Notes under the pieces: generated by a model
Told to the model about the DNA's origin: nothing
The model's input: the letters and a program-made list of their open reading frames with translations, nothing else
Databases searched by the model: none
Assembly (NCBI GenBank): GCA_020631235.1
Contig: JAHDHQ010000012.1
Location: 1 to 64,000 of the forward strand
DNA: 64,000 nucleotides
Direction of reading: 5' to 3'
Source: Saprospiraceae bacterium
Lineage (GTDB): Bacteria; Bacteroidota; Bacteroidia; Chitinophagales; Saprospiraceae
Translations under genes and position numbers: made by a program
Part shown: piece after piece, positions 1-64,000 of the stretch
Numbering within the stretch: the stretch's first letter is position 1
Layout: each line of letters opens with the position of its first letter

Positions 1-102
1 AGAAAAGAAACCGGCCAATGGAAATATGCCATTTACCAGTTTCTATTTATGTTGGTTCTCGCGTATGGTTTTGCTTTTCTTGCTTATCAATTATTAAGTT
101 AA
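1..102 (+). CDS. feoB: Ferrous iron transport protein B, C-terminal end (partial)
   Basis: The first 33 codons form an open frame that enters from the left edge and stops with TAA at 100-102. The residues include RKETGQWKYAIYQF followed by a hydrophobic helix rich in L, A, Y and F. This matches the typical end of FeoB, where a basic/ETG-W-K stretch precedes the last transmembrane helix. FeoB is the GTP-dependent inner-membrane Fe(II) transporter. Only the tail is visible, so the G domain and Gate motifs cannot be checked. The gene converges on the giant surface protein and the two stop codons overlap by 4 nt (99-102). I am fairly sure of the family and cannot judge whether the gene is intact. 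Confidence 0.7.
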   Translation, partial: RKETGQWKYAIYQFLFMLVLAYGFAFLAYQLLS

Positions 103-3100
103 CGAATGATCGTAAAATCCCCTACTCTTTTCTTGCCATCCCAAAATATCTTATACACATATACACCACTGACAGCATCTCTGCCATTATACAATCCTTT
201 CCATCCTAATGAAGGATCATTCGACATAAAGTGGGTATTTATAAACATCAGCTCTCCCCAGCGATCATAGATTTCCATGGTCTCTATAAGTTGGGGACCA
301 TCTGAAGTTTGTGGAAAAAAGGTGTCATTTGGTTCACCCGCATTTGTAGAAATCACATTGGGTAGATAAATATCCGTTGTTGCTTCGTAAACACTGATGA
401 TTAATGTAGTGGTATCTTGGCAACCAAATTGATCGGTCAAAGTGATCTCATACGATTGGTCATTTTGTATATCCTCTAAAGAAAATTCAAGACATTCATT
501 GCAAGCATTGGCTAAGCTAGGGTTCCATTCGATGGTCAGAATATTATCCGGATCAACATTGGTTATTAACTGAATAAATACATCACTTCCCACTTCAATT
601 TCCCAATTAATGCTTGGATTCTCAATATAAATTGAATCTGGATTTGTTAAACTAATTAAAGTATCATGCATACAACCAACAGCATCCGTGACGTTCACTA
701 AATAATCTCCAGAAGATAATCCATTGAAGATTCCTGTTTGATTAGATGCACCATTTAAAGTGTAGGTAAATGGTTGGGTGCCGCCGCTATTTACTTGTAC
801 ATCGATACTTCCATTGCTCTCATTGTAACAAAGTGGATTAGTAGAGGTAGACAAAAAGTTTTGTGGAATATTGGTATTAATGCTTAAATAAACGCTATCA
901 ATATTTTCACAGCCATTTTCCTCATTTACTATACTTAAGTAATACCACCCTTCTCCTTCGACATTGGGATTTAAACTACTTTCCCCATCTATTATTTGTC
1001 CAGTTTGTGTGGTCCAATGTAGCACAAAGTGATTACCCACTTCATCAGTAAAACCCTGTAATTCAGTATTAACTTCACCACAATCAAGGCTTATATCTTC
1101 TCCAGCATTCGCCTCAGGTGTTGCAATGTTTGAAACCACTGTTATGGTGTCAACATTTACACAACCATTTAGAGTATCTATTAATTGAAGTAGATAGGTT
1201 CCAGGATCATTTGTCGAATAACTATTACCTGTTTCGTTGGTTAATTCTTCTCCATTTTCATTTAGCCACTGATACAAAATACTTGTTCCTTCTTGCGAAT
1301 TGGAAGCATCCAAGACCACAAAATCAACTAAACAAGTTAAAGTATCCGGTGTTTCAATGTCTATTAAAGGGTATTCCACCTGACTACCTATAAAAATATC
1401 ATCTGTTTGTTCACAACCTGTAATGGTATCCAATGCTATTAGGGTAATATCCATAGAATCTGACACTTCAATACTACTCGAGTAAATGGTATCATTTCCA
1501 ATAATCCAGATATATTCCACGTTTTGTTCGGTCATGCCATTGGACAGATTAACCACATCCACTACACAATCTATAACATTATCTGGATCAGCTAAAATAA
1601 TGGCTGTTGGTTCGTTTATGAGGTCTTCAACGAGCACTGCATCAGAATCAATGCAATCTTGAATGAGATCGGTCACAACTAATGTATATATACCCGGCAA
1701 GCTCGTTGAAAATTCAGGTTCATTGGAAACTACATTTCCATTTTCATCGATCCATTCAAAACTATATTCACTGCCTGTAGATGTACTGGTTCCGCCTAAA
1801 TTAGCTGTATCATTATTACAATCTATGCTTTGATTTTCACCTGCATCTGCATTAGCAGTGCAATCACAATTAGGAGGATCTACCATCAGTAAACTCATGC
1901 AACCAGTATTGCTGTCTTCCACAAAAATAGTTACCGATTGATTTATATCCACGGACTCAATTACGTAAAAACCAACTGATTGATTAAGTATACTGTTATT
2001 TAAATCTGTACTTATCAAATCTGCATTAGTTTCTATAAACACAGAATAACTAAGCATATCCGCCGAACAATCTATATCATCAATTAAGATAAATGGATCA
2101 TCATTGACAGATATACTGATTTCAGTACTATCAATGCAATCAAATGCAGAACTCACCGTAACACCAAAAGTACCCTCACCGACAGTAATACTTTCCCCTG
2201 AATCTCCTGTAGACCAGCTGTACGTTTGATAGGGTCCATTAACTGTCAAATCACTTAATTCGTCAAAACAAAGCTCCGTCTCACCCAAAATATCAACATT
2301 AGGATTTGGATAAACTTCAATAATTATTTCATCAGTACCACTACAAATTCCTGATGCATCAGTCACTGTAAGATTATAAGTCCCAGCTTGTACAACATCT
2401 AAAAATTGGCTAGTCGAACCATCATTCCACAGATATTGAGCAAAACCTGAGCCCGCATTCAAGGTAATCATTTCGCCTTCACAAAATCCTGGTCCTCCAG
2501 TAATAATGGGCATTAAACTGTCGTCAATACTGATTACAATATTTGTGCTTCCAGTGCACCCAAAAGCATCAGTAACTGTAACACTATAAATTCCAGCCTC
2601 AGTAACCTGAATAGTTTCAGTTGTGCTACCACCTTGATCGTCCCACTGATAACTACTATAGCTACCATTAAGCCCCAATTCGGAAAATCCACCTGTACAA
2701 AAAGAAGTTGACCCTGTCATGCTTGGCATTGGTAATTCACGAACCACCACTTCTATTAAACTTGTTCCAGTGCAACCATTTGCATCTGTTACAGTCAAAC
2801 TATAAATGCCGGCATCAGTCACACTAATTGTTTGAGAAATATCTGAAGTGCTCCACATATAACTAGTCCAACTGCCGGCATCTAAGATGGTACTCTCTCC
2901 TATACACAGATCAGTATCTCCTGCGATACTTACGTCTACCCCTTCGACAACTTCTAGTGTCACTTGATCTTCCGTCGAACAATTATTGCTATCATACACT
3001 GTAACACTATAATTACCAGCCTGATTTACTGTTAAACTATTTCCAAAACTTCCATCTGACCATTCGTAGCTCACAAATCCATCCCCTGCTTCTAGTTCGG

Positions 3101-6100
3101 TAGTGGCACCATCACATATCGTTAGTTCACCAGTTATATCTACTTCTGGGCTAGTTGTTTCAATAACTACAATCATGCTTGCACCTGTGCACCCAGAAAC
3201 ATCACTCACCGTCACAGAGTAGTTACCTGCTCCTACACTAATAGTTGAGGTAGTGCTGCCCTCTGACCAGAGGTAACTATCAAAATTACTGCCAGCATCC
3301 AACACAGTCACATCTCCCTCACAAATCAATAAATCACCATTTATGGTAGGTTCTAAACCATCTTCTAAGCTCACATCAACTGATGTTTCTCCAGTGCATC
3401 CAAATTCGTCTGTTACTGTCACACTATAATTTCCAGCTGTGCCTGTTTGGAAAGTAGGAAAGGTAGAACCATCACTCCACACATATTCATTAAATGTTTC
3501 TGATAAACCTAAAATAGTAAACCCTCCTAAGCAAAAAGCAGTTGATCCACTTATGATTGGACTTGGGTTATTAAACTCATTTACTTGAATAAATGTAGAA
3601 CCCGTACAACCTGTATCATCTGTGACAGTAACCGAATAAACACCACCCAAATTCACAAAAATAGTTTGCGTCATTTCACCTGTGCTCCATAAATAATCAT
3701 CCCAATTGCCTGGATCTAATTCTGTAAGACCTCCTTCGCAGATAAAATCATCGCCTGAGATATCTACTTGTAAATCTTCACCAATGACAACAAGCACTTC
3801 ATCTGTCGAGCTACATCCATTATTATCGGTAACAGTTACAGCATATGTACCTGGCAGGTTTACCACAATTTGAGCATTTCCGAGTCCATTAGACCAAACC
3901 TGGTCATCGAATGTATCATCTAGATACAAAACTGTATTACCGCCAAAACAAATTTCTAGATCCCCTAAAATATTCACTTCTGGCTCTGGATATTCGAAAA
4001 CTTCTACTTCAGATGAACCTTGGCATCCTCCACTATCTGTTACGGTTACGCTATACACACCTGCACCAACATCCAAAGTGGATTGATTGCCCCCGTTTGA
4101 CCAGATATACGAACTAAAGCCGTCACCTACATCCAAAGTAGTCATTTCGCCTGGACAAACTTGAAAATCACCTGTAATGGTGGGTGATAGCACATCATCA
4201 ACAATAACATTTACGGCTGCTTCTTTCATACAACCATCCACATCTGTAACTGTAACAGAATAATTTCCTGGTGTATTAACTGTGATTGTACTTGTCATAT
4301 CTCCTGTGCTCCAGACATGGTTTCCACTGGCATCAGTAGATAATACGGTAGAACTACCAGTACAAAAACTTAGGCTTCCTAAGATTGATATTTCCGGCTT
4401 AGGTATACCTTCACACTCACACACCATTCCATTGCAATCAATAATGCCTGTATCAAATTCTGTGCAAGGATCTCCATCATCACAAGCACTTGAAGCAGGA
4501 GCAGCCACGTTGTAAATTTTGGTAACAGTTATTGGTCCATTACCACATGGATCGGTATACGTCCAGCTTCTCACAACGGTGCCGCCATCACAATCTGTAG
4601 CATCTATATCGTCTGTATATCCAACAAACTCGTTTGGCGAACAATTATCTGTTGCTTCTAAATCTTCGTCGACAGGAATATCATCAATACAATTCACATC
4701 TTCTGTAGCCGCAGGGACTGAAACCCATGTAGGGTTTTCATTATCAGTTAAACTTACAGTAATAGAGTGACTAAGAGGTACTCCACATTCAGTGGTTATT
4801 TCCCAAGTAATGATCTTTTCATCACCACAATTTTCAAGGCTGCCATTTTCAACAGGAGCAACTAATCCATCGACTAAACATACACCAACCACTTCTCCAT
4901 TGGAGAAATTTAACATGTCATAAGTGGGCTCCACGAAATCTTCTGCACATTGAATAGTAATATCAGCGGGCAAGGTAGATGTCCAAATTGGATCTTCTAT
5001 TTCCACGGTAATGATTTGGATATCTTGAATGGTATTGTCACATTCATCAGTGGCTGACCAAGTTCGTTCAATTTGTAGATCGCAAGGACCATTATCGATC
5101 CATACCTCTCCTAGATAGTTAATAGCTATATCTGCATCTGCACTGCAATTATCTGTTGCGCTGGCAGTTTCTGCAGAAGGAATATTACTACAATTAACTG
5201 TTATGTCTGAAGGTACTGTTATCACCGGCATTTCTGTATCTGGTAAAATATTTACTGGTGTAGAGATGGTTTCTACATTGCCACAATCATCTTCTGCCGT
5301 CCAGCTATAATTGACCGTATATCCATTACAAATATCAACCACAGGATTATCCATACTACTTGTTATAGTAACATTTCCACAGTCATCAGTAGCCGTAAGT
5401 GTTTCAATAGGAGGAAGCGACATTGAACAATCAATATCTGCTAAAGGGCTTGGTGGGTTATCAAAAACGGGAGGACCTGCATCTCCGAGCACATTAAACA
5501 TAATGGAAACTGTCTCAACATTTCCACACTCATCTTCGGCCATCCACTCATAGGTAACTGGATATCCATTACAAATATCTTCGGTGAATATTTGATTGGT
5601 TGAAATAGTTACTGTGCCACAATCGTCGGTCGCTGTCAGTATTTCTTGCATAGGTAATACTTCTCCACATAATACATCAGGAATAGCCGTTGGTGTCGCA
5701 TCAAAAACGGGTGAACCTGCATCACCCAGCACATTAAACATAATGGAAACAGTCTCAACATTTCCGCACTCATCTTCGGCCATCCATTCATAGGTTACTG
5801 GATATCCATTACAAATATCTTCGGTGAATATTTGATTGGTTGTGACAGTAACTGTACCACAATCATCAGTCGCTGTCAGTGTTTCTTGCATAGGTAATGC
5901 CTCGCCACATATTACATCAGGAACATCAGTTGGTGTAGTATCAAATATGGGCGGTCCACTATCACCTAATACATTGAATATGACAGAAACTGTTTCTATA
6001 TTTCCACACTCATCTTCTGCCATCCATTCGTAAGTGACCGGATAACCATTACAAATATCTTCGGTAAATATTTGATTGGTTGTGATGGTAACTGTACCAC

Positions 6101-8258
6101 AATCATCGGTTGCTGTCAGTGTTTCTTGTACAGGTAATGCTTCTCCACATAATATATCAAGAATTGGCGATGGATTTGAATCAAAAATAGGAGCTGCAAC
6201 ATCTGGCGCGACATTGAACATGATACTAAGCACATCACTATTCCCACAGTCGTCTTCAATTAGCCATTCGTGTGTCACTGTATAACCATCACAGAAATCT
6301 TCGGTAAAATCCACCGTTGGCGTTATGGTAACATCCCCACAATTATCACTTCCTGTAAGCACTTCTTGGCTAGGTAAAGGATCGCTACATGCTATATCAC
6401 TAAGAGCCGTTGGTAGGGCATCAAAAAAAGGATTGGTTGTGTCTACAATAGTAATCGTTTGAGTTTGAGTGCTTAGTACATTACCGCAGTCATCAGTTGC
6501 ATCCCAGGTTCGGACCAATACATCCCCACAGTTTTCCGGAGGATCATCTCCAGAGATTACAGGACTTATGGGACCGCCCATTAGTTGGCAAGGAGATGTC
6601 TCAATATTATCATAATTTAAATCTAAAGCGTCGGGGATAGGATCTCCACATTCTATGTCTAATACAGCCGTTGGCAGTGGTTCTATCCAATCAGGTATGG
6701 AAAGAGGTGGAATTATAATGTCCAATGTTTCGCTAGTCGTATTATCACAATCATCAGTTATGGTGTACTCAAAAGTAATCGTTCCTCCATCACAAATGGT
6801 CGGTGTTGTAAGGCTTATTTCGACAGGTACTATAATGCCATCCTCTAAGCAATTATCAGTATAACTTGCATTTTCAGGACTAAAATTATCCAACCAATCT
6901 TGATAACAAGAAGGTGTAGGTGACATAGGAAGTGTAATGACAGGTGGTTCAGCGTCAAGCACATCAAGTGTAAGTTCTTCCGCTTCACAACAATGATTAT
7001 CAAAATCACAATCCAAATCTGCATATACATCACCTATCATAGGATCGGAGGCAGTCCCACTAGTTAAGTAATTGTAACTAACAAAAGTATAAGTCCCACA
7101 GCCTGCAGGTGTAAATAGTATATCACCAGTAACAGAACCCGTTTCTATTATAGTCCCGTCATCACCTACAATAATATATACTTCAGTATATTCTGGATCA
7201 TCATAGTAATCACTAATTGTAATGGTAATCTCTTCTCCTGGGCAAGCAGGATCAGGTGTTGCAGTAATTACGCCTGCTTCAGCATCACAACAATCCTCTA
7301 CATCTATCGTATAGGTTCCCGAAATATCTCCTCCACAAGAAATATCAACCGTAACTGTATAATCAGTATCCTCGGTAGGGCAAACGGTTATACTTTGTGT
7401 TGTTTCACCAGTGTCCCATAAATATCCGTCACATCCATCCCCTGCATCTAAAGTATAACAAGTTCCAGGACAATCCGGACCTAAAGCAGCTTCAGGTATT
7501 TGTACTCCGGCAGCAGTAATAACAATGGGAAAATCCAAGGTATAATTACAATTAGCGCCGCTATCCCAACCACCTGACTCACCATCTTCAGTGAGGAAAA
7601 AAGTGACCGTTTCACTAAAATCTCCTGCTTGATCCGGACAAAATGCTAATTCAAATTCAAAGGTAGGACAATCCTCTTCACAATTTATTCCATAATTGTC
7701 CGATGGGTCCGTACAATCCGTTAATTCAGAGGTGCCACCAAATAAAAACCAATCACAAAACCCCCAAAAATCATCATATGCAGATAAATCATCCACTCCA
7801 CATTCATCATAAAAGTATCCATCAGTATAGGTGTTTCCCGAACATATCCCCGTCACAGAGTTGTAGAATTCCCAGCCTACACCTGGAGCAACAGCTGAAG
7901 CTGCAGACCACCCACCACTAGCTGAAAACGAAACACCATGAATCCATGATACTGAACTTCCCTGATCCCAAGTAAACGCCAATTCCAGATCAAAAGTAAT
8001 TTCTCCACATCCTGTAGCTTCCAATTCTATCTCTGTTCCAGTAGCTGTAGAACCACCACTTGTGTTTCCAATGTCTGATACCCCTTCAATTATATTTGCA
8101 TTGGACACATTACTTACTGTAGCCGTTACATCACAAATATGACATCCAGGCGGTCCTGGACATTGACCATATAAAGGTGCTGATAAAAAACAAAAAACAA
8201 AAAGTACAGGTAGGTATAACAGCTTAATGGCTGAGGAAGATCCATCTAGTTTTCTCAT
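99..8258 (-). CDS. Giant repeat-rich T9SS surface protein with gliding-motility-type C-terminal domain
   Basis: This 2719-residue protein has a signal peptide (hydrophobic core at about residues 12-30, cleavage near LYG-Q). It is built of Ig/PKD/HYR-like modules with many D, N, G and paired cysteines. About residues 609-1009 are five consecutive modules of 80 residues, three of them nearly identical. About 1286-2053 are eleven modules of roughly 70 residues ending in a YSVTVTD-x-x-GC signature. Four PKD-like modules and one SprB-type repeat (from about residue 2466) follow. The end (about 2620-2719) has the EIYDRWGE...W-G-YNG...G-VYVYKI pattern of the CHU_C / T9SS type B sorting domain. It is therefore expected to be exported by T9SS and held at the surface, as an adhesin or gliding-related filament. 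The ligand is unknown. No enzymatic domain was recognised. It starts with ATG and has about 200 nt of upstream non-coding sequence. Confidence 0.9.
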   Translation of the reverse strand: MRKLDGSSSAIKLLYLPVLFVFCFLSAPLYGQCPGPPGCHICDVTATVSNVSNANIIEGVSDIGNTSGGSTATGTEIELEATGCGEITFDLELAFTWDQGSSVSWIHGVSFSASGGWSAASAVAPGVGWEFYNSVTGICSGNTYTDGYFYDECGVDDLSAYDDFWGFCDWFLFGGTSELTDCTDPSDNYGINCEEDCPTFEFELAFCPDQAGDFSETVTFFLTEDGESGGWDSGANCNYTLDFPIVITAAGVQIPEAALGPDCPGTCYTLDAGDGCDGYLWDTGETTQSITVCPTEDTDYTVTVDISCGGDISGTYTIDVEDCCDAEAGVITATPDPACPGEEITITISDYYDDPEYTEVYIIVGDDGTIIETGSVTGDILFTPAGCGTYTFVSYNYLTSGTASDPMIGDVYADLDCDFDNHCCEAEELTLDVLDAEPPVITLPMSPTPSCYQDWLDNFSPENASYTDNCLEDGIIVPVEISLTTPTICDGGTITFEYTITDDCDNTTSETLDIIIPPLSIPDWIEPLPTAVLDIECGDPIPDALDLNYDNIETSPCQLMGGPISPVISGDDPPENCGDVLVRTWDATDDCGNVLSTQTQTITIVDTTNPFFDALPTALSDIACSDPLPSQEVLTGSDNCGDVTITPTVDFTEDFCDGYTVTHEWLIEDDCGNSDVLSIMFNVAPDVAAPIFDSNPSPILDILCGEALPVQETLTATDDCGTVTITTNQIFTEDICNGYPVTYEWMAEDECGNIETVSVIFNVLGDSGPPIFDTTPTDVPDVICGEALPMQETLTATDDCGTVTVTTNQIFTEDICNGYPVTYEWMAEDECGNVETVSIMFNVLGDAGSPVFDATPTAIPDVLCGEVLPMQEILTATDDCGTVTISTNQIFTEDICNGYPVTYEWMAEDECGNVETVSIMFNVLGDAGPPVFDNPPSPLADIDCSMSLPPIETLTATDDCGNVTITSSMDNPVVDICNGYTVNYSWTAEDDCGNVETISTPVNILPDTEMPVITVPSDITVNCSNIPSAETASATDNCSADADIAINYLGEVWIDNGPCDLQIERTWSATDECDNTIQDIQIITVEIEDPIWTSTLPADITIQCAEDFVEPTYDMLNFSNGEVVGVCLVDGLVAPVENGSLENCGDEKIITWEITTECGVPLSHSITVSLTDNENPTWVSVPAATEDVNCIDDIPVDEDLEATDNCSPNEFVGYTDDIDATDCDGGTVVRSWTYTDPCGNGPITVTKIYNVAAPASSACDDGDPCTEFDTGIIDCNGMVCECEGIPKPEISILGSLSFCTGSSTVLSTDASGNHVWSTGDMTSTITVNTPGNYSVTVTDVDGCMKEAAVNVIVDDVLSPTITGDFQVCPGEMTTLDVGDGFSSYIWSNGGNQSTLDVGAGVYSVTVTDSGGCQGSSEVEVFEYPEPEVNILGDLEICFGGNTVLYLDDTFDDQVWSNGLGNAQIVVNLPGTYAVTVTDNNGCSSTDEVLVVIGEDLQVDISGDDFICEGGLTELDPGNWDDYLWSTGEMTQTIFVNLGGVYSVTVTDDTGCTGSTFIQVNEFNNPSPIISGSTAFCLGGFTILGLSETFNEYVWSDGSTFPTFQTGTAGNYSVTVTDEFGCTGETSVDVSLEDGLEPTINGDLLICEGDVTVLDAGSNFDSYLWSEGSTTSTISVGAGNYSVTVSDVSGCTGASMIVVIETTSPEVDITGELTICDGATTELEAGDGFVSYEWSDGSFGNSLTVNQAGNYSVTVYDSNNCSTEDQVTLEVVEGVDVSIAGDTDLCIGESTILDAGSWTSYMWSTSDISQTISVTDAGIYSLTVTDANGCTGTSLIEVVVRELPMPSMTGSTSFCTGGFSELGLNGSYSSYQWDDQGGSTTETIQVTEAGIYSVTVTDAFGCTGSTNIVISIDDSLMPIITGGPGFCEGEMITLNAGSGFAQYLWNDGSTSQFLDVVQAGTYNLTVTDASGICSGTDEIIIEVYPNPNVDILGETELCFDELSDLTVNGPYQTYSWSTGDSGESITVGEGTFGVTVSSAFDCIDSTEISISVNDDPFILIDDIDCSADMLSYSVFIETNADLISTDLNNSILNQSVGFYVIESVDINQSVTIFVEDSNTGCMSLLMVDPPNCDCTANADAGENQSIDCNNDTANLGGTSTSTGSEYSFEWIDENGNVVSNEPEFSTSLPGIYTLVVTDLIQDCIDSDAVLVEDLINEPTAIILADPDNVIDCVVDVVNLSNGMTEQNVEYIWIIGNDTIYSSSIEVSDSMDITLIALDTITGCEQTDDIFIGSQVEYPLIDIETPDTLTCLVDFVVLDASNSQEGTSILYQWLNENGEELTNETGNSYSTNDPGTYLLQLIDTLNGCVNVDTITVVSNIATPEANAGEDISLDCGEVNTELQGFTDEVGNHFVLHWTTQTGQIIDGESSLNPNVEGEGWYYLSIVNEENGCENIDSVYLSINTNIPQNFLSTSTNPLCYNESNGSIDVQVNSGGTQPFTYTLNGASNQTGIFNGLSSGDYLVNVTDAVGCMHDTLISLTNPDSIYIENPSINWEIEVGSDVFIQLITNVDPDNILTIEWNPSLANACNECLEFSLEDIQNDQSYEITLTDQFGCQDTTTLIISVYEATTDIYLPNVISTNAGEPNDTFFPQTSDGPQLIETMEIYDRWGELMFINTHFMSNDPSLGWKGLYNGRDAVSGVYVYKIFWDGKKRVGDFTIIR
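2100..4401 (-). repeat. Eleven Ig-like modules of about 70 residues
   Basis: Eleven units each follow the same plan: I-x-G-x-x-x-(F/I)C-x-G near the start, then a (Y/H)-x-WS-G segment, then YSVTVTD and a GC pair. Unlike the 80-residue array they are well diverged from one another, so this array is older. The paired cysteines in each unit could form disulfides outside the cell. Confidence 0.8.
5232..6432 (-). repeat. Five tandem 240-bp coding repeats (80-residue modules)
   Basis: Within the giant gene, five successive 240-bp units encode modules with the frame C-G-E-LP-ETLTATDDCG, then FTEDICNGYPVTYEW, then EDECGN-ETVS. The three central units differ at only scattered positions, also at DNA level: phrases such as ttcggtgaatatttgattgg recur exactly 240 nt apart. 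The outer units are more diverged. This suggests recent unit duplication and a locus prone to copy-number change. Confidence 0.85.
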
Positions 8259-8421
8259 AGCATTATTTTCTCATCGGTGCTTAAAAGTCCAATTAGAAAT
8301 TGATCATCAGATTGATTACAAGTGCAAAAGCACAGAAAACTAGTGATTTATTTTAAATTATTAGTATTTAACAAAACAATTTTTACTCTTTTAACGTTTA
8401 AACGAAATTTTTAAACTAAAA

Positions 8422-8447
8422 AAGGGTCTCAGAAATATGAGACCCTT
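8422..8447 (-). terminator. Intrinsic terminator after the FG-GAP gene
   Basis: A perfect 10-bp stem (AAGGGTCTCA / TGAGACCCTT) closes a 6-nt loop. Read on the minus strand it is followed by a T run, and it lies 25 nt past the stop codon of the minus-strand gene at 8473. It separates that gene from the giant surface protein, which therefore should have its own promoter in 8259-8420. I saw no clear consensus promoter there. Confidence 0.85.
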
Positions 8448-8472
8448 CGGTTTGTATTTTGTTGACTTTATC

Positions 8473-9933
8473 CTATTTCTTTACAAACGGCAAATTGTAT
8501 ACATCGCTATCTGTAACTATTCTTATAAAGTATTGCCCTGTGGCTAAATCATCCATATTAAAAGCATGGGCTCCATTCCATGCTTGAGCGCTAAATTGCT
8601 TCACTAAACGACCTTCAGTGGAGAGTACTGAAATGGGATAATGGTTGTCCTCATCAAAAACTACATTAATAACTGAAGAAGTCACTGTAGGGAATAAACT
8701 CACAGGTAATTCTTCGAGAGCCTCTTCAGTGGAAGATACCATCGCTAAATTTTCCACGAAATAAGTATTCGTACGATCATCTTCATCTACAACATCCCCT
8801 GCTAGACTATAAAATAAATCCATGTCTCCATCTCCATCTAAATCGCCAGCTGTATTTAAAATAAACTGATCCAAGGTATCTGGATTAAATGCTAAGTTTT
8901 CAATTTCAGTCCATAAACTAAAGTTTGTTCCAGAATTTTCAGCGTACATAAATTTGGACCCATAATCTGAATCATAGCTATTAGCTACAATAATTCCATC
9001 AAGATCTCCATCCAAATCGAAATCGGCCATATCTAAACTTGCAAAATAATATACCGCTTCCTCAAAACCTTCTGGTGCCAATAGCCTTTTAAACCCGTTA
9101 GGGTTTATGACCACATCAGCCAGTTCTAAATTAGTATCATCGCCTATATTTTCGTAATACAAAACATTAAAGAAATATTCGTAATTCACTTCTTCATATT
9201 GACCACCTAATACTAACACATCTAAATCTCCATCATCATCAAAATCAACCACCGTCAATTCTCGACTTAAATGATTTTCAGTGTTTAGGCTTGTTTTTTC
9301 GTAGTCGCCAAACATAGGTTCAGCAGCTGTCCCTATATTTTCAAAATAAAGCAAACTTCCTTCGTACTGGCCACTTTGATAACTATAACTTAATCCATAT
9401 CCTAAAAGATCAGAATCTCCATCTGCATCCATATCTGCAATCTCCCAGATAATACCATATTCTTCCATAAAAACGTCTCCCGACAAGCCAAAAGCTCCAA
9501 GCATAGGCCTTAAAAAATCAGGGTTTTCAGCATCTCCGATATTCTCCTGGTAGCCAAATTCAAGGCTGTAAGCTCCCCCACCATAATCAGCAGCCAGTCC
9601 TAAAATATCCAAATCTCCATCTTGATCTACATCACCCAGTTCTGGAATTAAAATCCCATTGAATTCCACATCATACATGGGTACAGGATCTGCAAAACTT
9701 TGGGCATTCAATTGGTTGCTTAGCATTAATGTAGCTACTAAGCTGGCGCCCAAACACTTTCTTAATTGCTTGGTACCAATCGCTATAGATATATCAAGCC
9801 ATAATGCTTTAATTTTTGTTTTGATGGTATTTATTTCATCTCTTGTCAAAATACCAGCATGCTTTCTCAAGCTAATGGCATAAAATCGCAGTTTTTGCAA
9901 ATTGGATTTTATAGAATATTTGTTCAATTTCAT
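8473..9933 (-). CDS. FG-GAP/VCBS repeat protein with T9SS type A sorting domain
   Basis: The protein has 486 residues. Residues 1-58 form an unusually long, lysine- and arginine-rich N-terminal region before a signal-peptide core (about 61-77, ending LNAQ). The mature part carries at least five D-x-D-x-D-G-D-x-D calcium-binding loops typical of FG-GAP/VCBS beta-propellers. The last 75 residues (FPTVTSSVINVVF, then GRLVKQF, then MDDLATGQYFIRI) are a type A T9SS sorting domain. The predicted fate is export across both membranes and surface anchoring. Its ligand is unknown. An intrinsic terminator follows the gene. The ATG start is the only one that keeps the long N-region; a start nearer the signal core would need a non-ATG codon or a different frame. 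Confidence 0.82.
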   Translation of the reverse strand: MKLNKYSIKSNLQKLRFYAISLRKHAGILTRDEINTIKTKIKALWLDISIAIGTKQLRKCLGASLVATLMLSNQLNAQSFADPVPMYDVEFNGILIPELGDVDQDGDLDILGLAADYGGGAYSLEFGYQENIGDAENPDFLRPMLGAFGLSGDVFMEEYGIIWEIADMDADGDSDLLGYGLSYSYQSGQYEGSLLYFENIGTAAEPMFGDYEKTSLNTENHLSRELTVVDFDDDGDLDVLVLGGQYEEVNYEYFFNVLYYENIGDDTNLELADVVINPNGFKRLLAPEGFEEAVYYFASLDMADFDLDGDLDGIIVANSYDSDYGSKFMYAENSGTNFSLWTEIENLAFNPDTLDQFILNTAGDLDGDGDMDLFYSLAGDVVDEDDRTNTYFVENLAMVSSTEEALEELPVSLFPTVTSSVINVVFDEDNHYPISVLSTEGRLVKQFSAQAWNGAHAFNMDDLATGQYFIRIVTDSDVYNLPFVKK

Positions 9934-10014
9934 AAAAATTATTTACTTGATTAACAATGATAACTGTAAGGATATATACTATAAATATATAATATAATCT
10001 TCCTTTATTAAAGG

Positions 10015-11085
10015 CTAGTTCTTTTCTTTTTTAATTCCCCAAAACGTTTTTTCAGGTGTCGAAACAGCCATCTTATGGTCTTCAGTCAAGGTGTTTAGAA
10101 TATTTGGGCGGACAATACCATCTAAAATTTGAACATCATAAATTTCATCCACGGAAGTATTGTACTTGAAATTTCCTACCACTGTCCCTGTTTCTAAATG
10201 GACCACCACAACTCCTGCTTTCTTAGCTTGGTCCGCTATAGGTAAATGAGCAAAAGTCGAACTGTTTTTCCTCAATTTACTCAGTCCTACAAATGCAAAA
10301 CCTTTATAAAAACTTAATCCTCTCACAAAACCATTTATGGTACAGACGACTCTAGTCGTTCCTTTGGTTTGGTCAACTTCCAATAATTCTCCGTTTCCTG
10401 ATGTGAGTAAATATAATTTTTCATTATACACTCTGGGCGAATGCGGCATCGAAAGACCTTCTAAGATTATTTGTTTAGACGAATAATCTATAATCACTCC
10501 TGTGTTTAAAATATCTTCTTTCCATTGTTTAGGTTTATCTGTTTTAGAAAAAGCAGTCACATATTTTATTTCTCCTTTATCCACAGCCATACCATTTAAG
10601 TGGCAGTGATCACCGGCCGTAACTTTACTTATAAAATCAGGTTTCCAAACGGGAGTAAAAGAATAATCTTCGTCAATTTTTATGATGCACGAAAAATTGG
10701 TGTTTACTGCATAAATACCATCTTTGCAAAAGTCAATATCATGCACATCCAAGGCGCCTGTATGGTAGGTCATCCGTGGAAGAAACATGGCGTCATATGT
10801 TTTGGGTTTTCTAGGATAATAATGGCCAAGCTCTGGTGAATTTTTTAAATAAATCACCTCATCTAAACAAGCTACCACCATTCGGTCGTCTTCGATAGCT
10901 ATACCCATAGCCTTTTTAAACGAACGTGGCAATTGGATGATTTTTTCCTCACTCTGTGGACTTAAAAAAATAACCTTACCTGCTTGATAAGTACTTACAA
11001 CAATAGTACAACCAAGCTTAGTCAACAATTCAGGTAATGAAGGAGTGTACGAAAGGGAAAATGGACTTAATGAAGGATCAGACAA
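10015..11085 (-). CDS. TIGR03032 family conserved protein
   Basis: The protein has 356 residues and opens with PELLTKLGCTIVVSTYQAG, the signature start of the TIGR03032 family. That family is predicted to be a beta-propeller-like cytoplasmic protein of unknown function, often linked to glycan or sulfotransferase loci. There is no signal peptide or membrane segment. The start codon is TTG: an in-frame stop lies a few codons upstream and the next internal methionine (about residue 40) would cut off the conserved N-terminus. About 95 nt separate it from the DUF5723 gene upstream, so it may have its own promoter. The function cannot be deduced from sequence. Confidence 0.75.
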   Translation of the reverse strand: MSDPSLSPFSLSYTPSLPELLTKLGCTIVVSTYQAGKVIFLSPQSEEKIIQLPRSFKKAMGIAIEDDRMVVACLDEVIYLKNSPELGHYYPRKPKTYDAMFLPRMTYHTGALDVHDIDFCKDGIYAVNTNFSCIIKIDEDYSFTPVWKPDFISKVTAGDHCHLNGMAVDKGEIKYVTAFSKTDKPKQWKEDILNTGVIIDYSSKQIILEGLSMPHSPRVYNEKLYLLTSGNGELLEVDQTKGTTRVVCTINGFVRGLSFYKGFAFVGLSKLRKNSSTFAHLPIADQAKKAGVVVVHLETGTVVGNFKYNTSVDEIYDVQILDGIVRPNILNTLTEDHKMAVSTPEKTFWGIKKEKN

Positions 11086-11179
11086 AATGCTTATGTTTTA
11101 ATTAAAAAATTAAGCTTTAAAAGTAACACCTTAAAATTCAAAACCTGTTATCGAGGTCTTAATCTTGACAAGGAAAGTC

Positions 11180-12445
11180 TTAAAACTTTAACCCTGCTGT
11201 TGCTTGCCAGGCGTAATAGTCTGCTAACAAACCATTCGACATTAACCAAGGATTACTAGCACTTGCTTGTAGGTAAAAGGGGCTTGCATCCCAGGTAAAA
11301 CCAACATCTAGTATAAAGGGTGTGTGATTATCAAAAGTATATATTCCATGGACAGAAAAACTTTCATTAAAATGATATTGAGCACCTGCTGACATTCTAA
11401 TGATTGAACTGTAAAAACCATTTTTATAACTCAAGCTTCCAAATAAATCAAGCTGTTTGGTCATTTGGTAATTAGCAGCTAGTTCAACTGAGGCAGACAA
11501 GCTCTGTGTATAATTTGTCGAATCCACAGACAATCCCAACAAAGCATTTAAGGTATCTACAAGCCCTATTTCTTCTTGTTGGATAATGATGGTTTTCAAA
11601 TCTAGCCCTTCAAAATCAGTCAAACCATCTCGACTATATACTGTAGCATGATCGTTCCAATTAATAAACCCAACATCGCGAATGATAGCTGATAAGTTCC
11701 ATCGATCATTTAATTTATACTGAGCCCATATATCTGCTGAAAAACCAGGATTCTTAGTACTAAAAGATGGTGATTCGATAATCGGAAAACTAAATTCAGT
11801 TTGAGATAAATCAGACAGCGTTTGCAAAGAAGTAGATTTAACTTCGATATCTGCATCAATTTCCCATATAAAACCAGTACTGACTAATTGATAGTTAAAA
11901 CGATTGGTTGCAATCTGCAAATCTGATCGGCCCATCAAATAAGAAGCAGCCAAACCAAGCGTCCACGATTTATGCTTGTAAGCCAAGGAAACAGCATTTT
12001 TTTGGTAGGAGAATAAAGTGCTTTGAAAACGTAAATCTACTTGTTGGTCAGCAAGAGGAACATTACCTAATCTGATCAAATCAAACCATTGGTTGCTAAA
12101 ACTATGGTGAGATTCTACTTGCTTTGAGATATCCAAACCGACGGTAAAGTTTCCTAAACTTAGATCTACACCTAAATATCTATAGCCTCCCCAACTATGC
12201 ATGTTAAAATTCTTATCAATGATCGGAATATCACTGAAACTAAACAGAAGTTCTCCACCATCCTGCGTGATCCAGCTGGTTAGTGCAACAGGACTTTGTT
12301 CGCTAATAATAGAAGCGCTAGGTAGCTTGATTTCCCAAGTTGTTGAATCTTTTTTAGCATCTAGCATCATTTGATGGATAAGCGAAGATTGTGCTCGACA
12401 CCACATTGAACAAAATAGTATAAAAATTAGGCTAATTTTTTTCAT
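11180..12445 (-). CDS. DUF5723-like outer-membrane beta-barrel protein
   Basis: The protein has 421 residues with a cleavable signal peptide (MKKISLIFILFCSMWCRAQS). The rest alternates amphipathic strands with aromatic ends and finishes on a strand (AGLKF) as outer-membrane barrels do. The organisation resembles the DUF5723 family of Bacteroidota barrels, related in shape to FadL/PorV-type proteins. It starts 1 nt after the stop of the lipoprotein gene, so the two are translated together. A complex with that lipoprotein at the outer membrane is likely. No transport substrate can be inferred. Confidence 0.65.
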   Translation of the reverse strand: MKKISLIFILFCSMWCRAQSSLIHQMMLDAKKDSTTWEIKLPSASIISEQSPVALTSWITQDGGELLFSFSDIPIIDKNFNMHSWGGYRYLGVDLSLGNFTVGLDISKQVESHHSFSNQWFDLIRLGNVPLADQQVDLRFQSTLFSYQKNAVSLAYKHKSWTLGLAASYLMGRSDLQIATNRFNYQLVSTGFIWEIDADIEVKSTSLQTLSDLSQTEFSFPIIESPSFSTKNPGFSADIWAQYKLNDRWNLSAIIRDVGFINWNDHATVYSRDGLTDFEGLDLKTIIIQQEEIGLVDTLNALLGLSVDSTNYTQSLSASVELAANYQMTKQLDLFGSLSYKNGFYSSIIRMSAGAQYHFNESFSVHGIYTFDNHTPFILDVGFTWDASPFYLQASASNPWLMSNGLLADYYAWQATAGLKF

Positions 12446-12446
12446 C

Positions 12447-13955
12447 TTAAAATCTTGCTTTTAAACCAACGTTTAGATGAATTCCTTGCGTGCCAGTAAG
12501 CCAAATAGACTCAGCGTTTTGAACTCCTGCTGAATTGAAGCGTCCTAATACTGCAATCTTACTTGCTCTCTGAAGTGCTTCGATTTGTGAGTTGTCCAAG
12601 CTGGTAGTAATGATTTGATTATCTACATCTTGTAAACTGACATTACCAGAATTTGTCCCATTTATTTGAATCCAATCATTAAGAGGATAAGACAATATTG
12701 GACTACCTGATGCATCTAAAAAAACAATTTTAAACTCAGTATTTATCGGAAATGCATTGCGAATACTCCAGACTAAATCCAAGGATCGTATATCTCCAAT
12801 ATTTTCAGACAAATCTATATCTACTGTATCTGTCAATACTAATTCGTTAGCTCTTAAATGCATCGGCACCTCTACAGCAATGTCTACTTTATAATAACTG
12901 TCTTCATTATAAAAGCCAATAATGTTTTCATCCTGGGCATTGGTTATAGCCTCCAGATCGTAATATACATTCTTAGTTTTTTCATTAAAAATCTCTGTGA
13001 TGTTAGAGTTTTCATTAGTGAAATCAAAGGATGTGTATTTTACCTCTCCCATCTCATCTATGGAAGGATAATTAAAGTCTATGCCTTCCATCAAGATGTC
13101 ACTTTCTAAGAAAAAGACATTATCATTAATCGTTGTCAATTCGATGGCATTAAATATGGAGCGAACAGGAAATCCAAAAGAATTTTCTATGAGCATGGTT
13201 ACTTTGGGTTCTTCAAAGGAAAAACCACCGCTTAACCATTTCTGAAAAATCCCCACTTCAATAATATCCTTTTTGATATTAAAATTTCGCTGGCCAAAAT
13301 AGCCTTGACCAAACTTAAAATGAATGGCTTTTACATACATGTGTACCGAATCAATCTTTACTCGCTCGCCAGCTGCAGTTCGTGCATCATAGTTAACAAA
13401 AAATGTATTGTTATTCCCAGTAAAAAGCCAGTCATCCATGTTGAAATTTTGGGTTTCTAATTTAGTTGTGTCTGCACCGTCATAGCGTAAATCAACATTG
13501 GTTTCAAATACTTCTCCATCCTTTGTAAATTCTGGGATGGTAACTTTTACATCTAAATCTTCTGTCTGAGTAGACATAAAACGAAAGCGCATTTCCGTAA
13601 AATCTGCAAAAATGGCTTCTTCGATAATTATTTCTTCAGGTACGGGAAACCCCAATGGTGCTACAGTATCTAATACTGGGAAATAGCTCAAAATCGGGAA
13701 GGGAAAAAATATATCTGAAGCATCCTCATACAATACCTCTCCCTGATATTTTACTACTATACGATCTTCATTATCGATTTCGACCACTACATTATCTGTC
13801 GGGTTTTCACCGGCATCTAATATGGCAAAAGTTGTATTAATCAAAGGAATGGCCCATTGCGAACCTTCAGGATCTACAGAAATATCATCTACCGGCCCAC
13901 AAGACCAGAAACATCCGAGGAGCAACAACAAAAGGAAGTGACTATGCTTGATCAT
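12447..13955 (-). CDS. Outer-membrane lipoprotein of unknown function
   Basis: This 502-residue protein has a short lysine/histidine start, a poly-leucine core and a lipobox ending in WSC at about residue 19, so it should be a lipid-anchored protein. The mature part is beta-rich with repeated acidic segments and no recognised catalytic motif. It lies between a beta-CASP nuclease gene (10 nt upstream) and a DUF5723-type barrel gene (1 nt downstream) in one minus-strand operon. Pairing with the barrel is the best clue to its role, for example as a plug or surface partner. Confidence 0.65.
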   Translation of the reverse strand: MIKHSHFLLLLLLGCFWSCGPVDDISVDPEGSQWAIPLINTTFAILDAGENPTDNVVVEIDNEDRIVVKYQGEVLYEDASDIFFPFPILSYFPVLDTVAPLGFPVPEEIIIEEAIFADFTEMRFRFMSTQTEDLDVKVTIPEFTKDGEVFETNVDLRYDGADTTKLETQNFNMDDWLFTGNNNTFFVNYDARTAAGERVKIDSVHMYVKAIHFKFGQGYFGQRNFNIKKDIIEVGIFQKWLSGGFSFEEPKVTMLIENSFGFPVRSIFNAIELTTINDNVFFLESDILMEGIDFNYPSIDEMGEVKYTSFDFTNENSNITEIFNEKTKNVYYDLEAITNAQDENIIGFYNEDSYYKVDIAVEVPMHLRANELVLTDTVDIDLSENIGDIRSLDLVWSIRNAFPINTEFKIVFLDASGSPILSYPLNDWIQINGTNSGNVSLQDVDNQIITTSLDNSQIEALQRASKIAVLGRFNSAGVQNAESIWLTGTQGIHLNVGLKARF

Positions 13956-13965
13956 TGTTTAAAAA

Positions 13966-15384
13966 TTAAGTATAAAATTCTTGTCCTAATTCGGGGATGT
14001 GGATATTACTAAAACCATCGGCCTCCAAATACGTTTGAAAGGCTTTTTGGGACTCATATTCTCCGTGAACTAAAAACAGTTTTTTGAGGGTATCTTTTTG
14101 ATTTTGGAGCAATTGTTTCATTTCTCCTCGATCTGCATGGGCTGAAAACGAATCCATTACTCTAATGTCTGCTCTAACATCTAAACGGTCACCAAAGATC
14201 GTAAGTTGTTTTTTTCCATTTCTTAATTGTCCTCCAGGCGTCTGCGGCGCACAATATCCTACAATCAGAATGGTATTTTTAGGTTCTTGGATGCAATTGT
14301 ATAAATGATGTTTGACACGACCTGCATTCATCATACCGGACGAACTGATTATAATGGCTGGTTCTTTTCTTGCATTTAAGGCCTTGCTATCGGCTACTTC
14401 TCGAATATAAGTAAGGTTATTAAAACCAAATGGATTTTCATCTCTGAGCATATACTCATTAAGGTTGTCATCATAACATTCAGGGTGTACACCAAAAACG
14501 GTAGTTGCATTTACCGCTAATGGACTATCGACAAAAACAGGAATCCTTGGCAGAAGACCAGCGTTCTCCATCTTATCCATCATGTAAACGATCTCTTGTG
14601 TACGGCCTACAGAAAAAGCTGGAATGATTAATTTTCCTTTCTTTTCAAGACAGGTTTCTTTTATAATCCGCAACAATTCTTCTGATTGTTCGGGTGTCGA
14701 CTCGTGGTCACGATTGCCATACGTAGACTCACAAATTAAATAATCCATGGGCTCCATGATCTGTGGGTCTCTTAATATCGGGCGATCTGGTCTTCCAATG
14801 TCGCCTGTAAATCCAACATTCATCCACTTAGATCCTTCTTTAAAACGCAACTGGACCGAAGCACTACCCAGAATATGTCCCATATCCTGATATTTTACTT
14901 CTACATTTCTGCTGATCTTAAACCATCGATTGTATCCATGCCCAGAAAATAGGGCCATCGCGGGTGGAACATCCGCACTGGTATAAAGTGGTACTCTTGG
15001 TGCTTTAGCTTTTCTGCGTTGGTTATGTGCTTTCTTTTGCTCTTTCTTATTATGCCATTCGACGTCTCTTTCTTGGATTTTCGCACTGTCTAAGAGCATA
15101 ATTGAGCAGAGTGATCGAGTTGCATGAGTACAATGGATAGTACCCTTAAAACCGTCTTTGACTAATTGTGGAATACGTCCAGTATGATCGATATGTGCGT
15201 GTGATAAAACTACTGCATCAATCGTTGCTGGGTCGAAGGACCATCGGTTATTAAAATCCCAAACATGCTTACCTCGACCTTGATTTAGTCCACAATCGAG
15301 TAAAATCCTATATCCATCTTCTAGGGTGATTAAATGTGAACTTCCAGTAACTTCCCGAGCTGCTCCACAAAACTTAAACTGCAT
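13966..15384 (-). CDS. Metallo-beta-lactamase/beta-CASP RNase-like protein
   Basis: The 472-residue protein starts with the MBL fold. Motif 2 is HAHIDH (about residues 61-66), followed by a conserved G-H-I-L-G-S motif and a F-T-G-D-I-G motif. The beta-CASP part contains YGNRDH and PAFSVGRTQE. The C-terminal RNA-specificity region has SSSGMMNAGR, FSAHADR and VHGE. All expected metal ligands are visible. The family includes CPSF-73-like RNA endonucleases and YsaB/TTHA0252-type RNases, acting in the cytoplasm. There is no signal peptide. It is the first gene of an operon with the lipoprotein and barrel, an odd pairing that may simply reflect co-transcription. Confidence 0.85.
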   Translation of the reverse strand: MQFKFCGAAREVTGSSHLITLEDGYRILLDCGLNQGRGKHVWDFNNRWSFDPATIDAVVLSHAHIDHTGRIPQLVKDGFKGTIHCTHATRSLCSIMLLDSAKIQERDVEWHNKKEQKKAHNQRRKAKAPRVPLYTSADVPPAMALFSGHGYNRWFKISRNVEVKYQDMGHILGSASVQLRFKEGSKWMNVGFTGDIGRPDRPILRDPQIMEPMDYLICESTYGNRDHESTPEQSEELLRIIKETCLEKKGKLIIPAFSVGRTQEIVYMMDKMENAGLLPRIPVFVDSPLAVNATTVFGVHPECYDDNLNEYMLRDENPFGFNNLTYIREVADSKALNARKEPAIIISSSGMMNAGRVKHHLYNCIQEPKNTILIVGYCAPQTPGGQLRNGKKQLTIFGDRLDVRADIRVMDSFSAHADRGEMKQLLQNQKDTLKKLFLVHGEYESQKAFQTYLEADGFSNIHIPELGQEFYT

Positions 15385-15476
15385 AATTTTACGATTTGTT
15401 AGTCTTTGTAAAAGTATGGATAAATCTTAAGTACTCCATGTCGTGCTAGATTCCTTTGATAATGGTCCCTAAAAAA

Positions 15477-15505
15477 TTGATTAAAGGCTAAAAATTGTAC
15501 ATTTG
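15477..15505 (+). promoter_or_regulatory. Candidate Bacteroidota promoter for the PorG-like gene
   Basis: A TTG at 15477-15479 is followed after 18 nt by TACATTTG (15498-15505). This fits the Bacteroidota -33 TTG / -7 TAnnTTTG promoter pattern well. It would start transcription near 15512, leaving a 5' leader of about 70 nt before the ATG at 15584. Confidence 0.55.
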
Positions 15506-15583
15506 TGACGGACTTGACCTTTCTTGAGATTCTTTAGGATTTAATATAATTAATCTAGCGTATCTACCGTTTTATGTATCGTT

Positions 15584-16405
15584 ATGAAAAATAGCTGTTT
15601 ACTCTTCATATTTTTTTCTGTTCTTTCTTTGCAAAATCTCCAAGCGCAAAGAGGTTTTGAAGTTGGAGCTTGGGCTGGCGGCAGCTGGTACCTTGGTGAT
15701 TTAAATACTGAATATGATCTAAGTCTGCCTGGTGCAGCTGGAGGTTTAGTGGGTCGATTTAATTTTAACCATAGAATATCTGCTACGGGTTCGTTAAATT
15801 ATGGAAGGATACGAGCTAATGATGCAAAGTCAAATAATAGCTTTCAGCAATTAAGAAACCTAAACTTTTACTCAGATGTATTTGACGCAGCAGCTGTGAT
15901 CGAATTTAATTTCTTTCCCTATTTGCATGGGAGTGCTACAGAGTATTATACTCCTTATATATTTGGAGGGTTCAACTTTTTTAGGTTTGATCCTATGACC
16001 ACTCTCAATGGTGAAAAAGTATCTTTAAGAGAAATGGGTACTGAAGGTCAGCTACCAGGTCAAGAATATAACTTTTTTAGTTTTGGTTTAGCTTATGGCA
16101 TTGGCTGGAAATGGGATATTAGTCGTAAATGGAGTCTAAATATTTTTGTCAGCTCTAGATCACTTTTCTCCGATTATATAGATGATGTAAGTGGTGTCTA
16201 CCCTGATTATAATCAGCTCATGGCTGATCGAGGTGCCGATGCAGTGTTACTAGCGAATCGATCTGAAATGGAAGATTTTGGCAGTCCTGGAACCCAGCGT
16301 GGAGACGCAACCACTAATGATTCGTATCATTTTATAGGCCTTAGCATTATGCGCTATTTTGGAAGATTAAATTGCCCACCTATTTCAAGAATCCAAGGGC
16401 AGTAA
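15584..16405 (+). CDS. PorG-like (DUF6089) outer-membrane protein
   Basis: The 273-residue protein has a signal peptide ending LQAQ. It then shows the E-x-G-x-W-A-G-G-S-x-Y-x-GDLN start, strands with Y-x-P-Y-x-F-GG-F, and a final strand (SIMRYFGR) typical of the DUF6089 family. PorG of this family is an outer-membrane component reported to work in the T9SS. Other members are uncharacterised, so the exact role is inference. It fits a genome rich in T9SS cargo. The gene converges on the GH1 gene and their 3' ends overlap by 21 nt. A good promoter lies upstream. Confidence 0.65.
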   Translation: MKNSCLLFIFFSVLSLQNLQAQRGFEVGAWAGGSWYLGDLNTEYDLSLPGAAGGLVGRFNFNHRISATGSLNYGRIRANDAKSNNSFQQLRNLNFYSDVFDAAAVIEFNFFPYLHGSATEYYTPYIFGGFNFFRFDPMTTLNGEKVSLREMGTEGQLPGQEYNFFSFGLAYGIGWKWDISRKWSLNIFVSSRSLFSDYIDDVSGVYPDYNQLMADRGADAVLLANRSEMEDFGSPGTQRGDATTNDSYHFIGLSIMRYFGRLNCPPISRIQGQ

Positions 16406-17656
16406 ACGTTTACTCTTACAGATTTCGGCATAGTATTTACCGCTTTCTCGCAAGCTTCTCTTTTGTGTTTCAAGATCGTGTGCATACAATCCAAACCTAG
16501 CCTCATAACCTTCCATCCATTCAAAATTATCGATGAGTGTCCAGTGAAAATATCCTTTAACAGGAATACCTTCTGCTATACAACTTAGGATAGCCCTAAG
16601 ATGATCATGAATGTACTTTTTGCGTTGTTTGTCCTGGCTATCGGCCATTCCATTTTCTGTAATGTGTATAGGAAGCTTACACTTCTGGTAATACATCTTG
16701 ATAAGTCGAGCTAGTCCTTCTGGGTAGATTTCCCAGTCTAAATCGTTTACCTTACAATCCGCAGGTTTTGTTAGGTCTGCAAATATTGGGAAAGCTTTAA
16801 TGTTTGGTTTTAGGATATCACGTGAATAGTAGTTGATCCCTAAATAATCAAAGAATTGCCCTCGGTGAAGTGTACGGCCAAACCATTTTCCATGCAACAT
16901 CCCATTAAAAAATAGATCTTGGAACAAGAAGTAACAGATCTTCTGTGAGATTTTAGATAGCCATTTATCTTTATATGTATCAAATACTCGAAGATGCAAA
17001 GCTGCTCCGACTTGTGTATCTTTTTTGCCAATGTCGTTTTGCAGTTTATGGATTAAAGTATAGGCTTGACAATGTGCCGAAATCATATGTTTAGCGCCCT
17101 TTAAATAGCTTTTAATGTCTCCTTCCTTGCCTGGTGGGAAAATACCCACAAAGTAACCCATCATTAGATAAACGTTGGGTTCGTTTATCGTTACCCAGTG
17201 AGACACCAGATCGCCCAAATGCTTGACAACGTATTCAGTATAGGCTAAAAACAAGGATATAGACTCCTTGTCTATCCATGCGTTTTGTTGCTCAAACCAT
17301 GAAGGATTAGAGAAGTGGTGTAAAGTAAGCATAGGCTCAATCCCCGCTTGTTTCAGTTGGATTATCTCATCTCTATAATGAAGTATGGCCGCTTTATCCC
17401 AGCTATCTTTGGTAGGTTGTATCCTAGGCCATTCGATACTAAATCGGTAGCCATTTAAATGCAATCCCTTCATTAAGTTTATATCTTCTTCTACCCTTTC
17501 CCAATGTTGGTTTGCTTCTATGCAATGATCTCCATTGGGTATTTTCCCTGCTTCACACCAGTCGTACCAAGAGTTGTTTCTATCACCTCCTTCGATTTGG
17601 AGGGAAGCGGTGGCTGCACCGAAAATGAAGTCTTTTGGAAAATTGTTTGTTACCAA
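16385..17656 (-). CDS. GH1 family beta-glycosidase
   Basis: The protein has 423 residues and lacks a signal peptide, so it acts in the cytoplasm. It begins FPKDFIFGAATASLQIEGG, the canonical GH1 N-terminus. The acid/base glutamate lies in TINEPN (about residue 159) and the nucleophile in ITENG (about residue 334). LIDNFEWMEGY near the end is also GH1-typical. It should hydrolyse beta-glucosides or beta-galactosides imported by other systems. The start codon appears to be TTG, because no in-frame ATG precedes the conserved start before a stop. It stands alone and is not in an operon with the alpha-galactosidase further on. Confidence 0.9.
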   Translation of the reverse strand: MVTNNFPKDFIFGAATASLQIEGGDRNNSWYDWCEAGKIPNGDHCIEANQHWERVEEDINLMKGLHLNGYRFSIEWPRIQPTKDSWDKAAILHYRDEIIQLKQAGIEPMLTLHHFSNPSWFEQQNAWIDKESISLFLAYTEYVVKHLGDLVSHWVTINEPNVYLMMGYFVGIFPPGKEGDIKSYLKGAKHMISAHCQAYTLIHKLQNDIGKKDTQVGAALHLRVFDTYKDKWLSKISQKICYFLFQDLFFNGMLHGKWFGRTLHRGQFFDYLGINYYSRDILKPNIKAFPIFADLTKPADCKVNDLDWEIYPEGLARLIKMYYQKCKLPIHITENGMADSQDKQRKKYIHDHLRAILSCIAEGIPVKGYFHWTLIDNFEWMEGYEARFGLYAHDLETQKRSLRESGKYYAEICKSKRLLPLDS

Positions 17657-17778
17657 AGTATTGCTGTTTATGCTAAGGTATGAAGATTACTGGGATTGTA
17701 ATTTCTATATTATATGTACTATTTGAGCTTTGACGCAAGTTTTTTAATCATCAGCTTTTGCTGGGCTAATGGGCAGTA

Positions 17779-17837
17779 TTTTAGTTTACATTTATCGATA
17801 TTTTTTTAAACACCATCTCAGCTACAAGCTGAGATTA
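17779..17837 (+). repeat. Stem-loop dispersed repeat, copy 1
   Basis: This 59-bp element has a second copy at 19380-19438. The two align along their length with only a few substitutions and small gaps. Its end holds a perfect 9-bp stem (ATCTCAGCT / AGCTGAGAT, 17815-17835) with an ACA loop. Weaker similarity extends about 45 bp further upstream. The rest of 17657-17892 is AT-rich with no gene I can support. Confidence 0.75.
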
Positions 17838-17892
17838 GCCACTGAGATTAACCCTTTTTTTTAAAAACTATTCTAGAAAACTTTGATGACAA

Positions 17893-18621
17893 CTATTCAT
17901 AGATAATACTCACCTGAGGGTTTTGTTTGTACATGTTTTTGAGCGGAATCGTTTTTTGAATACTCGGCCTATAATGGTTATTATTGGGATCTAAAATACA
18001 CTTGACTTGGTAGTCTATCATTTTTTTGAATGGCAATAAAAAATCATCTGTTTCGCAATCCTCTAGGCCGTTCTCTTTAAGTAAATTTAACACTGTGTAC
18101 ACGGATTCTATGGTACTTAGGCAAAGAGCAGCAGGTTGTTGTTTGATGATAAATATTGATTGGATGGTATTATCAAAACTTAGCCTTTTTAATGGCTGTA
18201 AATTTGTACTTAATTTAAGCATTTTTCGAGCACAAGGCCATGTTCCATCCAGAATAAAAAGATAAGGTTTATCACCCATAAATGATGCTATTTCAGGGCC
18301 CCTTCTAGTCGATAAATTAAAGTTGTTTTTACCAGGGTATAATAAAAAAGAGCTGTTGTTCTCATCATTCAAAATTTCATTTACCCGTGCATTATTTGTA
18401 AAATCGACACCCACGATTATTTCTGAATTTTCAAGTTGAAGTTTAGTCATATGACCTGTTCCATTTTTTTCTTTTTTATACTCCTTCGGGTGCATGAGTA
18501 TTATAAAACGAATATTGGTCTGGATGGGTTTAAGGTGTTTACAGATACATGAACTGGAAGGTCGCATGCATTGATAGCATTTAACTCTTGGGTCTTTTAT
18601 TTCTACTTGTTTGCTTTTCAT
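17893..18621 (-). CDS. DTW-domain tRNA uridine aminocarboxypropyltransferase
   Basis: The 242-residue protein has the zinc-type CYQCMRPSSSCIC start and the L-D-G-T-W-x-x-A-R-K-M core that names the DTW domain, plus a conserved S-T-x-E motif. DTW/TDD enzymes such as E. coli TapT transfer the aminocarboxypropyl group of S-adenosylmethionine to uridine in tRNA (acp3U). The length is usual for the family. It starts at an ATG. The gene stands between two copies of a stem-loop repeat, next to remnants of another gene, so the neighbourhood has been rearranged. The tRNA target position cannot be deduced. Confidence 0.85.
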   Translation of the reverse strand: MKSKQVEIKDPRVKCYQCMRPSSSCICKHLKPIQTNIRFIILMHPKEYKKEKNGTGHMTKLQLENSEIIVGVDFTNNARVNEILNDENNSSFLLYPGKNNFNLSTRRGPEIASFMGDKPYLFILDGTWPCARKMLKLSTNLQPLKRLSFDNTIQSIFIIKQQPAALCLSTIESVYTVLNLLKENGLEDCETDDFLLPFKKMIDYQVKCILDPNNNHYRPSIQKTIPLKNMYKQNPQVSIIYE

Positions 18622-18681
18622 AACTTGCTAATAAGCAATTTTTGTTCAAAACTTGCTCTTTGCATTTTTCTATTCGATCAA

Positions 18682-18828
18682 CAAAGATATTTTTCTTTAA
18701 AAGAAGATAAGATTGTATTAAATGAATTAATGGCTTTTGTTTCTGCTTTAAATAATCCAATTGATAAAATCAATTCAATCAAAATTCTAAATTCGAATGG
18801 ATTAGAAGTATATTCAAGTAAAACATAA
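18682..18828 (+). pseudogene. Remnant: first half of a T9SS type A sorting domain
   Basis: This open stretch ends with NNPIDKINSIKILNSNGLEV followed by YSSKT and a stop. That is the pattern of the first strands of a type A T9SS C-terminal domain, which normally continues into ...L-P-x-G-x-Y-x-x-x-I. Here it ends abruptly, and no start codon or signal peptide fits upstream, where the frame runs into the start of the DTW gene. The missing second half appears on the opposite strand at 19527-19640. I treat it as a fragment, not a gene. Confidence 0.5.
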
Positions 18829-18931
18829 ATACTAATAGAGAATCGATTTATTTGGACAATGTTGCTAGACTTTATTATATCAATGTCCATTTAAAGTGAG
18901 GTGAAATAATCACTAAAAAAATTATCAAAAT

Positions 18932-19351
18932 ATGAGACTTCTTTTTGCGTTAGTTATGGTACTTTGTTTTTCCTGTAATCCAGAATTTCCAGATATTGAT
19001 GGCACTTATCATGTAAAATGGAACGATATAGTTAATTGTGAGAATGAAGAGTTAAATAGAGATAAGGTTTTTGGTAATGATGATGGATGCTACATGATCA
19101 ATAATCATCTTTTATGTGCAGAATTTATTTTTGATAATGGTATTTTAACCATTAATGGAAGTGAACCTGCTTGGGATATTAGTAGTACTAGTACTTATAC
19201 ATATGAGTATGACAAAGAAGAGTTTATTCTAACCTTTTGTGACTCCGTCGGTTTTTGTAGAACAAACGTATTTACACATAGGGTGCTTGTTTTTGATTAT
19301 CCAGATGTAAGTACTTGTGAGCACCGGTATGCTTTAACACAAGTTGATTAA
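18932..19351 (+). CDS. Small putative lipoprotein, unknown function
   Basis: This 139-residue protein has a short signal sequence (MRLLFALVMVLCFSC) with a lipobox cysteine at residue 15. The mature part begins NPEFPDIDGTYHV, resembling the lipocalin-like 'G-x-Y/W' opening seen in many small Bacteroidota lipoproteins, and contains several cysteines and aromatic strands. I do not recognise a family. It is flanked on both sides by pieces of a broken T9SS sorting domain and may sit on a segment that has inverted. Confidence 0.6.
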   Translation: MRLLFALVMVLCFSCNPEFPDIDGTYHVKWNDIVNCENEELNRDKVFGNDDGCYMINNHLLCAEFIFDNGILTINGSEPAWDISSTSTYTYEYDKEEFILTFCDSVGFCRTNVFTHRVLVFDYPDVSTCEHRYALTQVD

Positions 19352-19379
19352 CGATTAGGTTCCTTGCTCTAGCAGATTG

Positions 19380-19438
19380 TTTTAGTCTACATTTATTCGT
19401 TATTTTTTTATATCCATCTCAGCTGCAAGCTGAGATTA
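19380..19438 (+). repeat. Stem-loop dispersed repeat, copy 2
   Basis: This is the second copy of the 59-bp element found at 17779-17837, in the same orientation. The 9-bp stem is identical (19416-19424 with 19428-19436) while the loop differs (GCA instead of ACA). That pattern suggests selection or templating of the hairpin. It lies 28 nt past the stop of the small lipoprotein gene. Confidence 0.75.
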
Positions 19439-19447
19439 AACAGGACG

Positions 19448-19480
19448 GACGATGGATGATTTCATCCAGCGTGTCTCGTC
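19448..19480. repeat. Nested palindrome, REP-like
   Basis: An inner 6-bp stem (GGATGA, 19454-19459, with TCATCC, 19462-19467) is framed by GACGA (19448-19452) and TCGTC (19476-19480). It directly follows repeat copy 2 and is more GC-rich than its surroundings. It resembles REP-type palindromes handled by single-strand transposases, but no transposase is present in the window. Confidence 0.45.
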
Positions 19481-19526
19481 GAATAGGGGAAGGATGCTGT
19501 GATATCTATTGTTATAGCCTGGCTTT

Positions 19527-19640
19527 TTAATTATATTTTAAAAATAAATTTGAACCTCGATTTCCATCATTTTCTATTTTGATCATGTATACTCCATTTG
19601 GTATATCGGCTACATTTATTTGCAACCTAGCTTTATTTGT
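19527..19640 (-). pseudogene. Remnant: second half of a T9SS type A sorting domain
   Basis: On the minus strand, 37 codons read ARLQINVADIPNGVYMIKIE and on to FLKYN and a stop. This is the classic last part of a type A T9SS sorting domain (L/I-P-x-G-x-Y-x-x-x-I-x-x... then a basic end). It begins directly after an in-frame stop, so the front is missing. It overlaps the end of the neighbouring 102-residue gene by 8 nt. It complements the fragment at 18682-18828, which stops where this one should begin. Confidence 0.6.
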
Positions 19641-19941
19641 TTATGTATGTTGCTTTTTCATTTGTTTTTATTGATTTGACAGTTATAAATTGTTGCCCAT
19701 CTAATCTTCTTTTCGTTCGAATTAATATCCCTTTTGGTTTCTCTTTGTAAAAGATCGTGTCTCCCTTGATGTAGTCACCACCTGGTTCAAACGAGAATAC
19801 ATCACCAATTTGGTCGCCACTATAAAATTTATATAATCCTTTTGGCTCTATATTTCCGCATCCAATTGATATCAATCCAAGGGTTAAAATTAGTAATGAT
19901 ATTTGAAGGCTATTCTTTCTCGAATTTGGCTTTCTTTCCAT
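19633..19941 (-). CDS. Small putative lipoprotein, unknown function
   Basis: This 102-residue protein has a basic N-terminus (MERKPNSRKN), a hydrophobic core and a lipobox-like ISIGC at about residues 24-28. The mature part is short and charged, with no family recognised. Its last residues (ATYINK) lie exactly where a rearrangement breakpoint is suspected, so the C-terminus may be recent. It is 41 nt downstream of the next minus-strand gene and could be co-transcribed with it. Confidence 0.5.
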   Translation of the reverse strand: MERKPNSRKNSLQISLLILTLGLISIGCGNIEPKGLYKFYSGDQIGDVFSFEPGGDYIKGDTIFYKEKPKGILIRTKRRLDGQQFITVKSIKTNEKATYINK

Positions 19942-19982
19942 GTTTATGCATATTACAATTCTTCTTTTTGAAGATTTCGACC

Positions 19983-20540
19983 TTAATGCAATGCATCAAT
20001 ATTACTTCCTATTTCATATTTAAGTCGTTGTCCTATTGGACCTGAAGCATAGCCAACAACAGTTTCTTCCCTCTCATTACCATTTATGAAGTATTTGATA
20101 TTAACAGAACAGTCACCATTAATACCTATCCATTTGGTTTTACTTTGATCTGTTCCTAATTGGCTGATTGATTTATTATCACAACCAGTTATGCGAATAC
20201 TTGTTATTGTTTCTCCAGTGCTATTAATAAATTTTATACGCATAAAATTTAGCAAGTACATTATGAAAAAAAAATAGCCTATTGCAATTGGGATATTTGC
20301 CACTATGTACATTTTACTTCTGTTGAGTCCTTTCCTAATAGCTTTGTCATCTGAGGTTTGAAGATGTAACCATAATAGAACAGTGAAGTTTACTATTCCT
20401 GCAGCTATTAAATAGATGTATCCTATGAGGAATAGTGAATCGTTTTCACTAATCACATAACTAAGGAATATCGCAGTTCCTGTTAAAAAGGAAATGAGTG
20501 CTGTTGCATTCCCAATTTTTATTTTAGTTTCTCCTTTCAT
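19983..20540 (-). CDS. Small membrane protein, unknown function
   Basis: This 185-residue protein has three predicted membrane helices (about residues 13-31, 37-59 and 77-98). A C-terminal domain of about 80 residues follows, with a strand-rich pattern and two cysteines. No enzymatic motif is visible and I do not recognise the family. It lies upstream of the 102-residue lipoprotein on the same strand. The two may be a small unit of unknown purpose. Confidence 0.55.
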   Translation of the reverse strand: MKGETKIKIGNATALISFLTGTAIFLSYVISENDSLFLIGYIYLIAAGIVNFTVLLWLHLQTSDDKAIRKGLNRSKMYIVANIPIAIGYFFFIMYLLNFMRIKFINSTGETITSIRITGCDNKSISQLGTDQSKTKWIGINGDCSVNIKYFINGNEREETVVGYASGPIGQRLKYEIGSNIDALH

Positions 20541-20584
20541 TTTACTTGTGGATAACTAGATACAAAAGTCATTAACCAATATAA

Positions 20585-21937
20585 CTACTCATCAAGGGCA
20601 TCCAAAATAGATTTCTCATCGTACTTAATAAAATATACACCTGCTAGAAAACACAAAGCCGAACCTATCAAGGCACTTAAGCGTATACCGAAATCATCAC
20701 CAATGCTATTCCCTAAAGTGGTCAAAGCCGCAAATATGAAAATCCCAAAGGTCTGGCCAAACTTTTGGCTTAAAGTCCGCGCCGCAAAATACATACCCTC
20801 TTGATTGATCCCCGAAGTGTTCGAGTCATGCTTAACAATATCTGATAAAATAGCATTGGGCAAAACCCCTAAAAAAGACATGGGTATCGCCATACCTACA
20901 GCCAATATATAGGCTTGCGTCATAACATCTAAACCCTCATTTCCTAGCCAATATATACCTAAAAACATCACCGCCATAAACAGAAAAGCAGCTACTAAAA
21001 ATGGCTTCTTCCCATAGCGCTTAGCCACATAATTAACTAAAGGATAAAACACAAAGGATATACCCACTAACATACCCATAAGGGTGCCTACATGCCCATC
21101 GTCTAGACGCAAAAGGATGGTCACATAATACAACATACCAGCCATAATAATGGCCAAGGCCATAAAGTAGGCAAACTCTGCCACCACATAATATTTAAAA
21201 CTTGGATTAGCAAAACTGCGGCGAATGGCTTGCATCATCGGCACCTGCACATCCTGGGGTTGAGTATATTTTCTTTCGTCAATTAAATAAGCCGGTAACA
21301 ACATAAAAAAGGCGGAAAATATACCTAAAGCAATCATCGCATATTGCGTCCCTTGTATGCTTGCCTCGAGCGAAAAAGTGCTTTCCATAAAACTCGATAT
21401 ATTGGGCACTAACGATCCGATTAATATACCCATAGCGTAAGTAATCGATATCCACATAGACAAACTTAAACGCTCATTAGTAGTGTGTCCCAGTTCCGGA
21501 ATTAAAGCAAAAAAAGGCGTCAAATAAATGGTTAAACTCAGGTAAAACAACAACTGAATCACCACCAACCACACAATGTTCCATGTGCTAATACCTGCCA
21601 CCGGCGGAAAAAACAACAAAACCATAAATAAGGCCGTAGGTATAGCACCAAAACGCATAAAAGGTATCCTTCGACCCAAATTCCCTTTCCAATTATCACT
21701 AATAGAAGCTATCCATGGATCCGTAATAGCATCAAACAATCTGCCACTAGCTAAAGCAATAGTCACAATATTCAGAATACCCAAAAATACCATCTGACTG
21801 ATAAATACCGGGAGTCCAGCATCGTCGGGCGGCAAATAAAAATACACCAGTTGTAAATTGATCACATTGATGGTCGTTGCCCAACCCAACTGGCCAAGCG
21901 CATAAATAATTTTCTTCGAAAAAGGTAGTTTTTCCAT
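20585..21937 (-). CDS. GPH-family (MelB-like) sugar:cation symporter
   Basis: The 450-residue protein has about twelve hydrophobic segments. Its N-terminus (KIIYALGQLGWATTINVI) and the early D-A-I-T-D-P-W-I-A motif with a nearby GRRIPFM are hallmarks of the glycoside-pentoside-hexuronide:cation symporters. It lies 2 nt downstream of the alpha-galactosidase gene on the same strand, so uptake of an alpha-galactoside such as melibiose or raffinose-type sugar is a reasonable inference. Coupling to Na+ or H+ cannot be settled from sequence. It starts at an ATG. Confidence 0.85.
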   Translation of the reverse strand: MEKLPFSKKIIYALGQLGWATTINVINLQLVYFYLPPDDAGLPVFISQMVFLGILNIVTIALASGRLFDAITDPWIASISDNWKGNLGRRIPFMRFGAIPTALFMVLLFFPPVAGISTWNIVWLVVIQLLFYLSLTIYLTPFFALIPELGHTTNERLSLSMWISITYAMGILIGSLVPNISSFMESTFSLEASIQGTQYAMIALGIFSAFFMLLPAYLIDERKYTQPQDVQVPMMQAIRRSFANPSFKYYVVAEFAYFMALAIIMAGMLYYVTILLRLDDGHVGTLMGMLVGISFVFYPLVNYVAKRYGKKPFLVAAFLFMAVMFLGIYWLGNEGLDVMTQAYILAVGMAIPMSFLGVLPNAILSDIVKHDSNTSGINQEGMYFAARTLSQKFGQTFGIFIFAALTTLGNSIGDDFGIRLSALIGSALCFLAGVYFIKYDEKSILDALDE

Positions 21938-21939
21938 AA

Positions 21940-23895
21940 TTACAAACTAAATAATCCTATTTGTTTATCGCCGCTTTGTTCGACTTTTAATGCTTTTAAA
22001 GATATCATGCTTGGCTTAAAATCTTTCGGCATTTCGATAAGTAATGTACTGGCTTTTATAAAATTTTCTCCTCGCTGCTCTATCTTAATGTGGTCACCGA
22101 GACTTTGTATTTCCAAACTAATGCCTGGAAATAAATGATCGTCACAAGCCAGAATCCGACCTTTGACCTCTGATAAAATCCGAGACACCTTGGCCTCATA
22201 TGGCTTTAGCTCTTTCCATGGTTTAGCGGACAAATTAGCCATTAAAACAAATGATTTACCTCCTGCGCTAAAGTCCACGGTATACCTTTTCTTTGACTGC
22301 TGGATATCACCTATCTCTATATCGACTAATGGAAACTGACTTTTATATAAAGCCATCATCTCTGCTGTGTATTCCGATATATCATCGGATATAAATTGTA
22401 ATGAACCGACTACTTGATTGACTAAAAACAAGGTTTTACGCTGTGTTGCTGTTAAACGAGTACCTTCTCGCAAAATGGCTACATCTGGATCGTTATTAAA
22501 AAAGAAACCATCTAACATAGCACGCTGAAGTGAGGACCTCAGTGCCGACAATGTGGACACTCTTTCTGGATACCGTATAATCCTAGCTAATAAAGGATCT
22601 TCCCATTTAGGTGAAATATCCGCACTCACTCGACAAAAATCAGTGATGCCTGCCGCTGAGGCTAAAGGCACACCGCAAGCTAACCATCTTACTTCTGGAG
22701 CTAAATCGATGAGCCACTGCAAAGCTTTTCGGAGATATTGGCCACGTGTAGTGCCTGCAGGCACCTGGATGCTCAATGCGTATAGAAAATCAATCTTGAA
22801 AAAACGAAAACCCCAACTCATCATCCTTTCCAAACTATCATGGATATGTTGCTTAACTGCGTCTTGTGACCAATCCAAACAATAAAAATTACCTGACCAA
22901 TCTGGAGAAAAACCAGCTACAATACGCTGACCTGCCTCATCTTTTAAAAACCATGTTAAAGGAATATCAGCCGCTTCCTCCGCTATAAAGGGTGCAAACC
23001 AAAGTCCAGGTGTATATCCAGCATCCATTATGGCTTTTACAATCGATTCCATTTCACCTTCAAACTTGGCATTGCAAGACCAATTCCCTACCGCTTTTTG
23101 CCAACCATCATCTATCTGAAAATAATCAATGGGTATTTCGTGGTCCTTCAAAGACTGCAGATTATTCCTTAAAATACTTGGCGATATGTGCGTATAATAT
23201 TGATACCAGCTCGTCCAGCCAGCGGCTCGAACAGACCTACACTCAAATGCAAGCTTAGATTTCCATGCATCCCATACCTGTGCATAGTCTCCGATACACA
23301 CCAAAATAGATAGGGCATATTCTTCTGACACTTCCCATACTGCTGGCAAATCTTTACTGATGCGCAATTGGTTTTGTTTTGCCAATGTTTCAAAAGTCGT
23401 CAAACCATCCGTTTCATCTAAGGATGCCCAAAGATGTGTTTGCCCATCAACTTTAAAATAAATGTATGTGTAGCTTCTTACCCGAACATCGCTTGTTGTA
23501 TCTGCTGTAAAATGAGCATCTCCATATTGTTCTAGATGATATTTTTTCCTAAAGCCTTTAGTCCAAGTACTTAAGGCAAGCGGCTTTTCTTTAGCACTAT
23601 ATTCTGTACTTTCAGTCCAAGTCTGAAAACCATTTGCCCCTATTTTCACATCAGCTCTAAACGGCATCGGGATAAACCAAGCCAAACGCGCATGGTACAA
23701 TGTTGTTTTTGCTTTGACGATTAATCGTAGACTTTGTTGGTGCGTTTCATAGCGTATTTCTACATGTTTATCCTCATGATCCATGAGCATAGAATGAACG
23801 CTTATTTCTTCTCCATTGGATAGCTTTGCTGAAAATTCAAAATGCACCTTTCTCCTTTTGTCTATATGTAAGGTAATATTTTTATTAACTTTCAA
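21940..23895 (-). CDS. Alpha-galactosidase-like glycoside hydrolase (GH36/clan GH-D)
   Basis: The 651-residue protein has an N-terminal beta-sandwich (about 1-230) and a TIM barrel. The barrel contains W-T-S-W-Y, YFQIDDGWQ, a nucleophile aspartate in FFKIDF (about residue 368) and a candidate acid/base aspartate in RVSADI (about residue 426). A C-terminal beta domain follows. There is no signal peptide, so it acts in the cytoplasm on sugars imported by the adjacent symporter. The start codon is TTG: a TAG stop directly precedes it and the next methionine is about 35 residues in. Only 2 nt separate it from the divergent O-antigen ligase start codon, so each promoter must lie inside the other gene. 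Confidence 0.85.
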   Translation of the reverse strand: MKVNKNITLHIDKRRKVHFEFSAKLSNGEEISVHSMLMDHEDKHVEIRYETHQQSLRLIVKAKTTLYHARLAWFIPMPFRADVKIGANGFQTWTESTEYSAKEKPLALSTWTKGFRKKYHLEQYGDAHFTADTTSDVRVRSYTYIYFKVDGQTHLWASLDETDGLTTFETLAKQNQLRISKDLPAVWEVSEEYALSILVCIGDYAQVWDAWKSKLAFECRSVRAAGWTSWYQYYTHISPSILRNNLQSLKDHEIPIDYFQIDDGWQKAVGNWSCNAKFEGEMESIVKAIMDAGYTPGLWFAPFIAEEAADIPLTWFLKDEAGQRIVAGFSPDWSGNFYCLDWSQDAVKQHIHDSLERMMSWGFRFFKIDFLYALSIQVPAGTTRGQYLRKALQWLIDLAPEVRWLACGVPLASAAGITDFCRVSADISPKWEDPLLARIIRYPERVSTLSALRSSLQRAMLDGFFFNNDPDVAILREGTRLTATQRKTLFLVNQVVGSLQFISDDISEYTAEMMALYKSQFPLVDIEIGDIQQSKKRYTVDFSAGGKSFVLMANLSAKPWKELKPYEAKVSRILSEVKGRILACDDHLFPGISLEIQSLGDHIKIEQRGENFIKASTLLIEMPKDFKPSMISLKALKVEQSGDKQIGLFSL

Positions 23896-23897
23896 CT

Positions 23898-25766
23898 ATG
23901 CTTGCGACAAAATTAGCCAAGATCCAACAAATAATACTTGCGCTTTTATTGGTGGTTTTTACATGGCAAAGTAACATCGATGCCCTTCAGATTTCGACGC
24001 ATTTTTATATGCCTGTTTTCTTAATCTCTGCTTTTGCTCTGATAGCTTTGAGTTTCTTTAGTCCTACAAAATCGACCCTTCGTTTCTCTTGGGTAGATGT
24101 CAGTTTTTCAGCTTGGGTAATTTGGCATTTTGTATCATTTTTCTGGGCTGAAAAGCCGTTTTTAATATGGGATACAGCCTTTCACTGGTTGAGTTTATTT
24201 ATAGGGTACATCGCTTTTAAAAGAGTAGATATCTCCTCATTTAGTCCTAGGTTTTGGTCCTATTTTTTGAGTGTTTGGCTAGCTATCTTTCTTGTGTCAT
24301 TAGCTCTCTTCTTTTTTGAGTTAGCTGCCCTTTCCGCTGGATGGCTATTTACTTCAGACGATTTGTTACAAACTAAAGCATTGATAAACGTACACGGAAA
24401 CTATTTGTCGGCCCTGCTAATGTTACTTATACCTGCCTACTTTATGCTTTTTCAGTGGAGGATGGTTTCTCCGTTCTTGGTCGCTATTATGTTGCTTATT
24501 CATTTATTTTTTCTGATTTCTTTAAGTGCAAAAGCCAGTTTAATAGCGCTGTGTATTGCTGGCTTATATTATCTTTTTGCTACACCATTCTTTAAACCAT
24601 TTAGATGGAAAGCAAGCATAGGGATGCTACTCCTATTTGTCTTTTTGGGTGGTTCAATGTTGCTCAATCCTCAAAGTCCGATTCAGTCATACAATCCACT
24701 GAGACCCTTATTGATGGAGACCAAGGATGAGCGAGCTAGTTTGTGGAATAAGAGTATATCCTTGTGTCAAGAAAAACCGATCCTCGGATGGGGTGATGGG
24801 CATTGGAAAATAGAACACTTAAAATATGGTGTTGAGTCTTACAAAAGGGCCTATTTTTCGGACAGATATTTTAGCCATGCTCATAATATTTGGTTTCAGA
24901 CTGCGAGTGAATTAGGCATCATAGGTATTTCGCTTTTACTGATATTGTTAGTTTGTGTTTGGGTCTATATCTTACGATCTTCGCACAAAGCGATGCTTGG
25001 TTTCTATTTTTTAGCCTGGTTCTGCCTATCCTTTTTTTATGGATTAGCCTATCCTGTATCCAGTAAATTATCTATACCTACGGTGTTCTTGATGTTTATT
25101 TTTGCCAATGTTGGGAAACCTAAGTTTAGCATTGGATCTACATTGAATAAAACAATACTTGTTGCAAACCTAATGCTTGCTGGTACTTGGTCTATCTATC
25201 AGCTTAACAATCATTATCTCTTCCAATCGATCATCGACCTAGAAAAAAATAAAGCTTATTCCAAAGCTGCGGAAGCCTACAACCAATTGCAAAACTCTAG
25301 CTTCAATCTACTACTGGGTCCAAAGCCCATAGCCCTTAGAAAAGCCAAGGCTTTATGGAGAAGTAAACAAAAAGATGAAGCTATACTCTCGCTTAATGAA
25401 TCATTAGCTATCCATCCGTACGACTGGAATACTTGGCACTTATTGGGTAAATATTACCTTAATCGAAAAGAAAAAACTAAAGCGTATGAGGCTTTCAATA
25501 CGGCCACTATCATCAATCCAAATCATTTTGATTCGCATTTGCAAGCCGCTAAATTAGCTTACCAGAAGAATAACAAACAAGCTGCCAGAGCGCATTTAGC
25601 TTTTTACGAAAAGGATATTTTAAGCAAAAGAGCCAGTTTCTTTTCGGATGATAAGTTTTATACCCAAGATCCACATATTTTAAGTTACTTAGAAACACTT
25701 TGCTTACTAGAAGATGGAGTACTAGCTATCCGGGAAAAGTACGAAGTGAGTAACCAAATTGATTAA
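23898..25766 (+). CDS. O-antigen ligase/polymerase-like membrane protein with C-terminal TPRs
   Basis: The 622-residue protein has about a dozen membrane helices in residues 1-430. A periplasmic loop holds ERASLWNKSISLCQEKPILG and the conserved SHAHNIWFQ histidine region of the Wzy_C/WaaL superfamily. The C-terminal 180 residues form TPR-like helical pairs (for example WHLLGKYYLNRKEKTKAYEAF). Such proteins polymerise or ligate lipid-linked glycans on the periplasmic side. It is the only plus-strand gene in the glycan locus. Its 3' end overlaps the convergent sulfotransferase gene by 41 nt. Confidence 0.82.
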   Translation: MLATKLAKIQQIILALLLVVFTWQSNIDALQISTHFYMPVFLISAFALIALSFFSPTKSTLRFSWVDVSFSAWVIWHFVSFFWAEKPFLIWDTAFHWLSLFIGYIAFKRVDISSFSPRFWSYFLSVWLAIFLVSLALFFFELAALSAGWLFTSDDLLQTKALINVHGNYLSALLMLLIPAYFMLFQWRMVSPFLVAIMLLIHLFFLISLSAKASLIALCIAGLYYLFATPFFKPFRWKASIGMLLLFVFLGGSMLLNPQSPIQSYNPLRPLLMETKDERASLWNKSISLCQEKPILGWGDGHWKIEHLKYGVESYKRAYFSDRYFSHAHNIWFQTASELGIIGISLLLILLVCVWVYILRSSHKAMLGFYFLAWFCLSFFYGLAYPVSSKLSIPTVFLMFIFANVGKPKFSIGSTLNKTILVANLMLAGTWSIYQLNNHYLFQSIIDLEKNKAYSKAAEAYNQLQNSSFNLLLGPKPIALRKAKALWRSKQKDEAILSLNESLAIHPYDWNTWHLLGKYYLNRKEKTKAYEAFNTATIINPNHFDSHLQAAKLAYQKNNKQAARAHLAFYEKDILSKRASFFSDDKFYTQDPHILSYLETLCLLEDGVLAIREKYEVSNQID

Positions 25767-26532
25767 ATAGACTTTCATACGGTTTAAAACTGTCAGTCAA
25801 TGTATTCCATAGATCTGAGTCGATACTTTTAAATTTTCTAAGATTCATATTTTGTAAACCTTCTATTTGTCCCGCCTGATTATGAGCTTTAAACCGCTCT
25901 GGCAAATGGAGTGTATTTAGTTTAGGGAGGAATGAAAGTAGATGTTCCTTAGCCATCATCCAGTCATCGGTTAAGGTTTCATAGCTAAGGGTCATCATAT
26001 GGTCTAAACCTATTTGGTTTTGTTGATGATAGCCAAAACACTGAATAGTATACTGAGCAGCTTGTTGGATAGTAACTTGATTTCTTTGATGATAACTAAT
26101 CGCTAAAGCATATGGATCGCGTACTAAACTGATAAAATAACACGTCCGAAAAACGGATTGGATATGATGTGCTCTAAGCAATTGTGGAGGACTTTTTTCC
26201 AGTAAGTAGGGTGCTGATAAATCCCATTGCTTTCTCCACTCAGTTTTTAGAATCTCAAAAGGTATCTCATAGTCTTTGTCCCATAATCGCGAATGGTCTA
26301 TACTTTTTCGAGATACTTTTAAGCCAAAACCTTCCCTTGTGCCAAAAGTGTTTAAAGGACTCACACTTGTATTATTAGACAAAATCTCATGTAAAACAGT
26401 GGAGCCAGCATAGGCTTGAGAAAGAATAAATACATATTGTTTAGGAGCCTCTTTAAACAATACATTGTTTTTCCAGTGGGCCCATCGGTAAGCGCGATGA
26501 ACAAGATCATATATCCAAGTTTTATTTACCAC
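25726..26532 (-). CDS. Sulfotransferase-family protein
   Basis: The 268-residue protein carries a 5'-phosphosulfate-binding-like loop, FILSQAYAGSTVLHEIL (about residues 35-51). It also carries the 3'-phosphate-binding-like segment SLVRDPYALAISYH (about 133-147). These are the two PAPS motifs of the P-loop sulfotransferases, although the usual R-S-G-T is changed to Y-A-G-S-T. No signal peptide is present. It probably sulfates a surface glycan made by the neighbouring genes. The start is GTG, overlapping the SGNH gene by 7 nt, which suggests translational coupling. Confidence 0.75.
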   Translation of the reverse strand: MVNKTWIYDLVHRAYRWAHWKNNVLFKEAPKQYVFILSQAYAGSTVLHEILSNNTSVSPLNTFGTREGFGLKVSRKSIDHSRLWDKDYEIPFEILKTEWRKQWDLSAPYLLEKSPPQLLRAHHIQSVFRTCYFISLVRDPYALAISYHQRNQVTIQQAAQYTIQCFGYHQQNQIGLDHMMTLSYETLTDDWMMAKEHLLSFLPKLNTLHLPERFKAHNQAGQIEGLQNMNLRKFKSIDSDLWNTLTDSFKPYESLFNQFGYSLRTFPG

Positions 26533-27497
26533 TGGTATGCCTTCACGATTTCTTTAGTTAAAATGCTATGTCCGAATGTATTTAAATGTGGATCAAAATC
26601 AAAATATACGGCTTGGATAGAATCCGCTTTATGCAATGCCTCACAAGGGTCAATGATCGGAAAATTATCACCTGCTGTCTCTTGAATTTTTGCGTAAAAC
26701 GTACTAGGACACGCTAATGAATCATAAGGGATATTTGCAAAGTCTTGATATCTGTTAATGTATCTTCGGCTAATCTGATGACCATGTGGAATAAGCAATA
26801 TTTGTGTGTTTACGTGATGGCATTTTTTTTCTAACTTTTTCCAATATCGAACCCAGCGATCAAATGCTTTATCCATTCCATTGGTAAGTTGATTAATGTC
26901 TTGGATGTAGCTAGGATTAGCCTTCAGAAACATTTTAGTTCTAGCTGAATACGCCCGTTTTCCAGACGCTTTTCTTTGTGGTGTACTGCTGGTTTTTAAG
27001 CCACGGAGTCGGTAATTGATAAAGGGAACTATCGTGAATGTACTTGAGACTAGCCAGTATATGTTTCTAGCCACCGTTTGTTTTTGCCAGTCAATTGGAT
27101 ATTGGATGTCTAGCAAGTCATTACCTTCGTAAACCTGATACAATATGCTTTTTGGTTTAAATCGATTCATACGTTTAGTGGCGATCGATACGTGTTGCTT
27201 GATACCTGTACCAACTAAACCTGCATTTATGATGGTTTTATCAGGAAACTGTTCTTTTAATTGGTCTACAAAACCACCTGGACTAGCGGCAAAAGAATCT
27301 CCGAAAACCAATAAATCGACCGATGAGCTTGTGAGTTCTGCCTCACTGTTGAGCGCTTTAAGTTCAGCCTTATAAAAGTCTACTAATTGATATCTGTAGA
27401 TTATCTCCAGCCCCGACATTGACAAAAACAACATCAATAATCCATATATAAACCAATAAGCTAGTTTTTTAACATGCATCGTCCTACTTCTATCCAT
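26526..27497 (-). CDS. SGNH/GDSL-like membrane-anchored hydrolase or acyltransferase
   Basis: The 323-residue protein has one N-terminal membrane helix (about residues 11-30). It then has LLVFGDSFA (block I serine), an NAGLVGTGI glycine/asparagine segment, V-Y-E-GND (block III) and DPHLNTFGH (block V Asp-x-x-His). This is a complete SGNH catalytic set. The placement suggests a periplasmic enzyme that adds or removes acetyl groups on a glycan. The start could be residue 7 (MHVKKL) instead of residue 1. It overlaps the sulfotransferase gene by 7 nt and is 12 nt from the glycosyltransferase gene upstream. Confidence 0.78.
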   Translation of the reverse strand: MDRSRTMHVKKLAYWFIYGLLMLFLSMSGLEIIYRYQLVDFYKAELKALNSEAELTSSSVDLLVFGDSFAASPGGFVDQLKEQFPDKTIINAGLVGTGIKQHVSIATKRMNRFKPKSILYQVYEGNDLLDIQYPIDWQKQTVARNIYWLVSSTFTIVPFINYRLRGLKTSSTPQRKASGKRAYSARTKMFLKANPSYIQDINQLTNGMDKAFDRWVRYWKKLEKKCHHVNTQILLIPHGHQISRRYINRYQDFANIPYDSLACPSTFYAKIQETAGDNFPIIDPCEALHKADSIQAVYFDFDPHLNTFGHSILTKEIVKAYQW

Positions 27498-27509
27498 AAA
27501 GATAAAAGT

Positions 27510-28622
27510 TTAGCTTTTAGCATGAATGGCTTCTCTGTAAATCGAACTTAATTGATGGGCTAAGGCTTCATAGCTAAAATGTCGATTAAAATGATCGATG
27601 ATACCTGCTTTTGATGGTTTTGCTAAGCGCGCGCAAGTTTCAAAAATATGAGCTAATTCCTGGTGATCGCCGACCGTATACAAATACCCAATCGATGCAT
27701 TTTTAGTCAATTCGATAAATGAAGGGATCGACGTCAAAATAGGTGTTAATCCACATGACATCGCTTCCATAAGTGCATAGCCACTCCCCTCTTTATGACT
27801 CGCTGCTACAAAATAATCTGCGGCCGACAAATATCTGGAAATCTGGTTTCGATCGATAAATCCGTAGAGGGTGACTCTATCCGCGAGCTGATATGTACTG
27901 ATGTAATTTTTTATCTCTTCTTCTAAAAAAGTCTGCTTATAAATCATGTGCAAATGGGCATCTTCATCCTTCTTGGCAAATGTTTTAAATGCTTTTAAAA
28001 CAGTCATAGGGTCTTTATTGGAGTTCAAATTTCCAATCCATAAAAAACAAGGCTTACCCTTTAATACCAGGTCACCATCTGCTACAAAACTCATTTCTGA
28101 AGATGCTTCCATGATGAAACGAAATTGGTTTGCTTGTGCTAATTTTGCTTCTAAAATCGGTATTTCCATGCCTTTAGCCGATAGTAGAAAAAGATCTACT
28201 AAACGCAAAAATGGTCGTTGAATCCATGGATATTTTACCTTCGTTAGTCCACCATGGTCTTGCACGATGTATGGAATATTTGCGTTTGCTTTAGCTAAGT
28301 TGTGATGAGCTACCGGTCGATAAATATTATTAGCATGTATGACTTCGATGCCTAGTTCTTTGATTTGCTGGGTAAGTACATGGTTGTATGCTCGGGCGCT
28401 ATGCCATGGCTTTAAAAAGCCCGGGAGTGAGTCCTGGATAAAATGATAATGAACCTTTTTCGCAACAAAGTAGTGATCCTTCGAAAACCGATAAAAAACA
28501 TGCACTTCGTTTCCCACTTGAGCCAATGCCTCCACAAGACATACCGTCGAATAATGACGACTCACCATTTGTTCAGCTTCTAAACCTTCATCATAAAAAT
28601 GCAATACAAAAGCTATTTTCAT
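27510..28622 (-). CDS. Glycosyltransferase family 4
   Basis: The 370-residue cytoplasmic protein has the GT-B layout. Its N-terminal half begins MKIAFVLHFY, and its C-terminal half holds LWIGNLNSNKDP and a donor-binding E-x7-E-type motif in KEGSGYALMEAMSCGL. I chose the MKIAF start at 28622 because it overlaps the previous stop as ATGA; an ATG three codons upstream (28631) is also possible. It probably adds a sugar to a lipid-linked glycan in the cytoplasm. The donor and linkage are not readable from sequence. Confidence 0.85.
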   Translation of the reverse strand: MKIAFVLHFYDEGLEAEQMVSRHYSTVCLVEALAQVGNEVHVFYRFSKDHYFVAKKVHYHFIQDSLPGFLKPWHSARAYNHVLTQQIKELGIEVIHANNIYRPVAHHNLAKANANIPYIVQDHGGLTKVKYPWIQRPFLRLVDLFLLSAKGMEIPILEAKLAQANQFRFIMEASSEMSFVADGDLVLKGKPCFLWIGNLNSNKDPMTVLKAFKTFAKKDEDAHLHMIYKQTFLEEEIKNYISTYQLADRVTLYGFIDRNQISRYLSAADYFVAASHKEGSGYALMEAMSCGLTPILTSIPSFIELTKNASIGYLYTVGDHQELAHIFETCARLAKPSKAGIIDHFNRHFSYEALAHQLSSIYREAIHAKS

Positions 28623-29731
28623 GATATACATTGTTTATAGAGTGCAACAAAACGGTCCACACAATCTTGCATGGAATGTTTGCGAGACCATTCGATACCA
28701 GCCTTATAAAATGACGCTTGCAATTTAGTGTCGTTAACTAAACGATCAAACTGCTTTACTAAACCTTCTACATCTTGTACTTCAGATTGTAAGCACAGCA
28801 CATCTGACATATCATGGAGTATACCTACATTAGTACCTATCGTCAAAAGACCTACACTCCAGGCTTCAATAATGGCCAAACATGAACCTTCAAACAATGA
28901 AGTATGCAGCATGATATCGTGACTTCTTAATTGGTCTAAAACCTCATTATGTGGCAGTTGGCCTAGGAAGCTAATGTGACCTTTTAGATCTAATTCTTCC
29001 GATGTTCGCTGGATAAGACCATCATAATAATCACTCCCAATAATCGTAAGATGCACATCATACTTTTTGCTGAGTGAATGTACAAGCTTAAGCAATGTGA
29101 TTTGGTCTTTAATAGGTGTTAGATTAGCTACATGTATCAATTTAATGCCTTGCTTGCCTTGAATGGGCTTATAGGTCTTAAGCTGATTTTGAATAGGGAT
29201 ACCATAATAAATAATGGATGCTTTCTCACGATATTTTAAAGGAATGAGCTTCCATTGAAACTGAGTCTCCGCTGTAATGAATGTTGCTCGATGCAAAATA
29301 AAGTTGGTCAGCCGTTTTTTAATAAACCCCCTATTTCCGCCATAAGAAACACTAGGTATATCGGCTAGACAACCACCTTGAAGACTATTAATCATGGGGA
29401 TTTTAAAATAACTACTGGCCATGTATGCCATGAGTCCGTGCGGATGAGTCCACATCGCATGCACCGCATCTAATGGATGTTTAAATCCTCGAATAAATCG
29501 CCTAAAATGGATCCATTTCTTTACAATGGGAGCGACATTGGACAAACCTAAGGAATGTAAATGGTAACCCTTATTTTTAAAAGTAGGGTCAATGACAGAA
29601 ACAGATAAAACATGAAGATTTACTTCTGATGATAAGCCAGCAAATAAATTAAGTAAGATCGGGATACCATGGTTTTTCCCGGAACCTACACCACCTGGAA
29701 CAATCACTAATATGTTAGGACGATGATCCAT
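28619..29731 (-). CDS. Glycosyltransferase family 4
   Basis: The 370-residue GT-B protein begins PNILVIVPGGVGSGKNHGIP, a family-typical glycine-rich start. Its C-terminal half contains LIHVANLTPIKDQ and the donor site HTSLFEGSCLAIIEAWSVG. It starts with an ATG overlapping the TAA of the GT2 gene by one base (TAATG) and ends overlapping the next GT4 gene. That tight packing is typical of one operon. It should act on the same glycan as the neighbours. Confidence 0.85.
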   Translation of the reverse strand: MDHRPNILVIVPGGVGSGKNHGIPILLNLFAGLSSEVNLHVLSVSVIDPTFKNKGYHLHSLGLSNVAPIVKKWIHFRRFIRGFKHPLDAVHAMWTHPHGLMAYMASSYFKIPMINSLQGGCLADIPSVSYGGNRGFIKKRLTNFILHRATFITAETQFQWKLIPLKYREKASIIYYGIPIQNQLKTYKPIQGKQGIKLIHVANLTPIKDQITLLKLVHSLSKKYDVHLTIIGSDYYDGLIQRTSEELDLKGHISFLGQLPHNEVLDQLRSHDIMLHTSLFEGSCLAIIEAWSVGLLTIGTNVGILHDMSDVLCLQSEVQDVEGLVKQFDRLVNDTKLQASFYKAGIEWSRKHSMQDCVDRFVALYKQCIS

Positions 29732-30741
29732 TAGAGCATTGGTTTTATGCGTTCTAGACCTTGTTTCTTAGCCAAAAGGTAAGGATTTTTGCCCACGAAA
29801 CAAAGCCAAAAAACCTTCCAAGAAGCTTTGCGCATCGGCTGGTTTTTGCGAAATAAAAAATAGAAGGTATTCGCCAACATTGAACCTAAAAATAGCAGTT
29901 CATTATATTTAGTAAACCGATCGGAACAAGCCATAAAATAATGCAATGCCAAGCATCTTCTAAAAAAAGATGTTTGCTTCTGCATGCGGTTGGTTTCCGA
30001 TTTATGGTGATGGACGCTGGTTGGATTCAATACATGGATTTTTGTTGGCTTCTGGAGCATCAGACCATAATTATCACCAATGCCACTTGGATCTAAGACC
30101 TCATCAAATGCTCTTTCTTTGAGCCATTGTTTCCGACTAAGACTGGCACCCAAACCATAAATATCACAGACATTAACTTCTTTCGCTAAAGAAACATTTT
30201 GCGGCCATCCTGATTTCGAAATTGTATTTCCTTTAAGTTCTAAACGAGCTAATATCCATTTATTTAATCCGCTGGCAGATGCTTTGTCCACATCGAACCA
30301 AAAACTTAAACCAAAAATCCAATGCCATACCAAGGCCGAGTTGCTACTTGGAGGATATAGATATGTCCAGTTTCCATCCTGATCTTTTTCCAATACCAAA
30401 CCACTAACAATATCAACCGATGGATGAGTCACTAAATAATCCTTGAGTGTTTTTAGATAGTTTGGTTGGATTTCAATATCATCATCACATAGAAATATGA
30501 AGGAAGCCTTCGCCCTTTCTATCCCGATGTTCCGTTGAATACAGACTGAACCCAGGCTCGAAATAATGATGGTTTTAGACCGAAGATTAGCAGGCACATC
30601 TTGAATAGTAAAGATGGATTCACTCGCATCGACAATGATGCATTCTTCCACAAAAGAGGCTTGCTCAGACAAAGCGATTAATGTTTGGCAGATATCCTTT
30701 TTACGATCTTTTGTGGGTATAACCACTGAAATACCATCCAT
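29731..30741 (-). CDS. Glycosyltransferase family 2
   Basis: The protein has about 336 residues and starts MDGISVVIPTKDR, with a DASE motif and the metal-binding CDDDIEIQ (D-x-D type), both typical of GT-A/GT2 enzymes. A hydrophobic segment near residues 275-300 may associate with the membrane. The start at 30741 lies 2 nt past the radical SAM stop; an upstream in-frame ATG at 30759 would overlap that gene. It is likely to initiate or extend the glycan. The donor sugar is unknown. Confidence 0.83.
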   Translation of the reverse strand: MDGISVVIPTKDRKKDICQTLIALSEQASFVEECIIVDASESIFTIQDVPANLRSKTIIISSLGSVCIQRNIGIERAKASFIFLCDDDIEIQPNYLKTLKDYLVTHPSVDIVSGLVLEKDQDGNWTYLYPPSSNSALVWHWIFGLSFWFDVDKASASGLNKWILARLELKGNTISKSGWPQNVSLAKEVNVCDIYGLGASLSRKQWLKERAFDEVLDPSGIGDNYGLMLQKPTKIHVLNPTSVHHHKSETNRMQKQTSFFRRCLALHYFMACSDRFTKYNELLFLGSMLANTFYFLFRKNQPMRKASWKVFWLCFVGKNPYLLAKKQGLERIKPML

Positions 30742-30743
30742 AT

Positions 30744-32129
30744 TTATCGCTTGGCCCATTGCATAGAAACGTACATTAACCAGGCTTTGAGTTTATGTTT
30801 AAGAAACGGCATTGACAAAGCACCTCCTTCTGATTTTTGCTGGAATGCGCGTACCGAATTTTCCACCCAGCGTACAGCATAATCATAGTATTTTCGAGGA
30901 TAATATCTTTCAAAGTCTCGGTCTCGATCAGTCGTTTCCATCCAATTCAAGGATTGTGTTTGTTTCGCTTCCACTTCCTGATAAAGTGATGTTCCTTTGA
31001 TGGGATATGCTACTGTAATCGTAAAATGATTAGGGTTAGATTCTTTTAAATGTTTCACCGTTTCTTTAATATCTTCTTGAGTTTCTCCAGGATAACCCAG
31101 CATTATAAAAGTACCTGCTTCCATATCATTAGCTCTAGTGCGTTGGATCATCTTTCTTACCTGATTTACATCCACTCTCCGATCCATTAGATCGATCACC
31201 TTCTGGGATCCACTTTCAGCACCAATCCAAATCCTAAAAGCACCTGCTTTTTTTAAAGTTAAAATCACCTCTTCATTCATCCTATCTGCCCGAGTAATGC
31301 ACTCAAAGGGTATGATGGCGTCTTGCTTTTGTACCTCTTCGGCAAAAGCGGCCAACCATTTATGACTAACAGTAAAAACATCATCCACAAACCACACTGA
31401 ATCGGGATTATAGGTTTCTTTTAAATGTTTAAGCTCTTGAGCCACTAAAGAAGCACTTCTCCGTCGATAACTTTGTCCATATACCGCAGTGCTGCACCAT
31501 TTGCATGTATACGGACAACCTCTTTGAGTACTCACAGTCATTGCACTTTTTCCATGGTGTGTTTTCCATGTATCGAGATATGCTTGTATATCGATCATCT
31601 TCCGATTAGGGAAAGGCAGCTCATCTACCGACTTTATTTTTGTGCGTTCTTGTGTTTTGACCAATGTTGTGCCTGAGTAATAGGCTATACCGGGTATGTG
31701 ACCAAACTCATGGGTATTACCACTTTCTATGGTATTTACAATATCAAGCATAGTTTGTTCTCCTTCACCTATCACCGTTATTTTAGCACCTGCTTGCAGA
31801 TAATCTTCAATGTTATGTCGCACATCAGGTCCACCGATAACTAGAGTCGTATCACTGAGTTGATGTTTTACAAACTGCATAATTTCGATGACATTCAACT
31901 TAGTCATGAGATTGGTGTATATGGCTAAGATCTCTGGTTGTTCTTTCAGCAGGTAATCCTTAAGCAGTTGTTTGCGAGAAAATGTGGTATCGAAAACTGT
32001 ATTAGCTTTATTATGTTTTTCTAACCATGCGGATAAATATAAGATGCCTAGCGGAGGATAAGGACGCATAATCGCTTGTTCCTTTTCGTCTTCCTTGATA
32101 AAATATCCGTGTGTAAAAACTACTTTCAA
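30744..32129 (-). CDS. B12-binding-domain radical SAM protein
   Basis: The 461-residue protein has an N-terminal cobalamin-binding-like domain (PYPPLGILYLSAWL, VIGGPDVRHN, VIGEGEQTM). It then has the radical SAM cluster motif C-x3-C-x2-C in RGCPYTCKWC (about residues 205, 209 and 212), and later IWIGAESGSQ and MLGYPGET. This is the BchE/MiaB-like class of uncertain reaction, often methyl transfer to an unactivated carbon or ring chemistry. It sits in a glycan operon, so modification of a sugar or lipid carrier is likely. The start codon is TTG. It is a paralogue of the gene at 39029. Confidence 0.83.
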   Translation of the reverse strand: MKVVFTHGYFIKEDEKEQAIMRPYPPLGILYLSAWLEKHNKANTVFDTTFSRKQLLKDYLLKEQPEILAIYTNLMTKLNVIEIMQFVKHQLSDTTLVIGGPDVRHNIEDYLQAGAKITVIGEGEQTMLDIVNTIESGNTHEFGHIPGIAYYSGTTLVKTQERTKIKSVDELPFPNRKMIDIQAYLDTWKTHHGKSAMTVSTQRGCPYTCKWCSTAVYGQSYRRRSASLVAQELKHLKETYNPDSVWFVDDVFTVSHKWLAAFAEEVQKQDAIIPFECITRADRMNEEVILTLKKAGAFRIWIGAESGSQKVIDLMDRRVDVNQVRKMIQRTRANDMEAGTFIMLGYPGETQEDIKETVKHLKESNPNHFTITVAYPIKGTSLYQEVEAKQTQSLNWMETTDRDRDFERYYPRKYYDYAVRWVENSVRAFQQKSEGGALSMPFLKHKLKAWLMYVSMQWAKR

Positions 32130-32165
32130 TCAGCTACAATTTATGCATCTAAGATAAGCGAAGCA

Positions 32166-32945
32166 TTATTCTTTTTCTAAATGAATCAAGAAATGATCCC
32201 CCCATGCGCTAAAGATTTTAGTTTTGATCAATATTGCTTCTAATAAAAATATAGGAAAGAATAGGACTTTATATTTCTGGATACTTTGCTCGAAATAAGA
32301 AGGTATCAGACCTGTAATTTTGTGTTGTTTTACGCTAAATGATTTAAATATTTCGGCAATTTCCGGAGGATTATAAAAGTAGGTTTGAACTTGATCACCT
32401 TCTACAGATACGGTGGTACCTTCTTCACTCTGCCTTGCTTTAATGGCTTGCTTTTGGCCTTTCCACATTCGGTACCACTTTTCTAGTAACGTGTCTTTTG
32501 GCATAATCACAAAAATCAGCGCACCACCTGGTTTTAATCGGTCGCTTACAAATGCATGCAGTCTCTGCAAAGCCATTTTATCGATACAATTTAGACCTCC
32601 GAAATTGGAAAAAACAAGATCAAATGTAGCTTTTGTATCACTGAGTGTAGGATGGTTAAGATCTAACTTTTTGAGTCGTACGGGATGCTTTGTTTTTGAT
32701 TTACTCAATTTTTGGCAGCTCATTTTGAGCATTTCGGTCGAGCGATCAGTGGTCAAGACTTTGTGCCCCTTGTTTGCTAAAAATAAAGCATCCTCTCCGG
32801 TTCCTCCATTGAGTTCTAAGATATCCAAGTTAGGTTCCAAATGTTTTATCAAGTAATTCCAGACCACTCTGCGTTGCTTCCACCCAATATAAGTATGCGT
32901 GAAGTCATCGTCGTACATGGAAGCCAGCGCGTCAAAATCTGCCAT
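32166..32945 (-). CDS. SAM-dependent class I methyltransferase
   Basis: The 259-residue cytoplasmic protein has the Rossmann glycine motif LDILELNGGTGEDALFLA (about residues 39-56). It then has an acidic residue in LTTDRS and motif DLVFSNFGGL. A positively charged C-terminal helix may touch the membrane. It is 36 nt upstream of the radical SAM gene on the same strand and likely co-transcribed. A sugar or polyprenyl-linked substrate is plausible from context only. Confidence 0.8.
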   Translation of the reverse strand: MADFDALASMYDDDFTHTYIGWKQRRVVWNYLIKHLEPNLDILELNGGTGEDALFLANKGHKVLTTDRSTEMLKMSCQKLSKSKTKHPVRLKKLDLNHPTLSDTKATFDLVFSNFGGLNCIDKMALQRLHAFVSDRLKPGGALIFVIMPKDTLLEKWYRMWKGQKQAIKARQSEEGTTVSVEGDQVQTYFYNPPEIAEIFKSFSVKQHKITGLIPSYFEQSIQKYKVLFFPIFLLEAILIKTKIFSAWGDHFLIHLEKE

Positions 32946-32979
32946 AATTTACTTTGATTCCTTAAGATAAGATTTGTGC

Positions 32980-35571
32980 TTATTGTTTATGTTTCTTTTG
33001 TAAATATACATGTGGATTACCTTCTAAAATAAATCCTGCCCAATAATAAGGATGAGCAAATCGATCTATGTTCTTTACCTCTTCTTTGGCTAGTTTAAGC
33101 GCTTTATCCAAAGAATGTCCTTGGCTCCAATGTCTATACAAACTAGGCATAAAAATAGCCGTTGCTTGTTCGTTTACCTTCCATAAAGATTTTATGATCG
33201 ATGCTGAGCCTGCGTGCAAAAAAGCACGGCTAATGGAATAGGTCCCAGCCCCATTTCTATGTGCTCCAGTTCCCGTTTCACAGGCAGAAAGCGTAATTAC
33301 TGAAGGAGATTCTTCTAGGTTCTCGATTTCGTAGCTATACCATTTCTCGGCATTTCCTTCAGCATCACGTAATAGTATATAGTTATCCAAGCGATTTTCT
33401 TTGTTCATAGAAGCATGACTAGAAATATGGCTAATATCTACTAGCATACTTGATTTTAAATTTTGTTTAGTCATTTGTTCACCAGCCAAAGTTTGGGTAT
33501 TTACTGAATTAAAAACTTGGCGGATTGATTGCGTTTCTTCCCAACCTTTAGGAAGTTCTGGATAGGCTTTAATCCTTGTGTCATTTTGAGTTTTAAGATT
33601 AGTGTAGCTAAGTAAACTTACGCTTGGATTTTGGATGGTTAAGGTATCCATAGACTGATATTCATATAGATCAAAATGATAGTGGATACTTTGTTCAGGA
33701 AGTAAAAGTTCGAATGACAATTGGAAAGTGTTTCCATCGGCGAGGATTAAAAGATCCCCTTCGCTATGCAACTGCGAAGGAAGTATCAATTGTTTAATGT
33801 TTTCTGATGTATTTTGTAAATCTTGTTGTTGCATTATTTGATGATTAAATGCCTGCACTAGACTATCGAGTGTAGCTGTAGAAAATGCTCCCAACTGTAA
33901 AGTATCGCGAGTATAATAATAAAACCATGTATCAGATTTATAGGTAAAATACTCTATCACTTGATGGTCTCCGCTCATAAAATATGAAGATAGGTTTTTA
34001 GTAGGTTCAGACTTGTTTACCATTTCATGAAACTGCGGCCATGTTCCTTTTTCCTTTAATAACTCATACAGTTCTATGAAGATAGGATCACCGTAATAGC
34101 TGGTATCTAATAAATCTTGAGTGGTTTTAAATATTTCAGAGATCCGATTAAGGGTTTGAGTTTGATTTGGGCTTAATTGGCGACTAGCATCTTCATGGCG
34201 TTTTCTTTTTAATTCTTGAATTTTAGTTTCTTGGACCAGTTTAATGATTTGCTTTGCTGCATTATGATCAATTAAATGCTTGTGACTATGATAAGTACTT
34301 ATTATTTCTGAGGCAATTTTAGCATGGAGATCTTGGATATGGAAGGAAGCTTTACCAACCCAAATTTCTTTTGCTAATTCCTTTCGTTTAAAATTGATTT
34401 CAATCTGGACTTCTGCTGAATACTCCGAAAAAGGATGGTCTCTTAAAAAATCAAGGCTAATAAAAGAAGCATATTTTCCTGTTTTACCTGGACAGTCGCG
34501 TAACGCTTCAATTTGTTTTTTGTATGTATTAAAAGCAGCTTTATTCGGAGCAGTATGAATGAGGTAAACTAGCGAGATTATATTTCTATGGTGACAGTCC
34601 CAATCTTCAAAAAGTTTGTGTGCTTTTTCAAAGAATTCAAAAGCTTTGTCCGAGTTTTTATTCAAATAAAAAACACCTAAGTTTATGAGTACTCGATATC
34701 GATTATTTACGTCCATTTCTTTTTCCAAACAGCTCTCCATAAGCGCAATAGCCTCGTCGCTTTCACCTTTAAAATCGAGAATGTATGATTTGACCACATC
34801 TGCAGAAATGCTATCTTTTGTCGAGGAGAGGCTTAAATTATTTATATAGTATTGGATGTTATTAGTTAGATCATTTATGTCAAACTCCTTAATCAATTCT
34901 ATACAAAACTGGTTTAAGGAAGCTTTTTTAAAATGATTGGATAAAGCTTTATTTTCTAATAATTGTGCTTGCGCATAATTATGCAGATGATTGATGACAT
35001 TGGCGTATTTTTCTTCGTTGAGTTGATTTGTTTTCGTGTGATCTACGGAGTATTCGAAATAGGTTTTTAGAAGCTTAGCCTCTTCGAGATAGTGAAAAGC
35101 CAAATTGTATTTTTGGGATATTTCTTCAGCAATAGTAACGCTTGGCGTTAATTGTTTCCTTGATAGGACAACAAGGGAATTATATAAAATCTCGTAGAGT
35201 ACGTCTTTTTTTCTCCAAGCACTTAAGTTGTCCCAAATGGAATGCATACCACTCGTATCGAATGAAACATTCAATTGTTCTTTTAGAGCACTCAAGGCAT
35301 GAACTGTGGGATTAAGTTTGTCGTGCTTTTGCCAATGAGTCGGACAATGGATAGCCAACAAGTGATTTAAACGAACCGAGTCTTTGGTGTTTGTTAGGTA
35401 TTCTGATTGGAGACTTAGATCGTTTTGTAATACAATTTCGATATATTCTTCTATATAGCTCAGATCGTTTTTTGAACAAGCACTCCAGATTAAAGTCATA
35501 ATGAGGAAAAAGAAGAGAACACTACCTTGTAAAGGAAGTACACTCTTTTTTTGACCATTATTTATACCCAT
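32980..35571 (-). CDS. CHAT-domain (caspase-like) protease lipoprotein with TPR repeats
   Basis: The 863-residue protein has an N-terminal hydrophobic segment ending in a lipobox-like SAC (about residue 33), so it may be lipid-anchored. The middle is helical with TPR-like repeats. The CHAT domain follows, with a catalytic histidine in ISSHAS (about residue 719) and a cysteine in LSACETGTG (about residue 764). SLWKVNE and HPYYWAGFILEG complete the CHAT signature. CHAT proteases cut partner proteins in response to a signal. In Bacteroidota they often sit with a sigma factor and a TPR protein, as seen here at 37708-38957. No target can be named. Confidence 0.85.
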   Translation of the reverse strand: MGINNGQKKSVLPLQGSVLFFFLIMTLIWSACSKNDLSYIEEYIEIVLQNDLSLQSEYLTNTKDSVRLNHLLAIHCPTHWQKHDKLNPTVHALSALKEQLNVSFDTSGMHSIWDNLSAWRKKDVLYEILYNSLVVLSRKQLTPSVTIAEEISQKYNLAFHYLEEAKLLKTYFEYSVDHTKTNQLNEEKYANVINHLHNYAQAQLLENKALSNHFKKASLNQFCIELIKEFDINDLTNNIQYYINNLSLSSTKDSISADVVKSYILDFKGESDEAIALMESCLEKEMDVNNRYRVLINLGVFYLNKNSDKAFEFFEKAHKLFEDWDCHHRNIISLVYLIHTAPNKAAFNTYKKQIEALRDCPGKTGKYASFISLDFLRDHPFSEYSAEVQIEINFKRKELAKEIWVGKASFHIQDLHAKIASEIISTYHSHKHLIDHNAAKQIIKLVQETKIQELKRKRHEDASRQLSPNQTQTLNRISEIFKTTQDLLDTSYYGDPIFIELYELLKEKGTWPQFHEMVNKSEPTKNLSSYFMSGDHQVIEYFTYKSDTWFYYYTRDTLQLGAFSTATLDSLVQAFNHQIMQQQDLQNTSENIKQLILPSQLHSEGDLLILADGNTFQLSFELLLPEQSIHYHFDLYEYQSMDTLTIQNPSVSLLSYTNLKTQNDTRIKAYPELPKGWEETQSIRQVFNSVNTQTLAGEQMTKQNLKSSMLVDISHISSHASMNKENRLDNYILLRDAEGNAEKWYSYEIENLEESPSVITLSACETGTGAHRNGAGTYSISRAFLHAGSASIIKSLWKVNEQATAIFMPSLYRHWSQGHSLDKALKLAKEEVKNIDRFAHPYYWAGFILEGNPHVYLQKKHKQ

Positions 35572-35696
35572 TGAATCAGTAATTTTAACTAAATTAAACT
35601 GAATATTTTCAGAAAACTTGAATCGGAAGGGAAATTTTATGCTGTCTTAGGGTCACTTTTTTTGATATTTATTTACAAGTAATTAAAACAATTCCA

Positions 35697-36455
35697 ATGA
35701 AAAATCTACTCTTGCATGGTATTGCATTTGCCTTTATGATGATTATTTATTCTGGTTGTCAGCCATGTGACTCGTGCTGCAAACAACGCATTGAATGTGA
35801 ACCACAAACTCAAACTGAATTTCCTAATGACAAATATTTTATCGGAAAGGTAATTATACCTGCAAAATCATCATATTCCACTGGAATGATTCGGGTCTTG
35901 ATTAATGAAAATGCTGCTCCATTAAATTATTATAGAGGCATCACTTACTCTCGAAAGCAATTTAACACGGCTGACTATATTCCAGAATATCTAGACACTG
36001 TTTACTTTAAAGTAAAAAAGCTTGGAGATATTTTGCTTGCTACCGATGTAACAACTGATAAATCAGCAATAGTCTTATATGACCCGAATGAGTTGCTCAA
36101 CTATCAAGATAAATTTGACATAGACCTACATATCCACCCTACCGAAAAAATGCATACAAAGTTACATGTTATGGGTATAAATGGTTCAGTTAATGCAAGT
36201 GCTACCGATGGTACGTCAATCGTTGTAGTTAATTTACAGAAAAGAAATAATGAAACTAATGCGCCAGAGGGGCCAGTGTTTACAGAATATGTTTTGAGCT
36301 CCAATTGGAATCAATTTACATCTCAAAATCCTAATTATTCTACTTTAGTGGTTTATCAAGATATTGTTCACCGAACAGGTATAACCGTAAATGGTACAAC
36401 TTCTACTCAAGACATTAAAGCTTTAACATTAACACATACGCATGGGCATCCATAA
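35697..36455 (+). CDS. Putative lipoprotein upstream of the zincin, unknown function
   Basis: The 252-residue protein has a signal sequence with a lipobox-like SGC at about residues 19-21, followed by a cysteine-rich patch (CQPCDSCCKQRIEC). The mature domain is beta-rich and ends in a histidine run (THTHGHP). I do not recognise a family. It overlaps the following zincin-type gene by 14 nt, so the two are translated together and probably interact. It is divergent from the CHAT gene, with 125 nt between. Confidence 0.6.
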   Translation: MKNLLLHGIAFAFMMIIYSGCQPCDSCCKQRIECEPQTQTEFPNDKYFIGKVIIPAKSSYSTGMIRVLINENAAPLNYYRGITYSRKQFNTADYIPEYLDTVYFKVKKLGDILLATDVTTDKSAIVLYDPNELLNYQDKFDIDLHIHPTEKMHTKLHVMGINGSVNASATDGTSIVVVNLQKRNNETNAPEGPVFTEYVLSSNWNQFTSQNPNYSTLVVYQDIVHRTGITVNGTTSTQDIKALTLTHTHGHP

Positions 36456-37701
36456 GACAATAGCTTATATTTTATTTTGTAGTTTGTTTGCCATTTCTTG
36501 TTGTGGTGGAAAAGATAATATTTGCTATCCTTGGCAATCATTTAACGATATCTCTTACTTACTTTTTCAACCAAATGGTCATACCCAATATCAGTTAATT
36601 CCTGGACAAAAAATTGAAAATTCTATTTGCTGGGATTATAAAACCAATGATGGTGAGTACTTTGTTTTTCCTTATAATGGCCGAATAACTCGGAAGGGCG
36701 AACAGAATTTGTCCAGGAACACACTGCATTCTTTTAAGGTTTATTACCCTCCAACAACATCTACAAGTTTAGTCAATGAGCCTTTAGTGAGATCCATAAA
36801 TAATTATTTTACAAAACTATATTCTGGAGTAAGCTGTAGTTTTTTGAGTACTACGACCATGAACAATTACGAATCCATGGACGACATCAGTGATCCTCAA
36901 AATATATATAATCAAATTGGTATTGATTCAAATTATAAATACCATTTGATTATAGACCCAAACAGATCATTCACAGCCGGTAACCTGGCATTGTTCCATA
37001 GATTTGATATCAACAATACTGAATATGATAAGACTGATGATCTAATTTATTTAGTTGGAACCCCTGAACTAATTTTGGATCCTGTCATTTTTGTGCATGA
37101 GTTCTTTCATAATATTGCAGACCAAGACAATGATATAATTTATGAAACACCCACGGGACAAGTTGGCAACATTTTAAATTCAGCAAGTCCAGTTTGTGCT
37201 TATGTAGTGGAGTTAAATCAGTTATTATCCTTACAAAATATCGAAGCTCCAGACCAATATCCATCTGAATTTACTCTTCCAGAAAATGTTGAAGTAGATT
37301 GTGCGGAATTCTTTGCTCTGAATGACGAGCGAAGATTGTATGCTGTGCATCCCAGCTCTTCTGATTTACTAAATAGTATTGATAGTACTACAATAGCTAA
37401 GATCTTGACAACAGAATCTACAGGATTTATGAATGTACAAGATCAAAAAATCTTGCGATCAGTTTTAAAACAAGAACATAAATTAGTAGCTGTCAGTCCA
37501 GACAAAAATATTAAGCCTTTTATTCAAGAATCGAATTACATTGAATATAGACTATCCAATTTAGAAAAACTCAAAAAAAACAACTTAATCAAATATATGA
37601 TTGCTTTTGAAGGGGAAGATTATAAAGCAACTAATGCAGATCCTTATAAAAATGCTGACGATTTTACTGAATTAAAAAGTCTATTTCTTTCGACTAAATA
37701 A
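36442..37701 (+). CDS. Predicted zincin metalloprotease lipoprotein
   Basis: The 419-residue protein has a signal sequence with a lipobox-like ISCC at about residues 17-20. The motif H-E-F-F-H (about residues 219-223) gives the two histidines and glutamate of a zinc protease. About 66 residues later, AEFFAL (E near 289) resembles the third-ligand helix of lethal-factor-like (ATLF) peptidases, where an EFFAEAF-type helix follows HExxH. The rest is not recognised. It would act outside or at the outer face of the cell. Its gene overlaps the preceding lipoprotein by 14 nt and lies opposite to, and inside, a sigma/TPR/CHAT module. Confidence 0.62.
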   Translation: MGIHKTIAYILFCSLFAISCCGGKDNICYPWQSFNDISYLLFQPNGHTQYQLIPGQKIENSICWDYKTNDGEYFVFPYNGRITRKGEQNLSRNTLHSFKVYYPPTTSTSLVNEPLVRSINNYFTKLYSGVSCSFLSTTTMNNYESMDDISDPQNIYNQIGIDSNYKYHLIIDPNRSFTAGNLALFHRFDINNTEYDKTDDLIYLVGTPELILDPVIFVHEFFHNIADQDNDIIYETPTGQVGNILNSASPVCAYVVELNQLLSLQNIEAPDQYPSEFTLPENVEVDCAEFFALNDERRLYAVHPSSSDLLNSIDSTTIAKILTTESTGFMNVQDQKILRSVLKQEHKLVAVSPDKNIKPFIQESNYIEYRLSNLEKLKKNNLIKYMIAFEGEDYKATNADPYKNADDFTELKSLFLSTK

Positions 37702-37707
37702 ACTAAC

Positions 37708-38367
37708 TCACTGCATTCGCTTAATCAAAGCTATATCACTCTTTGCCCTTTCTTCCTTACTTTGCTGTAATGATTGAATGGCTTGATCCCATTGTTTACG
37801 ATTCATGTAGACATGACCTAACCAATAGTGAGCCTTACTCAGCGTGTCTTGGTTTTGGTTTTCTGAAAGGACTTTAGTCAAAAAGTTTTCGGCGTTTTTA
37901 AAATCATTGAGGGCAAAGTGATATTTACCAGCGGCAAAATCATCTAGGGCATCCAAATCGGTAGATTTAGTAGTGGATGAATCATAAGGCCGTTGATATT
38001 GTTGTTCCCAAATTTGATCATGAGTATCTATTTGTGCATTTCTATACCCCAAATAAGCCACTCCTAATAAACCTACAAAACTTGCAGCCATTGCCCACTT
38101 TTGAGTTAAGCCACGACTGGGTTTTGGAATTATTTTGGTAGCTGGTACCGATGAAGAATTATCAGATGTATCTTGTTGAATATTTTCGATGGTTTCTAAT
38201 AAATCCAATTCGAGTAATCCTTCGCTCAAAGTTTTGGCAGCAGGAAAGTTTGCTACAGCAGCTTTGAGGCTTTCATCATTAGCCATTGCTTCTTCGAAAG
38301 CTGTGCGCTCGGTCTCAGATAAACTGTTTTCCAGATAATGTTCGATATGATCATAAAAATCCATCAT
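37708..38367 (-). CDS. Anti-sigma-like single-pass membrane protein with TPRs
   Basis: The 219-residue protein starts with an acidic helical region resembling anti-sigma N-termini (MMDFYDHIEHYLENSLSETE). One membrane helix follows (about residues 93-108) and then a periplasmic TPR-like domain (ALNDFKNAENFLTKVL, AHYWLGHVYMNRKQWDQAI). It overlaps the sigma factor gene by 4 nt, the usual arrangement for a sigma/anti-sigma pair in this phylum. It probably holds the sigma factor at the membrane until a signal is sensed. Confidence 0.75.
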   Translation of the reverse strand: MMDFYDHIEHYLENSLSETERTAFEEAMANDESLKAAVANFPAAKTLSEGLLELDLLETIENIQQDTSDNSSSVPATKIIPKPSRGLTQKWAMAASFVGLLGVAYLGYRNAQIDTHDQIWEQQYQRPYDSSTTKSTDLDALDDFAAGKYHFALNDFKNAENFLTKVLSENQNQDTLSKAHYWLGHVYMNRKQWDQAIQSLQQSKEERAKSDIALIKRMQ

Positions 38368-38957
38368 CTTAAAGCTTCTTTAATAGTAGGGTTTTCTTCG
38401 ATGAATATTAGCAATTGTTTCATGCACTTGTATTTCTTTTTCTTAGCCATACCTTCACTTTGATAGCCAAGCATTGCTGCGATTTGATGCATCCTGTATC
38501 CATTAGCCCAATGCATCAGTACCTCTTTACAATTACGTCCTAACTTAGCAAGTAAATCAGTCAATAACTCCTTTTTTTCTTTTAATATCACTAGAGCTTC
38601 TGGCTGAATAACATCTTTTTTATCATGATGGATTTGCCATTCTTCGCTTCGATGTTTTTTACGATCAGAAAGTTCTTTAAGCCACACATACTTAGCTATA
38701 CCGATAAGATATTGTCTGATTGAAGTCTCGATCTCCATATCATTGTTTTTTATCACTGTCTTAACAAATTGGATCAGTGTGGTATTAAATACTTCTAGTG
38801 CGTTTTCTTCCTTACCACCATTATTTATTACCAAACCAAAAATCGTAGTTTTTAAGCTTTGGTCATGATACAGTTGTCTAATGACATCATCACGTCCTTG
38901 CTTTCCAGATCTGATCTGACTTAAAAGTTTTTTGTTAATTACAGCCTTACTATCCAC
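38364..38957 (-). CDS. RNA polymerase sigma factor, ECF-like
   Basis: The 197-residue protein has a sigma region 2-like helix set (residues about 20-100) and a region 4-like helix-turn-helix (LTDLLAKLGRNCKEVLMHWANGYRMHQIAAMLGYQS). The spacing and length fit small Saprospiraceae-type sigma factors found before TPR/CHAT genes. The start codon is GTG. The gene overlaps the anti-sigma-like gene by 4 nt. It likely controls the CHAT gene and perhaps its own operon. No matching promoter was identified. Confidence 0.78.
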   Translation of the reverse strand: MDSKAVINKKLLSQIRSGKQGRDDVIRQLYHDQSLKTTIFGLVINNGGKEENALEVFNTTLIQFVKTVIKNNDMEIETSIRQYLIGIAKYVWLKELSDRKKHRSEEWQIHHDKKDVIQPEALVILKEKKELLTDLLAKLGRNCKEVLMHWANGYRMHQIAAMLGYQSEGMAKKKKYKCMKQLLIFIEENPTIKEALR

Positions 38958-39028
38958 AAGTGATAAAATTGATCATTATGTGACCTCAAAATAAGATAAT
39001 TTAACTTGACTAAAAAATGAGTGTTAGC

Positions 39029-40495
39029 TTACCGAGATGTCGCTGCGTACCTTTTGAGCAAACTAAACCGGTATAAGGCTAAAGGTAGATGATAGAGCAT
39101 TTTTGCTGTATTGCGAAGAAAGCCTTTAAATCGCCCACTAAAAATCGATTTAAGACTGATCATTCCTTTCCGAATATTATACCTACTATGTACATACCTA
39201 TGCAGTGTTTTATAAAATATAGGTTGATAGGTATTACTAAACATTAGATCTAAGTCATCCGAGTCTGACCAATTAGCTTTTTCTTTTAATTCGTGTTTTA
39301 CTTTATCATAAAACTTAGTACCTGGTAGAGGATATGATACGGAGATACCAATTTCATCTGGCATTAAATCAAGGACCATTTTCATAGTTTTTTGGATATC
39401 CTCAAATGTTTCTCCTAAATATCCAAATTGCAAAAAGAAAGCTACCTTGACTTTTCGTTCTTTTAAGCGTTGGCTGGCCTCATAGATCTGCTCTACCTTA
39501 GTCCCTTTATCCATGGCGTCTAAAATCGCTTGACTTCCACTTTCTGCACCTAGCCATATAATATCTGCGCCACTATCAGCCAGTGCATCCAAATTGTCAT
39601 CTTGTAGCATTAGATCAGCTCTCGATTGAATTTTATATTTAAAGCTTAATCCCAGTTTCTCTTTTTCAGCTAAAAAGGTTTGAACCCAGCGGGGCTTAAG
39701 CCCAAAAATATCGTCACACATCCAAAAATAATCGACGTCAAATAAGGTCTGCACATATTTTATCTCTTGCATCACTTTCTCTGGCGAACGAGAATTATAT
39801 CTGTTTCCATAAATAGGTTTTGCACACCAATTACACTTGTATGGACATCCTCGAGTAGTGGCTAGATTCAAGGCAAAATAACCGTGATTATCCATCCATA
39901 TTTTACGGTAAGGCTCGATGTTTATTAAGTCCCATGCCGGCATAGGAATACTATCTAAATCTTTAATCACTGGACGTCTTGGATTGAGTTTGACACTACC
40001 CAGCTGGTCTTTAAGCGCAATACCTAATAAATCTTCCGTTGATTGGTTATTTTCTAGGCATTGGACCAAATCTAAGATCGTTTCTTCTCCTTCACCCAGT
40101 AAAATATAGTCTGCCCCTTCGGTCAAATATTCTCCATAATGATCCGTCGAGTCCGAACTGCTTACAATGACTGTAGCACCTAATGCCTTTGCCTTGCGAA
40201 TCATTTCAAAACAAGCATCTCTCATGACAGTGAGACACATTTTTGTCAGATAATTAAAACCATCATCATAAACAATCACATAAGATGGTTTTTCTTGCTC
40301 CATTTGGGTGCAAACACCTGTCACGTCATTGGACAAACAATTATCGTAAACACTTACAGCATAGCCATGATTTCTCATATAAGAAGCTGCCCACAACGTA
40401 CCTAATGGAGGATATGGCTGAGCCGTTTTCCATTGTTTGCTATCCATCGGATAGAAATAACTATTGGTAAAAAATATGTTCAGTTTCTTGTTCAA
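39029..40495 (-). CDS. B12-binding-domain radical SAM protein (paralogue)
   Basis: The 488-residue protein has the same layout as the gene at 30744. It has PYPPLGTLWAASYM, a LLGEGEETILD segment, then C-x3-C-x2-C in RGCPYKCNWC (about residues 217, 221 and 224), IWLGAESGSQ and FGYLGETFEDI. The reaction is unknown; sugar, lipid-carrier or hopanoid-like modification is possible. The start is TTG and overlaps the stop of the nucleotidyltransferase as TTGA, which implies coupling. Confidence 0.82.
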   Translation of the reverse strand: MNKKLNIFFTNSYFYPMDSKQWKTAQPYPPLGTLWAASYMRNHGYAVSVYDNCLSNDVTGVCTQMEQEKPSYVIVYDDGFNYLTKMCLTVMRDACFEMIRKAKALGATVIVSSSDSTDHYGEYLTEGADYILLGEGEETILDLVQCLENNQSTEDLLGIALKDQLGSVKLNPRRPVIKDLDSIPMPAWDLINIEPYRKIWMDNHGYFALNLATTRGCPYKCNWCAKPIYGNRYNSRSPEKVMQEIKYVQTLFDVDYFWMCDDIFGLKPRWVQTFLAEKEKLGLSFKYKIQSRADLMLQDDNLDALADSGADIIWLGAESGSQAILDAMDKGTKVEQIYEASQRLKERKVKVAFFLQFGYLGETFEDIQKTMKMVLDLMPDEIGISVSYPLPGTKFYDKVKHELKEKANWSDSDDLDLMFSNTYQPIFYKTLHRYVHSRYNIRKGMISLKSIFSGRFKGFLRNTAKMLYHLPLALYRFSLLKRYAATSR

Positions 40496-41406
40496 TGTTG
40501 TTGTATCGTTTTTAATCGATCCTCGTATAATTTTAAAACTTTTCCTTGACTGTTTGGCGGATGAACTTTTGCTTCGTTTTTTGTACTCCTAAACATTAAA
40601 TCATATTCTTCTTTAGTCAGTTTTGCCGCATATTTTTTCTTATTCCGTTTAGCTGCTAATCGCTGTAGATAGTTTTCGATGTAATTGCCAAGACTATTAT
40701 CTAATAAAAACTCTAGCAAATTTGACCACAAGTAGGGTTTAATATCTTCATCCAGTTTCCAAGCCAAAAAATCTTGCGTATCGGCATTTGGAAAGTATCT
40801 TTTATACCATGGATTGCTTGACAAAAACTGTTGATAAATCGCATCATTATGCATAAGAAGCATACTTTCAATTTCAGTAGCCGTAAAGAGGTTTTTTTCT
40901 TTTATTTCTAATTGATCTGTAGTGATCATATAGTTGATGCAAAAATGATCTTTCGAATTTTTCAAAAAGAGCTTTTTATACAATTTCATAATGGATTTAG
41001 ATATCCAAATACGATTGGGCTTGGCGATGATGAAATAATCAATATCACCATCTTGATCCATCACTCCTTTAGATAAGGAACCTGAAATGCAAACACAAAG
41101 ATTGTAAGGCAATCGAGCTATAATTTTGGCATTTTTTTGAGCTATCGATTTTATATTTTGAGCCAAATGTTCCTTAGCTAAGCGCTCTTTAACCTGATTG
41201 TCTATATTTTCTAATCCATAATATGCACCTTTTTGTTCGATCATATCGGATAGAACCATTTCCGTAAGTCGCTCTTTTAATTTAACAAGCGATATAGACA
41301 CAGACAAATACCTGTGCATTTCTGACAAAGTTAAAGGATGATTAAATATCCCAAAGTAATGCAAACATTGCATTATCTTTTGATTTGAGGTTTTATCAAT
41401 CTGCAT
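40492..41406 (-). CDS. Nucleotidyltransferase-fold protein
   Basis: The protein has about 304 residues. The nucleotidyltransferase signature G-S-L-S-K-G (about residues 113-118) is followed by D-G-D-I-D, as in the Pol-beta-type fold. The N-terminal part is helix-rich (winged-helix-like) and the C-terminal part is basic. I chose the ATG at 41406, one codon after a TTG. It is coupled to the radical SAM gene by a 4-nt overlap. The substrate is unknown, but the pair recurs in surface-glycan contexts, so a lipid or sugar modification is a fair guess. Confidence 0.7.
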   Translation of the reverse strand: MQIDKTSNQKIMQCLHYFGIFNHPLTLSEMHRYLSVSISLVKLKERLTEMVLSDMIEQKGAYYGLENIDNQVKERLAKEHLAQNIKSIAQKNAKIIARLPYNLCVCISGSLSKGVMDQDGDIDYFIIAKPNRIWISKSIMKLYKKLFLKNSKDHFCINYMITTDQLEIKEKNLFTATEIESMLLMHNDAIYQQFLSSNPWYKRYFPNADTQDFLAWKLDEDIKPYLWSNLLEFLLDNSLGNYIENYLQRLAAKRNKKKYAAKLTKEEYDLMFRSTKNEAKVHPPNSQGKVLKLYEDRLKTIQQH

Positions 41407-41547
41407 CAAGGCATTAATTGAGCAACTTAGTTTATTGCCTAAAGTTAACCATTCTACTTTCTTTTACAAGAAACATCAAGTGATGAATCAATGATTTTAT
41501 TTATTATAAATCATAAATGAAAATTGCTTACGTTTATCAAGTAATTT

Positions 41548-43200
41548 ATGATCTTAGAAAAAGAATACCTTAAGCTAAAAGAACAGCGTTTAACTAACTA
41601 CACTAAATGGCTTCAGTACCCGCCGGAACTCATTGTTATTGGAGGTGGAATTACAGGTGCTGGCATTGCTCTTGACGCAAGCTTACGGGGCATTTCTACC
41701 TTACTTATCGAAAAAAATGATTTTGCTTCTGGTACAAGTAGTAAATCAACCAAGTTAATCCATGGTGGCCTCCGCTATTTAAAACAATTAGAATTTGGTT
41801 TAGTTAAAGAAACAGGTTTAGAACGAGCTGTCACTCACAGAAATATTCCACATTTAATTCACCCAGAAAAAATGCTATTGCCTATTAGCAAAGATGGAAC
41901 GTTTAATTTTTGGTCTGCTTCACTGGCAATCGGCCTGTATGACTGGTTAGCTAAGGTTTTAAAGAAGGATAGAAAACGAAGTTTTAATAAAAAGAAAACA
42001 CTACAAAAAGAACCATTACTCAATAAACGATTAGTTCAATCTTCCGTCCAATATTCCGAGTATAGAACAGATGATGCCAGACTAACCATAGAAATCATTA
42101 AATCCGCTCAAAATGAAGGTGCTCACACCTTAAATTATGCTACTTTTCAAGGTTTTCTTTATGAAAAAGACCAAATCATCGGCATACAAATCAAAGATCT
42201 TTTACTGGACAAGATATTTGAGATTCATGCACAACAAATAGTTTCCGCTGCAGGTCCATGGGTAGACGAACTAAGAACTCAAGACCAATCATTAAATGAC
42301 AAATCTTTGCATCTAACTAAAGGGGTGCATATTGTAGTCCCTCATCAAAAACTCCCCCTATCTTCAGCAGTATATTTTGATGACTTTGATGGGCGCATGA
42401 TATTTGCCATTCCCAGAGCTGACATTACCTATGTCGGCACAACGGACACTAATTACACTGGCGATAAAAATCAAGTGACTTGTGACGTCCAAGATGCCGA
42501 GTATCTTATCCATGCTTGTAATACCATGTTTGATGTCCCGACATTGGACAAAAAAGATATCATATCTCACTGGGCAGGACTGCGTCCTTTAATCCACGAA
42601 AAAGGTAAAGGACCGTCAGAGTTATCTAGAAAAGATGAAATATTCGAATCACCATCTGGCTTAATCTCCATAGCTGGAGGCAAACTGACAGGCTATAGAA
42701 AAATGGCTAGAAGGGTGATCAAAAAAGTGCAAAAAAAACATCCAAGCCTGAGTCAAGCAAAAGGTAAAACACGCAGGTATAAACTCCACAAAAAACCATT
42801 TAAAAACTATGCTTCTTTTCTAGATTTTAAACAACAATTGATAAACACATACCCCAGCATATGTTCGAAAACCATCCATCATTTGTGTGATACCTATGGT
42901 GCAACTGCTCAGTCGATACTCCAAAACAGCCAAGAAAGCAAATATGAAAAAAACGAGCATAAACTGATCGATGCTGAACTTTCTCACTGTTTTGAAAACG
43001 AAATGGTCATCTACCCCGAAGATTATTTTATCCGTAGATCCAGTAGACTTTACTTTGACATCTTTTTTATGCAAACAAACCTTAATTTTGTGATAGAACT
43101 TTTTTCTAAGCACTTTAATTGGTCTGAACAAACTGCAAAAAAACAAAAAGATAAATGTTTAGCAGACCTCGCTGAAGGTCTAAAATTTAAACAAGTCTAA
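41548..43200 (+). CDS. glpD: Glycerol-3-phosphate dehydrogenase (aerobic)
   Basis: The 550-residue FAD-dependent enzyme has the dinucleotide-binding motif VIGGGITGAGIALDASLRG (about residues 30-50) and the GlpD hallmark SSKSTKLIHGGLRYL. Further FAD/substrate segments include GVHIVVP, TYVGTTDTNY and LISIAGGKLTGYR. It oxidises glycerol-3-phosphate to dihydroxyacetone phosphate at the membrane and passes electrons to quinone, linking lipid and glycerol metabolism to the respiratory chain. The length is typical. The ATG follows a 138-nt divergent intergenic region from the nucleotidyltransferase gene. Confidence 0.9.
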   Translation: MILEKEYLKLKEQRLTNYTKWLQYPPELIVIGGGITGAGIALDASLRGISTLLIEKNDFASGTSSKSTKLIHGGLRYLKQLEFGLVKETGLERAVTHRNIPHLIHPEKMLLPISKDGTFNFWSASLAIGLYDWLAKVLKKDRKRSFNKKKTLQKEPLLNKRLVQSSVQYSEYRTDDARLTIEIIKSAQNEGAHTLNYATFQGFLYEKDQIIGIQIKDLLLDKIFEIHAQQIVSAAGPWVDELRTQDQSLNDKSLHLTKGVHIVVPHQKLPLSSAVYFDDFDGRMIFAIPRADITYVGTTDTNYTGDKNQVTCDVQDAEYLIHACNTMFDVPTLDKKDIISHWAGLRPLIHEKGKGPSELSRKDEIFESPSGLISIAGGKLTGYRKMARRVIKKVQKKHPSLSQAKGKTRRYKLHKKPFKNYASFLDFKQQLINTYPSICSKTIHHLCDTYGATAQSILQNSQESKYEKNEHKLIDAELSHCFENEMVIYPEDYFIRRSSRLYFDIFFMQTNLNFVIELFSKHFNWSEQTAKKQKDKCLADLAEGLKFKQV

Positions 43201-43242
43201 GTATTAAAAAAACATCGATTAAAAGCATAAACCACCTATTCC

Positions 43243-43782
43243 ATGCGAAAAATCATCCTTTACATAGCCAGTAGCATCAATGGCAAAATAGCGAGAAAAA
43301 ACGGGAGTGTAGACTGGTTAGAGTCCATGCCTAACCCTGATAAGTTAGACTATGGTTTTGCGGAAATGTTTGCAAACATTGACACAACGATTCAAGGATA
43401 TAAGTCCTTTAAACAGGTCATCGATTGGGACATTCCATTTCCATATCAAGGTAAAAAGAATTATGTGCTTACCAGCCGACCGGACAGAACACCCCATAAA
43501 GAAGAAGTGTACATTACTCCAGAACAAGTAGATTTTATCAAGGCATTAAAAATGCAGGAAGGCAAGGATATTTGGCTGATCGGTGGTAGTCAAACCATAA
43601 GCTTCATGCTCGAAAATCAATTGGTCGACGAAATTCAATTGTTTATTATGCCTATCCTTTTAAAAGACGGAATTGACTTAGTTTCTGTCATGGAAAACGA
43701 TGTCATGCTTCATTTGGAAGAAACTAAAACCTTTGATACTGGCGTGGTGCAGTTAAGGTATGTTTCTAAGGTGTCAAATTAA
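43243..43782 (+). CDS. DHFR/RibD-like reductase family protein
   Basis: The 179-residue protein starts with K-I-I-L-Y-I-A-S-S-I-N-G-K-I-A-R and contains Q-G-Y-K-S-F, NYVLTSRPDR and IWLIGGSQ. This is the pattern of the RibD C-terminal/YwjB-type NADPH-dependent reductases, which resemble dihydrofolate reductase. The actual substrate is unknown. It lies 42 nt after glpD and could be co-transcribed. It converges on the helicase gene with 48 nt between stops and no clear terminator. Confidence 0.82.
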   Translation: MRKIILYIASSINGKIARKNGSVDWLESMPNPDKLDYGFAEMFANIDTTIQGYKSFKQVIDWDIPFPYQGKKNYVLTSRPDRTPHKEEVYITPEQVDFIKALKMQEGKDIWLIGGSQTISFMLENQLVDEIQLFIMPILLKDGIDLVSVMENDVMLHLEETKTFDTGVVQLRYVSKVSN

Positions 43783-43830
43783 AAATTGTGTGAAGTTAAT
43801 CTGACTCATCGACAAAAAAGTTAATCATAC

Positions 43831-46101
43831 TTAATCCAAAACTTGCAATTTAGCATATTGCAGCATGATGCGCTTTTCTGCATTTGTACTCAACTGATCG
43901 AATCGAATAGAGGCCACAAACCGCTCATCTATACTCAAAACTTCACCCTTCCCAAACTTGAGATGCAACACCTTATCCCCTACCTTTATTTTATTCATGG
44001 AGGTAGCTACAAAGGTGGCAGGGTCTATTTTTAGAACAGGCGCTTTATTAGCTGGCTTTCGCGTAAAATTTCCCAGAATTTTTGGCTCGCCAAAACTAGT
44101 ACTAGGAGACTTTTTAATGACCGTATTATCCATAGATGATTCAGGCAGTTCTTCTAAAAACCTGGATGGGTCATTAAAGCGCATGGTTCCATATTGGTAT
44201 CTAGAATTAGCATAACTCAAGGTTAAATATTGCTCGGCTCTAGTGATGGCCACATAAAATAAACGCCTTTCTTCATCGATTTGATCAGGAGAAGATAAGG
44301 ACATAAACGATGGAAATAGATTTTCTTCCAAGCCCACAACAAAGACTGATTTATATTCTAAGCCTTTAGCCGCGTGGACAGACATCATAGTTACAGTATC
44401 TACATTGTCCTTGTTTTCATCTTGATCCGTCATGAGCGATATGGTTTGTAAAAAACTAGCCATAGATTTGTCCACTGGTATGGCTTCATCTGCAACCACT
44501 TCATCATCTTCTACAAACTCTTGGATACCGTCTAATAGGGAAGTGACATTCTCAATACGCCCTTTACCTTCGATCGAGTTATCTGCTTTTAATAAATCAA
44601 TAATCCCAGACTGCCTTACGATAAATAAGGCTGCATTATAGGCATTTTCAGCTTGAGCATGCTGCTGCATGGCTTGTATTAATTGTACAAACTTGCCTAG
44701 CTTTTGTTTAGCTCGACCATTAAACTGAATCGTCGTGAGACAATCCCAAATACTAACATTATTATCATCTGCAATTTGAATGAGTTGTTCGATAGTAGTT
44801 TTACCTATACCACGTCGCGGATAATTGATGACTCTTTTTAATGCTTCATCATCATTTGGGTTTATCGTGAGTCGCATATAAGCCAGACAATCTTTTACTT
44901 CTTTTCGTTGATAAAAGGAAGTACCACCATAGATTCTATACGCAATATTGTACTTTCTTAACCACTCTTCAAAGATTCTTGACTGTCCATTTGTCCTATA
45001 AAGAATCGCAATTTCTTTGTTGGCTAAGTGATATCTATTTTTTTGTTCAAGGATGCCATCAGCCACACGTCTACCCTCTTCACTATCTGTCATCACTTTA
45101 ATTAATTTAATTTTATCTCCGTCTAGGCGATCAGTCCAAATCTTTTTTTGTATTTGGTTTTTATTGAACTTTATGAGATTATTTGCGGCTTCTACAATGG
45201 CTTGGGTCGAACGATAATTTTGTTCTAATTTATAAGTAGCTACATTCATATAGCTATTTTCAAATTGTAGTATGTTTTCTATCGTAGCTCCTCTGAAAGA
45301 GTAGATACTTTGAGCATCATCACCTACGATACAAATATTTTGTTGGCTGCCCTCATACTCGGTCAGCAGTTTTAGTATCTCAAACTGTAGGAAGTTAGTA
45401 TCCTGAAACTCATCCACTAGCAAATACTGAAATTGCATTTGGTATTTTGTGCGGACATCATTCGGATTTTCATACAATAATCTAAACATTTGCAAGAGTA
45501 GATCGTCAAAATCCATTGCTCCCGCTCGCTTACATCTAGCAGCATATTTTTCGTAGATCTTATAGGTCATCGGGCGGCGATTCATCCGGTCTAAACTCAT
45601 AAGGTCGTCATTTTCCGCATACAATTTGGGTGTAATTAAATTTGATTTTGCACCAGATATGCGCGATCGTACAGCTCCGTTATTATATACTTTTGGGTCC
45701 AGACCCATGGTCTTAATGATTTCCTTTACTAAACTTTTACTATCATCCGTATCATAAATGGTAAAATCATTTGGGTAGCCAATTAAATGAGCTTCGACTC
45801 TTAATATCCTTGCAAAAATCGAATGGAAAGTGCCCGCCCACATTCGATTGGCGCGCTGCCCGACTACCTTTTCGATACGCTCTTTCATTTCTCGAGCTGC
45901 TTTGTTTGTAAAGGTTAAGGTTAGGATATTCCAGGGCGCTATCCCACTATTAATCAAATGAGCAATCCGATAAGTAAGCACTCTAGTTTTACCAGAACCA
46001 GGTCCAGCAATCACCATCACAGGGCCATGGATGTGCTCTACCGCTTGTCGCTGTTTTTCATTCAATTCTGATAAATAACTAAAACCAACTTCTTGCATCA
46101 T
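43831..46101 (-). CDS. UvrD/PcrA-type superfamily 1 DNA helicase
   Basis: The 756-residue protein has the SF1A motifs in order. There is a Q-motif (LNEKQRQAV), Walker A GPGSGKT (residues 33-39), motif Ia TLTFTNKAAREM, and motif II LLVDEFQDTN. Next come GDDAQSIYSFRGA, EQNYRST, a motif V region TMMSVHAAKGLEY, and motif VI ERRLFYVAITRA. The length and the C-terminal 30-40-residue Tudor-like end (GEVLSIDERFVASI) fit PcrA/UvrD. It unwinds DNA 3'-5' in repair and recombination. A candidate TATATTTG box lies upstream at 46126-46133 on the minus strand. I cannot say which of UvrD or PcrA it is. Confidence 0.88.
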   Translation of the reverse strand: MMQEVGFSYLSELNEKQRQAVEHIHGPVMVIAGPGSGKTRVLTYRIAHLINSGIAPWNILTLTFTNKAAREMKERIEKVVGQRANRMWAGTFHSIFARILRVEAHLIGYPNDFTIYDTDDSKSLVKEIIKTMGLDPKVYNNGAVRSRISGAKSNLITPKLYAENDDLMSLDRMNRRPMTYKIYEKYAARCKRAGAMDFDDLLLQMFRLLYENPNDVRTKYQMQFQYLLVDEFQDTNFLQFEILKLLTEYEGSQQNICIVGDDAQSIYSFRGATIENILQFENSYMNVATYKLEQNYRSTQAIVEAANNLIKFNKNQIQKKIWTDRLDGDKIKLIKVMTDSEEGRRVADGILEQKNRYHLANKEIAILYRTNGQSRIFEEWLRKYNIAYRIYGGTSFYQRKEVKDCLAYMRLTINPNDDEALKRVINYPRRGIGKTTIEQLIQIADDNNVSIWDCLTTIQFNGRAKQKLGKFVQLIQAMQQHAQAENAYNAALFIVRQSGIIDLLKADNSIEGKGRIENVTSLLDGIQEFVEDDEVVADEAIPVDKSMASFLQTISLMTDQDENKDNVDTVTMMSVHAAKGLEYKSVFVVGLEENLFPSFMSLSSPDQIDEERRLFYVAITRAEQYLTLSYANSRYQYGTMRFNDPSRFLEELPESSMDNTVIKKSPSTSFGEPKILGNFTRKPANKAPVLKIDPATFVATSMNKIKVGDKVLHLKFGKGEVLSIDERFVASIRFDQLSTNAEKRIMLQYAKLQVLD

Positions 46102-46160
46102 TTACATTTCTTTTAGGAGGAAAAACAAATATAATTTATTGATATATCTTATTATTGTAT

Positions 46161-46727
46161 ATGACTAATAATAATGCACCAATCCTTATAGAGTTTATAC
46201 GTTTTTTAAGAAATCCACGCCCCTTTGCGCACAAAGAAGGTTTGACAAGCTCTTTTATGCTGAAGGTTTTAGGTGGTTTTTTAGTCGTTTTCTTAGTAGA
46301 AATCGTAGCTATGAGTATTATCCAGTTAGTGGTGCCATTGGATGATATTCCTCATGCATTAGAAGGTTTACTAGAAAGTGGGTCATTTATTATGGTGTAC
46401 GTTTTAGCTGTTTTTATAGCTCCCATTTTAGAAGAGTTGATTTTTCGCTACCCCTTGGGATTTTTTAAACGGTTTACAGGCGTTGCTTTTTACTTATCTA
46501 CCTTTTTATTTGCGGCATTGCACATTTTCAATTTTGAGTTGGAAGGTACTATGTGGTTTTATCTACCTATCCTAGTTTTACCTCAGTTTATCCTGGGACT
46601 CTATTTAGGTTTTGTTAGGCTTAAGTCCAATGTTGGGGGCAGTATTTTAGTGCATGCGTACAACAACGCCATTCCTATGATATTTTTGTTATTAGCTCAA
46701 TTAATGGGATTGGAAAACGCATTGTAA
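46161..46727 (+). CDS. CPBP-family intramembrane metalloprotease
   Basis: This protein of about 188 residues has four to six membrane helices with three conserved CPBP motifs in order. They are E-E-x3-R in PILEELIFRY, an F-x3-H in FAALH, and H-x3-N in LVHAYNNAIP. The CPBP family includes eukaryotic Rce1-like CAAX proteases and bacteriocin-immunity-type proteins, with glutamate-dependent catalysis in the membrane. I chose the ATG at 46161 over a TTG two codons earlier. The substrate is unknown. It is divergent from the helicase. Confidence 0.8.
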   Translation: MTNNNAPILIEFIRFLRNPRPFAHKEGLTSSFMLKVLGGFLVVFLVEIVAMSIIQLVVPLDDIPHALEGLLESGSFIMVYVLAVFIAPILEELIFRYPLGFFKRFTGVAFYLSTFLFAALHIFNFELEGTMWFYLPILVLPQFILGLYLGFVRLKSNVGGSILVHAYNNAIPMIFLLLAQLMGLENAL

Positions 46728-46886
46728 TGAACTAAGTTTTCTTTATAACCCATCGCTCCTATTACTGCAAACAATCTTGGACCAAATAGAAAATATTTAA
46801 ATTTTGTCTCCATTTTGTCAAGCTTAGTTTTTATATGCAACGAACGTATGGAAATATGTAACTTCATAATAAATATACCCAAGAGA

Positions 46887-47267
46887 ATGAATCACCTAAG
46901 CTTAATATTTTCCTTGCTTTTTTGCTTTACCGCTTGTTCGACCAGTAAAAACAATACTTCTGCCAACATGGACTACCCTAAAGGTCAGTTAATGATTTTG
47001 CTCAGTGAAAATACGCCTCCAGAAAACTTATCAAAATCTTTTGCTCAATATCAACTTATTCATGAATCTCCGGTTAGTAAACATGAAAATAAGTGGATGT
47101 ATTCTTTTAATGAGGATAAGGTTAGCCTTAAAAAACTCATTATGGAATTGGGCAATGTAAGCATCGTCGAAAATGTAGAAAAAGTAAAAACTGCTGCCTC
47201 CAATGATATCAAAGTGACCAGTGGCACATCCGGTAAAAAAGGCAAAGTTAATATCAGAAATAAATAG
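46887..47267 (+). CDS. Small lipoprotein resembling a standalone I9-type prodomain
   Basis: This protein of about 126 residues starts MNHLSLIFSLLFCFTACSTS, with a lipobox cysteine at about residue 17. An in-frame start at 46815 would add a poor N-terminus, so I chose 46887. The mature part reads like a subtilisin inhibitor-I9 prodomain: PKGQLMILLS, then a helix, then MELGNVSIVENVEKVKTA. No protease follows it here; 20 nt later comes a T9SS-secreted protein. It may act as a protease inhibitor or chaperone. That reading is by eye only. Confidence 0.5.
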   Translation: MNHLSLIFSLLFCFTACSTSKNNTSANMDYPKGQLMILLSENTPPENLSKSFAQYQLIHESPVSKHENKWMYSFNEDKVSLKKLIMELGNVSIVENVEKVKTAASNDIKVTSGTSGKKGKVNIRNK

Positions 47268-47287
47268 AATAAATCACAATTGATCAT

Positions 47288-50200
47288 ATGACAAACAAAC
47301 TAATTACTCTAGCTATTATTATCCTTTGTGCTTGTAGTTATACTCAAACTATGCATGCGCAAAACACGGTAGATCTTGATGTCCAAACCACATTTATGCA
47401 AAAAATAGGACACATACCACCTATTAGCGAACTGCCAAAACGAAACATTACCTCTCAAAAAACAAAACAGAAGTGGAAAAAGAACCGTAAGATTTTAGAA
47501 AACTTTGCAGGAAGAGATGGGTCCAATGTAATTATACCAGCCTTGGAACATCAAGGCCCTGATAAACTCAGGCAAACTTCTATACCTGAGACCACTCGAT
47601 TTTCTGGAGGTGAACCACTCATAAACATGGATGGGATTACCAGTAATTCTTCTCCAAATGATCCCACAGGGGATATCGGAGCGGATCATTACTTCCAATC
47701 TGTCAATGCAACACGCATAGGTATTTATGACAAAGAGGGAAACTTGCAAGATCAATTTTTAGCTAACGAATTTTGGGGTAGTATAGGATTTAGTTCGGCG
47801 GGTGATCCCATTGTGTTATACGACCAAGAAGTCGATCGATGGATATTTACAGAGTTTCCTTTTGGAAATCAACTTTTAGTGGCTGTTTCTGATAGTAGTG
47901 ATCCTCTGGGTTCTTGGACAGCCTATAATTTTGGTACGCCTAGTTTTCCTGATTATCCAAAATGGGCAGTATGGACCAATGCATATACGGTAACCACTAA
48001 CGAACAAGGGCCTAATCGACAACATTTTTATGTGATTAATAAAGAGCAATTATTAAATGGTGAAGATCAGGTAGATATCCAGCGATTGGAGGTAGAAGGT
48101 ACTAATAATTCCGAACAAGGTTTTATAGTATCCACGCCAGTAGACTGGTCAGGAAAAACGGCACCACCCGAAGGGACAGGTCCATTATTTGTAAAACTTA
48201 ATGATTCTTCTTGGGGAGAAGTGCCTGAAGATGCCATCGATGTGTTTGAAGTAGATATTGACTGGGATAATCCGGCAAATACAGCAATTGATCGGCTCAT
48301 TGTTCCTACTTCTCCTTATGACTCTTATCCTTGCGCATTAAACGGACCTGGTTTTGCTTGTATTCCACAACCCAATGGTGCCACGGGCTTGGATGGTATA
48401 CCAGAAGTAATCATGTATCAAGTACAATACAGAAATTTTGGAGCTTACGAAACTATGGTGATGTCATTTGTAACCGACGTAACGGATGGCGAAAACTTAG
48501 CCGGTGTACGTTGGGTCGAAATGCGAAAGTCACAGGGTTCAGACTGGGATGTTTATCAAGAAGGGACTGTCGGCTTAGAAGATGGCTTAAACAGGTATAT
48601 GTCGACTATTGCTATGGATGGCGGTGGAAATATAGGCCTGGCTTATTCTGTCTCTAGCGAAACTGAACCTGCAGGCGTACGATATACAGCAAGGTTGAGT
48701 TCAGACCCTTTAGGGATGATGACCTTGCCTGAGGTAACCGCAGTCGATGGTGGTGGCTCGATTAATACAGGCGGACGATTTGGGGATTATGCGCATATGA
48801 GTGTAGATCCGGTTAACGATAATGTATTCTGGTTTACCACGGAATATGCAGGTACAGGTGGTCAAGTAAACACCAGAATTGTGGCTTTCCAAATGCAAAT
48901 CGACTCATTAGACATAGGGCCATTTGCAGGTGTTTCTCCAGTGTCAAGCTCTACATTAGGCAATGAAAACTTAGTCGTTGAAATACAGAATTTTGGAGTT
49001 TTCCCAGTAAGTAATTTTAGTGTGAGTTACGCTGTTGATGGAGGTGCTGAAGTGGTAGATGAGGTAAATGTCAACATAGCATCTGGTGATACCTATCAAC
49101 ATACTTTTTCTCAGCCAATAGATATGAATGCTCCTGGAGTTTATCCGATTACTATTACTACTCAGATGGATGGAGACCAAAATGCCAATAATAATACCAT
49201 AGTATACATAGTCGAAAAGCTGCCTGCGCATGATATAGAAATCACCAATATAGATTTTAACACTGAAATAAGCTGTGGGCCCGAAGCAACTGCTTTTATA
49301 GCTTTTAAAAATAATGGAGACTTAGATCTTACAAGTGCTACTTTCAATGTGAATCAAAATGCAAACTTATTAAGTCCTATTAATTGGACTGGAAGTTTAA
49401 TGCGTGGAGAAACAGACATTCTTGAAGTACCTTTAACTGGCCTTTTAGATGGTACCAACCAGATAGAAGTGCAGGCCATAGATCCTAATGGTGAAAACGA
49501 TGAAGTACCATCTAATAATCAAGGGTCAGGCAGTGTAGAAGCCCTACTAGAATCAGTTACTTTGGTTGTTGATCTTTTTACCGATGGTTTTCCAGAAGAA
49601 ACCACGTGGGAATTAGTTGATGATGCCACGGGAATAGTTGTTGCAGAAGGAGGACCATATGATCAAGAAAACGAGCACTATATCTATGAGGTATGTGTAG
49701 ATCCTGAAGCTTGTCTTACAATGACCATTTTTGATTCTTACGGGGATGGTGTAAATTCATTTTTCGATGATGACGGAGATTATACCATTACGGATATTGA
49801 TGGTAATGTGTTAGCCTCCTTGATTAGTGTAGATTTTGGTGAAGAGGAATCTAATTTCTTCTGCTTAGGTGATGTGGAATGTGATGTCCAAGCAGACATT
49901 GTGGTGACAGATGCATCTTCGCCCTCTGCAGAAGATGGAAGTATCCTTATCAATGTAACCAATGGTTTTGCCCCTTTTATGTATAGTATTGATGGAGGAA
50001 ATAACTTCAGTGAGGATAATTTATTTACGGACTTAGCTTCACAAAATTATGAGCTAGTTATCTTGGATTCGGAAAATTGCATTTACGAAGAAAATGTAAC
50101 TGTGGGTGAAGCATCCAGTATTGATGAAGCATTAAATGGTGTGAACATAAATATAGCACCTAATCCTACAGATGGTGAGTTAAGTATAATTATGGAAGGA

Positions 50201-50395
50201 TTGAATTACGATGATTTATTCTTAGCCTATTCAGTTTTCGATGTACAAGGTCAGCAGATACAGAATAGTCAATTAGTAAAGTATGACAACTCTTATCAAG
50301 GTATGCTTTCCTTAACAGCTTATCCATCTGGACAATATTATATTCGATTTAATCACCCACAACTACAACGATTAATTAAAGTGATTAGACAATAA
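47288..50395 (+). CDS. Large T9SS-secreted surface protein
   Basis: The 1035-residue protein has a signal peptide ending MHAQ and a long globular N-terminal part (about 40-540) with repeated aromatic and acidic blocks (for example DPTGDIGADHYFQSVNATRI). CARDB-like adhesion modules follow (about 570-760). It ends with a type A T9SS sorting domain (about 960-1035: NPTDGELSI, then YPSGQYYIRF, then LIKVIRQ). No catalytic motif was recognised in the N-terminal part. It is predicted to be exported to the surface. It lies 20 nt after the small lipoprotein gene and ends at a strong terminator. Confidence 0.78.
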   Translation: MTNKLITLAIIILCACSYTQTMHAQNTVDLDVQTTFMQKIGHIPPISELPKRNITSQKTKQKWKKNRKILENFAGRDGSNVIIPALEHQGPDKLRQTSIPETTRFSGGEPLINMDGITSNSSPNDPTGDIGADHYFQSVNATRIGIYDKEGNLQDQFLANEFWGSIGFSSAGDPIVLYDQEVDRWIFTEFPFGNQLLVAVSDSSDPLGSWTAYNFGTPSFPDYPKWAVWTNAYTVTTNEQGPNRQHFYVINKEQLLNGEDQVDIQRLEVEGTNNSEQGFIVSTPVDWSGKTAPPEGTGPLFVKLNDSSWGEVPEDAIDVFEVDIDWDNPANTAIDRLIVPTSPYDSYPCALNGPGFACIPQPNGATGLDGIPEVIMYQVQYRNFGAYETMVMSFVTDVTDGENLAGVRWVEMRKSQGSDWDVYQEGTVGLEDGLNRYMSTIAMDGGGNIGLAYSVSSETEPAGVRYTARLSSDPLGMMTLPEVTAVDGGGSINTGGRFGDYAHMSVDPVNDNVFWFTTEYAGTGGQVNTRIVAFQMQIDSLDIGPFAGVSPVSSSTLGNENLVVEIQNFGVFPVSNFSVSYAVDGGAEVVDEVNVNIASGDTYQHTFSQPIDMNAPGVYPITITTQMDGDQNANNNTIVYIVEKLPAHDIEITNIDFNTEISCGPEATAFIAFKNNGDLDLTSATFNVNQNANLLSPINWTGSLMRGETDILEVPLTGLLDGTNQIEVQAIDPNGENDEVPSNNQGSGSVEALLESVTLVVDLFTDGFPEETTWELVDDATGIVVAEGGPYDQENEHYIYEVCVDPEACLTMTIFDSYGDGVNSFFDDDGDYTITDIDGNVLASLISVDFGEEESNFFCLGDVECDVQADIVVTDASSPSAEDGSILINVTNGFAPFMYSIDGGNNFSEDNLFTDLASQNYELVILDSENCIYEENVTVGEASSIDEALNGVNINIAPNPTDGELSIIMEGLNYDDLFLAYSVFDVQGQQIQNSQLVKYDNSYQGMLSLTAYPSGQYYIRFNHPQLQRLIKVIRQ

Positions 50396-50396
50396 A

Positions 50397-50430
50397 AAAA
50401 AGGCTCCAAATGAACATTTGGAGCCTTTTT
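50397..50430. terminator. Bidirectional intrinsic terminator
   Basis: A perfect stem of 12 to 16 bp (AGGCTCCAAATG / CATTTGGAGCCT with flanking A and T runs) closes a 2-nt loop. It lies right after the stop of the plus-strand T9SS gene and just before the end of the minus-strand DUF4197 gene. The A run on one side and T run on the other serve both strands. Confidence 0.88.
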
Positions 50431-50450
50431 AAGTTTTATCATTCCACAGA

Positions 50451-51167
50451 TTAGTCCTGTTTAGCAAAAACTTGCCTTAATAGTTCGGTTTTTCGCTGGC
50501 TAACATCCGTTCTAATCTTTTTCTCTTTCTTTTGGATCAAGTCAAAAAGTCCTTCAAGGGCCTTGGTAGTAACATGCTGGGTAATGCTCGGGTTTAATTT
50601 CTTTAAGTCAAACAAAGCAGCAATCTTTTGATTGTAGTGATTTACAGCATCTGCATAATAATCAAGTGCACCGAATTTATTTAATGATTGTTCGATGACT
50701 GGACTGAATTGGCCTACCAAACTATTGTAGGTTTTTCTGTGTAGGTAATTAGTCGCTTCGTTGTCCGCGCCCATTAAGATACGTGTTGCATCGTCAAAGG
50801 TCATTTGGGTTATGGCTCGAGCAAAGATTGGAGCTGCTTTTTTTGCAGCATCTTCTGCAGCTTGGTTTATTTTAGTGATGGCTGTAGTTTCAAATTTTTC
50901 AAACCCAGGAACAATCCTAAGTTTTTCAACTAAACCTGCAGTTTCTTCTGGAAGCAAGATTTTATAGATCGAATTTTTGTAACCATTAGAAGCAGAAAGC
51001 TTTTTTACACTTTCATCTACTCCGAAAGACAAAGCTTCTTTTAGGCCGTCAGCAACATTGAACGTTCCTGCACCTGCTTCTGAAATCATTTCCAAAGCTT
51101 TATTGATGTCCTTTGGGTCACAAGAGACTAAGGATAAAGTCATTAAACATATTAGTATGTATCTCAT
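50451..51167 (-). CDS. DUF4197 lipoprotein
   Basis: The 238-residue protein has a signal sequence ending in a lipobox (MTLSLVSC, cysteine near residue 16). It then carries DGLKEALSFGVDESVKKLSA and a helical C-terminus, including TYNSLVGQFSPVI and TTKALEGLFDLI. These are the hallmarks of DUF4197. Its function is unknown. It converges on the T9SS gene at a shared terminator. It lies downstream of folB on the same strand, but a 69-nt gap makes co-transcription uncertain. Confidence 0.82.
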   Translation of the reverse strand: MRYILICLMTLSLVSCDPKDINKALEMISEAGAGTFNVADGLKEALSFGVDESVKKLSASNGYKNSIYKILLPEETAGLVEKLRIVPGFEKFETTAITKINQAAEDAAKKAAPIFARAITQMTFDDATRILMGADNEATNYLHRKTYNSLVGQFSPVIEQSLNKFGALDYYADAVNHYNQKIAALFDLKKLNPSITQHVTTKALEGLFDLIQKKEKKIRTDVSQRKTELLRQVFAKQD

Positions 51168-51236
51168 AATTTATTGTTTATTAGTATAAAGGTATTATTT
51201 AGACTAAAAAATGCCTAGAAGGGTGTTAAAATGATA

Positions 51237-51590
51237 TTAAAATTCCATTTCGACCGTGGCAAAATCAATTTTACCACCTAATTGGGGTCCTACTTTTCTC
51301 AACGTTACTTTTGCATGATTTGCATGCTTCCACTTGTTTTGTATACGTTTAAGTATTAGGTCGACGACTGTTTCCAAAAGCCATTTAGTAGCTTTCATCT
51401 CTTCTTGACAGATTTGATAAACCTCTTCATAATTAATGGTTTTGTCAATGTCATCTTCGTAGGAGTTCGTTTTATCCATACGAATACTGACATCTAGATA
51501 AAATTCATTACCCATTTTTCGCTCAGCCTCATAGTAGCCATGATAAGCTCTGAAAAACATATTTTCTAATCGAATCGTCGTACTTGCCAT
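51237..51590 (-). CDS. folB: Dihydroneopterin aldolase
   Basis: The 117-residue protein has the FolB core: IRLENMFFRAYHGYYEAERK with the conserved early F-R-A-Y-H-G, then FYLDVSI, a TINYEEVY segment with the catalytic-region glutamate and tyrosine, and LETVVDLI. FolB cleaves dihydroneopterin to 6-hydroxymethyldihydropterin and glycolaldehyde in folate synthesis. The length is usual. The ATG is well placed. A TAAGTTTG box lies upstream on the minus strand at 51625-51632. Confidence 0.9.
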   Translation of the reverse strand: MASTTIRLENMFFRAYHGYYEAERKMGNEFYLDVSIRMDKTNSYEDDIDKTINYEEVYQICQEEMKATKWLLETVVDLILKRIQNKWKHANHAKVTLRKVGPQLGGKIDFATVEMEF

Positions 51591-51700
51591 CTAAATTTTA
51601 AATATTTATTGCTAAAGTAAAAAGCAAACTTAGTTTTTCGGCTTACTTTCGCCTTTCCTTTTTCATAATCATCATTACTTTTGACAAAAATTTCATTTTT

Positions 51701-52915
51701 ATGAGTCATGCTAACGATACAGTAATTACAAAAAGTGACAAAACAGATAGATACCAGCATCATGATTATTACGGTGTAGATCAGTTATTATCGGAAGATC
51801 ACTTATTGGCTAGAGATGCCGTTAGAGATTGGGTCAAGCAAGAAGTTTCACCCATCATTGAAGAATATGCTGAACAAGCAAAATGTCCAGTACATCTATT
51901 TAAAGGATTAGCTGATATCGGCGCCTTTGGTCCAAGTCTTCCACTCAAATATGGAGGTGGTGGAATGGATGAGATTGCTTATGGAGTGATTATGCAGGAA
52001 TTAGAAAGATGTGACTCAGGATTAAGAAGTATGGCTTCGGTCCAAGGATCACTAGTGATGTATCCTATATACAAGTATGGAAGCGAAGAACAGCGAATGA
52101 AATACCTTCCCAAATTAGGAAGTGGAGAATTTATAGGATGTTTTGGATTAACAGAACCAGATCATGGTTCGAATCCAAGCGGTATGCTAACCAATGTAGT
52201 AGATGATGGCGATGCCTACATTTTAAATGGTTCTAAAATGTGGATTACCAACTCGCCTATTGCAGATATCGCAGTCGTATGGGCTAAAAGGGAAGACGGT
52301 CGTATTATAGGTCTTATTGTAGAAAAAGGCATGAAAGGATTTTCTGCGCCAGAAATACATGGAAAATGGTCTTTAAGAGCATCGATTACAGGCGAATTAG
52401 TTTTTGAAGATGTACGGGTGCCTAAAGCAAATGTCCTTCCTAATGTAGAAGGACTAAAAGGTCCTCTAGGATGTTTATCTAAAGCAAGATATGGTATCGC
52501 TTGGGGTGCTATTGGTGCGGCCTTGGATTGCTATGATTCTGCCCTAAGATATTCTCAAGAAAGAATACAATTCGGTAAGCCTATTGCTCAGTTTCAGTTG
52601 ACTCAAAAGAAATTAGCTGAAATGATTACGGAAATCACCAAAGCTCAGTTGTTAGCTTGGAGATTAGGTAGCTTAGCTAATGATGGCAAAGCAAGTCCTG
52701 CTCAGATTTCAATGGCTAAACGGAACAATGTACATATGGCCTTAGAAATAGCTAGAGAGGCAAGGCAAATTCATGGTGGTATGGGTATAACTAATGAGTA
52801 TCCGATCATGAGACATATGATGAATCTTGAGACGGTACTTACTTACGAAGGTACACATGACATCCATTTACTCATCACTGGTATGGACGTTACCGGTTTA
52901 AATGCATTTAAATAA
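51701..52915 (+). CDS. Glutaryl-CoA dehydrogenase-like acyl-CoA dehydrogenase
   Basis: The 404-residue protein is a flavin acyl-CoA dehydrogenase. The segment SMASVQGSLVMYPIYKYGSE and the catalytic-glutamate context TYEGTHDIH (glutamate near residue 383) match glutaryl-CoA dehydrogenase (GcdH) closely. Other acyl-CoA dehydrogenases lack the combination. GcdH oxidises and decarboxylates glutaryl-CoA to crotonyl-CoA in lysine and tryptophan breakdown. The FAD motif GCFGLTEPDHGSNPSG is intact. A candidate TACTTTTG element lies at 51676-51683. The gene is alone. Confidence 0.85.
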   Translation: MSHANDTVITKSDKTDRYQHHDYYGVDQLLSEDHLLARDAVRDWVKQEVSPIIEEYAEQAKCPVHLFKGLADIGAFGPSLPLKYGGGGMDEIAYGVIMQELERCDSGLRSMASVQGSLVMYPIYKYGSEEQRMKYLPKLGSGEFIGCFGLTEPDHGSNPSGMLTNVVDDGDAYILNGSKMWITNSPIADIAVVWAKREDGRIIGLIVEKGMKGFSAPEIHGKWSLRASITGELVFEDVRVPKANVLPNVEGLKGPLGCLSKARYGIAWGAIGAALDCYDSALRYSQERIQFGKPIAQFQLTQKKLAEMITEITKAQLLAWRLGSLANDGKASPAQISMAKRNNVHMALEIAREARQIHGGMGITNEYPIMRHMMNLETVLTYEGTHDIHLLITGMDVTGLNAFK

Positions 52916-53020
52916 AACTAGTGTAGATATATACAATACTACTAACATTAGTCAGCAGAAAGTCTGGCGACTTTGGTCTAAAAAAAGAATCAAATTATTA
53001 AGAGAACTTTAAAAGTTGAA

Positions 53021-53056
53021 CTATACTATTTAGTATTGCATTATGTTATAGTATAG
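53021..53056. promoter_or_regulatory. Inverted repeat, possible operator upstream of the OmpA-type gene
   Basis: An 8-bp perfect inverted repeat, CTATACTA (53021-53028) and TAGTATAG (53049-53056), is spaced by 20 nt and lies 20 nt before the ATG of the OmpA-type gene. The region is very AT-rich, so chance is possible. A dimeric repressor site is one reading. Confidence 0.3.
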
Positions 53057-53075
53057 ATTATAAGCAAGGCATTTT

Positions 53076-54356
53076 ATGAGCATTCGATATTTTATATTTT
53101 CTATTATTTTTCTTTTGGCCAATGTTGCTTCATCTCAAGTTGTCGAGTTGAAAAACAAATCCTTTGAAGGCATCCCTCGACAGGGAGGAGCTGAATATCC
53201 ATTCCATCTGGATCATTGGGATGATTGTGGGCAATGGAATTTTAAAACTGCCTCGCCACCAGATGTCCATCCAGGAGGTTTCTGGGCCAATAATTACGAA
53301 CCTTCCGATGGAAGAACTTATTTAGGTCTAGTAGGAAGGCCTTCTGGTTCTTATGAATCCGTTTCACAAAAACTTTCCGAGCCGCTGGTTAAAAATAAAT
53401 GTTATGCATTTGCTATTGATTTGGCACTTGGAGAAAGCTATCAAAGTGGGACAATTGCAAGTCCTCAAACTCCAGTTAATTTCGATGAACCTCTTGTTCT
53501 TAAGATTTGGGGAAGCTCAACTTCTTGTTACAAAATGCATGGTGGGAAAAATCCGAATACAGAATTGCTTGCCCAATCTGTACCCATAGCTAATAACTAC
53601 TGGCAGCAATATATATTTACTATTGAGCCGAAAAAAACACATACTTATTTAACGTTTGAAGTCTTTTTTGCGAACGATGCAGAAGACCCCTACCCTGGGA
53701 ATGTCCTTTTAGATAATGCCACCGACTTTTTCCCTATCGAATGTGATGATGATATTGCCATCATTGATGTATTTACAAAAGATCTCGATGATGTTGTAGC
53801 TTATAATGAATCCTTAAAAGAAAAGAAAAAACCAATCAACTCAAAAGCCAAGAAAAAACCTGTGGCTAAAGAAGTACCCATCAAAAAAGAAGAACCTGCT
53901 GTTGTAGTTGCTGTGGAACAACCAAAACAGGTAGAAGAGAAAGTGATTCCGAAGGCTAAAAACCCTGAAGAAATTATTTTGACCGAACTAGACGCAAAGA
54001 CCATTAAAAAAGGGCAAATCATCAATGTCAAAAAACTATTCTTTGCAGCTGATACCAGTTCTATATCAGAAGATTCTCATGAAGTCTTAGATGAAATTTA
54101 TACTTTTCTAAATCAAAACAAACAGGTGATCATTGAAGTTGGTGGTCATACAAATACGATTCCTCCTCATGAGTTTTGCGACAAATTATCTACCGAAAGA
54201 GCAAAATCAGTAGCGTCCTATTTAATAGCCAAAGGTATTCCGGCCAGTAGAATAAAATTTAAGGGATACGGTAAAAGACAGCCTTTAAATACAAAAAAGA
54301 CTGCGTCTGCTCGAGCGATGAACCAACGAGTAGAAATTAAAATCTTATCGACATAA
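53076..54356 (+). CDS. OmpA-family outer-membrane protein with N-terminal carbohydrate-binding-like domain
   Basis: The 426-residue protein has a signal peptide ending ASSQ. Residues about 21-225 form a beta-rich domain (FEGIPRQGGAEYPFHLDHWD and later W-G-S-S-T-S-C-Y) that resembles a jelly-roll/carbohydrate-binding fold. A proline/lysine/valine linker of about 80 residues is next. The C-terminal part (about 310-426) is the OmpA peptidoglycan-binding domain, with VGGHTNTIPPHEF and LSTERAKSVASYL. It probably ties the outer membrane to the cell wall while presenting the N-terminal domain. A short hairpin lies between it and the convergent regulator. Confidence 0.82.
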   Translation: MSIRYFIFSIIFLLANVASSQVVELKNKSFEGIPRQGGAEYPFHLDHWDDCGQWNFKTASPPDVHPGGFWANNYEPSDGRTYLGLVGRPSGSYESVSQKLSEPLVKNKCYAFAIDLALGESYQSGTIASPQTPVNFDEPLVLKIWGSSTSCYKMHGGKNPNTELLAQSVPIANNYWQQYIFTIEPKKTHTYLTFEVFFANDAEDPYPGNVLLDNATDFFPIECDDDIAIIDVFTKDLDDVVAYNESLKEKKKPINSKAKKKPVAKEVPIKKEEPAVVVAVEQPKQVEEKVIPKAKNPEEIILTELDAKTIKKGQIINVKKLFFAADTSSISEDSHEVLDEIYTFLNQNKQVIIEVGGHTNTIPPHEFCDKLSTERAKSVASYLIAKGIPASRIKFKGYGKRQPLNTKKTASARAMNQRVEIKILST

Positions 54357-54367
54357 GTGAGCTTATG
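54352..54367. terminator. Small hairpin between convergent genes
   Basis: A 6-bp stem (CATAAG / CTTATG) with a TGAG loop spans the stop of the OmpA-type gene and lies just past the end of the regulator gene. It is short and lacks a clean T run, so its terminator function is uncertain. Confidence 0.3.
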
Positions 54368-54372
54368 GCTTT

Positions 54373-55125
54373 CTAATGATTCATCCAAAGTTTAAAATCG
54401 GAAGTTTTTTGGCGGCTTACAATAAAGGATTGTGATCTAGGCTCGACGATGCTCAGTTTTAATCGATGGTTTAGATAAGGACTGATCTTTTGTATGGCAT
54501 CTTTGGCTACAATCTGTCCTCGATTAATTCTAAAAAATTGCGCATCATCTAATGTTTCCAATAATTTATCCATCGTTTCTTCGATAATGTAGCGCTTTGT
54601 ACGTGTTACTCCAAAGGTGATGCTATCCTCAGAATAAACATACAGCAAGTCAGCAACCTTTAACTGGATCAAGCCCTTGCCTTCCTTCACTAATATACCT
54701 GTTCGTACGGTTTCAGTTTTTATAGCAGATAAAACTCTAGCCATCTGCGCTGCACTTAAGGCTTGATTTCTATTGCTCCTATTAAATTGCTCTAGAGCTA
54801 AATTTAGATCCGAAGCTTGAATAGGTTTTAATAAATAATCGATGCTATTGACTTTAAAAGCTTGTATTGCATATTGATCAAAGGCGGTTGTAAAAATGAT
54901 GGGTGCCTTCACTTCTACCGATTTAAAAATATCAAAACTTAAACCATCGGCTAGTTGTATGTCCATGAAGACTAAATCTACACTTTGTGGGTTTTTAAAC
55001 CATTTTATAGCTTCCTCTACGGAGTCTAATACATCTAACAAGGTATAATCAAAAGAACAAACTTTTAATAATTTTTGCAGTTGGTTTGCTGCTCTTTCTT
55101 CATCTTCTATGATTAATACTTTCAT
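54373..55125 (-). CDS. LytTR-family response regulator
   Basis: The 250-residue protein has an N-terminal receiver domain with acidic residues in IIEDEE, the phospho-acceptor aspartate in FMDIQL (residue 55) and the conserved lysine in LLKPIQ. A C-terminal LytTR DNA-binding domain follows (about 145-250, including FFRINRGQIVAKDAI and LSIVEPRSQSF). It should bind DNA as a dimer when phosphorylated by the adjacent kinase. The kinase gene is 22 nt upstream. Target genes are not known; the operon's membrane genes are candidates. Confidence 0.9.
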   Translation of the reverse strand: MKVLIIEDEERAANQLQKLLKVCSFDYTLLDVLDSVEEAIKWFKNPQSVDLVFMDIQLADGLSFDIFKSVEVKAPIIFTTAFDQYAIQAFKVNSIDYLLKPIQASDLNLALEQFNRSNRNQALSAAQMARVLSAIKTETVRTGILVKEGKGLIQLKVADLLYVYSEDSITFGVTRTKRYIIEETMDKLLETLDDAQFFRINRGQIVAKDAIQKISPYLNHRLKLSIVEPRSQSFIVSRQKTSDFKLWMNH

Positions 55126-55147
55126 TTTGTCAGACTGGTATTATAGA

Positions 55148-56185
55148 CTACAATAAAGGTAAGGAAACAGAAAAGTTTAGGCCATCATTATGCACATTGA
55201 CTGGTCTATCAGTGAGTAGTGCATATCGTTTTTTTATGTTTTCCAATCCTATTTTTGTAGAAGGTGTTTGGCTCGTTTTCTTTTGTATAGTATTAGATAC
55301 CCTTACGTAGTCATCATTAATCGTAATTTCAATAGTAAGTGGTTTTGATTTAGAGATAACATTATGCTTTATGGCATTTTCCAAGAGCATTTGTATACTC
55401 ATAGGGGCCACCTTTTTTAGTAAGTAATGCTCTTCGGTTTTCCATTTTACCATTAAATGGTCTCCAAATCTTTCCTTTTGTATGTGAATGTATGACTTGC
55501 AAAAGGTGAATTCTTCTTCTAAAATAACCCTGTTGCTGTTTCCAGATTCTAAAGTAAATCTATATATATCAGCTAATTTATTTACAAAATCAATGGCCTC
55601 GGCTTTAGGATTTTCTTCGATTATGTCCCTTAGTGTATTTAAGCTATTAAAGAAAAAATGAGGTTGAGCTTGATTCCTTAGGGAGTCCAATTGAGCTTGG
55701 ACTATGGTTTGTTTTGCTTGTTCTTCTTCTCGGATAGATTTCTTGAGTTTAATAAGGAAGTAAATGGCTTCATAGATGGCCATAGTCATGACACTTATGA
55801 GTATAATAGGAACTAATAGTTTGCTTCTCTGGATCGGATTATAATGACCTCCAAAAGCAATGTTTAGCAAAACTCCACCTATTATATCGACCACTACAAT
55901 GGTGAGCACAATAAAAACTAATAACAGAAGGATACGTTTTAAGGTGTTTTCGATGGAAGGAAATCGCTTTCTTAGAGCAATTAGTATTTCCGTTAAAATA
56001 ATCCAATTGATAAACGAAAAAAACAATGAAACGCCCCAATTAACCATTGCCTTACTAAGTGGCAATCTTACAAAAGAGTTATTAAAAAGGTAGTCAATAA
56101 TTAGACTCAAGATTACCACTCCTGATAAACCAAAAAGGATGTCATTAAAACCTAAATACTTAATTCGCCTGCTAATTATACTCAT
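55148..56185 (-). CDS. LytS-type sensor histidine kinase
   Basis: The 345-residue protein has four membrane helices (about residues 15-33, 47-70, 85-110 and 123-146) and a His_kinase domain. The phospho-acceptor histidine is in AQPHFFFNSLNTLRDII (about residue 176). A compact ATP-binding part has LLENAIKHNV and GLENIKKRYALL. It pairs with the LytTR regulator downstream. What it senses is unknown; its membrane part has no extracellular domain of any size. The gene starts with an ATG and follows an unrecognised membrane protein by 12 nt. Confidence 0.88.
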   Translation of the reverse strand: MSIISRRIKYLGFNDILFGLSGVVILSLIIDYLFNNSFVRLPLSKAMVNWGVSLFFSFINWIILTEILIALRKRFPSIENTLKRILLLLVFIVLTIVVVDIIGGVLLNIAFGGHYNPIQRSKLLVPIILISVMTMAIYEAIYFLIKLKKSIREEEQAKQTIVQAQLDSLRNQAQPHFFFNSLNTLRDIIEENPKAEAIDFVNKLADIYRFTLESGNSNRVILEEEFTFCKSYIHIQKERFGDHLMVKWKTEEHYLLKKVAPMSIQMLLENAIKHNVISKSKPLTIEITINDDYVRVSNTIQKKTSQTPSTKIGLENIKKRYALLTDRPVNVHNDGLNFSVSLPLL

Positions 56186-56197
56186 CCTGTATGTTTA

Positions 56198-56998
56198 CTA
56201 TAAAGCTATAAATGGAAGTCCTTGCTTAGCTTGATAAAAAGTATAGGCAATTAGTCCCGCATAGATTAACCCAAATATAGTGACTAAGGCTATTTGTTGT
56301 TTATTTGCTAAATTCCATTTATTCTTCAGTATAACAGCAAACAAAGGGATGATTTGGATTCCATGTAATCCGAAGAAATGAGCTACCCTTAAATCCCCTC
56401 CAATGGTACTCCAATTGAGACCCGGCAATCCCACTCCACCATCTGCCACTCCTACATTATGCGAAAACTGGCTAATCATCTGCCCTCCTACCCAACTGCC
56501 AAAAAACACCACTAACCATCCTAATACTATGGCCCATTGTATAGCCTTGGATGTATTCAATTTTAAACGTATACTATCAAAGATAAATAATGCCATAATG
56601 ATTACATTAATGCCTATAAATACGCCCATAATCATAAATAAAATACCATCAAAAGCTGCTTCTACATTATAATGAGACTGTACACCTCTACCGGCTTGTA
56701 ATACGATAATCAACAAATCAATGATCATAGTCCAAGCAACAATACCATTGATCCAGCGTCTTTTCTTTTTAGAATAAGGGTAATAAGTCATCAAAAAAGC
56801 CACAGTTGCCACATATATGGCAGAAGAAAGCACAAACTTTAAAGGCTTAATCCACACATTGACTCCCATTAAAATCCGATCATCAAATGCTAATCCAACA
56901 ATACATAAGGGTAATAAAAGTAAATGAACCAGTAATATCCAAAAAACTACTGGACTATCGTTTTTTATCGTGTGATACACCATTTTTATATTATTCAT
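56198..56998 (-). CDS. Multi-pass membrane protein of unknown family
   Basis: The 266-residue protein has about seven hydrophobic helices. Conserved-looking features in the loops include YYPYSKKKRRW, a histidine in SHYNVEAAFD and HFFGLHGIQIIP. The last carries two histidines on one helix and could bind a cofactor or metal. I do not recognise the family. It sits between an ABA4-like gene (6 nt upstream) and the sensor kinase (12 nt downstream) in one operon, so it probably works with them. Confidence 0.6.
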   Translation of the reverse strand: MNNIKMVYHTIKNDSPVVFWILLVHLLLLPLCIVGLAFDDRILMGVNVWIKPLKFVLSSAIYVATVAFLMTYYPYSKKKRRWINGIVAWTMIIDLLIIVLQAGRGVQSHYNVEAAFDGILFMIMGVFIGINVIIMALFIFDSIRLKLNTSKAIQWAIVLGWLVVFFGSWVGGQMISQFSHNVGVADGGVGLPGLNWSTIGGDLRVAHFFGLHGIQIIPLFAVILKNKWNLANKQQIALVTIFGLIYAGLIAYTFYQAKQGLPFIAL

Positions 56999-57004
56999 GA
57001 TCTA

Positions 57005-57418
57005 CTATTTTGTAAGTTTTTTGAATAAAATAAATACCAAGAACCCAATAGGACCCAACATAAAAGCACCCAGCAAGCAGGGTATCATCAATAAAGGGTG
57101 TATACCGATCGTTCTATTTTGAGTAATCATCCACATGCCTACTATCAAATCAAAAGCCAGGTAATGCAACCAACCAGCTAGTGTAGCACTTTCATGGGAA
57201 AATAAACCCATAACCCCTTCTAAACTTCCAAAATTCATCTCAATACCTTGCGTCATAGTTTGTATGATGTAAAATCCATATAGAGCGGATAAGGCAATAG
57301 GTATTATCTTATGATCGACCAAGAACCTCGTAGGTTTCCAATTTGGGACAATCAGCATCAAGAGCCACATAATCATGGCGAGCATATTGGCTAATGAAAA
57401 TATAGTTGAGTAAGACAT
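57005..57418 (-). CDS. ABA4-like (DUF4281) membrane protein
   Basis: The 137-residue protein has four membrane helices and the ABA4/DUF4281 pattern. There is an N-terminal L-A-N-x4-I-M-W, a later HYLAFDLIVGMWM and a C-terminal GPIGFLVF. In plants ABA4 is linked to neoxanthin formation. Bacterial members are uncharacterised. It is the first gene of the operon leading to the sensor pair, 6 nt from the next membrane gene. A perfect 12-bp palindrome lies just upstream. A role in carotenoid or membrane-lipid chemistry is possible but not shown. Confidence 0.75.
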   Translation of the reverse strand: MSYSTIFSLANMLAMIMWLLMLIVPNWKPTRFLVDHKIIPIALSALYGFYIIQTMTQGIEMNFGSLEGVMGLFSHESATLAGWLHYLAFDLIVGMWMITQNRTIGIHPLLMIPCLLGAFMLGPIGFLVFILFKKLTK

Positions 57419-57451
57419 TGTTTGTGATTTGATAATTAATAATTAGTTACC

Positions 57452-57463
57452 TATCAATTGATA
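57452..57463. promoter_or_regulatory. Perfect 12-bp palindrome between divergent genes
   Basis: The sequence TATCAATTGATA is a perfect palindrome. It lies 34 nt from the ABA4-like start on one side and 45 nt from a small putative reading frame on the other. Its ATCAA/TTGAT arms could bind a dimeric regulator, and the adjacent two-component system is an obvious candidate. Confidence 0.35.
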
Positions 57464-57507
57464 ACCCAAATATGCCTTGCTTTTAGAGCAAATGGAAGGA
57501 ATAAAAG

Positions 57508-57762
57508 TTGAACCGTCGCAAAAGTGGCTTGAGTTGTAATGAGAAGGCCATATCTTTAAAATATTCTACCAAATCAAAAAGCATTAAAAGACCTAGCTTT
57601 TATATCACTAAATGCCTAGCCCTCTTGGTATTCATACTTTGCTCGAGTTGCAAAAGCCATCAGGCATTGAAAGAACATAAACAAACAGCTCATGAGCATC
57701 ATAAAGTCTTTATCGGTGATTTTGGGTGTAATTACACCATCCTACCATGCATGATAGACTAG
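57508..57762 (+). CDS. Possible small histidine-rich lipoprotein upstream of cydA
   Basis: This reading frame of about 84 codons has a hydrophobic run ending in LVFILCSSC, like a lipobox, and then a histidine-rich stretch (AHEHHK). There is no ATG: it would start at TTG and its N-region is long. A short hairpin with an 8-T run follows its stop, which supports a plus-strand transcript ending there. I regard it as possible only. The 125 nt from its stop to cydA otherwise show no gene. Confidence 0.35.
   Translation: MNRRKSGLSCNEKAISLKYSTKSKSIKRPSFYITKCLALLVFILCSSCKSHQALKEHKQTAHEHHKVFIGDFGCNYTILPCMID
57725..57738. repeat. Perfect 14-bp palindrome
   Basis: GGTGTAATTACACC is a perfect palindrome 150 nt upstream of cydA, within the putative small reading frame. 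Another short palindrome (CATGCATG) is a few bases on. It could be an operator for cydAB. Chance cannot be excluded. Confidence 0.35.
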
Positions 57763-57780
57763 TGTTTTCTAGTTTTTTTT
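57758..57780 (+). terminator. Weak intrinsic terminator before cydA
   Basis: A 5-bp stem, ACTAG / CTAGT, with a 6-nt loop is followed by a run of eight T residues. It overlaps the stop codon of the possible small reading frame. The stem is short, so efficiency would be low. Confidence 0.45.
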
Positions 57781-57887
57781 AACTCTTTAAATTATAATTG
57801 GTCTAAATTATCACGTCCATTAAATATCGAGATTATATGTTAAATAATTTAATCATATTTAGAGTACTGTTCACAATTTAAACGATA

Positions 57888-59198
57888 ATGGAAGAATTAT
57901 TAGCTGCGAGATTACAAATGGCTATTTCTTTAGGATGGCATATCATCTTTGCCTGTATTGGAATGGCAATGCCATTTTTTATGGCTTTTGCGGAATGGAA
58001 ATGGATGAAAACAAAAGATCAAGTGTTTTTGGATTTGGCAAAATCTTGGTCTAAGGGAGTGGCGATATTCTTCGCAGTCGGCGCGGTTTCAGGAACATTG
58101 CTTTCTTTTGAATTGGGACTGTTATGGCCTAAATTTATGGAGCATGCAGGACCAATATTTGGGATGCCTTTTTCTATGGAAGGAACAGCTTTTTTTGTAG
58201 AAGCAATAGCTCTTGGAGTGTTTTTATATGGTTGGGATAGAATTGCTCCAATAGCTCATTGGATATCCGGATTAATTGTGGGCATATCCGGTGTCATGTC
58301 TGGAATTTTTGTAGTTGCAGCAAATGCCTGGATGAATAGCCCGGCAGGATTTGATTTTGTAAATGGAGAATATATTAATATCGATCCGATTGCGGCCATG
58401 TTTAATGAAGCATGGTTTACTCAGGCACTGCATATGACCTTCGCGGCTTTTGCAAGTACAGGGTTTGCTGTTGCAGGTGTCCATGCAATTATGCTTCTAA
58501 GAGGTCATAAGATTAAATTTCACAAAGAAGCTTTAAAAATTGCTTTGATCTTTAGCTTAATAGCCGCATTTGCCATGCCCATAACAGGAGATTTAGCAGC
58601 TAAAGATGTTGCCAAAAGACAACCCGCTAAATTGGCTGCAATGGAAGCTCATTATCATACAACTAAAAATGCTCCATTGATTATTGGAGGCATTCCTGAT
58701 GATGTTAACCAAAAAGTAGATTATGCCATTGAAATACCTGGAGGATTAAGCTTTCTTGCGCATGGCGATTTTAATGCAGAAGTAATTGGTTTAGATCAGT
58801 TTTCTGAAGAAGAACGACCGCCTGTAGCAGTTGTTCATTTTGCTTTTCAAATCATGGTGGGTCTTGGGACAATAATGATGCTGATAAGTATCCTCTATTT
58901 TTATATGATGTGGCGTAAATGGGATCTTATTAATAATAAATGGTGGCTTAGAATATTAGCCATAGCTACACCAATTGGATTTATAGCACTAGAAGCCGGA
59001 TGGACAGTTACCGAGGTAGGTAGGCAGCCATGGATTATTTATGGAGTTATGAAAACAAAAGACGCATTGACTCCAATGCCTGGAATTCAATACTCATTAT
59101 TTACAATTGTAACCGTTTACTTAATGCTAACCTTAACAGTCGTGTGGCTTATGTTTAGACAAATTAAATCTATTCATCAAAAATACAATGAGGAATGA
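57888..59198 (+). CDS. cydA: Cytochrome bd ubiquinol oxidase subunit I
   Basis: The 436-residue membrane protein has the three expected heme ligands: H18 (LGWH), H182 (ALHMTFAAF) and M323 (FQIMVGLG). It also has the conserved glutamates of EGTAFFVEA (about 98-106) and GRQPW near residue 379. Quinol binds a periplasmic Q-loop, which here is short (GDLAAKDVAKRQPAKLAAME region), as in CIO-type enzymes, not the long E. coli type. The complex oxidises quinol and reduces O2 to water with high affinity. The ATG overlaps nothing upstream. The stop overlaps the cydB start by 4 nt. Confidence 0.93.
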   Translation: MEELLAARLQMAISLGWHIIFACIGMAMPFFMAFAEWKWMKTKDQVFLDLAKSWSKGVAIFFAVGAVSGTLLSFELGLLWPKFMEHAGPIFGMPFSMEGTAFFVEAIALGVFLYGWDRIAPIAHWISGLIVGISGVMSGIFVVAANAWMNSPAGFDFVNGEYINIDPIAAMFNEAWFTQALHMTFAAFASTGFAVAGVHAIMLLRGHKIKFHKEALKIALIFSLIAAFAMPITGDLAAKDVAKRQPAKLAAMEAHYHTTKNAPLIIGGIPDDVNQKVDYAIEIPGGLSFLAHGDFNAEVIGLDQFSEEERPPVAVVHFAFQIMVGLGTIMMLISILYFYMMWRKWDLINNKWWLRILAIATPIGFIALEAGWTVTEVGRQPWIIYGVMKTKDALTPMPGIQYSLFTIVTVYLMLTLTVVWLMFRQIKSIHQKYNEE

Positions 59199-60208
59199 TA
59201 TATGCAGAACTTGTAATGATAGTATTGGGGATAAGCCTTGTCCTCTACATGATACTAGGGGGTGCTGATTTTGGTGCCGGAATAATAGAAATATTTACAG
59301 GAGACAAAGGGAATTCAACCATTTCAAAAGCCATGGCACCTGTATGGGAAGCCAATCATATGTGGTTAATCATAGCTATAGTAATATTATTTAATGGCTT
59401 TCCAAAGGCCTATGTTATACTATCAACAAATCTTCATATTCCAGTGCTCATTTTTCTAATCGCCATTGTTCTGAGAGGAGCAGCATTTACATTTAGACAT
59501 TATGATGCGTATCACGATGATTCACAAGTGATCTATTCAAAAATATTTAGATATTCTAGTTTGGTAGCAGTCTTTTTTTTGGGAATTACTATATCTGCTT
59601 TTTTTGGAGGCACTATTCCTTCTACTAGTTCTGCAAATTTTACAGATTTGTATATATCCCCTTGGTTTAATTTATTTAGTTTATCTGTTGGTGTTTTTCT
59701 GGTAATTCTCGCGGCATACATCGCAGCCATATTTTTACTGGGCGAGTTAGAAACGGATGGAGGTTATCATTTACTAAGTAAATTTTGCAAACGCTTATTT
59801 TTACTCTCTGTTATTTTTGGAACAGCCATCTTTATTAGCTCCTACTTAGAAGGCTTGAGTTTTCATACAACATTTATAAGTCATAGACTATCAATTTTGA
59901 CAGGTGTACTTGCGACAATTTTGATACCTATAGTGTTTAAAATGATTAGGCAGAAAAGGATATGGAATTTGAGAATAATAGTAGGCTTACAGATTACACT
60001 TATTATGACAGGTTGGTTTATAATCCAATGGCCTAATCTTGTTGTTTTTTCAGATGGATCTTTTTTGTCTATTTATGATGCAGCAAGTCCTAGAATTACT
60101 ATGAAAGTATTGTTCATTGCTTTAGCAATTGGAGTAGTTATAATATTTCCATCATTATATTACTTGTTCAAATTGTTTAAATCAGATTCTAATCTAAATG
60201 TCAATTAG
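59195..60208 (+). CDS. cydB: Cytochrome bd ubiquinol oxidase subunit II
   Basis: The 337-residue protein has about eight membrane helices. The CydB hallmarks are LYMILGGADFGAGI near the start, APVWEANHMWLI, and LRGAAFTFRHYD. It has no heme ligand of its own in known structures but completes the enzyme with CydA. The start overlaps the cydA stop as ATGA, so the two are translated together. I saw no third small subunit (CydX) just downstream. Confidence 0.92.
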   Translation: MIYAELVMIVLGISLVLYMILGGADFGAGIIEIFTGDKGNSTISKAMAPVWEANHMWLIIAIVILFNGFPKAYVILSTNLHIPVLIFLIAIVLRGAAFTFRHYDAYHDDSQVIYSKIFRYSSLVAVFFLGITISAFFGGTIPSTSSANFTDLYISPWFNLFSLSVGVFLVILAAYIAAIFLLGELETDGGYHLLSKFCKRLFLLSVIFGTAIFISSYLEGLSFHTTFISHRLSILTGVLATILIPIVFKMIRQKRIWNLRIIVGLQITLIMTGWFIIQWPNLVVFSDGSFLSIYDAASPRITMKVLFIALAIGVVIIFPSLYYLFKLFKSDSNLNVN

Positions 60209-60288
60209 TAATAGTTCGGGTTCCCGTATACGAAATGGTACCTAAAAGAAATCTACTTAAAGGATTTTTTTTGTCATCTTGTATCTAA

Positions 60289-60690
60289 CACTATACAATA
60301 TCCATCCACTCAAAGCATATAAACTTTGTTGACACCCTAAATCATTTAGAGCCTTTGGATCAACAAAAAGCAACATTAAAACAAATAAAACTAAATACAG
60401 ACCGAGCCGTTAATTCGCTATTTTCTGATCATAATCTAACCGAAAAGTATCAGCTGCCTCAATGTCACTGTAATAAGAAGCAGGCAAAACTTCTTGATAA
60501 AGTGTACTCAGAAAAGCTCTTTAAGCTAAATCCATCTTCAATGAGTATTGGAAATGTAAGACGCGCCACAGGCATCATGTATGTTTATGATGCCAAGGAG
60601 GAAAAAAGCACCAAAGTCTACTATCTAGAAAATAATAAAAGCTTCCTGATAGAAAATATCCGCCGACTGATTCAAGGGTATTTATTTTAG
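60289..60690 (+). pseudogene. Open frame without a proper start, probable gene remnant
   Basis: From about 60289 the frame is open to a TAG at 60690 without any ATG. The only alternative start is a TTG at 60355, giving about 111 codons. The translation looks protein-like: a CHC motif, then lysine-rich stretches and SMSIGNVRRATGIMYVYDA. I recognise no family. It abuts, in another frame, a truncated esterase-like fragment. I think it is a leftover of a larger gene. Confidence 0.4.
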
Positions 60691-60863
60691 CTGGGCAATC
60701 AAATATGCAAGGTTTTGGAACCATCGAGGACCCAGAAAATGATCTTGGGAGTTTAGTAAATGTTATCCAAGGAGATGAGGATGGTGAGTGGTCTGATATT
60801 GGTACAGCAAATAACTGGAATACAATTGATGATGCCTATTTATATTTTGTTGTGGATAATTAG
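60639..60863 (+). pseudogene. Truncated sialate O-acetylesterase-like (SASA domain) fragment
   Basis: A 74-codon frame reads VFILAGQSNMQGFGTIEDP, then GEWSDIGTANNWNT and DDAYLYF before a TAG. The first block is the catalytic-serine start of SASA/DUF303 carbohydrate esterases, which are normally several hundred residues long and secreted. There is no start codon, signal peptide or remaining catalytic domain. It is a remnant, and it lies between cydB and a T9SS propeller gene. Confidence 0.6.
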
Positions 60864-60890
60864 GAAAAAAATAATCCAAAAGCATCTTAA

Positions 60891-60905
60891 TACAAACATT
60901 TTGTA
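60891..60905. promoter_or_regulatory. Short palindrome upstream of the propeller protein gene
   Basis: The sequence TACAAA-CAT-TTTGTA is a perfect 6-bp inverted repeat 56 nt before the ATG at 60962. It may be a regulator site or chance in AT-rich DNA. The stretch between the esterase remnant and this gene shows nothing else. Confidence 0.25.
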
Positions 60906-60961
60906 TCTTATAAATTAAGCACTTAGATATATATAAACCTTGCGTTCATAATACACTCATA

Positions 60962-63900
60962 ATGAATATCTCTTTAAGAATTTGCTATTTAACAATTGCT
61001 CTATTCGCAACCCAAAATTTAACAGGACAACATAATTGGATAAATTTTTCTTCAGATTATAGTTTTCATAAGATTGAATTTTCCAACCAGAATACTTGGT
61101 TTAGTTCAAACGCAGGTCTAACTTCTATCAGTCATGAAACTGGAATACCTAAAATATTTAATATGGTCAACAGTGGATTACCAAATAACTACATTGAAAA
61201 TATTAAAGTCAGTGAGAAAGACATACTTTGGGTACAAACAAATTTATACACAGGGCTTTTCATTGACAATCAATATAAGTCATTAAATAACAACTATGAA
61301 GGTCAAACTCTCATTTGGAGAGGAGTTAAATCAGTAGACTTTGATTCAAATGGAGATTTAATAACTGCTTGCCATTACAACGAAAATAATGTAGCTAACA
61401 AAATGATCCTAAGGATATCAAATCCAGACACTTTTGAAATCATTAAAAAACTTGATCACAATCTCATCTCATTAGCTCTTGACCAAAATGATGCAATATG
61501 GTACGGTCAATCAAATGGTAAGGTTAGAGTCCTAGAGAATGGTCAACTATCAACTTTTGATGAAAATAATTCAACTCTTGTTGATTTTTTACCAGTTCAA
61601 CTAATTGTTAAAACGGATGAAGGAATGGTCATCATACAGCATTTGGAACCCTATGACGAAAACTTCGATGGATATCACGTAAGTAGATTTCTGGGAGGAA
61701 TTTGGGAAGAACTTGAGATTTTGCTTCCTACGCAGAACACTCTTCAGCATTATTTTGTAGGTGCCAATGGAAATTTATTCTTACATTTTCCGGAAGAAGA
61801 AATTTTCGAACTCGTTAAAGAAGGGTGGGAACAGGTCATTATTCCAGATATTTCTATTCCAAATCCTCCATATTACAATCAACTATTAAATATAGATTCT
61901 AAAGGAAATAAATGGTATAAAACTCAAGATAAGGGTCAAGCAAAAATTATCAAAATAGATGAAGATGGAATTCAAAAAGAGGTTGAAATTTCAAATGCTG
62001 ATTTTAGAGAAAGAGTAAGAGAAATCTTTATAGATTCTAAAAACAATAAATGGGTTTTAGATATTGCGAGTGTTGCCAAATATGATGGAAGAACCTGGAC
62101 TAATTATTCAGAAGTTTTTAACCAAGGAGATTTCATCGAATTTATAGATGAAGGACCAGATGGACTAATTTGGGTTTCTTACAAAAACTTAAGTCTTGGC
62201 GAATTTGGATTTAGGAAATTTGATGGAGGCTCCTGGGAGAATTTCAGGTTGGATTCAATTTTCCATGAAAATTTTTCCATGTCATATGAATTCCATATTG
62301 ATGAAAGCAATAATTTATGGATGACTACTGGAAAGGAACTTATAAAATACGATGGAATAGATTGGACAATTGAAGACATAGATTATGATGGTTTTATACT
62401 GGATAGATTTATTCCAAGTGGTGATGGGACTTTTTATTTACACGGCGGCGATGACTTTTATTTTTTTGATGGAGAAAACCTAAATGATATTCATTTCCCA
62501 CTTCCCGACTGGAGTATTTCATTGAAAGCCATAGAAGATAACTATGAAAATTTATGGGTAATCAGAGGCACAACAATTTGGGTTTATGATGGCATTCAAT
62601 TTATTGATATTTCACAAAATATTCCAGATATTGATTCCTTATTTTTAAGATCAGTAGCAGTAGATAAACATGATATTTATTGGTTTGGGCTAAGCAATGG
62701 CAATTTATTGAGACATGATGGCATTGAATGGGAAATAATCCAAAGACCTTACTTCAATCACCATTATCACAAGGATTTAAATGTTGATTCATTAAATAAT
62801 ATTTGGATTAGTTCTTATCTAGATGGACTTATAGTTTTTAATGAAAATGGTATCAACAATTTAGGAACCACTAATGGCAAATGCATTGAAGGTTTCACAT
62901 ATCTTGATTGGAATGAAAATGATGAACAAGACCAAAATGAAATATCACTATCTAACCAAAAAGTAAAATTATTGCCAGATGAAATAACTTCTATTAGTTC
63001 ATATTTAGGTAAGTATAAATTTGATATAGAGGATGATGTTGATAAAGTAGTGGAATATATTTCAACAGATGACGACTTCACAACGAGTTCGCAGTCTCCT
63101 TTTATCAATGTACCTATTATTGATAACTGCACTGAAAATGTAAATATTGGTTTGGTCAGTACTGTTCTTGAATCAAGAGGAGAGATAGAAATAGTAGCAG
63201 GAACACCAAGATGCAATCAAGAAACTAGAACTTATTTATTCATAAAAAATACTAGTCTAAATCCATTATCAGGAGTAGTAAAACTAGATATTGATGAAAA
63301 GATTAGTTTTATTGATGCAGAGCCAAGTCCTTTTGATATTGACAACAACCTTCTCAGTTGGGAGATTTCAGATCTCGCACCTTATGAACAATACCACATC
63401 GAAATATTTGCAAAGTATCCAGGAGTCGATTTTATAGGAGAAGTAGTTTTCATGTCATCTCAATTTCTTAAAGACGATGGTACAGTTTTAGACAATGATA
63501 ACTCTGAACAAGTAATTATTTGTTCTTTTGACCCTAATGATAAAACAGGATCTTCAGAAGGTGAATCAATTGACAACTATTCCCTTTTGGATGATGGAAT
63601 AGAATATTTAATCAGATTCGAGAATAAGGGAACAGATACCGCATTTCAAGTTGTAATAATTGACACAATTTCTAACGATCTAAATATTAATAGTTTTGAA
63701 TTATTAGCCTCTAGCCATCCCGTAGATATCACAATAAGACAGCAAGAAATTAAATTTTCATTTGATCCAATTTTTCTCCCATATTCTGAGATTGACCCTT
63801 ACGGTAGTCAAGGGTTCGTCAAATTCAAAATAGATCCAATAACTGAAATTCCAGACAATACAATAATCAACAATAAAGCCTACATATATTTTGATTTCAA

Positions 63901-64000
63901 TCCAGCTATAGTAACCAACACAACAGAAAATATTCTTGTAGATGAATTGCCTTTTGATTTTATTGCTGAACCAGAATTGCCAATTAATTGCAAAGTTAGT
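60962..64000 (+). CDS. Beta-propeller T9SS-type surface protein (3' end outside window)
   Basis: An uninterrupted frame of 1013 codons runs from ATG 60962 to the window edge. It begins with a signal peptide (ICYLTIALFATQNLTG). Many blade-like units then follow with W-F or W-V and D-x-x-G patterns (for example NTWFSSNAGL, DILWVQTN, NLWMTTG). These resemble the two-component-regulator-type propeller repeats of Bacteroidota. Near the end, CSFDPNDKTG and NKAYIYFDFNPAIVTN mark a DUF7619-type domain, which normally precedes a T9SS type A sorting domain. That domain should lie past 64000. Function is unknown; it is probably surface-exposed. Confidence 0.8.
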   Translation, partial: MNISLRICYLTIALFATQNLTGQHNWINFSSDYSFHKIEFSNQNTWFSSNAGLTSISHETGIPKIFNMVNSGLPNNYIENIKVSEKDILWVQTNLYTGLFIDNQYKSLNNNYEGQTLIWRGVKSVDFDSNGDLITACHYNENNVANKMILRISNPDTFEIIKKLDHNLISLALDQNDAIWYGQSNGKVRVLENGQLSTFDENNSTLVDFLPVQLIVKTDEGMVIIQHLEPYDENFDGYHVSRFLGGIWEELEILLPTQNTLQHYFVGANGNLFLHFPEEEIFELVKEGWEQVIIPDISIPNPPYYNQLLNIDSKGNKWYKTQDKGQAKIIKIDEDGIQKEVEISNADFRERVREIFIDSKNNKWVLDIASVAKYDGRTWTNYSEVFNQGDFIEFIDEGPDGLIWVSYKNLSLGEFGFRKFDGGSWENFRLDSIFHENFSMSYEFHIDESNNLWMTTGKELIKYDGIDWTIEDIDYDGFILDRFIPSGDGTFYLHGGDDFYFFDGENLNDIHFPLPDWSISLKAIEDNYENLWVIRGTTIWVYDGIQFIDISQNIPDIDSLFLRSVAVDKHDIYWFGLSNGNLLRHDGIEWEIIQRPYFNHHYHKDLNVDSLNNIWISSYLDGLIVFNENGINNLGTTNGKCIEGFTYLDWNENDEQDQNEISLSNQKVKLLPDEITSISSYLGKYKFDIEDDVDKVVEYISTDDDFTTSSQSPFINVPIIDNCTENVNIGLVSTVLESRGEIEIVAGTPRCNQETRTYLFIKNTSLNPLSGVVKLDIDEKISFIDAEPSPFDIDNNLLSWEISDLAPYEQYHIEIFAKYPGVDFIGEVVFMSSQFLKDDGTVLDNDNSEQVIICSFDPNDKTGSSEGESIDNYSLLDDGIEYLIRFENKGTDTAFQVVIIDTISNDLNINSFELLASSHPVDITIRQQEIKFSFDPIFLPYSEIDPYGSQGFVKFKIDPITEIPDNTIINNKAYIYFDFNPAIVTNTTENILVDELPFDFIAEPELPINCKVS

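Follow-up and report, generated by a model that had tools for sequence, protein, structure and literature searches.

Five genes lie between positions 32980 and 38957 of the window, the whole stretch of 64,000 nucleotides that we analysed. On the minus strand, the gene for an ECF sigma factor of 197 aa (38364-38957) begins with a GTG codon and is followed by that for a predicted anti-sigma factor, a TM-TPR protein (37708-38367) with a cytoplasmic N-terminus, one TM segment and a C-terminal TPR part. After a gap of 2,136 nt, the same strand encodes a CHAT-TPR lipoprotein of 863 aa (32980-35571). The gap is occupied by two genes of the plus strand with an overlap of 14 nt: the first encodes a small lipoprotein with a predicted cold-shock-like domain and a five-histidine cluster (35697-36455), and the second a metalloprotease-like lipoprotein with an HExxH motif (36442-37701), HEFFH at residues 219-223. 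The divergent intergenic region between the CHAT gene and the lipoprotein pair measures 125 bp (35572-35696) and holds a tentative plus-strand promoter-like motif, GGTCAC with TTACAAGT, upstream of the pair (35651-35685); a related minus-strand motif, GGTCAC-N14-TATCACTT, is located directly upstream of the sigma gene (38958-38985). The preliminary description of this DNA had the GTG start, the 4-nt overlap of the sigma and TM-TPR genes, the gap of 2.1 kb and the two overlapping genes within it right. Secretion and anchoring of the lipoproteins are predicted.

The sigma protein matched NCBIfam TIGR02985 (E 2.9e-8, 34.1 bits, curated cut-off 126) and TIGR02937 (E 1.8e-7, 31 bits, cut-off 42.9), both below the cut-off; E-values down to 2.9e-8 favour a real but divergent ECF sigma factor. 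The TM-TPR protein matched TPR_2 (1.2e-8) and, below the cut-off, the antisigma model NF052375 (2.5e-6). It is conserved in relatives, its gene stands directly after the sigma gene with the 4-nt overlap, and the TM segment was found in 66 of 69 module homologues. From these features we predict an anti-sigma factor, putatively of class I.

The CHAT protein matched PF12770 with 133 bits (gathering score 24), and the intact His/Cys pair ascribed to this cysteine protease holds: His715, His719 and Cys764 are conserved without exception in 14 relatives. In the alignment of these 14 relatives the lipobox cysteine C32 is kept in at least 90%. The CHAT genes of the five-gene module form one clade (SH-aLRT 95), in which none of 13 proteins has a C-terminal TM segment, compared to 50 of the 55 CHATs of other modules (p 2.7e-10). 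These results indicate that a lipid anchor has replaced the C-terminal membrane anchor in this CHAT clade.

In the second plus-strand protein, H219, E220 and H223 are invariant in 13 relatives, and 4 of the 13 matched Pfam Peptidase_M10 (PF00413, best 7.7e-6). The protein thus resembles the metzincins (M10/M12, fragilysin, adamalysin), which carry HExxHxxGxxH/D and a Met-turn; however, the window copy, HEFFHNIADQD, keeps the Asp at +10 but has Ala for Gly and NIL at the Met-turn position, without the Met. At +10, the position of the third zinc ligand, the members differ, about half of them having H or D, so that some of the HExxH partners may lack activity or have another way of binding metal. 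The AF2 model (mean pLDDT 54) gave a weak match to fragilysin and adamalysins, and the predicted zincin fold is only suggestive because VIA scores for Argonaute MID domains are as good as those for adamalysins. The protein is metalloprotease-like and probably metzincin-like. A gluzincin reading based on an EFFA segment was rejected because the segment is not conserved in orthologues.

The only invariant residues of the small lipoprotein in 13 relatives, which share 14-26% identity with the window protein, are five histidines (H145, H153, H157, H247 and H249); many members of the family have extra cysteines. It matched no Pfam family at E<=1, and a CSD match was also missing from the family members searched; it is a new protein family, absent from Pfam. 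The AF2 model predicts a cold-shock-like OB fold in the N-terminal half, at about residues 40-124. With this predicted model as query, the best VIA match had Z 10.1 (73 aligned, 2.2 A), and among the matches listed by VIA 50 of 50 were CSD or CSD-containing proteins. Sequence proof of a cold-shock domain failed, hhalign against 13 CSDs of the host family giving E 0.054 and Prob 1%, so the assignment comes from structure prediction. The likeness to CspA and YB-1 lies in the predicted fold; unlike them, the small protein is a lipoprotein without a Pfam CSD match, its alignment to host CSDs is not significant, and by eye the aromatic RNP residues are mostly replaced. The two genes had been described as a zincin lipoprotein pair, which fits the second, HExxH protein, but the first is not a zincin. 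PDB sequence searches with profiles of the CHAT, HExxH and small proteins yielded no convincing relative. Weak small-protein matches outside the family, in G581 and G641, were set aside: L268 resembles an ABC substrate-binding protein by eye, L269 is without the His motif, and CHAT is missing from both.

The predicted order of the five genes, or else the same set of genes, recurred in relatives. The CHAT-TPR, small and HExxH lipoproteins occur together as a unit at 18 distinct Saprospiraceae loci; of 398 family genomes, only 17 carry it. At 18/18 loci the HExxH gene is the next one 3' of the small gene, against a background of 12/347 ORFs, and the recurrence of the unit in 18 distinct loci is far beyond chance. 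CHAT was near the pair in all 17 evaluable loci, and family-wide searches never found the pair without CHAT, except at one locus that a contig end truncates. The tie of the pair is thus tighter to CHAT than to the ECF sigma/TM-TPR anti-sigma genes, which occur in 14/18 loci; their absence from 4/18 means that they are not essential to the unit. In L153 and L156, from two genomes, a single co-oriented operon comprises all five genes in the order sigma, anti-sigma, small, HExxH, CHAT, while in G188 three unrelated genes separate the pair from the anti-sigma gene. The flanks of the module differ among the 18 loci, and synteny within the genus is vertical. Glycan and radical-SAM neighbours are conserved only within the genus, so CHAT is not part of the glycan operon. 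The preliminary description had named two refuting outcomes, CHAT belonging to that operon and the pair occurring independently of CHAT/sigma genes in most relatives, and neither was observed. Identity within the genus is 24% for the pair, 45% for CHAT and 79% for the sigma factor, and the pair thus evolves very fast. The five genes are one conserved module, co-inherited within one CHAT clade.

The GGTCAC motif, with the candidate consensus GGTCAC-N14-16-TAYCACTT, precedes both the sigma gene and the lipoprotein pair in three genomes of the genus, and G188 keeps it although three genes now separate pair and anti-sigma. With a PWM trained on the sigma promoters, the motif of the pair ranked 8th of 120 upstream regions, and those of its orthologues 3rd and 11th. 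The exact sigma-upstream pattern was not enriched genome-wide (5 matches, one before sigma, versus 16 for the reversed control), and a general test for a promoter common to sigma and pair in 11 loci gave no signal. The putative -10 of the sigma promoter abuts the start codon, and therefore the transcript may be leaderless, or the motif may be an operator instead.

The conserved five-gene set has the appearance of a system of the cell envelope for proteolytic signalling or response that has not been described before. We give a rough probability of 0.4 to an envelope proteolytic signalling/response module that would work as follows. The TPR part of the CHAT lipoprotein would sense a cue and activate its own cysteine protease, which may act on the fast-evolving pair, so that the metalloprotease is freed from the His-cluster protein or becomes active, and/or cut the membrane anti-sigma factor in its periplasmic TPR part, in a site-1-like manner. 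The freed ECF sigma factor would transcribe the operon to which it belongs and, within this genus, also the pair on the opposite strand, the GGTCAC motif being common to both, and so amplify the response; in the end, proteins of the envelope or cell surface would be degraded, which may serve stress repair, predation or defence. Of the suggested "regulated proteolytic response or defence-like system", a sigma-controlled proteolytic response is plausible because CHAT, ECF and anti-sigma genes are associated class-wide and the promoter-like motif recurs within the genus. The defence-like part is unsupported, given the vertical synteny in the genus: a PADLOC scan of the five proteins returned only a weak, chance-like SIR2 match to the TPR protein (E 5e-4, 17 bits) and no CRISPR match, and direct (CRISPR-like) repeats were absent from 28-46 kb of the window. 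A scan of the five genes and of those flanking them most closely found no cas-like gene (Cas7-11/gRAMP).

These results also bear on a two-protease effector, in which CHAT and the pair would be a self-contained weapon or cell-death/defence device. CHAT would activate a zincin that the small protein holds, whereas sigma/anti-sigma, ancestral companions of CHAT, would only set expression or be drifting away. The stronger linkage of the pair to CHAT than to sigma, its very fast evolution and the few family genomes carrying the module agree with it; however, PADLOC lends no support, no mobile or defence-island context was seen in the window, genus synteny is vertical, and the association with sigma is kept at 14/18 loci and in two operons, so we consider an effector somewhat unlikely. 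A metal-sensing circuit, in which the five-histidine lipoprotein would bind periplasmic Zn, Cu or Ni (CnrX-like in principle) and signal to CHAT and the anti-sigma factor, with the metalloprotease as metal-dependent output, would explain the invariant histidines, the extra cysteines and the HExxH partner; but metal transporter or efflux genes were not noticed in the loci read and homology to known metal sensors was not detectable, which leaves it improbable. Chance adjacency or a shared insertion site of CHAT/sigma and the pair, suggested by the opposite strands, by G188 and by the 4 loci lacking sigma, is hardly credible against 18 recurring loci with different flanks, two co-oriented operons and one CHAT clade.

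Beyond the family, 15 of 26 Bacteroidia CHAT genes examined stand beside an ECF sigma/TPR anti-sigma pair, compared to 0 of 20 controls (p 1.5e-5). Winogradskyella, Nonlabens and Sediminibacterium are examples of culturable Bacteroidia that have this simpler module. We tentatively raise, as a doubtful but possible extension of the envelope signalling module, that a CRISPR-free CHAT/anti-sigma/ECF switch is widespread in Bacteroidia, CHAT serving as a periplasmic caspase-like site-1 protease for TPR anti-sigma factors, and that one Saprospiraceae lineage connected it to a fast-evolving substrate pair of its own, the cold-shock-like five-histidine lipoprotein and the metzincin, as a two-protease cascade. 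A Bacteroidetes coevolution study found class I anti-sigma domains next to no more than about 6% of ECF sigma factors and suggested that other control modes may predominate there (PMC7406223). If the module is class-wide, it would offer a specific candidate for one of these modes, and the range of caspase-like proteases would reach beyond cytoplasmic defence into envelope signalling. The five-gene variant contributes the Pfam-absent family, marked by its five histidines, and a proteolytic cascade can be tested on it directly.

Known systems share parts of this design. In CRISPR type III-E CASP/Craspase (Cas7-11, TPR-CHAT Csx29, Csx30, CASP-sigma; PMC10028731, PMC9729208), a TPR-CHAT protein, a sigma inhibitor and an ECF sigma factor share one locus, as is predicted here, and the CHAT protease cleaves the inhibitor of the ECF sigma factor (PMC10028731). 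Here, however, no Cas7-11 neighbour or CRISPR-like repeat was found, CHAT is a predicted secreted lipoprotein, the proteins are predicted to be envelope-bound, the putative inhibitor is a TM-TPR protein rather than Csx30, and two lipoproteins are added. DegS-RseA-RpoE and related site-1 circuits (PMC10028731) combine, as is predicted here, an ECF sigma factor, a single-TM anti-sigma factor with a periplasmic domain and an envelope protease, but DegS is a PDZ serine protease, whereas the module has a CHAT cysteine protease with putative cleavage. The ECF54 group has CHAT, subtilase or carboxypeptidase genes in its context and is said to lack an anti-sigma factor (PMC8999054), whereas the module has the TM-TPR protein as a predicted one. 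EACC2/caspase systems bring together a caspase-like protease, an ECF sigma factor and a DUF1822 TPR protein (PMC8195603); the Pfam scan gave no DUF1822 match here, and the module consists instead of predicted envelope lipoproteins with a putative anti-sigma factor in the membrane.

All the gene elements named in the preliminary description were found where it had placed them. On the minus strand, the ECF sigma gene (38364-38957, GTG start) overlaps the TM-TPR, anti-sigma-like gene (37708-38367) by 4 nt, and the CHAT gene (32980-35571) follows 2,136 nt further on. In the gap, on the plus strand, lie the small lipoprotein gene (35697-36455) and, overlapping it, the HExxH lipoprotein gene (36442-37701, carrying HEFFH), together called the pair. 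The CHAT product matches PF12770 with 133 bits, making its assignment certain; the sigma and anti-sigma products gave NCBIfam matches that were significant yet under the cut-off, and their labels rest on these matches and the gene arrangement. Two B12-binding radical SAM genes (30744-32129 and 39029-40495) flank the module in the genus. A surrounding glycosyltransferase cluster is kept in genomes G109 and G188.

The five-gene order had been predicted to recur in relatives, and we found it in L045 and L046, loci of other genera, and in exact synteny, both flanks included, at locus L042 of G109, a member of the same genus. Identity between the window and G109 was 87-90% for the radical SAM proteins, 79% for sigma, 61% for anti-sigma and 45% for CHAT, against just 24% for the pair, which thus evolves far faster than all around it. 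In other genera the flanking genes differ and the unit is retained. The same gene set was found in L044, L048, L087, L088, L089 (CHAT gene truncated by the contig end), L090 and L092, while L043 and L091 have CHAT and the pair without sigma; named Saprospiraceae MAG contigs repeated the pattern and contributed L150, L151, L153 and L156 as further loci, and L263 is one more, where CHAT lies about 7 kb off. In L153 (4897-10137) and L156 (4786-10209) the five genes are co-oriented in the order sigma, anti-sigma, small lipoprotein, HExxH, CHAT. Intergenic gaps measure 6-228 nt in L156 and, in L153 from the anti-sigma gene onwards, 12-25 nt; this operon-like arrangement is the best evidence that the five genes form one unit. 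The HExxH protein of these two loci starts without an obvious signal peptide, and in L150 (5670-6749) the HExxH gene is split into ORFs of 238 and 117 aa, a possible frameshift or degraded copy. Among 18 distinct loci, the HExxH gene immediately follows the small gene in 18 (background, 12 of 347 ORFs), CHAT is nearby in all 17 evaluable ones, and sigma/anti-sigma in 14. The pair was present in 17 of 398 Saprospiraceae genomes searched and, as far as these searches reach, is confined to the family: 395 genomes of the class gave no credible match outside it.

The association of CHAT with the sigma/anti-sigma switch is wider. From a phylum-wide Pfam list, 26 CHAT loci within the class were chosen irrespective of neighbours and about 16 kb was read at each; a sigma/anti-sigma pair was near 15 of them versus 0 of 20 random Saprospiraceae regions (Fisher p 1.5e-5), a control that may be slightly optimistic because the profiles had CHAT-linked members as their training set and perhaps detect other ECFs less well. 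Near CHAT loci of other classes none was found (0/8). The window genome has four CHAT paralogues, of which two, in L008 (5499-10889) and L009 (5228-10088), also have a sigma/anti-sigma pair and different partner genes; their secreted partners are of 505 and 268 aa. Named examples come from Flaviramulus, Nonlabens, Winogradskyella, Moheibacter and Sediminibacterium, CHAT and anti-sigma often standing tail to tail; at L163, L174, L188, L195, L218 and L219 (Flavobacteriia/Chitinophagaceae) the gene ends overlap or lie a few nt apart. By simple hydropathy rather than a trained predictor, module CHATs have a hydrophobic segment N-terminally in 64/68 and C-terminally in 50/68, and 66 of 69 anti-sigma homologues have a TM. 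Just upstream of CHAT, L047 (6538-7146) and L049 (6864-7385) carry a similar-looking gene for 170-200 aa with no obvious signal peptide, which may be another type of CHAT partner.

The pair-associated CHATs formed one group (SH-aLRT 95, 77-row quick tree). A C-terminal TM was detected in 0 of 13 tested, versus 50 of 55 other module CHATs (p 2.7e-10, nominal because the rows are related); they carry a lipobox instead, whose C32 is shared by 90% or more of A6, the alignment of CHAT relatives. The natural inference is that CHAT exchanged a membrane-spanning for a lipid anchor upon gaining two lipoprotein partners. Two unlabelled rows fell inside the group: L159, cut by a contig end, and L057, where the CHAT neighbour also has H-x-H at its end. 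This divergent 241-aa protein (L057, 8984-9709; terminal NHSH) hints that the histidine protein has another variant, one that goes without a zincin. Between the anti-sigma and CHAT genes of L154 sits a gene (7010-7888) for a 292-aa protein that has the His-rich motif and no HExxH neighbour.

The small lipoprotein had no convincing sequence match in Pfam, NCBIfam or PDB. Across 13 members (14-26% identity to the window protein) the invariant columns were five histidines only (145, 153, 157, 247 and 249), a pattern that suggests a metal site. Its AF2 model has a mean pLDDT of 60, and ten-residue blocks between residues 41 and 140 score about 57-89 (low block, 71-80); residues 40-124 match cold-shock domains (best Z 10.1; 50 of the 50 listed rows are such proteins). 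Sequence comparison with host cold-shock domains was without significance and the typical RNA-binding aromatics are, by eye, mostly absent, so we do not claim nucleic-acid binding. In the HExxH protein the motif is invariant among the members aligned, and Peptidase_M10 matched 4 of 13. At the +10 position, 8 of 17 tabulated members have His/Asp and 3 have Glu, the remainder carrying various other residues; metzincin-like is the best label. The window copy has Ala instead of Gly and Leu at the Met-turn, and its predicted protease activity is uncertain.

The module combines co-inheritance and conserved active sites with a predicted envelope topology. In the proposed mechanism CHAT would act on the pair, the anti-sigma factor or both, with feedback from sigma onto the pair. 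Two observations favour the pair as the direct partner of CHAT: the change of anchor, and a linkage of the pair that is closer with CHAT than with sigma. The nearest precedent is CASP, the CRISPR type III-E system in which Csx30 inhibits an ECF sigma factor and is cleaved by a CHAT protease (PMC10028731); the module is alike in logic but not a CASP member. The CHAT context of ECF54 is said to be without an anti-sigma factor (PMC8999054). We found no description of this module in the open-licence literature, and one may exist elsewhere.

A GGTCAC motif (once GGTAAC) lies just upstream of sigma in three genus members and, in the same three, 40-47 nt upstream of the pair; it is only tentatively read as a shared promoter of sigma and the pair. 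Three points count against this reading: no signal for a shared sigma/pair motif appeared in a general test, there was no genome-wide enrichment, and the putative sigma -10 would adjoin the start codon. With a matrix built on the sigma sites alone, the three pair promoters ranked 3rd, 8th and 11th among 120 upstream regions. In G188 the motif is retained upstream of both sigma and the pair, though three genes separate the pair from anti-sigma.
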